A stretch of DNA of 64,000 nt, taken from the NCBI GenBank assembly GCA_947629675.1, contig CANREM010000006.1, forward strand, positions 1 through 64,000, written 5' to 3'. The position numbers and the translations under genes were made by a program. The DNA is from an uncultured Clostridia bacterium. Lineage in GTDB: Bacteria; Bacillota; Clostridia; Christensenellales; Borkfalkiaceae. The notes below the pieces were generated by a model, which had not been told where the DNA came from, did no database searches, and saw only the letters and a list, made by a program, of their open reading frames with translations. Positions within the stretch are counted from its first letter, which is position 1, and each line of letters opens with the position of its first letter. Of the stretch, positions 1 to 64,000 are shown one piece after another.

Positions 1-204
1 AAAACAAAGGAGCCGTCGTTTACGATAACGGCGAAGGTGTGGATTGAAAAAACGTCTGCACAGGGAATCGTTTCAAAACAAGGGAAAGGCGGAGGGACAT
101 TTGCCCATCATGAGATCGCGATCGATTTCATTACCTGGCTGTTTCCTGAGAAGAGATACCAACTCTCCAAGATGCTCATAAATCGGATCTTGGATTTGAA
201 ATAG
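1..204 (+). CDS. KilA-N domain protein, C-terminal part (5' end outside window)
   Basis: Frame +1 is open from base 1 to TAG 202-204: ...GKGGGTFAHHEIAIDFITWLFPEKRYQLSKMLINRILDLK*, a KilA-N-like G-GGT-aH-dIA--F--W motif. Absent from the ORF track because no start codon is in the window. Confidence 0.75.
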   Translation, partial: KTKEPSFTITAKVWIEKTSAQGIVSKQGKGGGTFAHHEIAIDFITWLFPEKRYQLSKMLINRILDLK

Positions 205-386
205 AGTAAACAAGTTTTGCGGCAAAACGAAAAGAGACTTGTGAATAGACTTAGATCATTCTCGAAGCAAAGTTGCATCAACAAAAATCCGCTATATTTC
301 GCCCCTTGTGATAATCTCTTTTGTTGAACAATCTTTTGGGTACGATGCCTAAAACAATCGGCGCACAATGTGTGCGCCGAAAGAGA

Positions 387-1742
387 TTACAGGAACATCG
401 CCATATAGAGAGGGAGATAGACGATCCCGTCATCCACTTTCAGATCGGAGGAATGAAGCACATAGGGCTCAAAGAGCTGTTCCCCGAATTTCGCGATGAA
501 TTTCTTGATTGAGGAGAGGGTATAGTTCTTGCCCGATTTTACCTCGACCGGCGAGATGTTGTGACGGGCAGTCGTCTTGCTCTTTGCGATGAGGAAATCG
601 ATCTCCATTCTTGATGCGGGGTCGGTATCCGTCGGACAGGAATAGAAGTACAGTTTATGCCCGTTTGCAACAAGCATCTGCGCGACGATATTTTCCACGA
701 GCATCCCTTCGTTGACTTCCAATTTGTCGAAGAGAAGTTTTTTGTAGAGTTCCTCGGAGACGATGGAATTTTCGTCGAAGGCGTGGCTTATGAGAAGTCC
801 CGTGTCCGCCATATAACACTTTAAGGTCATGCGGTTCATGTTGAGTTTGAGACCGATGTTGGGTGCGGTCGTGTTGTAGCAGGGATTCACGATCATGGCG
901 TCTGTCAGCCAAAAGAAAGCGTCCTCGTAGTCACGAAAGCGAGCTTCTTTCTTCAAAGAGGACAGTTTGAATTTCTTTTCATGCTTTTGAAGTTGCGCGG
1001 GGATCTCGTCGAAGATGCTCTCCACCTTCATCTCATAGCCTGCAGCGTGTTTGACGATATCGGCACGGTAAAGCTCCAAAATATCCCGTTTTACGGCATC
1101 AACCCTTCCAAAGTCTTTCGTGGCGACATATTCCGAAACGGCTTGGGGCATCCCGCCGACGATGAGATATTGGCGGAAGCAGTCCATGACCTTACGGTGA
1201 AGTGCCTGTCCGAGCGGCAAACGCTTCTCAAAGCAGGTGCGTAAAAACTCAATTGTAATATCGCTTCCGATCGCCCACAGAAATTCTTCAAAGTCCATCG
1301 GGACCATGCGCACATGTCGCTCTTCGGAGGGGATCAGAATATCCTTTGCATTCTTTTTGATGGACATGAGCGAACCCGTCTCGATATAATCGTATCTTCC
1401 GTCGGCAACAAGATATTTGAGTGCTGCCCGCGCACGGGGGAAGAGCTGCACTTCATCGAAGATGATGAGAGACTTCCGCTCGACGAGCTTCACGCCGTAA
1501 TACTGGGAAAGAAAGAGAAAGAAGGTGTCGAGATCGTCGAGATAGGCGTCGAAGAGGTCGAGGACGGACTTTGCCGCGCGGTTGAAGTCCAACAGGATAT
1601 AGGACGCATACTCGTTCTTTGCAAATTCCTCGGCAATGTAGCTCTTTCCGACCCGCCGTGCGCCGTCGATGAGAAGAACGGTCTTGCCCGCAGAGGAATT
1701 TTTCCACTCGGAAAGCGTATCGTAAATTTTACGTTTTAACAT
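387..1742 (-). CDS. ATP-binding protein, AAA_14/DUF4143 family
   Basis: Walker A-like LLIDGARRVGKSYIAEEFA, LIIFDEVQLFPRARAALKYL, C-terminal MEIDFLIAK...ISPVEVKSGKNYT typical of the family. Confidence 0.9.
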   Translation of the reverse strand: MLKRKIYDTLSEWKNSSAGKTVLLIDGARRVGKSYIAEEFAKNEYASYILLDFNRAAKSVLDLFDAYLDDLDTFFLFLSQYYGVKLVERKSLIIFDEVQLFPRARAALKYLVADGRYDYIETGSLMSIKKNAKDILIPSEERHVRMVPMDFEEFLWAIGSDITIEFLRTCFEKRLPLGQALHRKVMDCFRQYLIVGGMPQAVSEYVATKDFGRVDAVKRDILELYRADIVKHAAGYEMKVESIFDEIPAQLQKHEKKFKLSSLKKEARFRDYEDAFFWLTDAMIVNPCYNTTAPNIGLKLNMNRMTLKCYMADTGLLISHAFDENSIVSEELYKKLLFDKLEVNEGMLVENIVAQMLVANGHKLYFYSCPTDTDPASRMEIDFLIAKSKTTARHNISPVEVKSGKNYTLSSIKKFIAKFGEQLFEPYVLHSSDLKVDDGIVYLPLYMAMFL

Positions 1743-2069
1743 AGAAAAACCACCAAATCGAGAATTTTATATTTCGATTGTAACACGTAACCGAGATTTT
1801 TGCAAGCAAAATCTTACACATAATCAAATATTTGATAAATTTGAACAACTTAATCTATGTGCACAGATTTAACAAGATAAACGCAACATTGAAGAAAACA
1901 TCTTAAATAAATTTGTCTATGTTTTCTTAAAATATTAGACGAAGATGAGTATGGTGATAGCGTCAAATTATGTGAATATATTTTTGATAAAACATGCAGT
2001 TCAGTATTGCTTTTAATAAAAATTTGTGATATTATTAAATAAAGGAGTTGATTTAATTTCAATCAAATC

Positions 2070-3245
2070 ATGAGTAAAATGAGGTTTATAAGAAAAACAG
2101 AAGAAAAAAGAAGGTATTTATTATCGGCTTTTAAGGATTTGATTATTGACAAAGAGCTTAACTGGGCTAAGACTCAAATCGAGGAACAAATAAAATTATT
2201 TATTAAATATTTGATAGAAAATTTAGGGCCAAAACAAAGAATCTTCGAGAATCCAGAATCTCGAATTAAAAGTTATGATTCTTTTTCTGAAAAAATTTGC
2301 CGGAAAGGATACATCCAAACTTGGCGGGTTACCGATGATAAAGATACAAACAAGGAACTTATCATGCGGCAATTGCCAGATTTAATAGGATTCAGAATAA
2401 CGTGTTTCTTTTTGGACGCTGAATGGAATATCTATAATTTATTGAAAGAATATAATGACAATGGCAAATTTGAAGAAATTACGATTAACTTTAATGAAAA
2501 TCATGAGCAAAAAAACGGTCACACACTTTATAAGGTCACAGGAAAGTATAATAATAAGTACAGTTTTGAATTACAGATAAAATCGATCATGCATAATATT
2601 TGGGGGGAAGTTGATCACAAAACTATTTACAAAAGTAGAGACTTTGATCCGAATATAGAAACCAAAAGAAACATATCAGAAGAACTATTTAATATATTAA
2701 AAGCTTCCGATAAACAATTACAAATATTGTTTGAAGAAACAAATACCGAAGAAAAATTATTGCAATCGCTGTTTTTTGTAAAAACAAAGAAAGAAACCTC
2801 TAAACAGATTGGAACGGATATATTGGCAGAGCATTATGACCGATTTTTTAAGATTTTTTCAGAAAAAATTGATCGCGATCGAATAAAAGACTATATCATA
2901 GTTGCATTACAGGAGAAAAAATATAAAAGAAAAAAGGACAATTTACGCACGGTAGAAACGTTAGAGAAGGAATTGATAAAAGAAATACAAAATAAATTTT
3001 ACGAATATGATTTAAAATCTATATTTTTTATCGCAAAAGTAATCTATTCGTTTAATAGTTATAATGAGTTCCTAAATTATTTATCGCATCGTTTGCTAAG
3101 TCCATACGCACACGACGAAACAGATGAATTTGATACTGGCCATGATGAATTTGACGATTTTGTTGCACAAGAGGATCCACAGGCGCAGAAAATAAAAGAT
3201 ATAATTACATTATTGAGTAACAAAATAGGGAGAGTAAAAGAATGA
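2070..3245 (+). CDS. RelA/SpoT-like nucleotidyltransferase domain protein with a C-terminal extension
   Basis: ESRIKSYDSFSEKI, LPDLIGFRITCFFLDAEWNIYNLL and YSFELQIKSIMHNIWGEVDHKTIYK match the RelA/SpoT synthetase motifs (DliGiR; E-Q-R---W-e--H--YK). Confidence 0.8.
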   Translation: MSKMRFIRKTEEKRRYLLSAFKDLIIDKELNWAKTQIEEQIKLFIKYLIENLGPKQRIFENPESRIKSYDSFSEKICRKGYIQTWRVTDDKDTNKELIMRQLPDLIGFRITCFFLDAEWNIYNLLKEYNDNGKFEEITINFNENHEQKNGHTLYKVTGKYNNKYSFELQIKSIMHNIWGEVDHKTIYKSRDFDPNIETKRNISEELFNILKASDKQLQILFEETNTEEKLLQSLFFVKTKKETSKQIGTDILAEHYDRFFKIFSEKIDRDRIKDYIIVALQEKKYKRKKDNLRTVETLEKELIKEIQNKFYEYDLKSIFFIAKVIYSFNSYNEFLNYLSHRLLSPYAHDETDEFDTGHDEFDDFVAQEDPQAQKIKDIITLLSNKIGRVKE

Positions 3246-4267
3246 TTCAGGTAAATCAAAAAAAGGATATAAACTTGTATGTCACGAAAAAGACCGTTGA
3301 TTGGCTTATCAAAAATACAGAAGTGAGTGTATTTGATCCCGTTAGTTTTGAGGGGTATCAACGCCAAATCAACGAGGAACACTGTCAAAAGATAGTTGAT
3401 TTTTTATGTGTTGATTTTTTCTTGCCGACTGCAATTATTTGTGCCACAAATGAAAAATTTAATGAGAATGTGCGGCTGAGAATTGTTGACGGACAACACC
3501 GTGTTTACGCTTTTCGTATGTTAAGGGAAGGCCATAAAGATAGATACGATGAAATTAAAGATAAAGAAGTTCCGGTTGTCGTAATGGAGCAAGTTGACGA
3601 AAAAGTGGAGATTGATACCTTCATTACTATTAATAAGACGTCAAAGAAAGTTGACACGTCATTGGCTATAGTATTGAAAAATAAGATAAATAAGTATGCG
3701 GATAGTAAAGATTTAAGTATGCCGAGAGCGGAATATCTAGCAGTGGAGGTTGCTCTTAAATTGCTTTCCGATCCAAATTGCGAATTATGGTTCAATAAAA
3801 TCCTTTTGGAGGGTACTACAAAGAATACGCCACAGCTTATCACGTTAAATTCTTTTGTAAGATCCACTCGTACGCTGATAAACAATATGGTAAAAAAGAA
3901 ATTGCTCGTGTTAGATTGGCGAACGAAAGAAGAAATCAATGGTTATGTTACAATTTGTCAAGAAGTCATTATGGCAATATGGAGTTCGGTGGCTGTTAGA
4001 TGGAGCGGTTTATTCAATGACGATTTGGAAAAGAGACGTATCATTCAAGGTCCAATTGGGTATGCATCAATTAATAGATTAGTAAATATCTTGCTGAATG
4101 AGTACGACACTATTTCTTTGAAAGATTTCAAACAAGTAATTGAAAGAAAGATAAGACAAATTTCGATAGATGACAATTACTGGTTACCCGGAGGTTTTTT
4201 CTCTGGATTTTCGTCTGAATCTGGCTATAGTATTGTTGCGAATGAGCTTCTCAATTCCATTAAATGA
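3242..4267 (+). CDS. DGQHR-domain protein (DndB-like/ParB-like fold)
   Basis: Diagnostic LRIVDGQHRVYAFRML followed by DTFITINKTSKKVDTSLA; ATGA overlap with the upstream gene. Confidence 0.85.
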   Translation: MIQVNQKKDINLYVTKKTVDWLIKNTEVSVFDPVSFEGYQRQINEEHCQKIVDFLCVDFFLPTAIICATNEKFNENVRLRIVDGQHRVYAFRMLREGHKDRYDEIKDKEVPVVVMEQVDEKVEIDTFITINKTSKKVDTSLAIVLKNKINKYADSKDLSMPRAEYLAVEVALKLLSDPNCELWFNKILLEGTTKNTPQLITLNSFVRSTRTLINNMVKKKLLVLDWRTKEEINGYVTICQEVIMAIWSSVAVRWSGLFNDDLEKRRIIQGPIGYASINRLVNILLNEYDTISLKDFKQVIERKIRQISIDDNYWLPGGFFSGFSSESGYSIVANELLNSIK

Positions 4268-4330
4268 GAAGTTTCGTCGCTAAACACAAAAGATATTTTA
4301 AAAACATAATTTTGCCTGTAAACCTGTACG

Positions 4331-4392
4331 ATTGGTAGAGCACGCGGCTGTTAACCGCGGTGTCGTCAGTTCGAGTCTGACAGGAGCAGCCA
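4331..4392 (+). pseudogene. tRNA-Asn(GTT) 3' fragment, candidate att site
   Basis: Anticodon arm CGCGG-CTGTTAA-CCGCG, T arm GTCAG-TTCGAGT-CTGAC, acceptor 3' AGGAGCA, G, CCA are intact. The 5' acceptor (expected TGCTCCT) and D-stem 5' arm are not present in the sequence immediately upstream. Confidence 0.75.
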
Positions 4393-4412
4393 CGTCGCGG
4401 CAGGCACGGTTC

Positions 4413-4439
4413 AAAGAAACGGCTTTTAGCCGTTTCTTT
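4413..4439. terminator. Rho-independent terminator-like hairpin
   Basis: AAAGAAACGGCT-TTT-AGCCGTTTCTTT perfect stem with T-tract. Confidence 0.7.
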
Positions 4440-4545
4440 CCTTTTATGCCTGCCAATCCTCTTCGCAAAAAATCTTTCTATGAAATCTTTTTTGCGAGGA
4501 GAAAGATGCTATTCATTTTACGTCTAATTCGGTCAGCCCAAAAAA

Positions 4546-4577
4546 CCTGTGCACCCGCAAGGTGCGCAGGCTTTTTG
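4546..4577 (+). terminator. Terminator hairpin
   Basis: CCTGTGCACC-CGCAA-GGTGCGCAGG followed by CTTTTT. Confidence 0.65.
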
Positions 4578-4745
4578 CGTACGCAGCGTACGCCCTTTAT
4601 AGGCCGTTTTTTGCTGTTGGAGAGGCAGAGAAGCGTGAAAAGTCCACTTGCCAGATCTCATGTGAAAATAAATTGTAACATTTTTTCACGTTCAACTCGT
4701 CCTATCCAATAAAGGAAAATATAATTCAAAGGAAGGATATGTGAA

Positions 4746-6011
4746 ATGTCAGAAAAGTTCATGCCGCTGATAGTTGTTCTTGCTGCGAATGTGTTTGACC
4801 ATGCCGGGTATTCCTATCAAAGCGGTGATTTGGGTACTCTTAAACAACATATTGATGATGGTGCGATCGGAGAATTGATCATCAGCGACGCTGTGGCAAA
4901 GGCTTGTAAACAGCAGCTGAAAGAGAGTGCCGATCTGTTGGCCGAGGATTTCAAAAAGGTATTTGACACACACCAGTGGAAACTTGCAGAAGGGATAGGT
5001 TGTCTGTCCGATGTGCCGGCCGTGTTCGATAAGCAAAATTTAGAAGAAGGGTTACTCAAGAACTTCGGGCAATACCTGACGGATACGCACGCGAAAATTC
5101 TTACAGATTTGACAAAATTAAAGCAGATCCCGAATGGCTACAATGAAATATACGTCGTGAGCGACGATTCGGATGGCGGGATAGTTCCCCGCGGAATAGA
5201 GAAAATAAAGATCTTTCACACGCTCAAAGAGCTGTTTCATGCGATCGGCTCGCCCCGGGGCGATGTTGTCCGGGCGATGAGATATTTCAAAGATACGCAA
5301 GCGGATCTCAACAGTTACATTGAAAATATTCTCTGGACCAAACCGGTGATCGTCGAAGGGCAGACATGGGATAGACATGGGGTTTGCGAGGGAGAAGAAT
5401 ATGATGACTTTGAGATACTGAACATTGTCGTCCATTCGGATGTTCACAGCATAGAGTGTCTCAACGGAAAGGCCTTTCTGTCGTTGAGCGTAAAGGCCGA
5501 GATAGAAGTCGAATGTTCATATCTTGACGAGGGCAACTCCGTTTGGGATCCCGAAGAAAAAGATTATCTCTACAAGGCGCGCGGGGATATCATAGAAAAC
5601 CATGAAATTGCATTTCCGGCAGAAGTGGTCTGTGAGATCGCAAACAAGCAGATCAAGCGGAAAACAGTGAAGCCGCTTTTGCAACGTCGGCTCCTTCTCG
5701 ATCGGAACACTCTGACAGACCGTTGTAATACGGACGCATCCGAGCCGGGCAAATTTTATGAGCATTTGGCTTGCAAATGCGGGCACTATATTACCGTAAA
5801 CCTGATCGACCACAAGGAAGAAACGGGCACTGCGTCCGCAGGGGAAACGGGAAATGAAACGGCGCATCATATTGCCTGTGAGGACCGCTGTCCCAATTGC
5901 GGAAGAAAGTTCAGGATCGGCGGAGTTATTTATGAATATCCTTCCGGCTCATTTAATTATAAGGATATCAACACGGAATGGGACGGGGAAAATGATATGG
6001 AAGAGCGTTGA
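4746..6011 (+). CDS. PIN-like domain protein (DUF4935-like) with C-terminal zinc-ribbon-like cysteines
   Basis: N-term IVVLAANVFD... (PIN motif I position), YVVSDDSDGG (C-terminal acidic PIN motif position); C-term CKCG...CPNCGRKFRIGG. Confidence 0.5.
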   Translation: MSEKFMPLIVVLAANVFDHAGYSYQSGDLGTLKQHIDDGAIGELIISDAVAKACKQQLKESADLLAEDFKKVFDTHQWKLAEGIGCLSDVPAVFDKQNLEEGLLKNFGQYLTDTHAKILTDLTKLKQIPNGYNEIYVVSDDSDGGIVPRGIEKIKIFHTLKELFHAIGSPRGDVVRAMRYFKDTQADLNSYIENILWTKPVIVEGQTWDRHGVCEGEEYDDFEILNIVVHSDVHSIECLNGKAFLSLSVKAEIEVECSYLDEGNSVWDPEEKDYLYKARGDIIENHEIAFPAEVVCEIANKQIKRKTVKPLLQRRLLLDRNTLTDRCNTDASEPGKFYEHLACKCGHYITVNLIDHKEETGTASAGETGNETAHHIACEDRCPNCGRKFRIGGVIYEYPSGSFNYKDINTEWDGENDMEER

Positions 6012-6111
6012 CTTTAGGGCCGTATCGCAAAGAGGGATTTGCGGTATTTTTCTGAAGAGATTTGTGCCGATTTGCCGAAGGAATCTGCGGTGGACGTGGC
6101 GGTTCCTTCCA

Positions 6112-6143
6112 CAAAAAAACCGCGCTTTTGCAGCGCGGTTTTG
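6112..6143 (-). terminator. Terminator for the minus-strand operon ending at 6162
   Basis: Minus strand: AAACCGCGCTGCAAAAGCGCGGTTTTTTT. Confidence 0.8.
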
Positions 6144-6161
6144 GAACAATTGGTGGGGGCA

Positions 6162-6848
6162 TTAATTCTCGGTCGCGTGGACGATCGCCTGCACGCTGTC
6201 GAGGAAGGTATGGCCATCGAGGATAAGTTCGTCGTACTGCGTAATATAAACACAATCGATAGTTCCTTTGATTTCCGCCTTGCAGGTGATTGTTTCAAAC
6301 CCATACTGCGGATGGATCGTAGATTCTAATTGATATGTAATGGCATAGTGTGTCAGGGTTTCGAAAATGGGCGTCAATGAAAAGGTAAAGTTCGGATATT
6401 CATAATGCTCATTGCAAGTGATGTAAAATTCGCCGTAAAGCGAATTATCAGAGCGATTGATTGTCAATTGATAATACAATGCTTCGCCGCTGACACTATC
6501 GTATGTTCTCGTAATAGCGATTTGACAGGCGGTTTCATCGAAGGTAAGCAAAAAATCATGCAGTTCCGCGTTCATCTTTTCGACCGTGCTGTCTTCGGTG
6601 ACGAAGTTCTCTTCCAAATACTTCTCCTCCTGCGCATTGAAGGGGTAGAGCGTAAAGACGCACGTGAGCACAACGGCGAGGGAGGCGGCGAGACTCGCCG
6701 CCCCCGCGATCCATGCGGCGCGGTGGGGCTTTTTTTTGGGAGGCTCTATCCCCAAAGCGCGAAGCGTCTCCCCGCCGTCCGCCTCCATGATCGCCAGCCG
6801 GTCTTGCTTTGCCTGTTTTTTCAGATACCTTTTTACATTCATGCTCAA
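6162..6848 (-). CDS. Single-pass membrane protein, possible anti-sigma/regulatory partner
   Basis: Cytoplasmic N-terminus, then TM helix AAWIAGAASLAASLAVVLTCVFTLY, extracellular C-terminal domain; operon with sigma factor. Confidence 0.6.
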   Translation of the reverse strand: MSMNVKRYLKKQAKQDRLAIMEADGGETLRALGIEPPKKKPHRAAWIAGAASLAASLAVVLTCVFTLYPFNAQEEKYLEENFVTEDSTVEKMNAELHDFLLTFDETACQIAITRTYDSVSGEALYYQLTINRSDNSLYGEFYITCNEHYEYPNFTFSLTPIFETLTHYAITYQLESTIHPQYGFETITCKAEIKGTIDCVYITQYDELILDGHTFLDSVQAIVHATEN

Positions 6849-7672
6849 TAGATGTTGACGGCCAGGGCGTCGATGATCCTTGTCTTGAAATTGATGTTAT
6901 ACAGTCCTGCGGAATCGATGGCGGCCCCCGAGGCCACGTTGAAGTAGTAGTCGGTCACATTGCCCGCCGTTGTGACATAGTTGTATATGTAATATCCGAA
7001 GCCGACCATGACGTGGTTGGCAGTCGAGAGCGAGTAGCCAATGGAATCAAAGGTGTCTCTTTCAGCCATGAAACCGACGTTATACCCACTCACAAAGAAC
7101 ACGATGGGCTGGTTGGCCTCTATGTATGTCTTTGCCTTGGAGAAGCTGAAGGAGCCGGAGGACATGCAGGAGGCGGTGGAAACGGACATGCCCTTCTCCT
7201 TGCAGAACTTCTTTATGCCGTCTACGAACTGCGCCTCCGTCGTACCCGTCTCATCCGTCCCCATGTAGTCATAGAGCGTATGTGCCAATGCAAAGGTCGC
7301 TTCATCCTGTGACGAATAGGAGTATGCCACTCCTGCGATCAAAGAGCCGGATTTGTGGTTGGGGATGAGATCTTCGTTATAGCGGTCGTAGAATCCTATG
7401 AGATTGCTGCCCGCGACCGCCGCGCAAGAGGAGACGGCGGGGGAATAAGTATACCGCGGGGGAATGATCGCGAGATCATAGACGCTTTTCTCTCTGGAGA
7501 TAAAATCTCTCCTTACGATCTCCGTCGAATGCGTGTCGTCATTGGTCCCGTTGTAGACGATCGTCTCGCAAAAACGCAGGCCGTCATCGCCATTTTTGAG
7601 GGAGGCGCAGGGTGCCGCGCCGAGTGTGCCGAGCATCAAAAGGCTCAAGCCGATGGTTGTGAGATGTAACAT
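6845..7672 (-). CDS. Secreted C39-like (papain-fold) peptidase homolog
   Basis: Signal peptide; YSPAVSSCAAVAGSNLIGFYDRYN, NHVMVGFGYYIY, DYYFNVASG positions fit a Cys-His-Asp triad. Start/stop overlap with the 6162-6848 gene. Confidence 0.6.
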   Translation of the reverse strand: MLHLTTIGLSLLMLGTLGAAPCASLKNGDDGLRFCETIVYNGTNDDTHSTEIVRRDFISREKSVYDLAIIPPRYTYSPAVSSCAAVAGSNLIGFYDRYNEDLIPNHKSGSLIAGVAYSYSSQDEATFALAHTLYDYMGTDETGTTEAQFVDGIKKFCKEKGMSVSTASCMSSGSFSFSKAKTYIEANQPIVFFVSGYNVGFMAERDTFDSIGYSLSTANHVMVGFGYYIYNYVTTAGNVTDYYFNVASGAAIDSAGLYNINFKTRIIDALAVNIY

Positions 7673-7734
7673 TTTTTCCTCCTATGTGGTATTTTTATAC
7701 CTTAATAAGTAGGTCGCGGCGGGGAACAAAAAAG

Positions 7735-8268
7735 TTACAAAAATTTCTCGAGGATCTTATATGCACGGCTGACCTTCTGGCGAACGTTTCCGCAGGTCAT
7801 ATTCAATTCGGCGGCGATCTCTTTGTGGGTGTATCCTTCCCAGAAATGCATGTGGAGAATTTTTTGGGACAGCGGATCGATATGCTGGAAGGCGAGATGG
7901 ATCGCGATGCTCTGGGTGGGGATCTCGCAATTGTGCGGGACCTTCAGATCGTCTGTGAGGGAGATCTCTTCGTGATGCCTCCTTAAAAGATCGATGGCCT
8001 TGTTGTCCGCCACGGAGAAGAGCCATTGCTGCGGCGCGTTGATGTATTCGATATGTTCCATGATCAAGAGTGTCTCAAAAACTTCCTGCGCAATATCTTC
8101 CGGACAAATGCTTTTTCCAAAACGAAATCGGAGATGCAGAATGATCCTTGCATAAAATTCCTGATATATCGGAGTGAGTGCCCGCTTATCGGTTTTGATT
8201 TTTTGGAGCAATTTGTTAAACTTTTGTGATTCCATCGTGCTTTTGGGGCCATTCGGTTTGTCAAGCAA
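7735..8268 (-). CDS. ECF-type RNA polymerase sigma factor
   Basis: EDIAQEVFETLLIM, WLFSVADNKAIDLLRR (sigma-70 r2), ILHMHFWEGYTHKEIAAELNMTCGNVRQKVSRAYKIL (r4). Confidence 0.85.
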   Translation of the reverse strand: MLDKPNGPKSTMESQKFNKLLQKIKTDKRALTPIYQEFYARIILHLRFRFGKSICPEDIAQEVFETLLIMEHIEYINAPQQWLFSVADNKAIDLLRRHHEEISLTDDLKVPHNCEIPTQSIAIHLAFQHIDPLSQKILHMHFWEGYTHKEIAAELNMTCGNVRQKVSRAYKILEKFL

Positions 8269-8489
8269 GTCCCGGGGCGGGTATAGCAGCCCGCTTCGGG
8301 AGCTTTTATCTCACACAACAAACGTAAAAAATTTTGAAATAATTATACCATAAAGATAAAATGCGGTCAAGAATTTATGGGGCCTAAATGATGCAAATTT
8401 CTATCAGATATAGAGCTTTTTGTCAGATTACTTTGTTTTATTTTTTCGGCTAATATTAAAATAAATTAAATTTTAGCCGAAATTTTGTC

Positions 8490-8518
8490 TTGACAGAAAG
8501 TTCATTATCTGCTACAAT
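8490..8518 (+). promoter_or_regulatory. Sigma-A-type promoter of the 8539 gene
   Basis: TTGACA (8490-8495), 17 nt, TACAAT (8513-8518). Confidence 0.7.
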
Positions 8519-8538
8519 AACGTCAGCGGAGGCGTGCA

Positions 8539-9768
8539 ATGGCTTATATTCAACGGCACATGGAAAGCAAGATCGAGGAGCTGAGCAAGATATGGCCGGC
8601 AATTTTATTGACGGGGCCGAGGCAGTCGGGAAAGACGACGATGCTTCGCCAACTTGCCGAAAAAGAGAATATCGGGAGAAAGTACGTATCATTGGACGAT
8701 CTCTCCACGAGAGAGTTGGCAAGAACAGACCCCAAAATGTTCTTGCAGATCTATTCTCCGCCGGTTTTGATCGATGAGGTGCAATATGCCCCCGCGCTCT
8801 TCACGTATATTAAAATTTACATCGATGAACACCATAATCCGGGGGATTTTTGGTTGACGGGTTCGCAAATTTTCCGTCTCATGAAAGGGGTACAGGAATC
8901 GCTTGCGGGCAGGGTTGCCCTTTTGCATATGTCCCCGCTTTCGCAGAGGGAGATCATAGGTGCCCCGCCTCGGCCGTTTACAACAAATTTTCAAGAACTT
9001 CTTCAAAGTGCTCAGCGCGTAAAAGCAATGACGACGCCGATGCTGTTCGAACGCATATGGAAGGGGAGCATGCCCGGGGTCTGCGGCAATATTTACGAGG
9101 ATAGAAATATCTACTATTCTTCCTATCTTTCAACGTATATCGAGCGGGATGTGCGGGAACTTTCGGGAGCAATCGACGCCTTAAAGTTTTCCAAATTCAT
9201 CACCGCGGTCGCGGCGAGGTGTGCACAACTTCTCAACTATAAAGCACTCGCAGAAGATGCGGATATCAATCAAGTGCAGGCGAAAGCGTGGCTGAATATC
9301 CTCGAAACATTGGGGATCGTCTTTCTTCTTCACCCTTATTCAAATAATGTGCTGAAACGCACGATCAAGACGCCCAAACTCTATTTCTATGATACGGGAC
9401 TTGTATGCTATCTCACGAAATGGTCCTCTCCCGAAGTAGCGGAGATGGGAGCGATGAGCGGTGCGCTTTTGGAAAATTTTGCCGTCTCCGAAATCATAAA
9501 AAGCTATCAGAACGTTGGGAAAGAACCCTTTATCTATTATTATCGGGACCATGACGCCAAAGAGATCGATGTGATCTTGGAGGGGGACGGAAAGCTCTGT
9601 CCGATCGAAATCAAAAAGACGGCGGATCCCGACAAGAGGATCACAAAAGCGTTTTCTCTGATCGAAAAATCGCCGCTAACACGCGGAACGTCCGCAGTTT
9701 TATGTATGACGGATTCCCTTGGGGCATTCGACCGTGAGAATTTGATCGTTCCGATTTGGCTCATTTGA
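8539..9768 (+). CDS. ATP-binding protein, AAA_14/DUF4143 family
   Basis: ILLTGPRQSGKTTMLRQLAE, VLIDEVQYAPALFTYIK, WLTGSQIF, DHDAKEIDVILEGDGKLCPIEIKKT. Confidence 0.93.
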   Translation: MAYIQRHMESKIEELSKIWPAILLTGPRQSGKTTMLRQLAEKENIGRKYVSLDDLSTRELARTDPKMFLQIYSPPVLIDEVQYAPALFTYIKIYIDEHHNPGDFWLTGSQIFRLMKGVQESLAGRVALLHMSPLSQREIIGAPPRPFTTNFQELLQSAQRVKAMTTPMLFERIWKGSMPGVCGNIYEDRNIYYSSYLSTYIERDVRELSGAIDALKFSKFITAVAARCAQLLNYKALAEDADINQVQAKAWLNILETLGIVFLLHPYSNNVLKRTIKTPKLYFYDTGLVCYLTKWSSPEVAEMGAMSGALLENFAVSEIIKSYQNVGKEPFIYYYRDHDAKEIDVILEGDGKLCPIEIKKTADPDKRITKAFSLIEKSPLTRGTSAVLCMTDSLGAFDRENLIVPIWLI

Positions 9769-10099
9769 TGACGGAACACTTATTATGAAAAAAGCGGCAT
9801 TTAGAAAGTTTTCATTTGAGGAATTGAGGTTTTGTTCTAATTTGCGGGATTTTTTATACATTTCAATACATTCAAAAAATACATTTCGAAAGTCCGCTTT
9901 GGGGGAGAAGAATGTGTGAAAAGAGGCGAGAAATGTGATAAAAACAATCAAAAAGTGAAAATTACAATCAAAAGCATTGGCGAACGGTGGAGGAAAAAGA
10001 AGGAAATTGCTTTTTTATGGGTAGTATGATAAAATTTGATTGCTTTGCGCACAGCGCACGGCGTAAAACTCGCCGAAATGTTGCAAAATAGGAGTGCAT

Positions 10100-10981
10100 A
10101 TGACAAACGACCCACGCTTTTCGCAGCCGTCCGTTGTGGCGGTAGTGCAATTCCCCCAGCCTCAGCCGCAGCCTCAGCCGCGGATCGTCATGCAGCAGCC
10201 CCCGCAGCCCGCTTCCCAGCCGAGCCATAAACGGCTCCCGGATGCGCAGGAAGTGGTCTCCGTCAAGGGGCTGTGCAAACGCTATTCCCGCAAGGCACCC
10301 TGGGCGGTGACGGATGTCTCCTTCACCTGCCGTGAGGGGGAGATCGTCGGCATTCTCGGCCATAACGGCGCGGGGAAATCGACGACGCTCAAATGTCTCG
10401 AAGGCATGCTTCCCTTTGAGAAGGGGGAGATCAAGATCGCCGGCTACGACATCCGCAAACAGGCGGAGAAGGCGAAGTCGATGATGGGGTTCGTCACCGA
10501 CAATCATGCGACCTTTGTCAAAATGACGGGCCTTCAATATCTCAATTTCATGGCGGACGTATACGAAGTCCCCACCAATTTGCGCCTGAAAAGGCTCAAG
10601 GAACTCGACGCCGTCTTTCAGCTCGGCAAGCCCATCGGGAACCTCATTTCCTCCTATTCGCACGGCATGCGGCAGAAGATCTGTATGATGGGGTCTCTCA
10701 TTCACCATCCGAAGCTCTGGATCCTCGACGAACCAATGACGGGGCTTGATCCCCGCACCATGCGTGCGGTGCAGGACTTCATGCACGCCTACGTCGCGGA
10801 GGGGAACACCATCCTCTTCTCCTCGCACGCACTCAACACCGTGGCAAAGCTGTGCGACCGTGTCGTCCTCATCAGGAAGGGCAAGCAGGTGAACGAGCTT
10901 GACATGATAAATATTTACGCCCAGAATCCCAATTTCGATTTCGAGGAGTATTTCTTACGCAATGAAGGACAGGAAGAATAA
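10100..10981 (+). CDS. ABC transporter ATP-binding protein
   Basis: GHNGAGKSTTLKCLEGML, SSYSHGMRQKICMMGSL, LWILDEPMTGLDP; SD AGGAG upstream of ATG 10100. Confidence 0.95.
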   Translation: MTNDPRFSQPSVVAVVQFPQPQPQPQPRIVMQQPPQPASQPSHKRLPDAQEVVSVKGLCKRYSRKAPWAVTDVSFTCREGEIVGILGHNGAGKSTTLKCLEGMLPFEKGEIKIAGYDIRKQAEKAKSMMGFVTDNHATFVKMTGLQYLNFMADVYEVPTNLRLKRLKELDAVFQLGKPIGNLISSYSHGMRQKICMMGSLIHHPKLWILDEPMTGLDPRTMRAVQDFMHAYVAEGNTILFSSHALNTVAKLCDRVVLIRKGKQVNELDMINIYAQNPNFDFEEYFLRNEGQEE

Positions 10982-12695
10982 GGCGGCCGTCGGCCGCAAG
11001 AGGACCGCTCGAAAGACGGGGGGCGTCAACTTTCGCATGGTGGGCGCGCTCCTTCGCAAGGGGAGAGAGGAGCGGCGTTCGATGTTCAAAGCGGGGCAAT
11101 TCGATCTCCTCGGTTTTTTGCTGCGCGTCTTGCTCGCAGGGGCGATCGTCGCCCTCTTTGTGGTTTTCTTCGGCCGCTTTGTCGGCGTATATGCCGCCAT
11201 AAAGACCGCCGGGAAGCCGGACCTTGTGTCGCGCTCCAATGAGCTTTTGACCATCCTTTATTCGGCAATTTTCCTCGGCATGGTGGTCGGCGGCGTGGGA
11301 CAGCTCGGCAGGGAACTCTTTACCGCCGACGATATGAAGCTCTATTCGGCGATGCCCATCAACGCGCGCACCCTCTTCGTCGCGCGGCTCCTCTCCATCT
11401 ACCGCGGGCAACTCGTTATCGCGCTCGTTGCCTTCACGACGGTGAATGCGACGTTTGCATGGCGGGTGAACGTCACGGCCACCTTCTGGCTTCTCTCTTT
11501 CGGGAGCTGCTTCCTCATCCCGCTCATCACGATCGGGATCGCGGCCGTCATCGTGCCCCTCTTCCAAGTGGTCAAAAGGTTCCTCAAAGAGCGGTATATC
11601 CTCATGTTCATCGTGCTGACCGCCCTCCTCGGGGTGGCGATCTGGCTGTATTCCATCATTTTGAGCGGCGTAAAGCAGCTCCTCCTCGGCGACAGCCTCA
11701 AATATTTCTTCAACGAGAAGATCATGAGGGGGATCGGAAAGGCGTGTTCCTTCCTCTATCCCGCCCGCTTCCTTGCGGACATCATGACGGGTGTAAGGCC
11801 GCTTCAAAGCTGGCTGGGGCTTATCGGCGTCGCTGTCGCCGGCATCGCGCTCTCCATGATCATCATCAGGAGCATTCTGACGCGCTCTCTGCAGGCCCGC
11901 AACCAAGGCTCTTCCGCGGCCGCCTTCCGCAACAGCGTCATAAAGGGGAAGGGGTCGAAATTCGCCGCCCTCCTCAAGAAGGAATTTCTGCACATCTTCA
12001 GGACGCCTTCTTACATGTTCTCCTATTTCTCGGTGGCACTCATCATGCCCCTCATGGTCTACTTCTGCATGGACGTCGGGGCCTCTCTCGTCGTCAATCT
12101 CGTGGGGCTTGACTGCGAACTCGAACTTGCGATCTTCCTCACCATCCTCTTCGGGGCACTCACGAACGTATTCTGTGCAACAAACATCAGCCGTGACGGC
12201 GAAATGTTTTATGCGGTGAAGGCCATGCCGATCGGCTACAAGACGGTGTTCCTCTCGAAGATCGTTCTCTGCCTCATCGTCACGGCAATTTCGCAGGTCG
12301 CCTCCGCGGTCACTCTGTGCGCTGCAGGCATGGTGGGCATCGCGGACGCCGCATTTATCGGCCTTGTCGGGCTGCTCTTCAGTTTTGCGAATATCGCGGT
12401 CGCGACGCGGTATGACTTCAACCATGCAAAATTCTCGACGGAGGACGACGGCGAGATCAAGGAATCCTCGGGGACGGTCTCCATCGTCATCGTGGTAGGC
12501 TTGCTCTTTTCCTTCCTCGTCGGCGGGCTTGTGTTCGTACTTAAAATACTCGGCCAGCTCCGCTCCTTCGAGATCGGCTATCTCACCTATGTGCTTGCGG
12601 GAGGGATCGCGCTCCTTGCCGTGGCACTTGCGAACTTCTATCTCTTCTTCCGCTTGAGGAAGAAATATTATGAATTTTCGGGGGGCGGCATCTGA
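10962..12695 (+). CDS. ABC transporter permease (multi-TM exporter subunit)
   Basis: Multiple hydrophobic helices; overlaps the ATPase gene and is followed with 1-nt overlap by the surface protein gene. Confidence 0.8.
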   Translation: MKDRKNKAAVGRKRTARKTGGVNFRMVGALLRKGREERRSMFKAGQFDLLGFLLRVLLAGAIVALFVVFFGRFVGVYAAIKTAGKPDLVSRSNELLTILYSAIFLGMVVGGVGQLGRELFTADDMKLYSAMPINARTLFVARLLSIYRGQLVIALVAFTTVNATFAWRVNVTATFWLLSFGSCFLIPLITIGIAAVIVPLFQVVKRFLKERYILMFIVLTALLGVAIWLYSIILSGVKQLLLGDSLKYFFNEKIMRGIGKACSFLYPARFLADIMTGVRPLQSWLGLIGVAVAGIALSMIIIRSILTRSLQARNQGSSAAAFRNSVIKGKGSKFAALLKKEFLHIFRTPSYMFSYFSVALIMPLMVYFCMDVGASLVVNLVGLDCELELAIFLTILFGALTNVFCATNISRDGEMFYAVKAMPIGYKTVFLSKIVLCLIVTAISQVASAVTLCAAGMVGIADAAFIGLVGLLFSFANIAVATRYDFNHAKFSTEDDGEIKESSGTVSIVIVVGLLFSFLVGGLVFVLKILGQLRSFEIGYLTYVLAGGIALLAVALANFYLFFRLRKKYYEFSGGGI

Positions 12696-15600
12696 TGAGA
12701 AAAACATTGCTTGCACTCATATTGGTCATTCCGATGGTGTTCGTCATCGTCATCTTTACCTCGGTGAACATCATTAGTCTCGTCATGCCGCCCCCCGTGA
12801 GCGGCATCGAGCTCCGTTCTGAGGACGTGGGTGAAGACGGTTCCATCTATATCGATATGGCGGAGGACCGCCACGCGACCGTCGTCGCCGAGGTCCAGCC
12901 GAGCAATGCGGCGGAGAAGGGCTTCACGCTCTCCTCAAGCGATACAAACGTCGCCGAAGTCACGGAGGACGGGCTTATCATTCCCACGGGGGAGGGCAAG
13001 GCGAAGATCGTCGCGACGAGCAACGACAAGGGATTTACGGACAGCCTTCCCGTCGTCGTGGTGTCTTCCAAGCCATATGCCTTCGACTTTGACCTCAAGG
13101 ACGCCGAGGGGAATGCCGTCACGCTCAACGAGACGCAGTCGGGATATAGCGGCACGATCCCCACGGGAAGTTACACCTATGACGTGGCCGTCCATCCCGT
13201 GCAATTCAACGCCTACACCATCAGCGACATCAGCGGCGTCTTTTCGCAGCTCGAGCGCAGCACGCGGACGATCTTCTTTCCGTTTTCGGGGAAGGCAGAG
13301 TTTACCATCCTCGTCGATGGCGGGATAGCCGGTGCGATCGAAAAGAAGGTCAGCCTCGATATCTCGAAGCCTTCCTCCTCTTCCGTCATCATCAACGGCC
13401 AAGTGGTGGAGGACGAGAATGCATTCGGCGGGTTGCAGGTGACGGAGGGGACGACGGAGACGACGCTCTATGTGGAATGTATGGGCGGCCGTCCCACCTT
13501 CAGCTCCGAAAAGGCGCGCGCGGAAATCAATGGAAGAGATGGGAAGTACACCCTCGACATCACCTTTGACGAAGATGCGGGCAGCGAGATCGAAGCGACG
13601 CTCATTGCGGGAAGGAAGGAGTACCATTTCCTCATCTCCTTCACGGAATTTGCATTCTCCGTCTTTTCGGACAATACCCTTCTCCCCATGGAGGACGGCT
13701 CGCGGCAGACGACTGTATTGACGGGCACATCCGTCTCCTTCTATGCCGTTGCATCGGGCGGTGCGAAGGGAGTGGAATACAGCTGGGTCTACACGGGTCC
13801 CCAAGAGGACATCACGGTGGACGGGGGGACGCTCACTCTGAATGCGGCAGCGGGGGGAGATTATACTCTCTCCGTCGAAGCGGTCTATCACGAGACGAGA
13901 AAAGAGGCACTCATCCACGTCTCCATCATCAACAACGTGAGCGTCGTCCAGATCAACAACGACGTCAAGTGCGACCTCGCGGAACGCTATACGATCGCAG
14001 GCATGGTATACACATCCGCGCTCAAGACGGCGGAAAACGTCTATCCGCTCCTCGTCTACACCTACAGCACATCGGGCATCGGGCTTGCGGGGGAGGACAT
14101 TGTCTATACCGTCTCGGACGAGAGCGTCGCCAAGGTGGAGATGCGCGGCGGTGCGCCCGTCCTTATCCCCAAGGGAACGGGAGCGATCACGGTGAATGCC
14201 GCATGGAAGGGGAACGCCGCCTTCGGAAGGAATGTGCAGGGCACCCTGAATGTCAACGTCGTCAAGGAGGCGGTGGCGGTGAAGAATGCCCCCGAACTCG
14301 TTGCGGCGACGGACGCTTCTCTTCCCGTCGTTCTCACGGCGGACATCAAGCTCGGAACGAATTCTGCGGGCGAAGTTCTCTCCGTTTCCGAACGGGAAAA
14401 AGTTCTTCAGAGTCACCGCATGAAGTCTACCTATAACATTGAATGGTACAAAAAGTCGCAGGATGCCGATGAGAAGGATGCCCTCGTCACCTATGTCATG
14501 GAGTTCAAAGCGGATGTCTATGGCAACGGAAAATACATCGACGCGGGCAACTACACCCATGCCGTTGACGGCAGAGATCAGCCTCAGTTCTCTATCTACA
14601 GGGATCCGCTGTATTTCGTCAACTATAAGCAAATGGCGAGCGTGGCGGGACAGGACAACTGCGCCTTCCTCGTCCGAACGGACGGCGTAAAACTCTACGG
14701 CGTCAACCTGCTCGGGTGCAGTGACGAATTGCTCGCCGACGAGAAAGGCGCGTATGACCTCACCCAGCTCAACCACACGGGCACTACGCTCGAGGTGAAT
14801 GCTTCCGCCGAGATCGTCAACTGCCGCATCCGCAACGGGCGAAACGTCATCCGTGCTTACGGCGGCAACCGAGACGGAAGTAAGTATTTCATCAATAGCC
14901 TTTCCGAAAATACCGCCGGGGTGGACAGCGAGCGCATCCATGTCACGATCGACGGCTGTATCCTTGCACAGGGGAGGGAGTTTATCCTCAAGATCGGCGC
15001 GAACAAGGCTCTTCATGCGAACCTTACAAACGGCCAACAGCCCGCTCTTACGGATGAGAGAGGCATGCCGTACAACGACGCCGGGGGGAACAACCTCTAC
15101 GGCGGCGGGAAGCTCCACGAGGACGCATGGTTCTATCAGCAATATGTGATGACGGACGTCACCCTCAAAAATTCCGTCCTCGAGACGAGCGGTCTCTTCA
15201 CCGTCGGCATCGAGAGCAACTTTGCGGGCGAATATCTCTATCCGGGCGGGGAGAATTATAACGGCTTTACCACCGACTGGGAGTGGTCGGGCGGCACTTC
15301 GTTTGCGAGCGTCCTGCGCCTTCATGGGGATGTGCGCCTGTATGACTGGAAGGACATCACCCTCATCAATTCCTCCACCCTCATCGAGTCGCCCACCGGC
15401 GTTCTGTCTGGCTGGCTCAATCTGAACATCGCGAGCATGATCGAATACGTTACGAAGCTGGATCCGGATCTCTATGGCTCTCTCATCGAGCCGACCTCGG
15501 ACGGGAAGAAATTCGTACACGGCGGCATCGCCTATTACGGCGGCGGCAGAAATTATGCCTGCCTCGACACGGCGGGACTCAACGAGTCGCTCGGCGATTT

Positions 15601-15817
15601 TACGCACCTGGGCGTCAATATCGGGATACTTGCCGGGGGCGACACGGCCGAGATGCAGCGGCAGGGTGAACTTCTTCCCAAGGCGGCGGGCACGCACGAC
15701 TTCAACTTCTATATGTATGGGAAGGACAGTGCGAACAACTATGTCAAGCAGAGGAGCGACGAACAGCGCGGGCTGAAATACAAGGGCGTCGCAGCCGTTC
15801 CGCTCTTTGAAAAATAA
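12695..15817 (+). CDS. Membrane-anchored extracellular protein with BIg2-like domains and right-handed beta-helix-like region
   Basis: N-terminal TM; TLSSSDTNVAEVTEDGLIIPTGEGKAKIVATSND and YTVSDESVAKVEMRGGAPVLIPKGTGAITVNA are BIg2-type. Confidence 0.7.
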   Translation: MRKTLLALILVIPMVFVIVIFTSVNIISLVMPPPVSGIELRSEDVGEDGSIYIDMAEDRHATVVAEVQPSNAAEKGFTLSSSDTNVAEVTEDGLIIPTGEGKAKIVATSNDKGFTDSLPVVVVSSKPYAFDFDLKDAEGNAVTLNETQSGYSGTIPTGSYTYDVAVHPVQFNAYTISDISGVFSQLERSTRTIFFPFSGKAEFTILVDGGIAGAIEKKVSLDISKPSSSSVIINGQVVEDENAFGGLQVTEGTTETTLYVECMGGRPTFSSEKARAEINGRDGKYTLDITFDEDAGSEIEATLIAGRKEYHFLISFTEFAFSVFSDNTLLPMEDGSRQTTVLTGTSVSFYAVASGGAKGVEYSWVYTGPQEDITVDGGTLTLNAAAGGDYTLSVEAVYHETRKEALIHVSIINNVSVVQINNDVKCDLAERYTIAGMVYTSALKTAENVYPLLVYTYSTSGIGLAGEDIVYTVSDESVAKVEMRGGAPVLIPKGTGAITVNAAWKGNAAFGRNVQGTLNVNVVKEAVAVKNAPELVAATDASLPVVLTADIKLGTNSAGEVLSVSEREKVLQSHRMKSTYNIEWYKKSQDADEKDALVTYVMEFKADVYGNGKYIDAGNYTHAVDGRDQPQFSIYRDPLYFVNYKQMASVAGQDNCAFLVRTDGVKLYGVNLLGCSDELLADEKGAYDLTQLNHTGTTLEVNASAEIVNCRIRNGRNVIRAYGGNRDGSKYFINSLSENTAGVDSERIHVTIDGCILAQGREFILKIGANKALHANLTNGQQPALTDERGMPYNDAGGNNLYGGGKLHEDAWFYQQYVMTDVTLKNSVLETSGLFTVGIESNFAGEYLYPGGENYNGFTTDWEWSGGTSFASVLRLHGDVRLYDWKDITLINSSTLIESPTGVLSGWLNLNIASMIEYVTKLDPDLYGSLIEPTSDGKKFVHGGIAYYGGGRNYACLDTAGLNESLGDFTHLGVNIGILAGGDTAEMQRQGELLPKAAGTHDFNFYMYGKDSANNYVKQRSDEQRGLKYKGVAAVPLFEK

Positions 15818-15829
15818 GATATTTTTCGG

Positions 15830-15863
15830 CGGGTCCGCTAAGTGGGCGGACCCGTATTTTTTT
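15830..15863 (+). terminator. Rho-independent terminator
   Basis: CGGGTCCGC-TAAGTGG-GCGGACCCG + TATTTTTTT. Confidence 0.9.
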
Positions 15864-15895
15864 GCAAAAAAGGTGGGAATATACGCTCTCCCGAG

Positions 15896-15924
15896 TTGAC
15901 ATTTTTGCGGGCGGCGGATATAAT
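15896..15924 (+). promoter_or_regulatory. Consensus sigma-A promoter for the mgtE leader
   Basis: TTGACA (15896-15901), 17 nt, TATAAT (15919-15924). Confidence 0.9.
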
Positions 15925-15951
15925 AGAAGAAAAAGTACAAGGAGGCAGGCC

Positions 15952-16023
15952 GTGAAAGGGCGAAGTACCAAAGTCGCAGACCGAATGCAAAAGCCGTGGT
16001 TCGCGGTCCGTCATCCCGCGTAA
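15952..16023 (+). CDS. Putative 23-aa leader peptide upstream of mgtE: MKGRSTKVADRMQKPWFAVRHPA
   Basis: SD AAGGAGG with 6-nt spacing to GTG; stop TAA directly precedes a T-tract; embedded in mutually exclusive inverted repeats. Confidence 0.5.
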   Translation: MKGRSTKVADRMQKPWFAVRHPA

Positions 16024-16086
16024 TTTTTTTCACGGCTTCTTTCCTCTGCGCACATCGCTTTTCAAATTATTTTGCGAGGTGAAGAT

Positions 16087-17769
16087 ATGGAAGAAGAGAT
16101 CAGGAAATTATTGGAACAAAAAAACTACGATGACGCTGCCGAGTCGGTGAGGAAGTATTCTCCCGAAGCGGTGGCGCATCTTTTTTCGGAGGTGGAAGAG
16201 GGGGATCTCGTCCCGCTCGCCCGCGCCCTCGAGCCTGAACAGCTCGCCGACGTCCTCGTCCTCTTGGATGCGGCCCTCAAGGAGAAGATCATCGAGGGCC
16301 TGCGCGACGACGAACTGCAGGAAGTCATGGAGGATGTCTCCGTCGACGACACGGTGGACATCATCGAGGAACTTCCCAAAGTCGCCCGCCTCATCGCCGA
16401 AGAGGATGAGATTTTAGCCCTTCTCGAGGAGCGCAACTTTGCTGTCTTAAAGCCCCTTCTTGCGGGCATGAACGAGATCGACCTTGCGGAGGTATTCGAG
16501 AGCGCGAAGGAGGAGGATCTGCCCGTCCTCTTCCGCATTTTGCCCAAGGACCTCGCGGCGCAGATGTTCGTCGAGATCGACACGGACACCCAGCAAAAGC
16601 TCATCAAAAAGCTGAGCGATAAAGAGCTCAAAGAGGTCATGGACGAACTCTTCCTCGACGATACCGTCGACCTCGTCGAGGAGATGCCCTCCAGCGTCGT
16701 AAGGAGGCTTCTCGCCCTCTCCGACAGCGAGACGCGCGCCTACATCAACGAACTTCTCAAGTACCCGAAGGACAGCGCGGGTTCCATCATGACCATCGAG
16801 TTCGTGCGTTTCCTGCCCACCATGTCCGTGGAGAGGGCGTTCGACATCATCCGTGAGACAGCGATCGACAAGGAGACCATCTACACCTGCTACGTCACCG
16901 ACCCCGAGAATAAGCTCCTCGGGCTTGTCACGGCAAAAGATCTGATGCTCGCAAAGAAGGGCGCGCTCATCTCGGACATCATGGAGGAGAACGTCATCTA
17001 TGTGAACACCAAGGACGACAGGGAGGAGGTCGCGCGCAAGATCTCGGACTACGGCTTCCTCGCCATTCCCGTCGTGGATGACGAGAGAAGGCTGGTGGGC
17101 ATCGTCACCGTCGACGACGCCATCGACGTCATCGAAGAGGAGACCACCGAGGACATCGAGGCCATGGCCGGCGTCTTGCACGACAACAGGCCGTACTTGA
17201 AGACGAGTGCCGTCTCCATCTGGAAAAAGCGCGTCCCCTGGCTTCTGATCCTCATGATCAGTGCGACGTTCACGGGACTCATCATCAACTCCTTCGAGGG
17301 AAGGCTGAATGCCATCAGCCCCGTCCTCTTTGCGTGCATCCCCATGCTCATGGACACGGGCGGAAATTCGGGTTCACAGGCTTCGGTCACCATCATTCGC
17401 GCCCTCGCCCTCGGAGAACTGACGACAAAGGACACGGGACGGGTGCTTCTCAAAGAGATCCTCGCGGGGCTTCTGCTTGCGGCCACCCTTGCCGTCGCCT
17501 GCTTTGCAAAGCTCATGCTCATCGACAATCTTCTCTTCGGGACGTTCATGCCGGGGAACAGGGCGTACACCTGGGATAAATGCGCGATCGTCTCGCTGTC
17601 CCTCTTTTGCACCGTCCTCGTTGCGAAGATCGTCGGGTGCCTTCTGCCTCTCCTCGTGAAGAAGTGCAAGCTCGACCCCGCCGCCGTCGCCTCGCCCTTC
17701 ATCACGACGATCGTGGACGCCGTTTCGCTCATGATCTTCTGCGGGCTATCCGTTCTCATCTTAGGTTAA
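16087..17769 (+). CDS. mgtE: Magnesium transporter MgtE
   Basis: MgtE_N repeats, CBS pair (MTIEFVRFLP...VSDYGFLAIPVVD), TM domain with PMLMDTGGNSGSQASVTIIRALALGE. Start set at ATG 16087 after GAGGTGAAG. Confidence 0.95.
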   Translation: MEEEIRKLLEQKNYDDAAESVRKYSPEAVAHLFSEVEEGDLVPLARALEPEQLADVLVLLDAALKEKIIEGLRDDELQEVMEDVSVDDTVDIIEELPKVARLIAEEDEILALLEERNFAVLKPLLAGMNEIDLAEVFESAKEEDLPVLFRILPKDLAAQMFVEIDTDTQQKLIKKLSDKELKEVMDELFLDDTVDLVEEMPSSVVRRLLALSDSETRAYINELLKYPKDSAGSIMTIEFVRFLPTMSVERAFDIIRETAIDKETIYTCYVTDPENKLLGLVTAKDLMLAKKGALISDIMEENVIYVNTKDDREEVARKISDYGFLAIPVVDDERRLVGIVTVDDAIDVIEEETTEDIEAMAGVLHDNRPYLKTSAVSIWKKRVPWLLILMISATFTGLIINSFEGRLNAISPVLFACIPMLMDTGGNSGSQASVTIIRALALGELTTKDTGRVLLKEILAGLLLAATLAVACFAKLMLIDNLLFGTFMPGNRAYTWDKCAIVSLSLFCTVLVAKIVGCLLPLLVKKCKLDPAAVASPFITTIVDAVSLMIFCGLSVLILG

Positions 17770-17782
17770 TTTTGACCCCGAC

Positions 17783-17840
17783 AAAAGGTGCCATTTTGGC
17801 ACCTTTTCTTATAAAAAAAGTGCCAAAATGGCACTTTTTT
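17783..17840. terminator. Two tandem bidirectional terminator hairpins between convergent genes
   Basis: AAAAGGTGCCA-TTT-TGGCACCTTTT and AAAAAAGTGCCA-AAA-TGGCACTTTTTT. Confidence 0.85.
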
Positions 17841-17873
17841 GCATAATCGTGTTTTGTGACTTTGATACGATTT

Positions 17874-19667
17874 TCAACCGACAAAGCGGGCGGTGAGGGT
17901 GCCGTCAAAGAGGTAGAGCGTGCCGTTTTCCACAAAGGCGCGCGCATTTTTCGCGCTGCAGGAGATCGGGATGCGGGCGATCTCCGAAATGTCCCCGCCG
18001 CTGCAGCCGAGGAGAAGATAGCACTTCGCGCTGTCCGCAGAGCCGATCGCGGCAAAGCCGATGAGAGCTTGTTCCCGATCGATATAATATGCCCTGCAGC
18101 TCTCCGCATTTCCCATGAGTTCCTTCGCCCTGTAGGAGGCGGCAAGGGTAGCAGGCGCGTGATACAGTTCCACTTTGACCCCTACGGATGCCGTCGCCTT
18201 CCCGATGCCGAGGAGAAGGCCGCCCGAGAACTTTGTCAGATATAGCGAGAGGGTGGGGGTATTTTCGTCGCGCGTGCATGTGAGATCGTCGGGACTCAGG
18301 CCGAAGGCGAACACGGGGGAGGAAAGGTCCTCCGAGGTGCCCGCATATCCCTTTTTCCCGTCGAAACGGACGATGCGAACGCCCTCTCCCGCGGGGGCAA
18401 AGGCCTCCTTGCTTGCAAGAAGCTCGAGTGTCCGTGCATCCAAAATATAGAGGGAGGCGTTCATCTCTTTGAGAACAAGATGTGCGCGATCATTGTTTTC
18501 GTACATCTTCGTCGTCGCAAAGATGCGCAAATTTCCCTCCCATTCGTCCATCGAGGCACTGCCCCCGATCATTCCCCCGACGGTCGCCTTCGCGCTGAGG
18601 GCGAGGTTGCCCTCCCCGTCATAGGCGATGCGGACGACATTCGTCCTGTATTCATAGCGTCCCTCTTCTTGGGTACTTGCAAGGTAGTTGTTCGTCGCAT
18701 AGACCGCACTTTTCGAGAAGGAAGCCTCGCCCGCGAAGGAGAGGAGCGCGCGCGTCGCAAGAAGCTTTCCCGTCTTTGAAAGGGTCGTCACCACGGTATA
18801 GACGGGCGTATGCGCCTCGTCGGGAAGGAAAATGGCCGAGGCGGGGATGGGGGCAAGTTTGCCAAAGACACCCGTATGCGGGAGATAATCCTCCGCCCTT
18901 GTAAGGTCGGAGTTTTGCGGCACCGTGAAGCGGGATACCGTCAGAAAAATGTCTCCGATAAGGCGGGAGGCCGAATGCTTTCCCGAGATAAACTGCATCC
19001 CTGTCACAGACATGGTGGCGGGGTTTTTCGTCTCCACCTCGATCACGGCGGTGTAGGGGAGCCATGTTGCGGGGTCACAGACCGTGGCAAACAGGACGGC
19101 GGAGGAGAGATCATCGCAAAGATACATCTCCCGATCGTCCCCCATGAAGAAGTACCCGCCCTCGGGCGCGATCGCGATTTCGCCGATGAGGGAAGCGGAG
19201 GAAAGGGAGTAGGCCTGCAGATGAAAATCGGCGGTGAGATAGAAGGCCGTCCCATTGCCGATCTGAAGGATGTCTCCCTCCTCGGCACCCTCTGCCTGCG
19301 CGCGGCCGATCTCGCGGTACTCGTTCACGGTAGAGGTCCCTTCGCTGCCGGGAAGATTTCCCTCGCTCCCGGGCGAATCCGTCCAATATTCGTCGTCCCA
19401 AGAAGGCTCGCTGCGCATGGAGGAGAGCCTTTCCTGTATTTCGAGGTAGCTCTCCGCCGTCCCCCCGATCTCGGGCATGAGGGAGGACATCGGATCGGCG
19501 CTCATGCCGCCGGGGAGAAAGAGGGCGAGATTTAAGACAAGCACGGCCGCAAGCGAACAGGAGATGCCGGCGGCGAGCTTTTTATTTCGCGATGCGCGCG
19601 CCTTTTTTACGGTTTTCGCCTTTTCGAGAATGTCCTCTGTGCGTTCCCTATAGCTCTTCATGGGCAA
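17874..19667 (-). CDS. Membrane-anchored beta-propeller-domain secreted protein
   Basis: Short cytoplasmic tail, TM helix, then repeated beta-propeller-like segments; gene overlaps the sigma factor gene. Confidence 0.75.
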   Translation of the reverse strand: MPMKSYRERTEDILEKAKTVKKARASRNKKLAAGISCSLAAVLVLNLALFLPGGMSADPMSSLMPEIGGTAESYLEIQERLSSMRSEPSWDDEYWTDSPGSEGNLPGSEGTSTVNEYREIGRAQAEGAEEGDILQIGNGTAFYLTADFHLQAYSLSSASLIGEIAIAPEGGYFFMGDDREMYLCDDLSSAVLFATVCDPATWLPYTAVIEVETKNPATMSVTGMQFISGKHSASRLIGDIFLTVSRFTVPQNSDLTRAEDYLPHTGVFGKLAPIPASAIFLPDEAHTPVYTVVTTLSKTGKLLATRALLSFAGEASFSKSAVYATNNYLASTQEEGRYEYRTNVVRIAYDGEGNLALSAKATVGGMIGGSASMDEWEGNLRIFATTKMYENNDRAHLVLKEMNASLYILDARTLELLASKEAFAPAGEGVRIVRFDGKKGYAGTSEDLSSPVFAFGLSPDDLTCTRDENTPTLSLYLTKFSGGLLLGIGKATASVGVKVELYHAPATLAASYRAKELMGNAESCRAYYIDREQALIGFAAIGSADSAKCYLLLGCSGGDISEIARIPISCSAKNARAFVENGTLYLFDGTLTARFVG

Positions 19668-20181
19668 CTCCTTTCTTCAATAAGATTTCTTTGAGGGCGG
19701 CTCTTGCGCGGGAGAGAAGGTTGTAGACTTGCTTTCTCGTCCGCTTCAGTATGGTTGCCGCCTCCTCGGGGCGGAAGCCCTCGATGTAGACGAGATAGAG
19801 TGCGTCGCGGTACTGCGGGGGAAGCTCCTCCATGCCCGCATAGAGCAGTTCGTTCTCCGTCCTGCGCTCAAAGAGACGTTCGGGGTCAAAGACGCTCTCC
19901 AAAGGGGGTGCCGTGCGCCTGTTTTTCCGGATGCGGTCGATGCAGTTGTTACGGACCGCCCTGTAGAGATATGCCCTCAGATTGGTGTCGTCGGAGAAGG
20001 AGCGTCTCTTGATGATGAGCGCGACAAAAGCATCCTCCGCGGCGTCTTCCGCGGCGGACATGTCCCGCATGAGACAGTAGGCAAACCGCACGAGCGCGTC
20101 ACTGTATTTTGCGACGAGCGTCTCGAGTGCGGCACCGTCGCCCTGCAGATAGCGGCGGTATAGAAGCGTGCCTTCCTCCAA
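19648..20181 (-). CDS. ECF RNA polymerase sigma factor
   Basis: AEDAAEDAFVALI, YLYRAVRNNCIDRIRKNRR, LPPQYRDALYLVYIEGFRPEEAATILKRTRKQVYNLLSRARAALKE. Confidence 0.93.
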   Translation of the reverse strand: MEEGTLLYRRYLQGDGAALETLVAKYSDALVRFAYCLMRDMSAAEDAAEDAFVALIIKRRSFSDDTNLRAYLYRAVRNNCIDRIRKNRRTAPPLESVFDPERLFERRTENELLYAGMEELPPQYRDALYLVYIEGFRPEEAATILKRTRKQVYNLLSRARAALKEILLKKGVAHEEL

Positions 20182-20372
20182 ATCGCACCTCTCAATCGTA
20201 AGACGAAACAGTCCTTCCGATTACTCATCAACATTATAAGTTGCCCGAAAATCTTTGTCAATGCTGTTCAAAACGCACAAAAAATGTTAACATTATTTAT
20301 TATAATGAAATTTTGTTGACGCAGTCGTTCGGCTTGTGTAAAATGAAAGTGAGAAAACCCGGAGAAAGATAT

Positions 20373-22385
20373 ATGAAGTTTGGAAAGCGTTTCTTTTTTG
20401 CAGCGACCGCTCTTCTGATGGCGGTGACCCTTAGTCTTGCGGCCTGCGGCGGCGGGAACACGGAGGGAGATGGGGGCGACGGTCACGACCATGTCGACAG
20501 GAACGGGGACGGCAAGTGCGATATGTGCGGCGATCCCGTCGGCGGCGGTGAAGGTGAGGGCGAAGGCGGCCACAACCACAGCTATACGCTCCATTACAGC
20601 GACACGCAGCATTGGCAGGAGTGCCTTTGCGGCGTGGAGAAAGCGGGAAGCCGCGAGGCCCATGTCGACAAGGACGCAAACCGCATGTGCGACGTCTGCG
20701 AGTATTACATGCAAGGTTCGCATGTCCATTCCTGGACATGGAAGTATAAGGGGGACGAGCATTGGCAACTCTGCGAGGAGGACAACACCGAGAAAAACGG
20801 CTCCCGCGGCGTTCATTGCGACGACGATAAAAACGGCAAGTGCGACGCATGCGGCGCGCCCATGAAGGTCGAGGACGAAGGCGGCCAAGACGGCGAGCAT
20901 ACTTCCCATACCTTCGTATGGATGCGGGACGAAAGGCAGCATTGGCAGGAATGCTCCTGCGGGGAGAAGACGGAAAAGGCTCCGCATACCCAAAATGCGA
21001 ACTATCGCTGCGAGTGCGGCTATGCCTACGACGCCCCCGCGGAGGGCGGTCTCTCCTCCACGAACTATTGGATCGTCGGCACCTTTACGGATAACGGCGG
21101 CTGGGGGGAAACGCACAATGACACATGGAAATTCCACCGTCTCGTTTCAAAGGATACGGACGGAAGAACGCAATATGTATTCGAACGCGCCTTCAAGAAC
21201 GGAGAAGAGTTCAAGATCGTCAAGGACGGCGGCGGCTATTGGGACGGCGAGATCAATGCCGGCCATTTGAGCGATTCCGCAAAGAAGCTCTTCGACGGCA
21301 ACGGCGGCGGCAACATCAGGGTCATCGGCGGCAAGGGCTACTACGTCATCACCCTGCATGCGGGCAGCGGGGATCCCTCCGTCGAGGCGGAGATGCTTTA
21401 CGGCGAGGGCAACAAGCCTCAGCCCCACGAACATAGCTATTCGTCGGCATGGGAGACGGATGAAAACAACCATTGGCACCCCTCTATCTGCGAGCATACG
21501 GGCCTCAGGAAGGACAGTGCCGCGCACAGTTTTGTAAACGGCAGCTATGTCTGTTCCGTCTGCGGATATGAAAAGCCCCACGAGCATGTCGAGGGCGAGG
21601 AATGGGTCACGAACGGCACTTCCCACTGGAAGATATGCACTCTCTGCGGCCGGAAACTGGAGGAGACGGAGGGTGCGCACAGCGGTGGGCCATGCGCCGT
21701 CTGCGGCTACGACGTCGGCATTGTCGACGGATTGAAATTGCAATACGACAAGGCGAGCGGTTCCTACTTCGTCATCGGCTACGACAACGACGAGATCAAG
21801 GCGGATGTCCGTATCCCCGAGACGTATAACGAGAGGAAGGTCACCAAGATCACGAACAAGGCTTTCATGGGGTGTGAGAAGATCCACTCGGTCATCATTC
21901 CCGACAGCATCACCTGCATCGACATCTACTCCTTCTGCAACTGTGCATTCCTTGAGAGCGTGACCCTCGGCAGCGGCGTCAGGGAGATCGGCATGGCGGC
22001 GTTTGAAAACTGCTCCGCCCTCACGGACATCAAGTTCCCCGAAAGCCTTGAAAAGCTCGGCATGAGCGCGTTTGAGAACACTTCCATCACGCAGTTTACG
22101 GTGGGGAAGAACCTTGTGGAGATCGGCGCGTTTGCCTTCCGCACAAAGAAGCTCGACAAAGTCACCTTCGAAGTGACGGCGGGGTGGACGGTCAGCAACC
22201 TGCCTTTCAGCGAGGAGAGCGAGGCGGTGGATGTCTCGAACGCGGAGAAGAACGCGCTCATGTTCTTCTATGCCAAATTCCAGGAGGATTATCCGACCAC
22301 CCATGAGATCATCGTCAAATGGGCAGAGGAACACGGCTCCGATGTTCTCAAGTTCCTTTCCAACTACACCTGGAGGCGCGGATAA
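20373..22385 (+). CDS. Lipoprotein with His/Cys-rich repeats, carbohydrate-binding-like module and BspA-type leucine-rich repeats
   Basis: MKFGKRFFFAATALLMAVTLSLAACGG lipobox; D-NGDGKCDMCG / DDDKNGKCDACG repeats; LRR_5-like VTKITNKAFMGCEKIHSVIIPDSIT... Start corrected from the ORF-track start. Confidence 0.8.
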   Translation: MKFGKRFFFAATALLMAVTLSLAACGGGNTEGDGGDGHDHVDRNGDGKCDMCGDPVGGGEGEGEGGHNHSYTLHYSDTQHWQECLCGVEKAGSREAHVDKDANRMCDVCEYYMQGSHVHSWTWKYKGDEHWQLCEEDNTEKNGSRGVHCDDDKNGKCDACGAPMKVEDEGGQDGEHTSHTFVWMRDERQHWQECSCGEKTEKAPHTQNANYRCECGYAYDAPAEGGLSSTNYWIVGTFTDNGGWGETHNDTWKFHRLVSKDTDGRTQYVFERAFKNGEEFKIVKDGGGYWDGEINAGHLSDSAKKLFDGNGGGNIRVIGGKGYYVITLHAGSGDPSVEAEMLYGEGNKPQPHEHSYSSAWETDENNHWHPSICEHTGLRKDSAAHSFVNGSYVCSVCGYEKPHEHVEGEEWVTNGTSHWKICTLCGRKLEETEGAHSGGPCAVCGYDVGIVDGLKLQYDKASGSYFVIGYDNDEIKADVRIPETYNERKVTKITNKAFMGCEKIHSVIIPDSITCIDIYSFCNCAFLESVTLGSGVREIGMAAFENCSALTDIKFPESLEKLGMSAFENTSITQFTVGKNLVEIGAFAFRTKKLDKVTFEVTAGWTVSNLPFSEESEAVDVSNAEKNALMFFYAKFQEDYPTTHEIIVKWAEEHGSDVLKFLSNYTWRRG

Positions 22386-22410
22386 GATAAAAAGAATCTG
22401 AAGTTGAAAG

Positions 22411-22437
22411 AAAAGGACCGCTTCGGCGGTCCTTTTT
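22411..22437 (+). terminator. Terminator
   Basis: AAAAGGACCGC-TTCG-GCGGTCCTTTTT. Confidence 0.9.
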
Positions 22438-22526
22438 CGTATCGGGGAGAATGGTGTGGATCAGAATGCGGTGGTGCTTCGACACGCGCGTACCGCGCGG
22501 CTCAGCATGACGTGATTTATATTTGC

Positions 22527-22555
22527 TTGCAATTTGCGGCGGGGCGTGGTATAAT
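22527..22555 (+). promoter_or_regulatory. Promoter, -10 almost abutting the start codon
   Basis: TTGCAA (22527-22532), 17 nt, TATAAT (22550-22555). Confidence 0.7.
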
Positions 22556-22565
22556 CAAAGACGGT

Positions 22566-23264
22566 ATGAAAGTGTTTGCGATCAGCGATCTGCACCTCTC
22601 GGGCATGTCGGACAAGCCGATGAACGTATTCGGCCCCGAGTGGGAGGGGCACTTTGACAAGATCAAGGCCGATTGGCGGGAGAAGGTAAAGGATACCGAC
22701 ATCGTCCTTCTCGGCGGCGACACCTCGTGGGGCATGAAGTTCGAGGAGGGCATGTTCGACGTCCTCTCCCTTGAAGAGCTTCCCGGGGAGAAGGTATTCG
22801 TCCGCGGCAATCACGACTATTGGTGGAACGGCATCTCGCGCATCCGCGCGGCCGCCCCGCCCCGCTTTCATTTTCTGCAAAACGACTGCGTGAAGCTGGG
22901 GGGGCTTGTCATCGCAGGCTCCCGCGGCTGGACGGTTCCCGGGAGTACGGACTTTACAGACCGCGACATGAAGCTCTATCTTCGGGAGGCCGAGCGGTTC
23001 AAACTCGCCTTCAAGGAGGCGGAGAAGGTGAGGGGCGAGGGGGACAAACTCATCGTCCTCGTGCATTTCCCGCCCTTCAACGTGAAGAAGGAGGACACCC
23101 TCTTCACCGAGCTTTTTGAGGCTCACAACGCGGACATGGTGGTATTCGGGCACCTCCACGGGGCGGGATTCTTCCCCTTAAAGTGCGAGAAGGCGGGGAT
23201 CGGATACTTCCTTACCTCCTGCGACAAGACAAAATTTGCACTCACCGAGATCATGGAATTATAG
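22566..23264 (+). CDS. Metallophosphoesterase
   Basis: MKVFAISDLHL, LLGGDTSWG, VRGNHDYWW, VFGHLHGA motifs. Start set at 22566. Confidence 0.95.
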   Translation: MKVFAISDLHLSGMSDKPMNVFGPEWEGHFDKIKADWREKVKDTDIVLLGGDTSWGMKFEEGMFDVLSLEELPGEKVFVRGNHDYWWNGISRIRAAAPPRFHFLQNDCVKLGGLVIAGSRGWTVPGSTDFTDRDMKLYLREAERFKLAFKEAEKVRGEGDKLIVLVHFPPFNVKKEDTLFTELFEAHNADMVVFGHLHGAGFFPLKCEKAGIGYFLTSCDKTKFALTEIMEL

Positions 23265-23268
23265 TCTT

Positions 23269-23305
23269 GTGGGCGGGCGGGGACCGAGGGTCCCCGCCCG
23301 CCCAC
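23269..23305. other. 17-bp perfect GC-rich inverted repeat / potential G-quadruplex
   Basis: GTGGGCGGGCGGGGACC-GAG-GGTCCCCGCCCGCCCAC; no T-tract. Confidence 0.85.
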
Positions 23306-23346
23306 ATCTATCATAAATAAGGCCCGCCCTTCATACGCTACTTAGT

Positions 23347-25959
23347 ATGGAACAATATATGTCATCCAAGGAGGAGACGCTCTCCCGCGTCGGGAGCGGG
23401 GAGGGGGGACTCAGCAGCTTCGAGGCCGCCTCCCGCCTCGCAAAAAACGGCAGAAATGTCCTGAAAGAGGGCAAAAAAAAGAGCAAACTCATGCTCTTTT
23501 TTGCACAGTTCAAGGACCTCATGACCCTCATCCTCATCGCGGCCGCCATCCTCTCGGGCGTCCTCGCCTTCCTCACGGGGGATCGCGGGGAACTCGTTGA
23601 CACCGCCATTCTGCTCGCCGTCATCCTTCTCAATGCCGTCGTGGGCTTTTTGCAGGAATATCGGGCGGATGCCGCCATTGCACAGCTCAAAAAACTCTCC
23701 AAGTGTGAGGCAAAAGTCGTCCGCGACGGGAAAGTCATCAAGATCGATGCGGAGGAGCTTGTCGTCGGCGACGTCATCGAACTCGAGGAGGGGGACCGCG
23801 TTCCCGCCGACTGCCGCATCCTCTCGGGCGACAACTTCCGCTGCGACGAATCTGCCCTCACGGGCGAGAGCGTCCCCGTCAAAAAACAGGATTGTATCGT
23901 GCAAAAGGCCGCTCTCTCCGAGCGAAAAAACACCGCCTTCATGTCCACCTTTTGCGTCATGGGAAGTGCCCGCCTTGTCGTCGTCGGGTGCGGCATGGAC
24001 ACCGAAATGGGGCGGATCGCGGCCCTTCTTCACGAGGACCGCGCTTCTCCTTCCCCCCTCGACAGGACGATCGCAAAGCTCGGCAAGATCATCACGATCT
24101 CCGTCCTCCTGGTCGCTCTCATCCTTTTTGCGGGGGGCATGTTCGCGAGACGGCTCTCACTTTTGCAAAATCTCATGGCGGCGATCGCGGTCGCGGTCGC
24201 GGCGATCCCCGAGGGAATGGGGGCGGTCGTCACCGTCATTCTGGCGATGGGCGTCCAGAGGATGGCGGGAAGAAACGCCGTCATCCGAAAGCTCTCCGCA
24301 GTGGAGGCACTCGGGGGCTGCAGCGTCATCTGTTCGGACAAGACGGGCACCCTCACCAAGAACCGCATGACGGTGGAGAGCGTTTCCTGCGGCTTCTCGG
24401 AGGAGAAAAAGGGGGATATATGCGAGCTTTTGCGGTGCATCCGCGTCTGCCACACGGTAAAAGGGAGCGCGGGGAGCTACCTCGGCGATCCCACCGAAGT
24501 CGCCCTTCTCGAATATGCCGACAAGAAGAACTTCGACTTCTCCTTCCGCACCCTCGGCGGCACGCCCTTTTCCTCCGAGCGCAAGATGATGAGCGTTCTC
24601 TCCGAAAGCGATGGAAAGAAAAGACTGTATGTAAAGGGCGGGGCAGACGTCCTCCTGAAGAGGTGTACCAAGCTCCTCACAACAGCGGGCGAGATACCCA
24701 TGTCCGAGGTTTACCGCACAAAAATCAGGGAGACGGCCGACGGATACGCAAAAAACGCCATGCGCGTTTTAGGCTTTGCCTATGGAGAGGACATGCGGGA
24801 GGAGGGGCTTACCTTCATCGGGCTTGCCGCCATGCTCGATCCTCCCAAGGAGGGGGCAAAGGAGGCGGTCGCCGCATGCAAGGGGGCGGGCGTCAAGACG
24901 GTGATGATCACGGGGGACAGCCCCGAGACGGCGTTTGCCATCGCTTCCCGCCTCGGCATTGCCGAAAATATTTCCGAGGTCGCCACGGGAGAGCAGCTCG
25001 ATGCGATGGGCGAGGAGGAGCTTGCACGGCGGGCGAAGTTTTACAGCGTATATGCGCGCGTCTCCCCGGGGCATAAGTCGAGGATCGTCCGCGCCTTAAA
25101 GGCGGGCGGGGAGGTCGTCGCCATGACGGGGGATGGGGTGAACGACGCCCCCGCTCTTCGGGCGGCCGACATCGGCGTTGCAATGGGCTCGGGCACGGAC
25201 GTCACGAAAAACGCCGCCGACGTCGTCATCGCGGACGACGATTTCACCACCATGACGAAGGCGGTCGAGGAGGGGCGGAGCGTCTTTTTCAACATCAAAA
25301 AGACGATCTCCTTCTTCCTTGCGACCAACCTCGCGGAGGTTTTATCCGTACTCATCGTCTCCCTCTTTCTGTGGAGATACGACTTCCTCACCTCCACACA
25401 GCTACTTTGGGTGAATCTCATCACCGACTCTCTGCCCGTCCTCGCCTTGGGCGTGGAAAGAACGGAGGGCGCGATGCTGCGTCCCCCCGTCTCGGACAGA
25501 GAGATCTTTTCCCGAAGGTCACTTTTCCGCATCCTGTTTTTCGGCGTGGCGCAGACTTGCATCCTCGTCACGATGTTCATCTTCGCAAACAGGGCGTGGG
25601 GGAACGGCGTCGCAAGCACGATGGCGTTCGTCACCCTCTCGGGGCTGGAACTTCTGCACGCCTTCAATGTGAGAAGGGAGGATGGCCTCGCCCGTCAAAA
25701 GCCCTTCTCCAACAAGACGCTTCTCCTCACGGTGGGGATCGGAATGCTTCTCTCCGTCCTCCTCGTCGTCATCCCGCCCGTCCGCTCGCTCTTCGATCTC
25801 TCCGCGCTCTCTTTGAAGGAATGGGCGGTCTCGCTCGGGCTATCCTTTGCCATCCTCCCCGTCGGCGTCCTCTATCGGGCCTTCGAGGGCGCAAACGGGA
25901 GGCGGAAAGGGGTCAGAAGGCGCGAAAGACGCATCCCTCTTCGCGAAAGGCAGCGATGA
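23347..25959 (+). CDS. Cation-translocating P-type ATPase (Ca2+-ATPase-like)
   Basis: SDKTGTLTKNRMTV, MITGDSPETA, MTGDGVNDAPALRAADIGVAMG. Confidence 0.97.
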   Translation: MEQYMSSKEETLSRVGSGEGGLSSFEAASRLAKNGRNVLKEGKKKSKLMLFFAQFKDLMTLILIAAAILSGVLAFLTGDRGELVDTAILLAVILLNAVVGFLQEYRADAAIAQLKKLSKCEAKVVRDGKVIKIDAEELVVGDVIELEEGDRVPADCRILSGDNFRCDESALTGESVPVKKQDCIVQKAALSERKNTAFMSTFCVMGSARLVVVGCGMDTEMGRIAALLHEDRASPSPLDRTIAKLGKIITISVLLVALILFAGGMFARRLSLLQNLMAAIAVAVAAIPEGMGAVVTVILAMGVQRMAGRNAVIRKLSAVEALGGCSVICSDKTGTLTKNRMTVESVSCGFSEEKKGDICELLRCIRVCHTVKGSAGSYLGDPTEVALLEYADKKNFDFSFRTLGGTPFSSERKMMSVLSESDGKKRLYVKGGADVLLKRCTKLLTTAGEIPMSEVYRTKIRETADGYAKNAMRVLGFAYGEDMREEGLTFIGLAAMLDPPKEGAKEAVAACKGAGVKTVMITGDSPETAFAIASRLGIAENISEVATGEQLDAMGEEELARRAKFYSVYARVSPGHKSRIVRALKAGGEVVAMTGDGVNDAPALRAADIGVAMGSGTDVTKNAADVVIADDDFTTMTKAVEEGRSVFFNIKKTISFFLATNLAEVLSVLIVSLFLWRYDFLTSTQLLWVNLITDSLPVLALGVERTEGAMLRPPVSDREIFSRRSLFRILFFGVAQTCILVTMFIFANRAWGNGVASTMAFVTLSGLELLHAFNVRREDGLARQKPFSNKTLLLTVGIGMLLSVLLVVIPPVRSLFDLSALSLKEWAVSLGLSFAILPVGVLYRAFEGANGRRKGVRRRERRIPLRERQR

Positions 25960-26596
25960 TGGCGGGCAGAGCCTTCGCCGTCTCGGTGCAATCGGCGCGG
26001 TCGTGCATGAGGAGGACGACCTGCCCCTTTCCCGCACTCGTCGAAAGGGCGGTCTTTGCAAGCGTTTCGGCATCCGCATGCGCGATCTCCGAATCGCCGT
26101 TCACCGCATTCCACCATACGATGCGGTATCCCATCTCTTTGAGGAGCTGTTCCTCCCGTGCATGCCTTCCCCCGCCGGGGAAGCGGTACACCCTCGGCGT
26201 GACGCCTGTGACCTTCTCGATGCGCGCGGCACACTTCCCAACGTCCTCTGCAAGGGCCTCCGGCGAGGAGTAGATCATGTCGTAGCGGTGTGTCATGGAA
26301 TGGACGCCGATCGTGTGACCCTCTTTTGCCATCCGCCGTACGACCTCCTCCCGTCCGTCGATCCTCTCGCCGACGAGGAAGAAGGTCGCCTTCACATTCT
26401 CTTCTTTGAGAGTGTCAAGGATCTCCCCAGTCACGACGGTGCTGGGGCCGTCGTCGAAGGTGAGATACACCTCTCGCGCCTCGCTCGCAAAGGTGAAGGC
26501 GGGGGCGGTGGCCGCCATCCGCCCGCTGAAGTGGGCGAGCAGCATGAGAATGATCGCAAACGCCGCAAGGATGTAAAATCCGTTTCGTTTCTGCAT
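25913..26596 (-). CDS. Polysaccharide deacetylase family protein (NodB domain)
   Basis: VYLTFDDGPS, IGVHSMTHRYD, YRFPGGGRH. Confidence 0.95.
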   Translation of the reverse strand: MQKRNGFYILAAFAIILMLLAHFSGRMAATAPAFTFASEAREVYLTFDDGPSTVVTGEILDTLKEENVKATFFLVGERIDGREEVVRRMAKEGHTIGVHSMTHRYDMIYSSPEALAEDVGKCAARIEKVTGVTPRVYRFPGGGRHAREEQLLKEMGYRIVWWNAVNGDSEIAHADAETLAKTALSTSAGKGQVVLLMHDRADCTETAKALPAIIAAFREEGCVFRAF

Positions 26597-26701
26597 ATCA
26601 GAAGTTTGCGCCGAATTTCGTTGATTATGAGGTCGCGCCGCCCGAAAAAATCATGGGGCGGCGCGCGCATACTTCCAAAACTTCAGAGACATACTTTTGG
26701 C

Positions 26702-27604
26702 ATGAAACAGGAAAAGAATATGCCGCAGAGTACGGAGGAAAAGGAAAAAGCGGGGGAGAAAAAGCAGGAAGAGAGACCCGCTTCGACGCATTACGAGCAT
26801 TCCATGTCCGCAAGACGCACCGCAGTTGTTGTCGGCGCCTCCTCGGGGATCGGGCGGGAGACCGCCCTTCGGCTGCTCTCGAAGGGGTACCGCGTCTACA
26901 ATGTCTCACGCACTCCCTTCAAGGGGGACCGCATCAAGAGCTTTTCCGCAGACGCCGCCCTCGAGGGGGAGATCGCGCGGGCTGTGAAGAGCGCGGGCGA
27001 CGAGGCGGGGGCGATCGACCTCTTCGTCTATTCGGCGGGCTTTTCCATGGCCGCGCCCATCGAGTACGCGAAGAGCGGGGACTATCGGTATCTTTTCGAG
27101 GTCAACTACTTCGGCGCGGTGGAGGCACTCCGCGCGGCGGCTCCTTTTTTGAAGAGGAGAGGGGGAAGGGCGATCCTCGTCGGCTCTTTAGGCGGCGATA
27201 TGCCCATTCCCTACGATAGTTTCTATTCCTCCTCCAAGGCCGCCCTCTGCATGCTCGCACGCGAGGCGGATATGGAACTTCGCCCTCACGGCGTACGGGT
27301 GAGCGCGCTCCTTCCCGCGGGGACGGCAACGGACTTTACCTACAACCGGAAGGTGTATGGCGAAGAGGAGAGCCTTGGCTATTCTCCCTCGGTGAAGAAG
27401 GCCTCGGCCGCGCTCGCCAATATGGAGCAGGGCGGCATGAGCCCCTCGCTCGTCGCAGAGGCCGTCTTGAAGCTCTCCGCAAAGCGCAATCCGCCTCCCG
27501 TCTCCTCGGTCAACGGTAAGTATAACTTCCTCCGCTATGTGAATAAGATGCTCCCCGAGCGCGTCACCGACTGGTTCGTCCGCAAAAAATTCAACCAGAG
27601 ATAA
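26702..27604 (+). CDS. SDR family NAD(P)-dependent oxidoreductase
   Basis: TAVVVGASSGIGRETAL, YDSFYSSSKAAL (YxxxK). Start could be 26702 or 26804. Confidence 0.9.
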   Translation: MKQEKNMPQSTEEKEKAGEKKQEERPASTHYEHSMSARRTAVVVGASSGIGRETALRLLSKGYRVYNVSRTPFKGDRIKSFSADAALEGEIARAVKSAGDEAGAIDLFVYSAGFSMAAPIEYAKSGDYRYLFEVNYFGAVEALRAAAPFLKRRGGRAILVGSLGGDMPIPYDSFYSSSKAALCMLAREADMELRPHGVRVSALLPAGTATDFTYNRKVYGEEESLGYSPSVKKASAALANMEQGGMSPSLVAEAVLKLSAKRNPPPVSSVNGKYNFLRYVNKMLPERVTDWFVRKKFNQR

Positions 27605-27610
27605 GGTACC

Positions 27611-27743
27611 GCGTCGTCCTGAGTGTCTCGCGTCGTCCTGAGTGTCTCGCGTCATCCTGAGTGTTTCGCGTCATCCTGAGTGTTTCGCGTCATCCTGAGT
27701 GTTTCGCGTCATCCTGAGTGTTTCGTGTCATCCTGAGCTTGTC
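27611..27743. repeat. 19-bp tandem repeat, 6 near-perfect copies plus one diverged
   Basis: gcgtcgtcctgagtgtctc x2, gcgtcatcctgagtgtttc x4, gtgtcatcctgagcttgtc x1. Confidence 0.95.
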
Positions 27744-27930
27744 GAAGGATCCCCCTATACGAAGTCCCCAAAAAAGCTTCCCCCATCCATGGGGGGAAGC
27801 TGTCACGCTCTACGTGACTGATGAGGGTTGGTTCCCAAATGGTGGTATCATATGCCCCTCATCCGTCGCCGAAGGCGACACCTTCCCCCCCGAGGGGGGA
27901 AGGCTTCTAAATATCCTCAGAATGACGCGA
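27744..27930. repeat. Interspersed intergenic repeat ('CTTCCCCC...TCACGC..GTGACTGATGAGGG' family)
   Basis: Related sequence recurs at 40330-40440, 41240-41290, 47150-47205 and 49003-49110. Confidence 0.75.
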
Positions 27931-28009
27931 ATCCCCTAACCACTAAACCCTAACCACTATTCCCTAACTCCCTTTTTCATTCTTCATTCATAAAAAATTT
28001 GCAGGTTGC

Positions 28010-28039
28010 TTGACGGTCAACCTGCTTTTATATTATAAT
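28010..28039 (+). promoter_or_regulatory. purL promoter with -35 inside an inverted repeat
   Basis: TTGACG (28010-28015), 18 nt, TATAAT (28034-28039); GCAGGTTG (28001-28008)...CAACCTGC (28018-28025). Confidence 0.7.
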
Positions 28040-28095
28040 ATGGTTGAATTTTTTCATCCGACAGATTTGGGACGCTTGCACCCGAGGAGGAACCC

Positions 28096-31000
28096 ATGAT
28101 ACGCCGATTTTATGCAGAAAAAAAACCGCTGTGCGACCGTGAAGCCGAGACGCTCCTGAGGGAAATCGTCTCCGTCCTCAAGATCTCCTCGGTGAGAAGC
28201 GTCCGCATCCTCTATCGCTACGACATCGAGGGCGATGACGCATTTCCCGCCGCGGAGCTGCTTTCGGACAGCACGACCCTCCTTCAGGTGCATGCCGACC
28301 TTTCCGGGGCGAGGGTGTTCGCCGCGCAGCCTTTGGATGGGGAAGGGGCGGCCGCACTCTCCCGCTTTCGCGATCTCGTCGGGAGCGGCAACGCCGAAGG
28401 CGTGCGCTTTGCCAAGCTCTTTGCGCTCTATGGAGAGATCTCGGAGGAGGAACTTTCCGCCGTCAAAAATTATGTCTTTTTGGGGAGGAACATGCGCGAG
28501 GCGAGCCTCTCTCTCTTAACTCCCCCCGAAAAAGAGGACCCCGTGTCCGCGTTTGGCACCGATCCGCTCGGTGGCTTCCGCGATTTGGACGTGGGGGGCC
28601 TCGAAAAGCTCAAAAAAGAGCTGACCCTCGACATGGGGGCTACCGAACTTGTCTGTGTGCAGGAGTATTTCAAGTCGGAATACCGCGACCCGACGGAGAC
28701 GGAACTGCGCTTTTTCGATGCGTTCTACCGATATGATTTCTTCGCGCGCTCCTCCCCGATCGCGGGGAGAAGAGAGGGCCTTCTCGGCCGCGCAGAGGCG
28801 TCATGCACGCTTGCCCAACGGACGCATGGCGACGAACGGCCCTTGTCCCTTCAGACGCTTGCAGACCTTCCCGGGCGTCTCGCAGAGGGGCGCGCCGCGA
28901 AGAGGACGGACGGCGGAGAGGAGGGAAAATACCACTTCCTTTCTCAAACGCAGCCGCTCTTTTCCTCCCCCTTCGGTGCAGTGAAAGTGTTTGCCGCGGG
29001 CGAAACGGGGGAGGACATCTCCCTGAAAAAAGCGCGCGAACTGCTTGCCGAGCGGGAGGGCAAACGCCTCTTCGAAGCCGGGATCGCGATGGGCGAAGTC
29101 GCCGTTTTTTGCGGCGGGAAACACGACAGAAATTTCGACCTCTACCTCTCAAACGAAGTGGAGGAGAGTGCGGCCGCGGCCGTTCCGGGCGATAAGATCG
29201 TGCTGTTTGGCGAGGATGACTTGGGGGCAACGCTCGGCCGTCTTTTGCGGGAGGAGCGGGACGCGGGCGTCATCAAGGGCGCATCCCGCCTTTGGAAGGG
29301 CGTCGCCGTCACCGCCTCCGAGCTTGCCGACGGCGTCGATTTAGACGTGGACGCCGTCCTTACATTCTATAAAAAAGACGCCGCCATATCTCTCTTTGCA
29401 GCGCAAACGGGGGCGGCAGTTCTTACAAGTTCGCGGGAGGCGGAGGCCCTTCTCGGTCGCGCCTTGAAGGCGGGGATCCCTGCCGCCGTCGTCGCTACCG
29501 TCACCGAGATCCCCCGTATCGCCTTGCGCATTTCGGGAAAGATCGCCGCGAGCATCTCGCACGCCTTTCTCCAAAGCGGCGGTGCGGGGAGGAGCCTTGT
29601 CATCCATGCGGAGGAGCCGACCTTGCCCGAAAGGACACTTCCCACCGATTTTGCGGCGGGGATGCGCGCACTTGCGGGGGAGAAGCGTTTCCGCTTGCAG
29701 AGGTCTCTTTCCGCAAAATACGACTTTTCCGTCGGCGGACATGCTCTGCTTTCCCCCTTCGGCGGAAAGACGAGCGCAACGCCGTTGCAGGCCTCCGTAT
29801 TCCGCACGGGCGGCGGCGAGGCACTCTATCTCGCCCAAAGTGGGGGATTCAGGGAGGGAATCCCCTTCCATGCGGCCTATTTTGCCGCAGTCGAGAGCGT
29901 CACAAAGCTCATCGCGGCGGGCGCGGATCTCGAAGATATCCGCCTCTATACAAGGGCATATCTTTCGCGCGACAACGCACTTCCGGAGGCGATGTATGCC
30001 GCCGCACTCGGCGCGTGCAAGGCGGCGATCGACCTCGGCATTTTTTCGGAAAGCCATATGCAGCCCCTCTTTGAAGAGGGGGAAGGCTCGGCGTTTCTCT
30101 CCGTTGCGGCCGCAGAGGGGGCGGAGAAGGACGTCTCCTCGCCCGAATTCAAGGGAGCCTCCCACAGGGTCGTCCTGCTTGCGCCGGCCTGCGACGGGGA
30201 TGGACTGCCCGTCCCGCATTCTCTCATCAAAAATTGCAAGATCGTCACCGCGCTCATGCGGGCGGACAAGGTCCTCGCGGCCTACGCGCTCGGCAGCGGC
30301 GGCGTCGCGGAGGGAGTGCTGAAATGTTGCCTCGGCAATGAGATCGGCTTCCGCTTTTCGGACATGGTATCTATGGAGAGCGTCTTTTCTCCCAAATACG
30401 GCGCGTTTATCCTCGAACTCAACGACGAGACGGAGGTGGGGGAGGAGATCGGCCGGACCACCCTTGCGGAGACGGTCGCACGCGGGCTGGACCTCGTGCC
30501 GCTCGTCGTCTTAAAGGAACTTTCCGATGATGGCACATCGTCCGCGGAGGCCGACCGTAAGGTCGTCGAAGGGGAGACGGAGAACGTCACAAATTTCAAG
30601 AAGAATCACTATAGTTCCACGGTTTGCATCCAAAAGCCGCACGTCCTTCTGCCCGTCTTTCGGGGGATGAACGGCGCGGAGGACACCGCGCGGGCGTTTG
30701 AAAAGGCGGGGGCCGAAGTGGAACGCTTCCCCCTCACGGCGCACGGAATCGAAGAGACAAAGAGGGCGCGCTCCCTGCTTGGTGCCCGCATCCGCGAGAG
30801 CAATATTTTATACTTCGCAGACGGGATCGAGGGGGACCATGTCTGCGGTCTGAGCAAATTTATCGCAAAATTCATGCAGGACGAGGAGGTGTTTTCGGCG
30901 ATTTCGGAGCTTCTTTCCGGCCGAGAGGGCCTTGTCGGCGGCGAAGGCGTCGGGATGGGCGTCCTCCTTCGCCTCGGCCTCCTGCCGGGCGGGGCCCCCG

Positions 31001-31416
31001 CTACTCCCGAAGAGGACGCACCCAAGTTCGTCTCCGGCGAGAGCTTTTGCCGCATCGCGAGCGTGCGCGTCTCCTCCGCCGATTCCCCGTGGCTTGCGGG
31101 GGTGAATGCGGGCGATGTGTTCCGCATCCCCGTCTGTGGCGCGGGCAGGCTCGTCTGCCCTTCGAACGTCGCGAAAAAACTTTCGGAGAACGGGCAAGTC
31201 ATGACGCAGTTCGTCGATCGGGAGGGCAATGCCGCCCAAATCTTTGAGGGCAGAGCTGCCAACCCTCTTGCCATCGAGGGGCTTCTCTCCCCCGACGGGA
31301 AGGTTTTCGGACGTCTCGGCCGCTCCTCCGTCTCCTTCGGCGGGCTGTACCGCAACGCACAGGGGGCATTCAACATGAAACTCTTCGACAGCGCGGTCAG
31401 ATATTTCCGAAGATGA
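28096..31416 (+). CDS. purL: Phosphoribosylformylglycinamidine synthase, single-chain type
   Basis: C-terminal glutaminase-like KPHVLLPVFRGMNGAEDTARAFEKAGAEVE...; AIRS-like domains; size about 1100 aa. Confidence 0.85.
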   Translation: MIRRFYAEKKPLCDREAETLLREIVSVLKISSVRSVRILYRYDIEGDDAFPAAELLSDSTTLLQVHADLSGARVFAAQPLDGEGAAALSRFRDLVGSGNAEGVRFAKLFALYGEISEEELSAVKNYVFLGRNMREASLSLLTPPEKEDPVSAFGTDPLGGFRDLDVGGLEKLKKELTLDMGATELVCVQEYFKSEYRDPTETELRFFDAFYRYDFFARSSPIAGRREGLLGRAEASCTLAQRTHGDERPLSLQTLADLPGRLAEGRAAKRTDGGEEGKYHFLSQTQPLFSSPFGAVKVFAAGETGEDISLKKARELLAEREGKRLFEAGIAMGEVAVFCGGKHDRNFDLYLSNEVEESAAAAVPGDKIVLFGEDDLGATLGRLLREERDAGVIKGASRLWKGVAVTASELADGVDLDVDAVLTFYKKDAAISLFAAQTGAAVLTSSREAEALLGRALKAGIPAAVVATVTEIPRIALRISGKIAASISHAFLQSGGAGRSLVIHAEEPTLPERTLPTDFAAGMRALAGEKRFRLQRSLSAKYDFSVGGHALLSPFGGKTSATPLQASVFRTGGGEALYLAQSGGFREGIPFHAAYFAAVESVTKLIAAGADLEDIRLYTRAYLSRDNALPEAMYAAALGACKAAIDLGIFSESHMQPLFEEGEGSAFLSVAAAEGAEKDVSSPEFKGASHRVVLLAPACDGDGLPVPHSLIKNCKIVTALMRADKVLAAYALGSGGVAEGVLKCCLGNEIGFRFSDMVSMESVFSPKYGAFILELNDETEVGEEIGRTTLAETVARGLDLVPLVVLKELSDDGTSSAEADRKVVEGETENVTNFKKNHYSSTVCIQKPHVLLPVFRGMNGAEDTARAFEKAGAEVERFPLTAHGIEETKRARSLLGARIRESNILYFADGIEGDHVCGLSKFIAKFMQDEEVFSAISELLSGREGLVGGEGVGMGVLLRLGLLPGGAPATPEEDAPKFVSGESFCRIASVRVSSADSPWLAGVNAGDVFRIPVCGAGRLVCPSNVAKKLSENGQVMTQFVDREGNAAQIFEGRAANPLAIEGLLSPDGKVFGRLGRSSVSFGGLYRNAQGAFNMKLFDSAVRYFRR

Positions 31417-31454
31417 GATTTTGAGATCTTTCACGTTGGGAAATTCAGGCCAAG

Positions 31455-31481
31455 AAAAATCCACCCGTTCGGGTGGATTTT
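31455..31481. terminator. Bidirectional terminator
   Basis: AAAATCCACCC-GTTC-GGGTGGATTTT. Confidence 0.85.
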
Positions 31482-31686
31482 AATCTTTAGTACGGCCGAG
31501 AAGATAATCGGTACTCGTGTTCAAAAGATCGGCAATGGCGATGAGAGTATCGAAGGAGCATTCCCTGTCGCCCGTTTCCCAATAGGAGACGAGACGGGGC
31601 GTTACATTGAGTTTTTCGGCTACCTGTTTCCTCGTAAGTCCCATTTCGGTGCGTAGTTCGCGGAGACGACGGTTAAAATCACTCAT
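31480..31686 (-). CDS. XRE-family HTH transcriptional regulator
   Basis: LRELRTEMGLTRKQVAEKLNVTPRLVSYWETGDRECSFDTLIAIADLLNTSTDYLLGRT. Confidence 0.95.
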   Translation of the reverse strand: MSDFNRRLRELRTEMGLTRKQVAEKLNVTPRLVSYWETGDRECSFDTLIAIADLLNTSTDYLLGRTKD

Positions 31687-31693
31687 AAAAATA

Positions 31694-31774
31694 TTTTAGA
31701 ACAAAATGTTCTAAAATACTTGACAAGGAACAGAATGTTCCTATATCATATTGAAAGACAGAACGAAATGTTCT
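31694..31774. promoter_or_regulatory. Three operator-like palindromes GAAC-N5-GTTC in a divergent promoter region
   Basis: AGAACAAAATGTTCT (31698-31712), GGAACAGAATGTTCC (31727-31741), AGAACGAAATGTTCT (31760-31774); TTGACA 31720-31725. Confidence 0.8.
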
Positions 31775-31801
31775 GAAATAAACCCAAAGGAGAAATTTCG
31801 G

Positions 31802-32632
31802 ATGAAAAAAATTTTTGCGGCTGCCCTGGCGGCAGTGATGTGCCTCTCGCTCTGTGCCTGCGGGACGCCTAGCGGGAATGGAGGAAATGGCGGGAATGGA
31901 GAAAGTGGCGGGAACGGCGGCACCGGCGGAACGCAGGGACAGGAAGTCGTTCTTACGGAAAGCACGGACTTTCAGGCACTCGTTTCGGACAAGGTGACGG
32001 ATAAGGTATGGGACGCGGCCTTTACGAATGATGCGTTTGCAGGCTGCACTTCTTACCTCAAATGCGAACGGGAAGAGGTCAAGACCAAATTTGGCTATCA
32101 AAAGGCGGATTCAAGCTATGATGCTCGCTATGATACGCAACTTCTCCTTGAGGGGAATTGGGAGAGGATACAGGAAATGATCGTACACGTTGCGGGAACG
32201 AATGCCACGGAATACTCGAATGTTCCCGACTCCGAAACGGGGGAACTAACAGATACCTACGAATATATTACGTCTAATATCGGCGGCGAAGACAAAGATA
32301 GCAAGGTGCTGCGTGAATGGGCATACACCTTCCGCAACCTGATCGCCTATGATTTTTCGGGACAGTTCGAAAAATTCAGCTACGACGAGACGCTACACGC
32401 CTATACCTATGAGGGGGAGAGCCTTGTCGTACCCTATACGCCCATGGAAGCGATGGGAGAAGAAGGGTATATTCTCACTTCTGCGATCGTCAAGATCGTC
32501 GGTGGAAAACTCGCCTATGCCAAGGTGGAGGTCAGCGGGAATCAGGAGGATCCGGAGGAATACTTCTATTTCGACTACGGAAAGGCCAAGGTCACGATCC
32601 CCGAGGAGGCGATCCCCATGCCCGAGGAATAA
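31802..32632 (+). CDS. Putative lipoprotein with Gly/Asn-rich linker
   Basis: MKKIFAAALAAVMCLSLCACG lipobox; GNGGNGGNGESGGNGGTGG linker. Confidence 0.8.
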   Translation: MKKIFAAALAAVMCLSLCACGTPSGNGGNGGNGESGGNGGTGGTQGQEVVLTESTDFQALVSDKVTDKVWDAAFTNDAFAGCTSYLKCEREEVKTKFGYQKADSSYDARYDTQLLLEGNWERIQEMIVHVAGTNATEYSNVPDSETGELTDTYEYITSNIGGEDKDSKVLREWAYTFRNLIAYDFSGQFEKFSYDETLHAYTYEGESLVVPYTPMEAMGEEGYILTSAIVKIVGGKLAYAKVEVSGNQEDPEEYFYFDYGKAKVTIPEEAIPMPEE

Positions 32633-32651
32633 TCTTTCAAAGGCACATTTT

Positions 32652-32695
32652 CTCCCCTCATTCCCTTGACGGAAGGGGGGAGTTTTTGTTATAAT
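32652..32695 (+). promoter_or_regulatory. Overlapping terminator hairpin and fhs promoter
   Basis: CTCCCC...GGGGAG + TTTTT; TTGACG (32666-32671) in the loop, 18 nt, TATAAT (32690-32695). Confidence 0.7.
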
Positions 32696-32702
32696 TTTTT
32701 TC

Positions 32703-34367
32703 ATGAATACCGACATCGAGATCGCTCGGGAAGCGAATATCCGGCCCATTGAAAGCATTGCCGAAAAACTCGGCCTTAGAAAAGAGGACATCGAATTTTA
32801 CGGCAGATATAAGGCAAAGATCCAACCTGCCGCCCTTGAAGGGAAAAAGGCGAAGGGCAAGCTCATCCTCGTCACCGCCATCACCCCCACCCCCGCGGGG
32901 GAGGGAAAGACAACGACGACGGTCGGCCTTGCGGACGCCCTTTCCCGCCTCGGCAAGAGTACGGTCGTCGCGCTCCGCGAACCCTCCCTCGGACCTGTGT
33001 TCGGCGTCAAGGGGGGCGCGGCGGGAGGCGGCTATGCGCAGATCATCCCCATGGAGGACATCAATCTGCACTTTACGGGGGACATCCACGCCGTCGGCGC
33101 GGCCAACAACCTCCTCGCCGCCATGCTCGACAACCATATCTTTCAGGGGAATGAACTCGGCATCGACCCCGAGAGGATCGTCTGGAAGCGGTGCGTGGAC
33201 ATGAACGACCGCCAGCTCCGCTATGTGGAGGACGGTCTCGGCGGGCAAAAATCGGGAGTGCCGAGAAGGGACGGATTCGATATCACCGTCGCCTCCGAGG
33301 TCATGGCCATCCTGTGCCTTGCGACCTCGCTCAAAGATCTCAAAGAGCGGCTCTCCCGCATCGTCGTCGCCTACAACAGGGAGGGGAAGCCTGTCACGGC
33401 GGGGGATCTCAAGGCGGCGGGAGCGATGGCCGTCCTTCTGAAGGACGCCATAAAGCCCAACCTCGTGCAGACCTTGGAGGGCACGCCCGCCCTCGTTCAC
33501 GGCGGCCCCTTTGCAAACATCGCCCACGGATGCAACTCCGTCGCGGCAACGGCGGCGGCATTGAAGCTCGGCGACTATGTGGTCACCGAGGCGGGCTTCG
33601 GCGCGGATCTCGGCGCGGAGAAATTTTTCGACATCAAGTGCCGCATGGCGGGACTTGTCCCCTCCGCGGCCGTCGTCGTTGCCACCGTTCGCGCCCTCAA
33701 GATGCACGGCGGGATGACAAAGAGCGAACTCGCCAAAGAGGACCTTCCCGCACTCGAGAGGGGGCTTTGCAACCTTCTGCGCCACGTCTCGAATATCAAA
33801 AATGTCTATGGCCTTCCCGCCGTCGTCGCGGTCAACCGCTTCCCCACGGACACGGATGCGGAGATCGCCCTCGTCATCGAAAAGTGCAAGACGCTCGGCG
33901 TAAATGCCGTGCTTTCCACCGTCTGGGCGGAGGGCGGCAAGGGGGGCGAGACGCTCGCAAAGGAGGTCATCCGTCTCACGGAGGAGAGGGGAGATTTCCG
34001 CTTCGCCTACGACACGGAACTTTCCATCAAGGAGAAGATAAACGCCGTCGTCACCAAAGTTTACGGCGGCAAGGGGGCACTCTTTACCCCCGGGGCGGAG
34101 GAGGAGATCGCCGCGCTGGAAAAGCTCGGCTTCGGAAAGACCCCCGTCTGCATCGCCAAGACACAATATTCCTTTTCCGACGATCCGCAAAAGTTGGGCG
34201 CGCCCGAAGATTTCTTCGTCACGGTGAGGAGCTGTAAAATTTCGGCGGGAGCGGGGTTCGTCGTTGCCCTGACGGGCAGCATCATGACGATGCCGGGGCT
34301 TCCCAAGCAGCCCGCCGCGGAGCGCATCGACCTCGACGAAGAGGGCAACATCGTGGGGCTGTTCTGA
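32703..34367 (+). CDS. fhs: Formate--tetrahydrofolate ligase
   Basis: [74 protein letters not shown]. Confidence 0.98.
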
Positions 34368-35356
34368 TGGAAGAGGAGATCCTTTCGGGGGCGGTCGGGC
34401 CGCTTCTTTGCTGGTATCGGGAACACAGGCGCGACCTTCCGTGGCGCAAAGAGCGTACATTCTACAGCGTGCTTTTGTCTGAACTCATGCTCCAGCAGAC
34501 GCGCGTGGAGGCCGTGAAGGAGCGGTACACGCGCTTTTTGGAGAGGTTCCCGACGGTGGAGTCGCTTGCCGCCGCTTCCGAGGACGAAGTGCTGAAAAAT
34601 TGGGAGGGACTGGGCTACTACAGCCGTGCCCGCAACTTACATAAGGCCGCAAAGATCATCGCCGAGAGGGGGGAACCACGGACATGGGTGGGGGTAAGAG
34701 CGTTGCCGGGTGTGGGCGACTACACCGCGGGCGCGATCTCTTCCATCGCCTTGGGGCTTAAAGAGCCGGCCGTGGACGGGAATGTCCTCCGCATTTTGAC
34801 CCGCCTGCTTGCGGACGGGCGAAATATCGATGAAAGTACCGCAAAAAAGCATTTTTCCGACCTGCTTCGGAAGGTCTATCCGCCCGAGACCGCCGATTTT
34901 ACAGAGGCTCTCATGGAGCTTGGCGCGATCGTCTGTGTGCCCAACGGACCGCCGATGTGCGGGGCATGTCCGTGGGAGAGCTGTTGCAAAGCACATCTTG
35001 CGGGGAGAGAAGGGGAGTTTCCCGTCCGCGAAAAGAAGAAGCCGAGAAGAAGAGAGACGCTCGACGTCTTTATTTTCCGCGCGGGGGACCGCTACGCACT
35101 GCGCAAACGCGGCGCGGGCCTTCTCAACGGACTTTGGGAGTTTCCCAATTCCCCCGCGGGAGGAGAGATCCCCTGCGGGAAGGTCCTCGAAAAAAAATGT
35201 GCAAAGCACATCTTCACCCACGTCGAATGGCAGATGACGGGGTATCTCATCGAGGCGGAGGAGGACCCGCAATACATTTGGGCGACCGCCTCCGAGATCC
35301 GGGAGCGTTTTGCCATCCCATCCGCCTTCAAGGCCTTCATGGAATGGATCAAGTGA
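34367..35356 (+). CDS. mutY: A/G-specific adenine glycosylase
   Basis: LPWRKERTFYSVLLSELMLQQTRVEAV, LPGVGDYTAGAISSIA, 4Fe-4S cysteines near CVPNGPPMCGACPWESCC. Confidence 0.95.
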   Translation: MEEEILSGAVGPLLCWYREHRRDLPWRKERTFYSVLLSELMLQQTRVEAVKERYTRFLERFPTVESLAAASEDEVLKNWEGLGYYSRARNLHKAAKIIAERGEPRTWVGVRALPGVGDYTAGAISSIALGLKEPAVDGNVLRILTRLLADGRNIDESTAKKHFSDLLRKVYPPETADFTEALMELGAIVCVPNGPPMCGACPWESCCKAHLAGREGEFPVREKKKPRRRETLDVFIFRAGDRYALRKRGAGLLNGLWEFPNSPAGGEIPCGKVLEKKCAKHIFTHVEWQMTGYLIEAEEDPQYIWATASEIRERFAIPSAFKAFMEWIK

Positions 35357-35362
35357 TTTGAT

Positions 35363-35391
35363 AAAAAGTGTCACCGCGGCGGCACTTTTTC
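35363..35391 (+). terminator. Terminator after mutY
   Basis: AAAAAGTG...CACTTTTT hairpin. Confidence 0.65.
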
Positions 35392-35424
35392 ATTTTCCCG
35401 ATCAAAATTCCCGCAAAGACCATG

Positions 35425-35453
35425 TTGACAAGGCGGCGGGGCTCTGTTATAAT
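35425..35453 (+). promoter_or_regulatory. Perfect-consensus tmk promoter
   Basis: TTGACA (35425-35430), 17 nt, TATAAT (35448-35453). Confidence 0.85.
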
Positions 35454-35462
35454 AAAAAAGCT

Positions 35463-36083
35463 ATGGAAACCAAGGGAAAATTTATCGTATTCGAAGGGAC
35501 GGACGGCAGCGGGAAATCCACGCAGATCCGTCTCCTTTCCCAATATCTTCAAGGGAAGGGCATCCCCGTATTCGAGACGCATGAGCCGACTGCTTCGCCC
35601 ATCGGGGAGGTGGTGCGCGCCTGTATGAGCGGTCGCATCGATACCGACGAGCGGGCGATCGCCCTCCTCTTTGCGGCAGACAGGATCGACCATATCGGCT
35701 GTATCAAGCAAAAGATAAAGGAAGGCTACACCGTCCTTTGCGACAGGTACTACTTTTCCTCCTTCGCCTATAACGGCGGGCTTGTCCCCCTCGATTGGGT
35801 GATCGAACTCAACCGCCCCGCCATGGAGCTTCTCCGCGCCGACCTCACGATCTTTCTGGATGTGAACGTGGAGGAGACGATGAACCGCGTCCTCCGCCGT
35901 ACCGCGCGGGAACGCTATGAGAACGTGGAGCGGCAGCTCATCACCCGCAAGAACTACTTCGAGGTGTTCGACCGATTCAAGGAGGGAGAGAACATCGCGA
36001 TTGTGAAGAGCGAATGCAGCAAAGAGGCGACGCAGGCGTCCATCCGCAAGCTCGCAGACGCATTGTTCGGAGGGAGCGTATGA
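35463..36083 (+). CDS. tmk: Thymidylate kinase
   Basis: GKFIVFEGTDGSGKSTQIRLL, DRYYFSSFAYN. Start set at 35463. Confidence 0.96.
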   Translation: METKGKFIVFEGTDGSGKSTQIRLLSQYLQGKGIPVFETHEPTASPIGEVVRACMSGRIDTDERAIALLFAADRIDHIGCIKQKIKEGYTVLCDRYYFSSFAYNGGLVPLDWVIELNRPAMELLRADLTIFLDVNVEETMNRVLRRTARERYENVERQLITRKNYFEVFDRFKEGENIAIVKSECSKEATQASIRKLADALFGGSV

Positions 36084-36580
36084 GAGAACTCGTCATCGGG
36101 ACCGTCTTGAAGCCGCAGGGCATCCGCGGTGAAGTGAAGATCAAGCCCTACACCGACAGCGCGGAGGCCTTCCGCGAGATTGGGCGTATCTTCCTTTCGG
36201 GAATGGAATATAAGATCCTCTCCGTCCGCACGGGGGACGGCTTTGTCTATTTGGGCCTTCGCGGCGTCGCCGATCGCAATGCGGCCGAACTTCTCCGCGG
36301 GAAGGACGTCGTCATCCCCCGCGAGGAGGCCCCCGTTCTCCCCGAGGGGAGCTATTACATCGATGACATTTTGGGGAGCGATCTCGTGACCGAGGAGGGG
36401 GAAACGCTCGGCACCCTCAAGGCGGTGACGCAGGCGGCGACGGACATCTACACCCTTTTGACGGCGGACGGAAAGGAGATCCTCTTTCCCGCAGCAAAGG
36501 GCGTCGTGCTCGCCGTGGACACCGAAAACAAACGGCTCACCCTCTCCAAGAAGAGATTTTCAGAGGTCGCCGTGCTATGA
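36080..36580 (+). CDS. rimM: Ribosome maturation factor RimM
   Basis: LVIGTVLKPQGIRGEVKIKPYTD; PRC-barrel C-term. Start set at 36080, overlapping tmk. Confidence 0.96.
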   Translation: MRELVIGTVLKPQGIRGEVKIKPYTDSAEAFREIGRIFLSGMEYKILSVRTGDGFVYLGLRGVADRNAAELLRGKDVVIPREEAPVLPEGSYYIDDILGSDLVTEEGETLGTLKAVTQAATDIYTLLTADGKEILFPAAKGVVLAVDTENKRLTLSKKRFSEVAVL

Positions 36581-37242
36581 AAATCACCATCCTGACCCTC
36601 TTTCCCGAGATGTTCTCCGCCCTCGGAGCGAGCATCCTCGGCCGCGCACAGAAGGAGAAAAAACTCGAACTCGAAATCGTGGATATTCGCGATTACACCG
36701 AGGACAAGCATAAGAAGTGCGACGACTATCCCTTCGGCGGCGGCGCGGGCATGGTGATGATGGCGCAGCCCATCGGAAGCGCGATCGAGGCCGTAGATCC
36801 CGGACATGGTGCCCGCAGGATCTATCTCTCCCCCAAGGGAAGGACGCTCAGGCAGGAGCATATCTTCCGCCTTGCGGAGGAGGAACACCTCGTGCTTCTC
36901 TGCGGCCACTACGAGGGCGTGGACCAGCGGGCGATCGACCTTTTTATCGACGAGGAAATTTCCATAGGCGACTATGTGCTGACGGGCGGAGAACTGCCCG
37001 CAATGGTACTTGTAGACTGCGTTTCGCGGTATATAGACGGGGTAATTTCCCCCTCTTCGCTTGTGGACGAGAGCTTCTCGGACGGCCTCCTCGAGTACCC
37101 GCAATATACCCGCCCCGTCGAATACAGGGGGCTATCCGTCCCCGAAGTGCTGCGCGGCGGCAACCACGCCGAGATCGACAAATGGCGGCACGAACAGGCA
37201 CTCAAAATCACAGAGAAAAATCGGCCCGACCTCTTAAAATGA
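36577..37242 (+). CDS. trmD: tRNA (guanine-N1)-methyltransferase TrmD
   Basis: MKITILTLFPEMF, DDYPFGGGAGMVM, LLCGHYEGVDQR. Confidence 0.98.
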   Translation: MKITILTLFPEMFSALGASILGRAQKEKKLELEIVDIRDYTEDKHKKCDDYPFGGGAGMVMMAQPIGSAIEAVDPGHGARRIYLSPKGRTLRQEHIFRLAEEEHLVLLCGHYEGVDQRAIDLFIDEEISIGDYVLTGGELPAMVLVDCVSRYIDGVISPSSLVDESFSDGLLEYPQYTRPVEYRGLSVPEVLRGGNHAEIDKWRHEQALKITEKNRPDLLK

Positions 37243-37312
37243 GCCTCATCTCTCAGACATGGGTGCCTCATTTTTGTTCCAAGATACGAAACCCTCCCAA
37301 GGAAGGCAATGC

Positions 37313-38176
37313 GTGAAGACCATTTCGTGGTTTCCCGGCCACATGGCGAAGGCCATGCGGATGATGGAGGAAAACATCAAACTATGCGACGCCGTCGCCC
37401 TCGTTCTCGACGCACGCTGTCCCGCCGCGAGCTTCAATGCGCGGCTCCTTTGCTATGCGGGCGCACGGCCCGTCCTCTATATTCTCAATAAGGCGGACCT
37501 TGCCGACCCTTCCGCCACCGAGCGCACGCTCTCCCTTCTCAAAAGTGCGGGCAAAAAGGCAGTAAAGCTCAACGCGGGCGCGTCCTCTTCGGGCCGCATC
37601 CTGCGGGAGGCGATGGAGGAGGTCTGCGCCGAGAAGGCGGCAAGGCTCAAGGAAAGGGGGAGCGCGCGCCCTCTCCGTTTCCTCGTCGCAGGCATTCCCA
37701 ATACGGGGAAGAGTACCCTCATCAACCTGCTCGCGGGCGGGAAGAAGGCACAGACGGGGGACAAGGCGGGCGTCACGCGGGGCAAACAATGGGTGAAGTG
37801 CGGGGCGTTCGAACTCATGGATACCCCTGGAACGATGCCCCCCTCCTGCGAAAATCAGACCTTAGCACGTCGGCTTGCCTTTGTGGGGAGCATCAACGAC
37901 GACATCCTCGCCATGGACGAGATCGCCCTCTGCCTTCTCGAGGAGCTTTCCGCAAAATATCCCGCCGCACTCTCCGGGCGGTACGCGATCGAAGGGGGAC
38001 TTTCTCCCCTCGAAATGCTTGATATGGTGTGCAAAAAGCGGGGATTTATCGTGCGCGGGGGAGAGTTCGACTACGACCGCGGCGAGCGGGCACTCATCGA
38101 CGATCTTCGGAAGGGAAAGCTCGGCCGCGTCACCTTCGACGGCGAGGAAGATCTCCGCGCCGCAGGGCTTCTGTAG
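37313..38176 (+). CDS. rbgA: Ribosome biogenesis GTPase (YlqF/RbgA)
   Basis: ISWFPGHMAKAMRMMEE, circularly permuted G motifs (NKADL, GIPNTGKSTLINLL, DTPGTM). GTG start at 37313. Confidence 0.93.
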   Translation: MKTISWFPGHMAKAMRMMEENIKLCDAVALVLDARCPAASFNARLLCYAGARPVLYILNKADLADPSATERTLSLLKSAGKKAVKLNAGASSSGRILREAMEEVCAEKAARLKERGSARPLRFLVAGIPNTGKSTLINLLAGGKKAQTGDKAGVTRGKQWVKCGAFELMDTPGTMPPSCENQTLARRLAFVGSINDDILAMDEIALCLLEELSAKYPAALSGRYAIEGGLSPLEMLDMVCKKRGFIVRGGEFDYDRGERALIDDLRKGKLGRVTFDGEEDLRAAGLL

Positions 38177-38185
38177 GGGAGAAAG

Positions 38186-38806
38186 ATGGATATTCCGACC
38201 TTTGAAAGAGAATACGCCGCGAAGGGCTTTTCCGCCGTCGCGGGGGTGGATGAAGTGGGCCGCGGACCGCTTGCCGGCCCTGTCGTCTGCGCCGCCGTCA
38301 TCATGCCCCTCGAGGAGGAGAAGCGCGTCCTTGGCGTGGACGACAGCAAGAAGCTCTCCAAACGCAAGCGGGAAAAACTTGCCGAGGAGATCAAGAAGGC
38401 CGCCCTCGCCTACTCCATCCAAGAGGTGGACGAGGAGACGATCGACGCCGTGAATATCCTGCAGGCGACCCGCCTCGGCATGAAGCGCGCCGTCGAATCT
38501 CTCGACCTTCCCGCGGACATGGTACTCACCGACGGCAACATGACCCTCGATATCGACGCCCCGCAGAGGAGCATCATAAAGGGGGACGCCCTCGTCTACA
38601 GCATCGGTGCGGCGAGCATCCTCGCCAAAGTCTACCGCGACAAACTTATGGAAGAGCGTGCCGCCGAGTACCCCGAATATGGGTTTGAAAGGAACGCGGG
38701 CTACGGGACCGCCGAACACATCGCAGCCATAAAGAAGGTGGGGATATGCAAAATTCACAGAAGGACTTTCGTAAAAAACTTCTGGGACGGCAAGGAGAGA
38801 CCTTAG
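38186..38806 (+). CDS. rnhB: Ribonuclease HII
   Basis: VAGVDEVGRGPLAGPVVCAAVI, DDSKKLSKRKRE. Confidence 0.98.
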   Translation: MDIPTFEREYAAKGFSAVAGVDEVGRGPLAGPVVCAAVIMPLEEEKRVLGVDDSKKLSKRKREKLAEEIKKAALAYSIQEVDEETIDAVNILQATRLGMKRAVESLDLPADMVLTDGNMTLDIDAPQRSIIKGDALVYSIGAASILAKVYRDKLMEERAAEYPEYGFERNAGYGTAEHIAAIKKVGICKIHRRTFVKNFWDGKERP

Positions 38807-39108
38807 CCTGTAAATATCTCAAAAAGCACGGATATAAGCTCTTAAAGCGCAACTATACCACCCCCTTCGGGGAGGCGGACATCATTGCAAGGAGCCGCGA
38901 CGGCTACATCTGCTTCGTGGAGGTCAAGACGAGGGAATCGGACGCATTCGGGCTTCCCGCCGAGGCCGTCACCCGCGAGAAACAGCGGCGGTATCGCATG
39001 ATCGCGAACTTCTTTTGCAGCACCCTCCGCCGCGAGATGCCCGTCCGCTTCGACGTCGCCTCCATTCTGGACGGCGAGATCGAGTACTTTGAAAATGCTT
39101 TTATCTGA
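38746..39108 (+). CDS. YraN/UPF0102 family protein
   Basis: GRQGETLACKYLKKHGYKLLKRNYTTPFGEADIIARSRDGYICFVEVKTR. Confidence 0.95.
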   Translation: MQNSQKDFRKKLLGRQGETLACKYLKKHGYKLLKRNYTTPFGEADIIARSRDGYICFVEVKTRESDAFGLPAEAVTREKQRRYRMIANFFCSTLRREMPVRFDVASILDGEIEYFENAFI

Positions 39109-39115
39109 ATAGTGG

Positions 39116-39143
39116 AAACGCCGCCTCTCACAGGCGGCGTTTT
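39116..39143. terminator. Terminator
   Basis: AAACGCCGCCT-CTCAC-AGGCGGCGTTTT. Confidence 0.85.
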
Positions 39144-39189
39144 CATTGTTTGCGAAACGCATATCTGCGGCGCGATACTTCGTCGTGTC

Positions 39190-39480
39190 AACCGCGTCAT
39201 TCCGAGGCACGAAGTGCCGAGAGAATCCCCCGATACGAAGTCCACTTGCTTCTCCGCGTTTTAACGGTAACTTAAAGACGGACTCCATGTTTTCTCCTCA
39301 TCTCGACGCGCCAAAGGCGCGGAGGAGATCCCTACAGACCCACGTCGGCACATTGAGAGGGGATTCCCTCGGCTTCGCCTCGGAATGAGGGCAGGTCCCA
39401 CGCGTCATGCTGAGCCTGTCGAAGCATCGCCTTAGCATAAAAATGATGTGACCCTTCGACTGCGCTCAGGGTGACGAATT
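39190..39480. repeat. Intergenic mosaic of GTCATTCCGAGG / GTCATGCTGAGC...GTCGAAGCATC type repeats
   Basis: Shares modules with 27725-27750, 40325-40440, 47215-47370 and 59273-59625. Confidence 0.75.
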
Positions 39481-39504
39481 TTAGAACACTGTTTGATTCT
39501 AAAA

Positions 39505-40164
39505 TCAGCCGAACAGTTTTTTGAGCTTGCATTCGACGATGCAGGCCACGGCGATGAGGGCGGCAATAAATATCGCTGCGAGCGAAACAATGACTACCAT
39601 GTCCGCGATGCCATGCAAGAAAACCGCTATGATCGCATATACGGCGGCCACGGCGAACATGATGAGCGCGACCTTGCAGAACATCTCGGCCGTCGCCGCC
39701 TGCGCAAAGCTCCAGGCCGTGTCGCTCTGCATTGACCGCCGCGTACGGTAGCCGACAAATTTGTTCCGCTTGGGCGGGAAGATCTGTATCATTGCGCCGA
39801 TCAGGGCGGCAAGTACGGGGAAGAAAAAGGCGAACGCGATCTCCATGAGAAAGAGAACATCCACCTCCTGCCGTTGGGCGCGGAAATATACCGCGAGTAC
39901 CGCGACAAAGATGCAGACGCATGCTTCGGCGAGAAGGGCAAACACGAGCCGCGCTTGCCTTCGCACTGCATTTGCGGACAGAAGTTCGTCGAGAGAGACC
40001 TTGAACAGCTCCGCAATCGACACGAGGATCTCGATGGAAGGGTATCCCCGCCCCTGTTCATAGTTGGAGACCGCCTGCCGCGTGATGTGCAGCTTTTGGG
40101 CGAGTTCCTCCTGCGTGAGGTTGGATTCCTTCCGCATAAGTTTGAGTTTTTCGGAAAATTCCAT
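39505..40164 (-). CDS. XRE HTH domain fused to a membrane SdpI-like domain
   Basis: N-term LRKESNLTQEELAQKLHITRQAVSNYEQGRGYPS; C-term NKFVGYRTRRSMQSDTAWSFAQAATAEMF resembles the SdpI signature plus TM helices. Confidence 0.7.
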   Translation of the reverse strand: MEFSEKLKLMRKESNLTQEELAQKLHITRQAVSNYEQGRGYPSIEILVSIAELFKVSLDELLSANAVRRQARLVFALLAEACVCIFVAVLAVYFRAQRQEVDVLFLMEIAFAFFFPVLAALIGAMIQIFPPKRNKFVGYRTRRSMQSDTAWSFAQAATAEMFCKVALIMFAVAAVYAIIAVFLHGIADMVVIVSLAAIFIAALIAVACIVECKLKKLFG

Positions 40165-40324
40165 GTTTTCTCCTCCGCTCGCAGGATGATATATCTATGA
40201 GCATATCCGCGCAGAGCGATTTTATCATAGAAAAAACATTTTTCCCTGTCAAGTGGTCGGGAGATTTCAAGGCGACACGATCGCTTGCGCACCCTCTACC
40301 CGTGCGAGAGGGCACTGTTTTTCG

Positions 40325-40440
40325 TGACCCGCGTCATGCCGAGGGGCATAGCCCCGAGAGGATCCCCCCATACGAAGTCCACAAGGCTTCCCCCTCGAAA
40401 GGGGGAAGCTGTCACGCTTTGCGTGACTGATGAGGGTTGG
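40325..40440. repeat. Intergenic repeat, same family as 27744-27930
   Basis: gaggatccccccatacgaagtc...cttccccctcgaaagggggaagctgtcacgctttgcgtgactgatgagggttgg. Confidence 0.8.
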
Positions 40441-40450
40441 CTGCTGTATA

Positions 40451-40891
40451 TCAATAATCCGTTCTTCCGACGAGATAGTCCAGCGAGACATTCAGAAAGT
40501 TTGCGAGCGCAAAGAGGGTGGGCAGGATCGGCAGTTGTCCGTGCGACCAATTTGTGAAAAACGCGTCTTTGATCTGCGTGTGTTCGGTGACTGAAAATCG
40601 CGTCACGCCCTGCTCCTCCATGATGCGGCGAAGGCGCGGGTAGAAGGGAGGGAGCGGCCGCGGCGGAACGCTCTCGAACTTGTCGGAAAGCCCCGCGATG
40701 TAGTCGAGGGAACAAGAAAAATAGTCGGCGAGTTTTACCGCACTTGAGAAGGTGGGAAAGGAATCCCCGCGCAGCCACGAACGGATGGATGAACCCGCGA
40801 TGTGCGTCTCCCGTGCAAGCGTCTCCGAACGCATTTCCCGCTCCGCCATCAGTTCTTTGAGCCTCTCCGAGAAAATCGACAAATTCTCCAT
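40451..40891 (-). CDS. HTH (XRE-type) transcriptional regulator with two HTH-like halves
   Basis: MENLSIFSERLKELMAEREMRSETLARETHIAGSSIRSWLRGDSFPTFSSAVKLADYFSCSLDYIAGLSDKFE; second half ends LFALANFLNVSLDYLVGRTDY. Confidence 0.85.
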   Translation of the reverse strand: MENLSIFSERLKELMAEREMRSETLARETHIAGSSIRSWLRGDSFPTFSSAVKLADYFSCSLDYIAGLSDKFESVPPRPLPPFYPRLRRIMEEQGVTRFSVTEHTQIKDAFFTNWSHGQLPILPTLFALANFLNVSLDYLVGRTDY

Positions 40892-40923
40892 AAACTTCCC
40901 CCTTTTCGACATTATTTTATTCC

Positions 40924-40972
40924 AAGAACTACGCCATTTTGTTTGCTCTGGCGTCGTTCTTTGGGGTATAAT
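40924..40972. promoter_or_regulatory. Inverted repeat operator overlapping the promoter of the small ORF at 41025
   Basis: AAGAACTACGCCA (40924-40936) / TGGCGTCGTTCTT (40949-40961); TATAAT 40967-40972. Confidence 0.7.
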
Positions 40973-41024
40973 ATTGGCACAAGGATCAAGCGCGCGATCC
41001 AATCGCAAAAAGGAGGAAATTGTC

Positions 41025-41177
41025 ATGGAGAAGACAAAGATCGACGCAGAAGAGATCGTAGAGGAAATCCTTCCCCTTTTAAGGGAATATTTTGTCGCAG
41101 AATGTCTTTCTTGCGGGAAGGCGATAAAACTCATATTTTCCGACGGACGATCTGTAACGCTTACGGTTGAGGCGTAA
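41025..41177 (+). CDS. Small 50-aa protein
   Basis: AGGAGG SD; MEKTKIDAEEIVEEILPLLREYFVAECLSCGKAIKLIFSDGRSVTLTVEA. Confidence 0.65.
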   Translation: MEKTKIDAEEIVEEILPLLREYFVAECLSCGKAIKLIFSDGRSVTLTVEA

Positions 41178-41180
41178 AGA

Positions 41181-41213
41181 AAGCGGCTTCCCTTTCACGG
41201 GGAAGCCGTTTTA
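41181..41213. terminator. Terminator
   Basis: AAGCGGCTTCCC-TTTCAC-GGGGAAGCCGTTTT. Confidence 0.85.
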
Positions 41214-41331
41214 CGTATTTCATTTTATTTTTTCTCCCCCAAAGCTCCTCCTCGGGGAGGAGCTGTCACGCTCCGCGTGAGAAAGGGGGGTGGGGCGCAA
41301 TAAAAAATTTTTTTCCGGCGGGGCGGGAGGG

Positions 41332-41360
41332 TTGCATTCCGCGCGCGGAAATGGTATAAT
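41332..41360 (+). promoter_or_regulatory. Promoter with 14-nt palindrome in its spacer
   Basis: TTGCAT (41332-41337), TTCCGCGCGCGGAA (41337-41350), TATAAT (41355-41360). Confidence 0.7.
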
Positions 41361-41413
41361 AATCGTAAACATATCGCATAATTGACCCGCGACATAAGCG
41401 GGAGGGAATTTTT

Positions 41414-44400
41414 ATGGCAGCAAAAAAGAAGATCCGTATCGATGAAAAAGTGACGCTCGACCTTCGCTTTCCGAAGTACGTCGGGTATCTCGATTATCTC
41501 CTCGCGACTCCCGCGTCCATCCGCATCAGGAGCACCTTCGAGGAGGCTCTTCCCCTCACCGTTTCGGCGACCTCCGAGGGGGGGCTTCTTCTGCCCTTCG
41601 AAAAGAGCGTGGAGGTGCCCTTCGAAAGCACCGTCCGCATCGAGCAGAGCGGCATCTTTTCTCCGCTTTATCTCGCCGAAAACAGCGAATTTCGCTCTGT
41701 CACGATCAACGTTGCCGCCCGCCATGAAAACAAGACGGTCGCCTCCGCCGAGGCGCAGCTCACCGTGCTTCCCTTCGACGTATGGGAGGGGCTTTCGGGC
41801 AATGCCGAGCGCGTCGCATGCTTCGTGCGGCCCCGCCTTCCCGACTGTTCCGTCATTTTGACGGATGCGGGGAGAAGGCTCAAGCGGTGGAGGGCGGACG
41901 CCGAGTTCTACGGATACACGGGGACGGATAAGAACACCGTGCGGCAGATCATCGCCGCTGTCTATGCCTCCGTCAAGGCGCACGGCGTCTCGGAGGAGGC
42001 GTGCGATCTGACGCAGCCGCTCTCTGCAGCCAAGGAGGGGTCCGTCCTCAAGGGGGGGAGTGCCTCCCTCTTTCAGATCGCCCTGCTCGCGGCGGGTTGT
42101 ATCGAGGCGGCAGGCTTGCACCCCGTCATCGCCATCGGGAAGAAGAGCGTCGGCGTGGGGGCTTGGCTGTATGATACCTGCTTTTTAGACCCCGTCACCG
42201 ACGATGACGACATCGTCTCCAAATATGTCGCGGACGGCATCAACAACCTCTGTTTCTTCGACGCCGCCGATCTGTTTGTGGACAGCAACTCCCTCTTCAC
42301 TCCCTCCGAACACCACTTCCGCGCCAAGCTCAAGGAGGAGCATTTCGACATCTTCGTGGATGTGAAACGCTGCCGCATGGGCGGCATCCCCGTCTGCCCG
42401 ATGCGCGGGAAGGGGATAGAGGGCTACGAAGTTTACGAAAACGAACAGGAGGACGGCTCCCCCAAGCCTCTGCCCGTATTCAAGGGGCTGAAACTCGACG
42501 GCAAACAGCCAAAGAACAAGCAGTGGGAGCGCAGGCTTTTGGACCTCACGGGCAAGAATGCCCTGCTCGTCTTTACGGGCAAGAATGCCCTGCACCTCTC
42601 CTCCGCGGGGTGCGACATGCTCTATTCCCGCCTCATGGGCGAGGGGAGCATGAAGCTCAGGGCGGGCGGCGAGGAGGCCAAGATCGGAGCGGAGCTTTCC
42701 CCGCAGAAGAAGGCCCTCATCGCCCTCGAACAGCAAAAGGGGGTGCTGCGCGTCCTCGAACCCGTCAAATCGGCGTCGGAGACCGCCTTAAAGCTCATCC
42801 GCAAGAACCGTGAGGCGGGGGAGGAGGCGGGCGCGAAAATTCTGTATCTCGCTCTCGGTTTCCTCAAATATGTGAGCCGCGAGGACGGCATGCCCAAGTT
42901 TGCCCCCCTCGTCCTCGTCCCCGTCGGGATCACCCGTGCGAAGGGAAACGAGGATTTCTCCCTCACGGCGGGGGAGGAGGGCTTCTTTGTCAACGCCACC
43001 CTGCTCGAATTTTTGAAACAGGAATTCAACATCGACATCCGCGGCCTCGGCGGGGACGTCTCCGCCCTCAAGATCTCCGAGATCGTGGCCATGGTGCGCG
43101 CCGAGACGGCGGGCATGAAGGGCTGGGAGGTCGTGGAGGACGCCTTCGTTGCGGCCTTCTCCTTCCAGAGATTCCTCCTTTGGAACGACATCCGCACCCA
43201 CATCGGTGCGCTCAGGAAAAATGAAAACGTCGCGAACCTTCTCGCGGGAAGGGCGGAGCGGCGCAAGACGCCCGCCGCGGCGGAGGAGGATGCGGCAGAC
43301 CCCGAGGAAGTGCTTCTCCCGCTCCCCGCCGACAGTTCGCAGTTCTCTGCGATCTCCCTCGCGAACACGGGTGCCTCCTTTGTCCTCCACGGCCCTCCCG
43401 GGACGGGCAAGAGCCAGACCATCACGAACATCATCGCAAACGCCCTCATGCGGGGCAAGCGGGTCATCTTCGTCGCCGAAAAGAAGGCCGCGCTCGACGT
43501 CGTCAAAAAGCGTTTGGACGCGATCGGCATCGGCGAATTCTGTCTTGAACTGCATTCCAATAAGACGGACAAGGGGGATGTTCTCCGCCGCATGGAGGCG
43601 ACGCTTGCTCTCGGCGGAAAGGCGCGGGAGGCGGGCTTCGGCGAAAAGACGAGAGAACTCATCGCCCTCCGCGAGGAGCTGAAGGAGCCGATGGAGGCGT
43701 TGCACAAAAAACGCCGTCTCGGCATCTCCGTCTATGGGGCGGTCCTCGGCTATCTCGAAAACAAGACCGCGCCCGACATCCTCGACATCGAGACCGCCTT
43801 CTACGACACTCTCACCGAGGAAAAACTCTCCCGCTGCAAGAGCATGATATTATCTGCTGCGGCGGCGGCCAAGGAGTGCGGCGGCGTGGTGAGTTCTCCC
43901 TTCGAGAACGTCAACCTCACCGAATATTCGCAGGAAGTGCGCGACCGCATTCTCTGCGCCTCGGAGGTCGTCCTCACCGAGATCAAGCATCTGCGCTCCT
44001 ATCTCGCCCTCTTCCTCGAATTCTACCGCCAGCGCGTCTCCACCCTCACGCGGAAGAAACTTCTCTCCCTTGCGGAGATCGCGAAGATCCTCTCTTCGGG
44101 CGAGTGCAGAAAGTATTTTGCGGGGCAGGAGGAGGGAGCGTTCTACCTCTTCTACAACGCCAACCGCAGGCTGGACACCTGCCTTGCCTATTATTTCAAG
44201 AACTTCCGCTCTCTCGTCGATCTCGACGATGCGGCGGAGATCGCGAAGCTGCTCGAGAGCGGCGGCGATTGGAGGCTGTCGAAGGCGGCGCGGGCGGCGG
44301 CAAAGAAGCTCGCGAAAGTCGCCATTCATGAACTTAAAGAGGAGGACGTCCCCAAATTTTTGCAGACGCTCGTCGACATCGACGGTGCGACGGGGCGCAT

Positions 44401-47008
44401 CCGCACGAATACAAAACTTTCCTCCCACTTCTGCGACCGCACGGGGCACATCGTCTTCAAAAAGCGCGGGGAGTTTCTCGAAAAGCTCTACAAACTGCAC
44501 GCCCTCGCCAATGAAGCCTTCCTCGATTTCAATGCGGATGCATTCAACGGAATGTGCATCCGCGCGGCAAACGGCTATACCATGCCCGTGCTTGAGGGCT
44601 TTCTGAAGGCTTCGGACGCCTATTTTGCGGCAGAGGACAGCTTCATGAAGATCACGCACGGCGTCCGCGAGAAGGTGAAGGGGGAGGACTCCTTGGACTA
44701 CTTCTACACGAAGGCCTCCGCCCTCATCGACAACATCGACATGCTCCCCAATTGGTGCATGTACCGTGCGACGGCAAAGAAGCTCGCCGCCCTCGGCCTT
44801 ACGTTCATCTCCGACTCCCTCGAGAGCGGCCGCCTCAAGGTGGAGAATGTCCTCGCGGGCTTCGAGAAGAACGTCTATAAGAACTTCCTCGAGATCACCA
44901 TCCCGCAGGATGCGGCCCTCTCCCGCATGACGGTGGGAACTTTGGAGGACACGGTGGAGAAATTCCGCCTCGCATGGGAGGAGTACGGAAAGCTCACGCG
45001 CACCCTCATCCGCGAGACGCTCATCTCCCGCCTTCCCGCCGAGGACGAAGAGGGGAGCCTCTCTCTGGAGCTGGCCGCCTTCAACCGCTTTGCCCGCAGC
45101 AATCTGCGCGGCTCGGGCATCCGCACGATGCTCGCCGAGCTTCCCGCGCTCTCTTCGGTCCTCTGTCCCTGCCTTCTCATGAGCCCCATCACGGTCGCGC
45201 AGTATCTCCAGCCGGTTGCGGACGCGTTCGACCTCGTCATCTTCGACGAGGCCTCCCAGATGCTGACGGCGGAGGCGGTGGGCGCGATCGCAAGGGCGAA
45301 GGCCGCCATCGTCGTGGGCGACCCCAAACAGCTCCCGCCGACCACCTTCTTCCATGCGACATATACCGATGAGGACGATCTCGAAAACGAGGACCTCGAG
45401 AGCGTCCTCGACGACTGTCTCGCCCTCGGCATGCCCGAGCGGCATCTCCTCTGGCACTACCGGAGCAAGCATGAGAGCCTCATCGCCTTCTCCAACGGCA
45501 TGTTCTATGACAACCGCCTCTGCACCTTCCCCTCCCCCGACGGGCTGGAGAGCAAGGTAAAACTTATTCATGTGGACGGGACGTACGACCGCGGATTCAC
45601 AAAGCGCAACCGCGCCGAGACGGAGGCCCTCGTCGCAGAGGTCACAAGAAGGCTTGCGGACCCCGTCCTCTCCCGTTCGAGCATGGGCATCGTCACCTTC
45701 TCGAGCGCGCAGCAGGAGGACATCGAAAAGACGCTCTCCAAGGAGATCGTCCGCCTCGGCCTCGAGAGTGCCGCCTATGAGCGGGAGGAACCGCTCTTTG
45801 TCAAGAACCTCGAGAATGTGCAGGGAGACGAGCGCGACGTCATTCTCTTCTCCGTCTGCTACGGCCCCGACCGCCTCGGCCGCGTCTCCCTCAACTTCGG
45901 CCCCCTCAACCAGGCGGGCGGATGGCGGCGGCTCAACGTTGCCGTCTCGCGTGCGAGAGAGGAGATGCTCGTCTTTTCCACGATGACCTCCGCCATGATC
46001 GACCTCAACAGGACCTCTTCGAAGGGGGTCGCGGGGCTGAAGGCGTTTCTGGAATTTGCGGAAAAGGGCCGCACCATGCTCGCGGTCAGGTCGGATACCG
46101 TGCGCGCAGGCACGGGCATCGGCAAGTTCATCGCAGCAGAACTTGCGGGCTACGGCTATGACTGCCGCTCCGACGTGGGCGCGTCCGATTTCAAGGTGGA
46201 CGTCGCCGTCATCGACCCGCGCAATAAACGCCGCTTTGTCCTCGGTATCCTCTGCGACGGTCCCAATAATTTCTCCGTCAAGGACAGAAACATCTTGCAG
46301 GTGCAGACGCTCAAGCGGGGGAATTGGAACATTCTCCGCCTCAACACCGTCAATTACTACAACAATCCCAAGCGCGAACTCAAGCGCATCAAGGACGTTT
46401 TAGACCGCCTCACGGGCGGCGAAAAGCGGGGGGACGCGTGGCTCTCCAAGTATAAGCGGCCCTACAAGACAGTCAAGGCGACGGCGAGCGAGACGTCCGC
46501 CTTCGTCACGGGCGGGGAACATGACCCCGCCATCATCGCCCGCCTCAAGGAGATCGTCGCGAGCGAAGAGCCAATCTCCCGCGCATTTTTGAAAAAACGC
46601 TGCCTGCAGAGCTTCGGCATCGAGCGGAGCGGTTCCAAGGTGGAGGCCCGCCTCGACGCACTCATCGATTCCTGCGGCTTCAACCGCGACCGCGCGATGG
46701 GCGTGGACTACTTCTATCGCACCCCCCGCGCCATCCAGCTGGGAAGATTCCGCGTGGAAGGGGAGGCCCCTGCCGTGAGAAAGAGCGAGGAGGACTTCAC
46801 CGTCTATGAGGTCGTCTCCCTCGTGAAGGGCGCGCTCGAGGACAGGGTCGCCCTCTATATGGACGAGGTCGCCGCCGTCGTCTCGGGCGTGTTCCGTGAG
46901 ATCCGTCCGACCGAACGCGCTCTCGTGTTCCTCCGCGACTGTATCTCCTACGGGGAGGAGAAGGGGGTCTTTGTGCGCTCCGTCTCAGACCGAATTACTC
47001 TTGCTTAA
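41414..47008 (+). CDS. DUF4011-type SF1 helicase with C-terminal MTES_1575/Vsr-like REase and DUF3320 domain
   Basis: GPPGTGKSQTITNIIANAL, LVIFDEASQMLTAEAVGAI, VVGDPKQLPPTTFF, VQGDERDVILFSVCYG, LNVAVSRAREEMLVFS; C-term VGASDFKVDVAVIDPRNKRRFVLGILCDG. Confidence 0.85.
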   Translation: MAAKKKIRIDEKVTLDLRFPKYVGYLDYLLATPASIRIRSTFEEALPLTVSATSEGGLLLPFEKSVEVPFESTVRIEQSGIFSPLYLAENSEFRSVTINVAARHENKTVASAEAQLTVLPFDVWEGLSGNAERVACFVRPRLPDCSVILTDAGRRLKRWRADAEFYGYTGTDKNTVRQIIAAVYASVKAHGVSEEACDLTQPLSAAKEGSVLKGGSASLFQIALLAAGCIEAAGLHPVIAIGKKSVGVGAWLYDTCFLDPVTDDDDIVSKYVADGINNLCFFDAADLFVDSNSLFTPSEHHFRAKLKEEHFDIFVDVKRCRMGGIPVCPMRGKGIEGYEVYENEQEDGSPKPLPVFKGLKLDGKQPKNKQWERRLLDLTGKNALLVFTGKNALHLSSAGCDMLYSRLMGEGSMKLRAGGEEAKIGAELSPQKKALIALEQQKGVLRVLEPVKSASETALKLIRKNREAGEEAGAKILYLALGFLKYVSREDGMPKFAPLVLVPVGITRAKGNEDFSLTAGEEGFFVNATLLEFLKQEFNIDIRGLGGDVSALKISEIVAMVRAETAGMKGWEVVEDAFVAAFSFQRFLLWNDIRTHIGALRKNENVANLLAGRAERRKTPAAAEEDAADPEEVLLPLPADSSQFSAISLANTGASFVLHGPPGTGKSQTITNIIANALMRGKRVIFVAEKKAALDVVKKRLDAIGIGEFCLELHSNKTDKGDVLRRMEATLALGGKAREAGFGEKTRELIALREELKEPMEALHKKRRLGISVYGAVLGYLENKTAPDILDIETAFYDTLTEEKLSRCKSMILSAAAAAKECGGVVSSPFENVNLTEYSQEVRDRILCASEVVLTEIKHLRSYLALFLEFYRQRVSTLTRKKLLSLAEIAKILSSGECRKYFAGQEEGAFYLFYNANRRLDTCLAYYFKNFRSLVDLDDAAEIAKLLESGGDWRLSKAARAAAKKLAKVAIHELKEEDVPKFLQTLVDIDGATGRIRTNTKLSSHFCDRTGHIVFKKRGEFLEKLYKLHALANEAFLDFNADAFNGMCIRAANGYTMPVLEGFLKASDAYFAAEDSFMKITHGVREKVKGEDSLDYFYTKASALIDNIDMLPNWCMYRATAKKLAALGLTFISDSLESGRLKVENVLAGFEKNVYKNFLEITIPQDAALSRMTVGTLEDTVEKFRLAWEEYGKLTRTLIRETLISRLPAEDEEGSLSLELAAFNRFARSNLRGSGIRTMLAELPALSSVLCPCLLMSPITVAQYLQPVADAFDLVIFDEASQMLTAEAVGAIARAKAAIVVGDPKQLPPTTFFHATYTDEDDLENEDLESVLDDCLALGMPERHLLWHYRSKHESLIAFSNGMFYDNRLCTFPSPDGLESKVKLIHVDGTYDRGFTKRNRAETEALVAEVTRRLADPVLSRSSMGIVTFSSAQQEDIEKTLSKEIVRLGLESAAYEREEPLFVKNLENVQGDERDVILFSVCYGPDRLGRVSLNFGPLNQAGGWRRLNVAVSRAREEMLVFSTMTSAMIDLNRTSSKGVAGLKAFLEFAEKGRTMLAVRSDTVRAGTGIGKFIAAELAGYGYDCRSDVGASDFKVDVAVIDPRNKRRFVLGILCDGPNNFSVKDRNILQVQTLKRGNWNILRLNTVNYYNNPKRELKRIKDVLDRLTGGEKRGDAWLSKYKRPYKTVKATASETSAFVTGGEHDPAIIARLKEIVASEEPISRAFLKKRCLQSFGIERSGSKVEARLDALIDSCGFNRDRAMGVDYFYRTPRAIQLGRFRVEGEAPAVRKSEEDFTVYEVVSLVKGALEDRVALYMDEVAAVVSGVFREIRPTERALVFLRDCISYGEEKGVFVRSVSDRITLA

Positions 47009-47029
47009 AACGAGCGGATCGCGTATAGG

Positions 47030-47370
47030 CTGCGAAATACTTCGTCGTGCTGCGTTTTTCTTGCCCACGTACGACCAAGTACGCGGGCTTCGAAAAGCCT
47101 CGCACTCCTTGTCTTTCTTGCCTCTACGCGATTTAACGGTGACCGAAGGAGGGCCTACCCCTTTTCAAGGGGGAGGCTCCGCCTTTAGGCGGTGGTGGGG
47201 GTTGAGCTTCCAATGGCCCACCGCGTCATGCTGCCCCGACCGAAGCTTCTATTATTTATCTAAGGTCGGCACGAGTGCCGATTTTCGGCACGAAGTAACG
47301 TAGTCGAAGCATCACCTTATTATTCGGACTTACGTTTCAGGGGATACACTCGCCTTTGACTCGGTATGAC
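47030..47370. repeat. Intergenic mosaic of interspersed repeats
   Basis: ggatcgcgtataggctgcgaaatacttcgtcg... (shared with 59206-59236) then cccctttt-caaggggg and ggggatacactcgcc...cggtatgac modules. Confidence 0.75.
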
Positions 47371-47446
47371 ACGCACACCCCCATTCATCTTTTTCATTCT
47401 TTCATTTATAACCAATCCGTTCAAATCGTCACCCCCGTAAAAACAT

Positions 47447-47475
47447 TTGACAAAAAAATCGGGAAATGCTATAAT
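47447..47475 (+). promoter_or_regulatory. trkH promoter
   Basis: TTGACA (47447-47452), 17 nt, TATAAT (47470-47475). Confidence 0.85.
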
Positions 47476-47487
47476 TCGCGCATACTT

Positions 47488-48831
47488 ATGAAACGTATGA
47501 AGCTCAAAAAGAAGATGAATGTATGGATGTACCTCGCGATCGGCTATTTCGCCGTCGTGGTCGCGGGGAGCATTCTGCTTATCTTGCCCTTCGCCTCGAC
47601 GACGGGTAGCACATACTATATCGACGCGCTTTTTACCTCCTTTTCCGCCGCATGCGTCACGGGACTTGTGACGGTGACGACGGCAACGCACTGGACGCTT
47701 TACGGTAAGATCGTCATCCTTCTTCTCATCCAGCTCGGCGGGCTGGGGTTCATGACCTTCATCTCCATCCTTCTGATCGCCATCAAGCGGAATTTGGGGC
47801 AGTATGAGCGGCGTGCCGTCCTGCAGGCGGTGGGGGGAGATGACCTCTCGGGCGTGAAGAAGCTCGTGCGGCGCATCGTTTTCGGCACCCTTGTTTTCGA
47901 ACTCATCGGCGCGGGGCTGCTCTGCATCCGCTTCATTCCCGCCTATGGCGTTTCCAACGGGATATGGTATTCGGTCTTTCACGCCGTATCCGCCTTCTGC
48001 AATGCGGGGTTCGACATCTTGGGCGAAGTCTCCTTTGCGGGCTATGCGACCGATCCGCTCGTCTCGCTCACCCTCTGCGGCCTCATCATCATCGGGGGGA
48101 TCGGCTTCTGCATCTGGGGAGACGTCTTCGAGTGCAAATTCAACTTCAAAAAGTATCAATTCTATACCAAGGTCATCATCATCGTCAATACGGGACTGCT
48201 CTTCGTCTCCACATGGCTCTTTCTCCTCTTCGAACGCAACAATCCCTCGTATGCGGGTTATAACTTCGGGCAAAAGCTCCTTTGCTCCTTCTTCAACGCC
48301 ACGACGGCGCGCACGGCGGGCTTCTTTACGACCGACCCCGCCACGCTCTCGGGAAGCGGGTCCCTGCTCATGATCATGTTGATGTTCATCGGCGGAAGTT
48401 CGGGTTCGACCGCGGGCGGCATCAAGGTGGGGACGATCACCGTCATCGTCATGGGCATGATCTCCGCCTTCCGCGGCAAGCGGGACATCAATATGGGGAA
48501 ACGCCGCATCGACATGCAGCTCGTGGGAAGGGCACTCGCCATCTTCGCGGCCTATCTTTTCCTCATCCTCACCGCGACCGTCATCATCTGCGCGATCGAG
48601 CCGAATACGGCGAATTCCTTCCAGCGGGCACTCTTCGAATCCACCTCCGCGCTGGGCACGGTGGGGCTTTCGATGGCGTTCACGGGCAGTATCTCATGGG
48701 GGACGAAGATCGTTCTCATGCTCCTCATGTATATGGGCAGGGCAGGAGTCTTTACCCTCGCCTACGCGCTCTCGAGAAAGCGGGAGACCCCGCAGGTCCG
48801 CCGCCCCGCAGACAGTTTCTTCATCGGGTAA
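47488..48831 (+). CDS. TrkH-family potassium uptake protein
   Basis: FTSFSAACVTGLVTVTT, FHAVSAFCNAGFDIL, NATTARTAGFFTTD, FIGGSSGSTAGGIKV, ESTSALGTVGLS. Confidence 0.95.
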   Translation: MKRMKLKKKMNVWMYLAIGYFAVVVAGSILLILPFASTTGSTYYIDALFTSFSAACVTGLVTVTTATHWTLYGKIVILLLIQLGGLGFMTFISILLIAIKRNLGQYERRAVLQAVGGDDLSGVKKLVRRIVFGTLVFELIGAGLLCIRFIPAYGVSNGIWYSVFHAVSAFCNAGFDILGEVSFAGYATDPLVSLTLCGLIIIGGIGFCIWGDVFECKFNFKKYQFYTKVIIIVNTGLLFVSTWLFLLFERNNPSYAGYNFGQKLLCSFFNATTARTAGFFTTDPATLSGSGSLLMIMLMFIGGSSGSTAGGIKVGTITVIVMGMISAFRGKRDINMGKRRIDMQLVGRALAIFAAYLFLILTATVIICAIEPNTANSFQRALFESTSALGTVGLSMAFTGSISWGTKIVLMLLMYMGRAGVFTLAYALSRKRETPQVRRPADSFFIG

Positions 48832-49002
48832 AAAATTTTCGCGCGATTTCTTTTCTCCGAAAATAAATACGCGCGAGTCGAATGGGCAGACCGCTTTCAC
48901 ATTCGCTCGTTGCGGTCGGCTCTTTCAGAAAAACAAAAAGCGCGTAAACGCGCAAATTGGGGCGCGCAGCGCAGGGGTACCCTGCTCGCGCAAGTCATTG
49001 GA

Positions 49003-49115
49003 AACCAACCCCCATCAGTCACCTTCGGTGACAGCTTCCCCTTTCCCAAGGGGGAAGCCCTACTCCGTTCACGGGGGAGGGTAGCACGGCTTCGCCGTGA
49101 CGGGGGGAGCTATTT
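49003..49115. repeat. Intergenic repeat, same family as 40325-40440 in inverse orientation
   Basis: aaccaacccccatcagtcaccttcggtgacagcttcccctttcccaagggggaagcc. Confidence 0.8.
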
Positions 49116-49329
49116 CAAAAACACTTGCCTTAGGCGGAATCGCATTCCGCCGTGGGCGTCCCAATTTGCTAAGCCACTGCACGCTTAATGTCTTTGAGAA
49201 CATAAAAGTTCAGCGGGCGATATGGCATAGAGATGGAAAATTTAACCCCTCGCAAATTTCTTTGCCCGCAATTTGCCCCGCAGGGTGTTTCTAGAAAAAA
49301 GAAATTTGCGAATCAACAAAGGAGTCTAT

Positions 49330-49986
49330 ATGAAATCATTTCTTCTCATCGGGATGGGGAAATTCGGGCGGACGCTCGGGGAAAAGATGCTCGCCATGGA
49401 CGACGAAGTCACGATCGTCGATAAGAGCGAGGACACCATCGATTCTCTTGCGCCCAAATACACCAACGCGCTCATCGCGAACTGCATGAATATCGAGAAC
49501 CTGAAGTCGATGGACGTGCCCTCGTACGACGCCTGTATCGTCGCGATCAGCGATGACTTCCAGGCCTCTTTGGAGGTGACGGCAAATCTCAAGGACCTCG
49601 GGGCGAAGCGCATCATCTCCAAGGCCTCCACCGAGATCCAGAGCAAATTTCTCCTCCGCGTCGGGGCGGACGAAGTCATCTATCCCGACAAGGATATTGC
49701 GGAAAAACTCGCCGTGCGCCTCAATTCCTCCAACGTCATCAACTACATCGACCTGGACAGCGAATATTCCATCTTCGAGCTTGCCTGCCCCAAGAAATGG
49801 GTGAAAAAGAAGCTCATCGACATCAACCCGAGGAAGAAACTCGGCATGAACATCCTCACCGTGAAAAAGACGACGGGGGAGGTCATCAACTCCCTCGACG
49901 GCGACTATGTCTTCGAAGAGGGGGACAAGTTCGTCGTGTTCGGCAATACCGAACTCATTTTAGCCTTCACCAATAAGCAAAAATAA
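49330..49986 (+). CDS. TrkA-family K+ uptake regulatory protein (RCK_N/C)
   Basis: FLLIGMGKFGRTLGEKMLAMDDEVTIVDKSEDTI; VGADEVIYPDKDIAEKLAVRL; start set at 49330. Confidence 0.95.
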   Translation: MKSFLLIGMGKFGRTLGEKMLAMDDEVTIVDKSEDTIDSLAPKYTNALIANCMNIENLKSMDVPSYDACIVAISDDFQASLEVTANLKDLGAKRIISKASTEIQSKFLLRVGADEVIYPDKDIAEKLAVRLNSSNVINYIDLDSEYSIFELACPKKWVKKKLIDINPRKKLGMNILTVKKTTGEVINSLDGDYVFEEGDKFVVFGNTELILAFTNKQK

Positions 49987-50066
49987 AAAACAGGCAAAAA
50001 AAGCCCCGCCCTCACGGGAGACGGGAGAGCAAGTTAATCTTCCTTCGTTTCTGCTTTGAAAGAACT

Positions 50067-50100
50067 GCCGAGACAGCACCCTGTCGCGGCTTTTTCTTTT
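50067..50100 (+). terminator. Terminator
   Basis: GCCGAGACAG-CACC-CTGTCGCGGC + TTTTTCTTTT. Confidence 0.85.
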
Positions 50101-50303
50101 GCAAAAATACTTTTTATCGCCCCTACATCGGCATATTTTCCGGGAACGGGAAAATTTTCATGCTTTCGTACATTCTCCCAGGAAAAGGGCGGCAATTTCG
50201 CTTGACTTGAAAGGGAAGGCTATGATACTATTTATATACACATTTTTTCGCAATATTCGTATAATAATATTTCTATGCGCATATTCGCAAAAGGAGACGG
50301 AAC

Positions 50304-53300
50304 ATGAAGAAAAGCATTCGCCGCATTCTGATCGTCATATCTACCGCACTCTGCATGGCGGCCATGTCGCTCGGGATCTTCGCGGCATGCGGCTCGAAAG
50401 CAAAACTCACACTTGACGCGGGGAAGGGAGGGACGCTCTCCAAGACCGAATATTCCGTAAAGAAGGGAACAGACCTCTGGCAATATCTGCAGGATAAGAC
50501 TCCCGCGGTTTCGACGGCGGGTCTCTCCTTCGCGGGTTGGTACAACGGGAACACACCGATCACATCCGGGACTACCATGCCCAAGGAGGGGCTATCCCTC
50601 ACGGCGAAATACAATGCCGATTATAACATCGAGGTCTACACCTACAACGAGGAGACCGAGACCTTCGGTGCGGCCGTAAAGTCCACGGGCAAGGGCCTTT
50701 GGAAGGAGCCGCTCAACATTGTCGACGTCTATCCGTTCGACGTGGGGTATGCCGTCGACCTTTCGCAACCCGATTCCGTCACGACGACGCCCTCGCTCGA
50801 GATCGGCTTCACCTTCAAGATCTATCAGAAGGTGGACTACCGCACCGTGAGCTTCCGTCTGAACGCACCCGAATCGGACAATGCTTTCTCGGGGAGCATC
50901 CCGAGCATCAGCGTCGGCAGGGGCAGGACATTCACCGCTCCCGACGGGAACACCGTCTATACTTCTTCCCTCGGCTATCGCTTTATCGGTTGGTCGGAGA
51001 ACAGTAATGACGAAGTCCCCCAATACCGTGCGGGCGAGGGCGTCGTCGCGAAAGGAGACATGACCCTCTACGCCGTATGGGAGAAGGGCAAGACGGACAT
51101 CTTCGGCGGGAACGATTATCTCTTTGTCAACGTGAAGCCCGGCTATGTCTATCTCCACCGTGCGGGTTTTGCCGAACAAGAGGGCACCTATGATGCGAAT
51201 ACCAGTATATTCATCTTCAAGAGACTGAACGGCACGAACGTTCTCGAGGGCAAGATCTCGGGCGATCAGTTCTACTACTTCCGCGACCTCAAGGATAAGA
51301 CCTTCACTTACGGCGGAGAACCTTTGAAGAACGTCGAAAAGGAGGAACTGACTTTCGGCGCGCTCGATGCCGTCACCTATACCGTGACCCCTTCAGGGAA
51401 GACGGGGACCGCCGTAAACGGCAGCTTTGCCGTCGACCCCGCAACGGGCGACTATGTCTTTATTAAGGGGGGCGACGAGTCCTTCTACTTCTCCCTCTTT
51501 GTCGATCGCACCCTCCCCGAAGGGGAGCAGAACCGTTTCGTCCGCACTTCCGACGACGAAGAGGTGGTCGCACAGAGCGAGCGCGGCTTCTACGCCCTTT
51601 GGGACGACAACGAGAAGGGCTACGACGAGACGCAGGCCTTCCAGCTCGACGGCATGTATGACAGCCTCGGCTTTGCCTCCGCGGGGATCTATCTGCTCGA
51701 GAACGGAAAATACGAGCGCGCGATCACCACTTATTACGGGCTTGAGAGCAAAGTCATTCATGACGAAGAGGATGAAGGTGCCATGATGTTGGCGACGGCC
51801 GCTGCCAAGGAAGAGGACGATTTTGTCATCATCTTCCACGATACCGACGGGGAAGAGGTGTATCCTCACTTCCGCGTCTATAAGTCCGAACAGCCCTTCG
51901 AGGCAAACGGCAGGACCTTCGACGGCGTATTCCGCCTCGAGGACGGTTTCCGCGGTGACTTTGGGACCGCAGACGAATTCTATAACGGCACTGGCGAACC
52001 CAACGCAGGGGGCGAGATCGAGGCGGTCACCTCCCTCCATTTGGACGGGTTCGGAGGTGCGGTCTACACGGAGCGCGGTACAGATGGCGCGAAGGATCGG
52101 CTCATCAAGGGGACGTACACCATCAAGACGCTCTCCGCGCACGGCGCGTCCTTTGAATATTTATATTTGACCCTTTCGACGAATAAGAGCATGTTCGTCC
52201 AGATCGTGGGCGGCGGCTACGGCGTCACCTATTATACGACTTCAGATAAGGCACCGTCCATCGTGGAGATCGACGGCTCCCCCCTGAAAGTTTATGAACA
52301 GTTCACGGGCACCGAGACAGGCGTCTCCGTCTACGACAAAGGATACTTCTACATCTACGAGGGCAGCTCCGTCAACATCTACACCTATTTCACGGATATC
52401 TTTGACAATGTGACGGAAGTGAGCGTCGGTGCTGATTTCGGCCTCATTCAAGAGAAGGAGGGCGAAGATGGCGTCTATACCTTCGTCAGCTATCTTCTCG
52501 GCAGCGGCCTGCCTCTCTTCGACTTCCGTTACACGAAGGAGGGCAAGATCGAGATGAGCCTTCCCTTCACGGAAGAGGCGATCACGGGCGCAGCGGCGGA
52601 GACGATCAAGGTCGATAAGTGGGGCACCCTCACCTACGGCGGAAAGGATTATGCCTACGGCAGCTACACCGTCAACGTCATCGAAAAGTCCACGGGAGTC
52701 GGCACGGGAAGCTGGTACATCCGCGAGTACACCTTCCGCGAGAGCGGAAAGACGGCGGATACCGTCGTGCGCGTCCGCGGCGATTATCATGAGACGGAGA
52801 CGGATTCCGAATACCGCTATGAGACTTTGGTCGGAGACGATCGGATCATGGAGCTTATCAAGAAGAGATTCCCCGATCAGAACAGCTATTTCGATCACAT
52901 CTATCTGAACGGATCTCTTCCCACGACAGATGAGGGCGAGACCAAGGTGGATATCATTCTCACCGTCTCCGCCGACATGGAGAACTTCTATGATATCGCG
53001 CTCTTGACGGGTACGATCACCTACGACACCCAGAGCAAACTCTATAAGATGACGCTCGACGAGCCGCATGCGGCTGCGAACCTTCAGAATCTCCTCATGG
53101 AGACCTATACCCTGTATGGCGGCGAGAGCGGTTGTTATCTGATGTTCGGGGAGGGCAGTGCGGTCGTCATCGACTCCGAGGCGATTTCCGAATATTCTGT
53201 AGAGAAGACACAGACGGCGGACGGTTCCGCGCTGTCGATCGGCTTTGACGGCACCGCCACCTATACGGACAAAGACGGAAAGACCTTCACGGGCGAATTT

Positions 53301-55403
53301 GCCGTATTGGCCTCCATCGATGAGGACACCTCCTCCACCAAAGTGACCCATACCTTGCTCCGCATCACCGCCGCGAGCGGGGATGTAAAGCTCCTGCTCT
53401 TCACAAAGGAGGAGACCGCCGATGCGCAGAGTGCCGGGTCTGTTTCCACCTATACGATCACGGAAATTTCTTCCTCCTCCGAAGCGGGCAACTATACCTA
53501 CATGGCGGGCAGCGCGGGCTATTATAATCTCTTCTTCGGCGCGTCCATCACCCTCTTCGGGGAGATCTCGTACGGCGGAGAGGATGTCGGCATCTACTAT
53601 ATGGATCTCACATATGTGACGGACAATCAAGATGACATCGACATGGGCACCTATGTCTCTACGGGCAGGACGTTACAGATGGAGAGCCAGACCTTCACAG
53701 AATATCTGCTCACTTCCTTCGAGAAGTATAACGAAGATGAGGACGGCCAGCCTGACCGCAGCAGCCCCGTCACCCGTTATATCGCAGTGGCGAGCGTGCC
53801 CTACGGCAACAACTCCGGTTCGGAGGGCGGAACGACGAAGGTATTCCTTGAGAGGATCTACGATGTCGAGCATTTTGTCATCGAAGAGGGTGGATTTATC
53901 GAGAGCAACGGCTACGAGCTTCCCACCTATCAGGATGAGATGGGCGTAACTTGGCTCGGCCTCTACGGAAGGGAGAATATTGACGACAGCTCCGCCAAGG
54001 TGAGCGACTATATCCCCACGGGCGACCATCTCACCGACGGCAAGCAACTCATCTTTATGGCACAGTATCTCACGGATGACGAGTTTATCTATGAGCTTGA
54101 CGAAGATCTTCACTTTCTCTTTGATGTCGTAGAAAGAGATGACGTCATTTCGCTCACCCTTCGCGACGACCTCACGGGCACCCTTGCACTCTTCGAGAGG
54201 AGCGAGCTTCACCTCGACACCCTGCTCTACTTCGACGGGCATGGCGGCGTCACCCTCAAGAGGACGGGGAAGAAGGATATCGAAGGTGCCTTCACATACG
54301 ACGAAAAGACGCAGCATGGCCACTTCACCTCCGATGAGGGCGAGGAATTCGACTTCACGACCTTCACGATCGGTCTCGATGGCGAGCAGTGGAACATCTT
54401 TGTGAAGTCCTCGGAGGAATACCTCTATCTCAACGACGACTGGTCGTTGCTCTCGCTCAAGTACTACGGCGCGTACCCCGTGAACGGCGGACTTTACAAC
54501 GGCGTATATTCCGACCGTTGGGGCGCGAGTTACTACGGCTTCTATGAGTTCCTCACGGACGATCTCGTCCTCTTCTCGACGGATGAGCGCGATTACTTCT
54601 TCAATCTCACGGGCGAGACTGAGTTCGAGCTGAACAACGAGGAATTCGTCATCTCCGAAAACATTCTTTACGGCTATCAGGGTCCCTCCTTCGTGGAGGA
54701 TCTCAAGATCCCCGACGGCGTGAAGGAGATCGCTCACAACGTATTTGCCTACATGTATATCCAGAATTCGCTCGACCTCAACCAGGTAGAGAAGATCGGC
54801 TACCGCGCCTTCTACGAGGCCAACATCGGCGAACACGATCTCCATTCCGACTATGTGACGGAGATCGGCGACGAGGCGTTCTACACGAGCGGAACATATG
54901 ACTTCAGGACCTTCCAGACCAATTTCAGCTGGATCGAGAATGTGAATATGCCGGCTCTTAAGAAGATCGGTGCGCGTGCATTCTATTACAGCAACCAGAT
55001 GCGCTCGGGCACGATCACTCTCCGCGACATCGAGGAGATCGGCGCACAGGCGTTCATGCATATCGTCAATCCCGAGTCGGGGACGATGGTGCTTGACCTC
55101 AGAGGGGTGAAGGACCTTGCCAAAGTCACCATCCACGATACGGCATTCGACGATATTCTTGGGAAAGATAGCCCCTACAATCTCGGCAATCTGCCGCCTG
55201 TCAGAATTCTCATCAACGAAAGCCAACGCTCCCAGACCGCGCAATGGCCCGAAAAGATCAAGGCTTGGATCTCCACAGGCAATAGCAGCAATTCCGCGCC
55301 CGTAGGGCAGAGCATCATGAACTTCGGCCCCGCCGTCACGAAGGACATCTGCAACGGCGGCAGCTGGACGGAAGACGGGGATGAAAGGAGATACTTCGAG
55401 TAA
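50304..55403 (+). CDS. Very large lipoprotein (1699 aa) with InlB-type repeat and C-terminal LRR_5-like region
   Basis: Lipobox SLGIFAACGS; LSFAGWYNGNTPITSGTTMPKEGLSLTAKY; IGDEAFYTSGTYD..., IGARAFYYSN, IGAQAFMH. Confidence 0.85.
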   Translation: MKKSIRRILIVISTALCMAAMSLGIFAACGSKAKLTLDAGKGGTLSKTEYSVKKGTDLWQYLQDKTPAVSTAGLSFAGWYNGNTPITSGTTMPKEGLSLTAKYNADYNIEVYTYNEETETFGAAVKSTGKGLWKEPLNIVDVYPFDVGYAVDLSQPDSVTTTPSLEIGFTFKIYQKVDYRTVSFRLNAPESDNAFSGSIPSISVGRGRTFTAPDGNTVYTSSLGYRFIGWSENSNDEVPQYRAGEGVVAKGDMTLYAVWEKGKTDIFGGNDYLFVNVKPGYVYLHRAGFAEQEGTYDANTSIFIFKRLNGTNVLEGKISGDQFYYFRDLKDKTFTYGGEPLKNVEKEELTFGALDAVTYTVTPSGKTGTAVNGSFAVDPATGDYVFIKGGDESFYFSLFVDRTLPEGEQNRFVRTSDDEEVVAQSERGFYALWDDNEKGYDETQAFQLDGMYDSLGFASAGIYLLENGKYERAITTYYGLESKVIHDEEDEGAMMLATAAAKEEDDFVIIFHDTDGEEVYPHFRVYKSEQPFEANGRTFDGVFRLEDGFRGDFGTADEFYNGTGEPNAGGEIEAVTSLHLDGFGGAVYTERGTDGAKDRLIKGTYTIKTLSAHGASFEYLYLTLSTNKSMFVQIVGGGYGVTYYTTSDKAPSIVEIDGSPLKVYEQFTGTETGVSVYDKGYFYIYEGSSVNIYTYFTDIFDNVTEVSVGADFGLIQEKEGEDGVYTFVSYLLGSGLPLFDFRYTKEGKIEMSLPFTEEAITGAAAETIKVDKWGTLTYGGKDYAYGSYTVNVIEKSTGVGTGSWYIREYTFRESGKTADTVVRVRGDYHETETDSEYRYETLVGDDRIMELIKKRFPDQNSYFDHIYLNGSLPTTDEGETKVDIILTVSADMENFYDIALLTGTITYDTQSKLYKMTLDEPHAAANLQNLLMETYTLYGGESGCYLMFGEGSAVVIDSEAISEYSVEKTQTADGSALSIGFDGTATYTDKDGKTFTGEFAVLASIDEDTSSTKVTHTLLRITAASGDVKLLLFTKEETADAQSAGSVSTYTITEISSSSEAGNYTYMAGSAGYYNLFFGASITLFGEISYGGEDVGIYYMDLTYVTDNQDDIDMGTYVSTGRTLQMESQTFTEYLLTSFEKYNEDEDGQPDRSSPVTRYIAVASVPYGNNSGSEGGTTKVFLERIYDVEHFVIEEGGFIESNGYELPTYQDEMGVTWLGLYGRENIDDSSAKVSDYIPTGDHLTDGKQLIFMAQYLTDDEFIYELDEDLHFLFDVVERDDVISLTLRDDLTGTLALFERSELHLDTLLYFDGHGGVTLKRTGKKDIEGAFTYDEKTQHGHFTSDEGEEFDFTTFTIGLDGEQWNIFVKSSEEYLYLNDDWSLLSLKYYGAYPVNGGLYNGVYSDRWGASYYGFYEFLTDDLVLFSTDERDYFFNLTGETEFELNNEEFVISENILYGYQGPSFVEDLKIPDGVKEIAHNVFAYMYIQNSLDLNQVEKIGYRAFYEANIGEHDLHSDYVTEIGDEAFYTSGTYDFRTFQTNFSWIENVNMPALKKIGARAFYYSNQMRSGTITLRDIEEIGAQAFMHIVNPESGTMVLDLRGVKDLAKVTIHDTAFDDILGKDSPYNLGNLPPVRILINESQRSQTAQWPEKIKAWISTGNSSNSAPVGQSIMNFGPAVTKDICNGGSWTEDGDERRYFE

Positions 55404-55430
55404 ACTGCCCGCTTGTATCGATCAAATGTA

Positions 55431-55462
55431 AAAAAAGGAAGGACTTCGCTCCTTCCTTTTTT
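55431..55462. terminator. Terminator
   Basis: AAAAAAGGAAGGA-CTTCGC-TCCTTCCTTTTTT. Confidence 0.85.
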
Positions 55463-55642
55463 GCGTGAAAAAGAAATAATGAATGAAGAATGGGAAAGCA
55501 ATCTTTCCTTATGCGGCCGATACTTCGTTGTTGATTTTTGGCAGACAAGGCATATAACAAAAAATATATAATATATAATAAAGATATAATATCATTTATT
55601 ATATATTAAAAGCAAAAAAAGGGAATTTCTTTGAAAAAATGC

Positions 55643-55703
55643 TTGACAGGGTTCCGAGATTTTGTTATTCTATACATGAAATGATATTATATATGATATC
55701 ATA
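55643..55703 (+). promoter_or_regulatory. hicA promoter with downstream palindromic operator
   Basis: TTGACA (55643-55648), 17 nt, TATTCT (55666-55671); TATGATATCATA perfect palindrome 55692-55703. Confidence 0.65.
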
Positions 55704-55749
55704 ATCATATAGAAAATAGCATAAAAGCCATAAAGAAGGTCCATGATCT

Positions 55750-56010
55750 GTGAGCACTTTTGAGAAGACAAAACAGGATATTTTAGCACGTCCGACGAAA
55801 TCGGGCATAATGCCGAATGATCTGAAAAAATTTCTCAAAAGCTATGGATTTGAATTAAAACATGTAAATGGAGATCATTATATCTATAAGTATCCGTCAA
55901 AGCGCAAGGCGTTTATTTTGACCATCCCTATGGCAAAACCGGTGAAGCCGCCGTACATCGATCAAGTTAGAAAAATCATTTTGGAGATCGAAGAAGATGA
56001 CGAATTATGA
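55750..56010 (+). CDS. hicA: HicA-family toxin
   Basis: MPNDLKKFLKSYGFELKHVNGDHYIYKYPSKRKAFILTIPMAKPVKPPYIDQVRKII. Confidence 0.9.
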   Translation: MSTFEKTKQDILARPTKSGIMPNDLKKFLKSYGFELKHVNGDHYIYKYPSKRKAFILTIPMAKPVKPPYIDQVRKIILEIEEDDEL

Positions 56011-56497
56011 GATCAGAGTAATCCCGCAAACCGACGACAAAGGAAAGGAATATTGGACGGCATTTTTCCCCGCAGTTGAAGGAGTTGTGGGAGGGGGGGA
56101 TACCCCCGAAGAGGCCATTCAGGAAGCACGGGAAAATTTAGCGGTGTTTTTGGAGTATTTGGCCGAGGAGGGCGTAGAAAGCCCCGAGGGTTATCGTCAG
56201 CCTTCTTATAGCGGGAAGATCGCTTTAAGAGTCCCGAAATCTGTCCACCGCAAATTGGTAGAGATGGCGGAGGAAGAAGGTGTAAGTTTGAATTCTTGCA
56301 TCAATACTGCAATCGATATCTATTTCGGCAAGTACGAATTTGATTACGAACTGAATAAAAAAATCGAGGCATTCTGCAGTGCTGCACAAAAACGGATGCA
56401 ACTTCAGATAGCATATTCTATGTATCATGCGACAAGTCAAAGGCCGTGGTCAGAGCAAATTAATGGATTGAATCATTCGGGAGGAAGATATGAATAA
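55997..56497 (+). CDS. hicB: HicB-family antitoxin with long C-terminal extension
   Basis: YWTAFFPAVEGVVGGGDTPEEAIQEARENLAVFLE; HTH/RHH-like SGKIALRVPKSVHRKLVEMAEEEGVSLNSCINTAI. Confidence 0.92.
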   Translation: MTNYEIRVIPQTDDKGKEYWTAFFPAVEGVVGGGDTPEEAIQEARENLAVFLEYLAEEGVESPEGYRQPSYSGKIALRVPKSVHRKLVEMAEEEGVSLNSCINTAIDIYFGKYEFDYELNKKIEAFCSAAQKRMQLQIAYSMYHATSQRPWSEQINGLNHSGGRYE

Positions 56498-56888
56498 ATA
56501 TCAAGACATTAAATTTTCATTGATCGAAAGCAAATACGAGCACAAGAATTATTCCGCTGTTATAGACGATTCTATCGAAATTTCTATAGAAGAAAAGATC
56601 GTCATAAAAAAGATTACGGACGATAAGATCGATTGTGAGGTCAGCAGAACGGTTAAATTCCATCCTTTACAGGATTGTTCTTTTAGTGCTACTTTTTTCA
56701 CGCAAATTATGACGGAGAAACCCGTCACAAAAGAACAGTTTATAGCGGATCTTAAGAAAGGGCTTCCCATTATGGGTATCGTCTTTTCGCAAATTTCGCT
56801 CGCGATCGCCCAATTATCTAATATGACGAATTTTGGCGCGATCGTCACGCCGCCTGTTTATTACGAAGATAAAATTCAAATCGAATAA
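56490..56888 (+). CDS. SecB-like protein-export chaperone homolog (putative TAC chaperone)
   Basis: Size 132 aa, ISIEEKIVIKKITDDKIDCEVSRTVKF...GIVFSQISLAIAQLSNMTNFGAIVTPPV; overlaps hicB by 8 bp. Confidence 0.55.
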   Translation: MNKYQDIKFSLIESKYEHKNYSAVIDDSIEISIEEKIVIKKITDDKIDCEVSRTVKFHPLQDCSFSATFFTQIMTEKPVTKEQFIADLKKGLPIMGIVFSQISLAIAQLSNMTNFGAIVTPPVYYEDKIQIE

Positions 56889-56927
56889 GAGCAAGACCAT
56901 ATAGGAAGGATAATTCGTTCCTTCCAT

Positions 56928-56961
56928 TAAAAAAACCGACCCAGGCGGGTCGGATTTTTTT
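56928..56961 (-). terminator. Terminator of FBA gene (bidirectional)
   Basis: AAAAAAACCGACCC-AGGC-GGGTCGGATTTTTTT. Confidence 0.85.
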
Positions 56962-57895
56962 ACGCTTTATTCGCCGAACCTAACACATCGCAGATCTTGT
57001 GCTTGATGAGTGCCTTCATGTTCGCGCGGGCGTCGGTGAGGTACTGGCGCGGGTCGAAGTGGTCGGGATGCTCGGCAAAGTGCTTTCTGATCGCGGCCGT
57101 GAAGGCAACGCGAAGGTCACTGTCGATGTTGATCTTGCAGACGGCGAGCGCGGCAGCCTTGCGAAGTTCGCTCTCTGGAATGCCGATGGCGTTGGGCATG
57201 CTTCCGCCGAATTCATTGACGATGGCGACCTGGTCCTGCGGAACGCTGGACGCGCCATGCAGTACGATGGGGAAGCCGGGAAGGCGGCGGCCCACCTCTT
57301 CCAGAATGTCGATGCGAAGTTTGGGATCCTGCCCGGGTTTGAATTTATAGGCCCCGTGCGAGGTGCCGATCGCGATGGCGAGGGAGTCGATGCCCGTCCT
57401 TTGGGTGAATTCCTCCACTTCGTCGGGAGAGGTGAACATGGCGTCGTTTGCGGCGACGTTGACGTCATCCTCGATTCCCGCGAGCTTTCCGAGTTCCGCC
57501 TCGACGACTACGCCGTGCGCATGCGCATACTCGACGACCTTTCTCGTGAGGGCGATGTTTTCCTCCCAAGGTTTGGAGGAGGCGTCGATCATGACGGAGG
57601 TGAATCCGTCGTCGATGGAGGCCTTACAGATGTCGAAGTCCGCACCGTGGTCAAGGTGCATGGCGATGGGGATGTCCGTCGTCTCGGCGGCGGCGGCGAC
57701 GAGGTGGCGCAGATACACGGGGTTGGCGTACTTTCTCGCACCCGCAGACACCTGCAGGATGACGGGGGAGCGGCACTCCGAGGCGGCCTCGACGATGGCC
57801 TGTATCATCTCCATATTGTTGACGTTGAACGCGCCGACGGCATAGCCGCCCGCGTATGCCTTTTTGAACATTTCCGTCGTTGTCACAAGGGGCAT
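56960..57895 (-). CDS. Class II fructose-bisphosphate aldolase
   Basis: MPLVTTTEMFKKAYAGGYAVGAFNVNNMEMIQ, AMHLDHGADFD, VVEAELGKLAG, VLHGASSVP. Start set at 57895. Confidence 0.95.
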   Translation of the reverse strand: MPLVTTTEMFKKAYAGGYAVGAFNVNNMEMIQAIVEAASECRSPVILQVSAGARKYANPVYLRHLVAAAAETTDIPIAMHLDHGADFDICKASIDDGFTSVMIDASSKPWEENIALTRKVVEYAHAHGVVVEAELGKLAGIEDDVNVAANDAMFTSPDEVEEFTQRTGIDSLAIAIGTSHGAYKFKPGQDPKLRIDILEEVGRRLPGFPIVLHGASSVPQDQVAIVNEFGGSMPNAIGIPESELRKAAALAVCKINIDSDLRVAFTAAIRKHFAEHPDHFDPRQYLTDARANMKALIKHKICDVLGSANKA

Positions 57896-58060
57896 AAGAT
57901 TCCTCCGAAGGGTTTTTCTCAATTATACGTCCTTTGAAGAAAAAATGCAAGAAAAAGCGGCCCGTGCACCGAAAATTTTTGCATACATCGCGCGGGGCGT
58001 CCCGCTCCGTTTTTCCCTTCACGAAATTGGCAAATGCGGGAAAAAACGGCAAAAAAAGCG

Positions 58061-58096
58061 TTGACGTCCTCCAAAAAGCGTGTTATAATGAGGACG
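58061..58096 (+). promoter_or_regulatory. GAPDH promoter with inverted repeat flanking the -10
   Basis: TTGACG (58061-58066), 17 nt, TATAAT (58084-58089); CGTCCTC (58065-58071)/GAGGACG (58090-58096). Confidence 0.7.
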
Positions 58097-58127
58097 ATAA
58101 AAATTCTTTTTCGGAGGAACACTACCA

Positions 58128-59153
58128 ATGGCAAACGTAAAAGTTGCGATCAACGGATTCGGCAGGATCGGCCGTCTCGCATTCCGTCAGATGTTCAGAG
58201 CGAAGGGATATGAGATCGTCGCGATCAACGACCTTACAAGCCCCACCATGCTTGCACATCTTCTCAAGTACGACAGCGCGCAGGGAAGATACGCCCTTGC
58301 GGACAAGGTCTCCGCAAACGACGAAGAGGGCACCCTCACCGTCGACGGCACCACCATCCGTATCTATAAGGAAAAGGACGCCGTCAACCTTCCCTGGAAG
58401 GAACTCGACGTCGACGTCGTGTTGGAATGCACGGGGTTCTATACCTCCAAGGCGAAGTCGCAGGCCCACATCGACGCGGGCGCAAAGAAGGTCATCATCT
58501 CCGCTCCCGCGGGCAACGACCTTCCCACCATCGTATTCGGCGTCAACGAGGGCACTCTCAAGACGACGGACACCATCATCTCCGCCGCCAGCTGCACCAC
58601 CAACTGCCTCGCCCCCATGGCGAACGCGCTCAACAACACCTATCCCATCGTCTCGGGCATCATGACGACCGTCCACGCCTTCACGGGCGACCAGATGGTC
58701 CTCGACGGTCCGCATAGAAAGGGCGATCTCCGCCGTGCGAGAGCGGCCGCCGTCAACATCGTTCCCAATTCCACGGGCGCGGCGAAAGCCATCGGCCTCG
58801 TCATCCCCGCCCTCAACGGCAAGCTCATCGGTTCCGCCCAGCGTGTTCCCGTTCCCACAGGCTCCACGACCATCCTCGTCGCCGTCGTCAAGGGCACGGA
58901 CGTGACCAAGGAGAGCATCAACGCCGCCATGAAGGCCGCTTCGTCCGACTCCTTCGGCTACACCGAGGAACAGCTCGTCTCCTCCGATATCATCGGCGAG
59001 ACCCACGGCTCCATCTTCGACGCCACCCAGACGATGGTCGCGAAGATCGACGACGACACTTATCAGGTGCAGGTCGTCGCTTGGTACGACAACGAGAACA
59101 GCTATACTTCGCAGATGGTGCGCACCATCAAGTACTTTGCCGAGCTTAAGTAA
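58128..59153 (+). CDS. gap: Type I glyceraldehyde-3-phosphate dehydrogenase
   Basis: [50 protein letters not shown]. Confidence 0.98.
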
Positions 59154-59160
59154 AAAAGCA

Positions 59161-59194
59161 AAAAAATTTCGGCCCTTCGGGGTCGATTTTTTTT
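59161..59194 (+). terminator. Terminator after GAPDH
   Basis: AAAAAATTTCGGCCCTTCGGGGTCGATTTTTTTT. Confidence 0.7.
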
Positions 59195-59272
59195 GCTTTT
59201 TCGGCGAATCGCGCATAGGCTGCGAAATACTGCGTCGGCTACCGCGTCATCATTAGCCGATGGGCTACCGCG

Positions 59273-59625
59273 TCATTCCGAGGCCCTTTATGGGCCGAGA
59301 GAATCCCCTGAATGAAAACACAGACTTCGTACCAGGGGATACACTCACCCGCTATGCGGGTTCGGTATGACAGTTGCCACGGCTTGTCTTACACTGTCAT
59401 TCCGAGGCCCTTTATGGGCCGAGAGAATCCCCTGAATGAAAACACAGACTTCGTATCAGGGGATACACTCACCCGCTATGCGGGTTCGGTATGACAGTTG
59501 CCACGGCTTGTCTTACACTGTCATTCCGAGGCCCTTTATGGGCCGAGAGAATCCCCTGAATGAAAACGCGGACTTACGTATCAGGGGATACGCTCATCCG
59601 CTATGCGGGTTCGGTATGACATGAG
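59273..59625. repeat. 124-bp tandem repeat, about 2.8 copies
   Basis: tcattccgaggccctttatgggccgagagaatcccctgaatgaaaac... begins at 59273, 59397 and 59521 (period exactly 124). Confidence 0.95.
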
Positions 59626-59698
59626 CAACTCAGAATGACGCCGTCCCCCAATCCCCGATCACTCCTAAATTTCGCGAAAGTCTCATATACATAGACAA

Positions 59699-59956
59699 AT
59701 GAGGCTCAAAGAGGAAATTTTCAAACTGCTCGGCGGGGAGGGGGAGACCCTCCGGGTGCAATACACCGTCGTGGACGGCCGCGGGGGATATTTTCAGAAC
59801 GTGAAGCGCGTCAAGGAATTTTCCGCGGAGCGCATCGTCTTTCTCGGAAAGCGCGGGGGCGTGCGCATCGAGGGGAGCGGTCTCTCCCTCGGCAAATATT
59901 ATGCGGGGGATGCCGCCGTTCTCGGGGACATCCGAAGCGTCACGCGGGAGGAATAA
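59699..59956 (+). CDS. yqfC: YabP/YqfC-family sporulation protein
   Basis: Size, and position immediately upstream of yqfD-phoH; RIVFLGKRGGVRIEGSGLSLGKYYAGDAAVLGDI. Confidence 0.75.
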   Translation: MRLKEEIFKLLGGEGETLRVQYTVVDGRGGYFQNVKRVKEFSAERIVFLGKRGGVRIEGSGLSLGKYYAGDAAVLGDIRSVTREE

Positions 59957-59958
59957 GC

Positions 59959-60813
59959 ATGCTCTCTTCGGTAGAATTTACGGTGGAGAGCCTCTCCGCC
60001 CACCATGCCGTCGAAAAGCTCTCCCGCGCGGGCATTCCCGTCCTCATGGCGAAGAGTATGGGGAAAACTTCCGTCCGCGTACGCATTGCGAGCAAAGACC
60101 GCAAAAAAGCCTTTGCAATTTTACGCGGTTCGTGTTATAATGTAAAAAATCTCTCCCGTCGCGGCGGGGCGCGCCTCCTCGAATGGGCAAAGAGGGCGGC
60201 GGGGCTTATCCTCGGCACCATCCTCTTTTCGGGTGTTTTCCTCTTTTTGGAGAGCCGCGTCCTCAAGGTGAAAATTTCGGGCAGCGGCGCATACTACGAG
60301 CGCGAGATCATGGAGATCTTAAAGGGCGAGGGGGTGCATATCCTCTCCGCCTTCCCCGAGGATACAGGCCCGCTCACCGCGAAAGTGCTTGCCCTCGACC
60401 GCGTGGAGTTCTGCTCCTTCCGCCTGGAGGGCGGCGTCCTCACCGTCGGCGTCGAAGTGGGGGAGGAGGCGAAAACCCTCGACATGCTCCCCCTTCTTGC
60501 CCCCGCGAGCGGGCGGATCGAGGAACTCGTCGTCGTGCGCGGCACGCCGCTCTTTGCAGAGGGAGACGCCGTGAGGATGGGGGAGGTCGTCGTAGCGAAT
60601 TCTCCCCTCGAAGGGGGAAAGAAGGCCGCCGTCATCGCGCGCGTCACCGTGCGCTACAGAGTGGAGCGGGAATACGCGCTCCCCGAGGCGGAGGCGGTCG
60701 CACAATTCTTTCTCGACTTCGGCGAGATAAAAGATCTTCAGATCGGAAAAACAGAGCGGGGCTGTCGCATCACGGGAACGGCGTTTTCCACCGCATCGAT
60801 CGGCCTCGATTAG
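59959..60813 (+). CDS. yqfD: Sporulation protein YqfD
   Basis: TM region, KVKISGSGAYYEREIMEILKGEGV, followed by phoH. Confidence 0.8.
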   Translation: MLSSVEFTVESLSAHHAVEKLSRAGIPVLMAKSMGKTSVRVRIASKDRKKAFAILRGSCYNVKNLSRRGGARLLEWAKRAAGLILGTILFSGVFLFLESRVLKVKISGSGAYYEREIMEILKGEGVHILSAFPEDTGPLTAKVLALDRVEFCSFRLEGGVLTVGVEVGEEAKTLDMLPLLAPASGRIEELVVVRGTPLFAEGDAVRMGEVVVANSPLEGGKKAAVIARVTVRYRVEREYALPEAEAVAQFFLDFGEIKDLQIGKTERGCRITGTAFSTASIGLD

Positions 60814-60823
60814 GAGGTGCCGC

Positions 60824-61786
60824 ATGGCATCCGTGGACATGGGTACGCTGGACAAGCTCCAGAAGGTACTCGGCACATTTGACGAAAACATCAACATCCT
60901 CACGCGAGAACTCGGCGTCACGGCACATGTGGACGGCACGACGGTCCGCTTCGAAGGGGAGGAGGAAGGCATCGCCGCGGCCGTCGCGGAGAGCCTTCTC
61001 AAGGTCATCGCAGCGGGCGAGGAGATCGACCTTTCCCGCATTTTGTACTGTATCAGTTTAGCGCGTGAGGGAAATTCCCAAGAGATCGAGGACGTCATGA
61101 AGGGCGTCGTCGCCATCACCGCGAAGGGCAAGCCCGTCAAGTGCAAGACGGTGGGACAGAAGAAGTACGTCGAGGCGGTCAAAAAGAACACCATCACCTT
61201 CGGCGTCGGCCCCGCGGGGACGGGCAAGACCTATCTCGCCGTCTCCCTCGCCGTCGCCGCCTATAAGGCAAAAGAGGTGGAGCGCATCATTCTGACCCGT
61301 CCCGCAGTGGAGGCAGGCGAAAAGCTCGGCTTCCTCCCGGGGGACCTTCAGACCAAAGTGGATCCCTATCTCCGCCCTCTCTATGACGCCCTGCAGGAGC
61401 TGTTCGGCCCCGAGACGTATGCAAAGCTCATGGAGAAGGGGACGATCGAGGTCGCGCCCCTCGCCTACATGCGCGGAAGGACGCTCTCCGACGCATTTGT
61501 CATTTTGGACGAGGCGCAGAATGCCACCCGCGAGCAGATGAAGATGTTCCTCACCCGTCTCGGGGAGGGGAGCAAGATGGTCGTCACGGGCGATCTGACG
61601 CAGACGGACCTTCCCGACGGCAAGAAGAGCGGCCTTCTGCACGCCGTCAAAATTCTGGACGGCATCGAGGATATCGCCGTCTGCAAACTCTCTGAGCGCG
61701 ACGTGGTGCGCCATCCCCTCGTCTCCCGCATCGTCAAGGCGTATGAGCGGGAGGAGGGCAAACGAAAGAAGGAGGAAAGATCATGA
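60824..61786 (+). CDS. PhoH family protein
   Basis: TFGVGPAGTGKTYLAVSLAV, LTRPAVEAGEKLGFLPGDLQTKVDPYLRPLYD, FVILDEAQNATREQMKMFLTRLG. Confidence 0.97.
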   Translation: MASVDMGTLDKLQKVLGTFDENINILTRELGVTAHVDGTTVRFEGEEEGIAAAVAESLLKVIAAGEEIDLSRILYCISLAREGNSQEIEDVMKGVVAITAKGKPVKCKTVGQKKYVEAVKKNTITFGVGPAGTGKTYLAVSLAVAAYKAKEVERIILTRPAVEAGEKLGFLPGDLQTKVDPYLRPLYDALQELFGPETYAKLMEKGTIEVAPLAYMRGRTLSDAFVILDEAQNATREQMKMFLTRLGEGSKMVVTGDLTQTDLPDGKKSGLLHAVKILDGIEDIAVCKLSERDVVRHPLVSRIVKAYEREEGKRKKEERS

Positions 61787-63309
61787 AACAGGTGACCGAA
61801 CTCGGCAAGCGGAACAAGCGGGACAAGCGAAGGCTCCTCGCGAGTGCCTTCGTGTTCCTCGCATGCTACGCACTCGTGCTTCTCGTCGTCTTTCTGATGT
61901 TCATCATCAACGAGCCGACGGGGTGGAAGATGTTCTTCAAGAACAACTTCTCGGATGTATTCTCCATCGTCGTCTCCGCCTTCTTCATCTTCGGCATCGG
62001 GTATTTCTATTTCTATTTCGAGGACAGGGAATTTCTCTATAAGCTCTCCAACGTCGTCCTATTTTTCTCCGCCATCATCTTTTCGGCGATCATCTGCTAT
62101 ATCTTCGGGCGGTTCGTCTCCATCTATGCCCGTCCGTATGCGATGTTCGCCCTCTTGTGGCTCTTTTTGAAGAACAGGCGTCAGGCACTCTTCCTCAACT
62201 TCCTGTTCGTCTTTCTGATGTTCTCCGTCGATCTCTTCGGCAACGATCCCACGATGATCTCGGGGGATCCCACGCTGGGTGCGGACCGCGTCTACACGAC
62301 CATGTTGCTCGGCTTCGTCTCGGGCACTTTCGCCGTGTTTGTTGCGAATAAGGTGAAGAACCGCTTCGGGCTTCTTCTCACGGGATTCCTTCTGGCTGTC
62401 CCGACCGTCCTCATCATCTTCTTCTTCCAGATCCCGAATAAGCAGTACGACTGGATCGACTACGTCTCCTCCGTCGGCTATCAGATCTTGGGGTGCATCA
62501 TCTCCTCGGTGGGGGCGATCGCCTTCATGCCTCTCTTCGAGGCGGTATTCAACAGGCTCACCTCCTTCCGTTTGCGCGAGCTGACGAGTACGAACGCGCC
62601 CCTCCTCGTCCGCCTCAAGAAGGAGGCCCCCGGCACCTTCAACCACTGTCTCATCGTCGCCCAGCTCGCCGAGAGCTGTGCGGTGGCCATCGGCGAAAAT
62701 GCCGAGCTTGCCCGTGCGGCGGCATACTATCACGACGTGGGGAAATTGAAACAGCCCGACTGCTTCACCGAGAATCAGACTGCGGACTACAATGTTCACA
62801 ACGAACTCACCCCCGAACTCTCGGCGGACATCATCCGTTCGCACACCCGCGACGGGTACGACCTATTGGTGCAGAACCACCTTCCCAAGGAGATCGCGGA
62901 CGTCGCCCGCGAACACCACGGAACGTTGCCCATTAAATTCTTCTACGACAAGGCGGTGCGCTATTCGGGCGACGCCGACATCAAAGATTTCAGCTATCTC
63001 GGGCCGATCCCGCAGACCAAGATCGCGGCGATCGTCATGATCGCGGACGCGGCGGAGGCGGCGGCACGGGCGAGTGCGGACCGTTCCCCCGAGAATGTGG
63101 AAAAGCTCTGCCGCTCCATCATCGAGGAGCGCATGGACCTCAAGCAGTTCGACGAGTGCGACATCACGATCAAAGAACTTTCCACCATCAAGATGACTCT
63201 CGTCGAGGCACTCTCTGGCGTACATCATCACAGGGTGGAGTATCCAGACATCCGCTTCAACCGCGACAAACAGGCCGTCAAGACGGAACGGGAGGATACG
63301 GATGCCTGA
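61783..63309 (+). CDS. HD-family phosphohydrolase with 7TM region (YqfF/PgpH-like)
   Basis: Seven-TM-like N-half; FNHCLIVAQLAESC, RAAAYYHDVGKLKQPDCFTENQ, REHHGTLPIKFFY. Confidence 0.93.
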   Translation: MKQVTELGKRNKRDKRRLLASAFVFLACYALVLLVVFLMFIINEPTGWKMFFKNNFSDVFSIVVSAFFIFGIGYFYFYFEDREFLYKLSNVVLFFSAIIFSAIICYIFGRFVSIYARPYAMFALLWLFLKNRRQALFLNFLFVFLMFSVDLFGNDPTMISGDPTLGADRVYTTMLLGFVSGTFAVFVANKVKNRFGLLLTGFLLAVPTVLIIFFFQIPNKQYDWIDYVSSVGYQILGCIISSVGAIAFMPLFEAVFNRLTSFRLRELTSTNAPLLVRLKKEAPGTFNHCLIVAQLAESCAVAIGENAELARAAAYYHDVGKLKQPDCFTENQTADYNVHNELTPELSADIIRSHTRDGYDLLVQNHLPKEIADVAREHHGTLPIKFFYDKAVRYSGDADIKDFSYLGPIPQTKIAAIVMIADAAEAAARASADRSPENVEKLCRSIIEERMDLKQFDECDITIKELSTIKMTLVEALSGVHHHRVEYPDIRFNRDKQAVKTEREDTDA

Positions 63310-63802
63310 CCTCTTGCTCGACAGCGAAGATTTTGCGGGAAAGGAGACGCTCGAGAAAGTTCTCTCCGGGGCGGTGGATGCGGACATGCCCCTCACGTTG
63401 GAGCTTGTGTTCGTCTCCGAAGAGGAGATCCGCACCCTCAATGCGCGTGAGCGCGGCGTGGATGCGGTCACCGACGTTCTGAGCTTTCCCGCCTCCGATC
63501 TCAAGGCGGGGGAGCGCGTCCTCGCAAAGGAGCATGCGGATTGCATTGAGCCTTCCTACGAGGCGGATGGGGAGTCGTTTCCCGCCCGCATGTATTTGGG
63601 CAGCGTCGTCCTCTGCGAAAAGCGGGCGGCGGAGCAGGCTGCAGAATACGGACATTCCTATGAGAGGGAGGTCTGCTACCTCATCGTCCACGGGTTTTTG
63701 CACTGCCTCGGCTATGACCACATCGAGGAGAGCGACAGGCGCGTGATGCGTCAAAAAGAGGAGGAGATCATGCAAAAACTCCACCTCGGGAGGGAAGAAT
63801 GA
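63302..63802 (+). CDS. ybeY: rRNA maturation RNase YbeY
   Basis: [34 protein letters not shown]. Confidence 0.97.
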
Positions 63803-64000
63803 GAAGCGGAACGGTCGCCGTCATCGGCAGGGCAAATGCGGGAAAATCCACGCTCATCAACGTCCTCGTCGGGGAGAAGGTCGCCATCGTCTCCCCCAAG
63901 CCGCAGACGACGCGGGACCGCATCCTCGGCATCCTCACGCGAGAGGACCATCAGATCGTCTTTGCGGATACGCCCGGCATCTACCGCCAGCGCAACGCCC
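63799..64000 (+). CDS. era: GTPase Era (truncated by window end)
   Basis: [63 protein letters not shown]. Confidence 0.97.

Follow-up and report, generated by a model that had tools for sequence, protein, structure and literature searches.

A conserved upstream open reading frame within mutually exclusive RNA pairings in the mgtE leader of Clostridia: a candidate ribosome-read translational attenuator

The mgtE locus and its leader

The window analysed here comprises the first 64,000 nucleotides of contig CANREM010000006.1 of an uncultured Clostridia bacterium (family Borkfalkiaceae, assembly GCA_947629675.1). It carries mgtE, the sole full MgtE match in its genome, which starts with ATG at 16087 and is preceded by a promoter (TTGACA at 15896-15901, TATAAT at 15919-15924, spacer of 17 nt), a short upstream open reading frame (uORF) with its own Shine-Dalgarno (SD) sequence, and a set of predicted RNA pairings (Table 1). 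The promoter, the SD, the GTG-initiated uORF, and its stop had all been placed at these positions by the initial annotation of the locus, and the four pairings quoted there are present in the window sequence. The gene lying upstream, coding for a Big_2-domain protein (12695-15817), is followed by a strong intrinsic terminator at 15829-15855 (11 pairs and a T run) located just 5' of the mgtE promoter, so the mgtE leader is probably the start of a separate transcription unit. On the minus strand of the window, at 17874-20181, a gene for an ECF-like sigma factor (177 aa) adjoins one coding for a 597-aa beta-propeller protein (PF09826).

Table 1. Features of the mgtE locus in the window, with strands of the predicted pairings S1, P1, P2, H4, and H5
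Feature	Position	Strand	Basis
Sigma-70-type promoter, TTGACA-17-TATAAT	15896..15924	+	12/12 consensus
uORF SD, AAGGAGG	15939..15945	+	AAGGAG(G)-like in same-genus leaders
S1 5' strand, GGCCGTGAA, covers uORF start; partner 16000-16008	15948..15956	+	swap test and double changes
uORF, GTG start, 23 codons, MKGRSTKVADRMQKPWFAVRHPA, TAA stop at 16021-16023	15952..16023	+	in 56/58 same-genus mgtE leaders
Conserved codons GTG AAA GGG CGA AGT ACC (M-K-G-R-S-T)	15952..15969	+	codon conservation in genus
P1 5' strand, CGCAGA, within uORF; partner 16045-16050	15975..15980	+	swap test and double changes
P2 5' strand, AAGCCGTG	15991..15998	+	swap test; pairing from initial annotation
S1 3' strand, TTCGCGGTC; 3' part overlaps H4 5' strand, exclusive	16000..16008	+	swap test and double changes
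H4 hairpin, CGCGG/CCGCG, just 5' of uORF stop	16002..16020	+	double changes
P2 3' strand, CACGGCTT	16031..16038	+	swap test
H5 anti-SD strand, CTTC-TTT-CCTC; partner 16076-16084	16036..16046	+	genus swap test
P1 3' strand, TCTGCG, 3' of uORF stop	16045..16050	+	swap test and double changes
mgtE ribosome-binding region, GAGG-T-GAAG	16076..16084	+	H5 partner, genus swap test
mgtE, 560 aa, MgtE_N, two CBS, and MgtE domains	16087..17769	+	Pfam

Taken alone, the window leader has an unremarkable folding energy relative to shuffled sequences (z = -1.2), which means that a single sequence is insufficient to exclude chance; it was the comparison of leaders that settled the reality of the element.

Conservation of the uORF within the genus

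A search for MgtE in 101 genomes of the same genus, whose organisms are mostly rabbit-gut Clostridia MAGs, was positive in 63, and 58 of the mgtE leaders were read. A common uORF is present in 56 of them; it is preceded by AAGGAG(G), starts with ATG or GTG, codes for M-K-G-R-S-[S/T] at its beginning, and ends after 20-27 codons with a stop codon located 39-68 nt from mgtE. Many of these leaders have TTGAC-like and TATAAT-like boxes at the matching place. The leader-ORF regulator of mgtE postulated in the initial annotation is conserved in this sense, and the alignment of related mgtE leaders proposed there as a check shows both a conserved uORF and covarying helices. In two loci of the genus (L054 and L055) a sigma-70 promoter lies immediately 5' of mgtE and there is no leader at all, which makes them natural deletions of the element.

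The conservation reaches the level of codons: codon 4 is CGA in 55 of the 56 uORFs and codon 5 is AGT in all 56, with codon 3 varying synonymously (GGA, GGG, GGC, GGT). The first stop in frame 0 falls at 22.8 +/- 1.8 codons; the other two frames close almost immediately or scatter. Within the genus the peptides differ in their C-terminal halves, yet the exclusive pairings persist, and this, together with the constraint on the first codons, speaks against a uORF that only constitutively lowers or couples mgtE translation, or yields a functional small protein, with no sensing involved. Such an explanation gains something from those relatives whose uORFs overlap the mgtE start in the manner of plain translational coupling; all in all, it is very improbable.

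Pairings in the leader RNA

The pairings were evaluated by a swap test, in which the own partner strand is compared with partners taken from leaders of under 65% identity (a set of 43 non-redundant leaders, relatedness partly controlled), and by counting double changes in an alignment of 34 leaders against 300 shuffles. For the helices S1, P1, P2, H4, and H5, picked by eye on the same alignment that was later used for testing, the swap test within the genus gave p = 7.5e-12 for S1, 1.3e-5 for P1, and 1e-10 for P2, while the double-change cells numbered 24 for S1 (7.8 in shuffles), 17 for P1 (7.7 in shuffles), and 13 for H4 (4.8 in shuffles), with 0/300 in each case. A compensatory change in P2, AAGCCGTT/AACGGCTT, is found in L004 and L017. 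Three control pairs were not significant in the swap test and the fourth (start/SD) was worse than swapped; in the 34-leader alignment, helices set in a slid register pair less well. S1 is incompatible with H4 and P2, and H5 with P1 and P2, while S1 and P1 together would form a pseudoknot. Mutually exclusive pairings around the uORF, as proposed in the initial annotation, do exist and covary. Among those quoted there individually, P2 (AAGCCGTG/CACGGCTT) and H4 (CGCGG/CCGCG) are conserved in kind, whereas GACCG/CGGTC does not recur in the aligned leaders.

The latter pairing had been regarded as an antiterminator and H4 as terminator-like. In the window H4 is followed by seven T, and the comparison with mgtL–mgtA, where MgtL acts via a Rho-dependent terminator (PMC11282234), would also favour transcription attenuation, intrinsic or Rho-dependent, set by translation of the uORF. 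However, at least five T follow the uORF stop in only 3 of the 56 genus leaders, the T run is absent from the nearest relative (L002), and the terminator scan of the window called, by its rules, none at H4. An intrinsic terminator was rejected as a conserved device, the terminator/antiterminator scheme was abandoned with it, and transcription attenuation in either form is quite unlikely. The conserved expression platform looks translational instead, as suggested by H5, the helix predicted on the mgtE SD, which is favoured by the genus swap test (p = 0.0036) and is not significant class-wide (p = 0.79).

Relatives outside the genus

A DNA pattern covering the SD and the first codons was run over 85,488 species genomes and gave 50 matches, nearly all within the genus of the window. 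Among those outside it, four that were inspected fall in unrelated coding sequence, and the one in Clostridium vitabionis lies directly 5' of mgtE. In this leader 15 of 16 pairs of S1 are possible by reading (GUGUACACAGUGAAAG with UUUUUGCUGCGUACAC). Relatives of C. vitabionis have M[E/D]GRS uORFs and, in addition, a second type, D-x-P-[L/V]-P-G-R-S. In the family of the window, the uORF occurs in one more genus (L111: MKGRSCSADPCRKERITCSFLL) and is missing from most others; in the sister genus g7 the corresponding position before mgtE is occupied by an M-box instead. Two broader searches were set aside: in the class, matches of the GGAG..RTGAARGGNCGAAGT pattern outside the family fall in coding regions and are due to chance, and in the phylum CCYGGNCGAAGTA is too short a pattern, so its matches are mostly chance and uninformative.

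Two further arrangements were seen among the relatives. In six leaders (L170, L174, L176, L178, L187, and L239) the uORF overlaps the start of mgtE out of frame, which suggests translational coupling. Many genomes of the family's genus g10 have an additional, short match to the N-terminal part of MgtE, right next to the main match and within one long open frame; their MgtE is longer by an extra N-domain.

Class-wide uORFs and their codon choice

In a sample of the class Clostridia, 134 mgtE leaders were scorable. The template used required an SD and either M[D/E] with an early Pro, GRS among the initial residues, or P-x-P. Of the 134 leaders, 72 have a uORF of this kind, whereas the reverse strand gave 3 of 134 and random windows taken elsewhere gave 16 of 347. 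The leader counts are approximate owing to some mis-called mgtE starts (e.g. L200), and the excess is partly circular, as the template was drawn after the first 30-60 leaders had been seen. Examples are MDSGPLPG.., MDAYPGR.., and ..DNPVPGRSS... The codon and frame results given below were not selected for by the template, except that some GRS uORFs were favoured by it.

Proline at uORF positions 2-16 is encoded by CCU or CCC in 101 of 117 cases, vs 595 of 1257 in mgtE (p = 4e-17), and arginine by CGA in 28 of 66, vs 199 of 2063 in mgtE (p = 1e-11); both biases persist after reduction at 70% identity. Early anti-SD pairing of the CCUUUACC codons with the mgtE SD gives a weak signal, so the CCY bias may partly reflect pairing. 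Class-wide, too, the uORF start pairs in an S1-like manner, its own partner being better in 53 of 64 leaders (p = 2e-6). GGNCGAAGT occurs on the sense strand of 16 class leaders and on the antisense strand of none.

Class-wide, 21 of 22 GGNCGA occurrences are in frame 0 of the uORF. For some GRS uORFs, which the template brought in, frame 0 was favoured by that selection; this does not apply to L196, L198, L205, L230, and L234, where GR is followed by other residues. This frame test bears on the possibility that the leader is a riboswitch-like structured RNA sensing Mg2+ directly through an S1–P1 pseudoknot with the conserved GUGAAAGGACGAAGUAGC linker, the ORF being incidental or only an expression platform. 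The near-invariant nucleotides between two covarying helices that would make a pseudoknot are what one would expect of such a sensor, and conservation extends to synonymous sites (CGA, AGT). On the other hand, the start and the frame are kept, GGNCGA holds to its frame in diverse uORFs despite differing surrounding RNA, and the same type of uORF is present in leaders of quite different structure. A pure RNA element is weakened by the frame test, and direct sensing of this kind is unlikely.

The window conforms to the class pattern of an SD-preceded uORF in front of mgtE that carries either in-frame GGN-CGA(-AGT) or Pro/acidic codons early on; its own codons are GTG AAA GGG CGA AGT. Judging by sequence comparison, the window uORF is related to short leader genes preceding mgtE in many Clostridia.

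Comparison with known leader systems

The textbook system of Mg2+ control in Clostridia is the M-box. Like the element described here, the M-box (ykoK leader, RF00380) is a Mg2+-linked leader of mgtE, and in genus g7 it occupies the corresponding place. However, a covariance-model score above its gathering threshold was reached neither in the window nor in the genus, with relatives giving a positive control, and the Rfam scan, which was run on the window, the leader surroundings, and the same-genus mgtE loci, matched neither the M-box nor any other family; the initial annotation was right in setting the leader apart from the M-box. In nine of the class leaders scanned (L201 and eight of 20: L207, L208, L210, L215, L217, L222, L302, and L303) an M-box lies directly 5' of an acidic/Pro uORF before the same mgtE, and it is possible that in these leaders two Mg2+ sensors act in tandem.

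In erm-type translational attenuators, the position of the ribosome in a leader ORF governs access to the downstream ribosome-binding site. Their inducer is an antibiotic-stalled ribosome, and their genes and peptides are unrelated to those of the mgtE leaders. The mgtE leader, as proposed here, would resemble them in control by ribosome position and differ in inducer, genes, and peptides. Two further systems were compared by their descriptions. The pe20 M-box of Mycobacterium tuberculosis (PMC12810186) is a Mg2+-related leader in which a uORF is conserved and the platform is translational, as proposed for the mgtE leader, but it relies on an M-box aptamer. The mgtE motif SRC-65-1 (PMC11109978) is a candidate structured RNA before mgtE-annotated genes, with an SD and AUG in a stem; it differs in being a riboswitch candidate reported only from Thioalkalivibrio, with no uORF described.

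Control of Mg2+ uptake genes by a translated leader has been described for mgtL and mgtP of enteric bacteria. Like the predicted window uORF, MgtL of the mgtA gene (E. coli, Salmonella) is a short ORF within a leader upstream of a Mg2+ transporter gene. MgtL has Pro at positions 3, 5, 7, and 9, and published work locates its sensing of Mg2+ in early translation, with a role for alternating Pro codons and EF-P (PMC6460261), for m1G37-dependent CC[C/U] codons (PMC6335274), and for the acidic EPDP motif with ribosome destabilization and drop-off together with Rho (PMC11282234). In the genome record, E. coli mgtL begins with ATG GAA CCT GAT CCC ACG CCT CTC CCT CGA CGG AGA. The class-wide relatives of the window uORF share with it an acidic residue at position 2, P5 and P7, the P-x-P spacing, CCU/CCC codons, and often a CGA close behind; the window uORF shares only CGA and its position. 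The window peptide, MKGRSTKVADR, has no Pro or acidic residue in the first eight codons, unlike the many class relatives with D2, P5, and P7. It thereby lacks the early residues to which MgtL owes its Mg2+ sensitivity, a point against the attenuator reading given below. Moreover, the lineage is clostridial, the downstream gene is mgtE, while MgtL precedes mgtA or mgtCBR, and the clostridial uORFs prefer CGA for Arg rather than the m1G37-dependent CGG. L228 (MDTGGSSAVPGRSSVDND..) resembles a bridge between the window-type and the MgtL-like uORFs. Judged on the features tested, the predicted window peptide falls outside the MgtL family, and similar pressure is enough to explain the likeness of the class uORFs to MgtL, with no need for common descent. 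Within the open-licence literature searched, no description of such mgtE uORFs was found, and in this scope the clostridial mgtE leader uORF is undescribed.

Proposed mechanism

The uORF, its first codons, and the helices S1, P1, P2, and H4 are conserved by comparison, and from these we infer switching gated by the ribosome: with a probability of about 0.62, the mgtE leader is a translation-dependent, ribosome-read translational attenuator. Ribosomes would read the uORF, and their position would pick which of the exclusive pairings forms. With no ribosome present, or with the ribosome already past, S1 would shut the uORF start and downstream strands would pair with the mgtE SD, keeping mgtE expression low. 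If a ribosome were delayed on the first codons (GGN-CGA-AGT in the window, Pro/acidic codons in the relatives), it would block S1, leaving the mgtE SD more open and mgtE expression high. The signal is likely to be low Mg2+, acting through slowed decoding or ribosome drop-off in an MgtL-like manner; the Mg2+ responsiveness supposed in the initial annotation is plausible given the nature of the gene and the existence of MgtL-like relatives. Should this reading be correct, Mg2+ would be read via the ribosome widely in Clostridia, beside or in place of the M-box, with the channel gene mgtE as the target, and the CCU/CCC and CGA choices shared by two distant groups would allow comparative tests of what exactly the ribosome senses in MgtL.

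A narrower version is conceivable though doubtful, in which the sensor is neither the peptide nor an RNA fold but the codon pair CGA-AGT after GGN: decoding of the early CGA would slow at low Mg2+, a codon-specific step gating mgtE across Clostridia, with Pro CCU/CCC as an alternative or added sensor. CGA-AGT sensing, were it true, would mean that the MgtL principle had been assembled independently a second time, using another codon.

The effect of ribosome position was modelled by blocking the footprint and refolding the leader. Class-wide, the predicted accessibility of the mgtE SD is raised with the ribosome at codons 1-7 and not beyond (0.45-0.52 vs 0.39 for the free leader; p from 3e-4 to 0.02), a small effect obtained with nested folds only, leaving out pseudoknots and kinetics, and with many positions tested. 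In the genus, no early rise was seen in an initial scan under different settings; when the SD was called more strictly, less of the mgtE coding sequence was included, and two footprint sizes were used, a modest, again small, rise appeared at codons 1-3 (0.34-0.35 vs 0.26; p 0.001-0.018 with a 13-nt front). Accessibility there goes down at codons 9-13 and up again near the uORF end, so the direction of control is not fixed by the genus scan. The favoured version, on this modelling, is that an early ribosome would open mgtE, which fits more transporter being made at low Mg2+. In the 26 class leaders with an early motif the predicted rise tracks the motif, a correspondence that is absent from the eight late-motif leaders.
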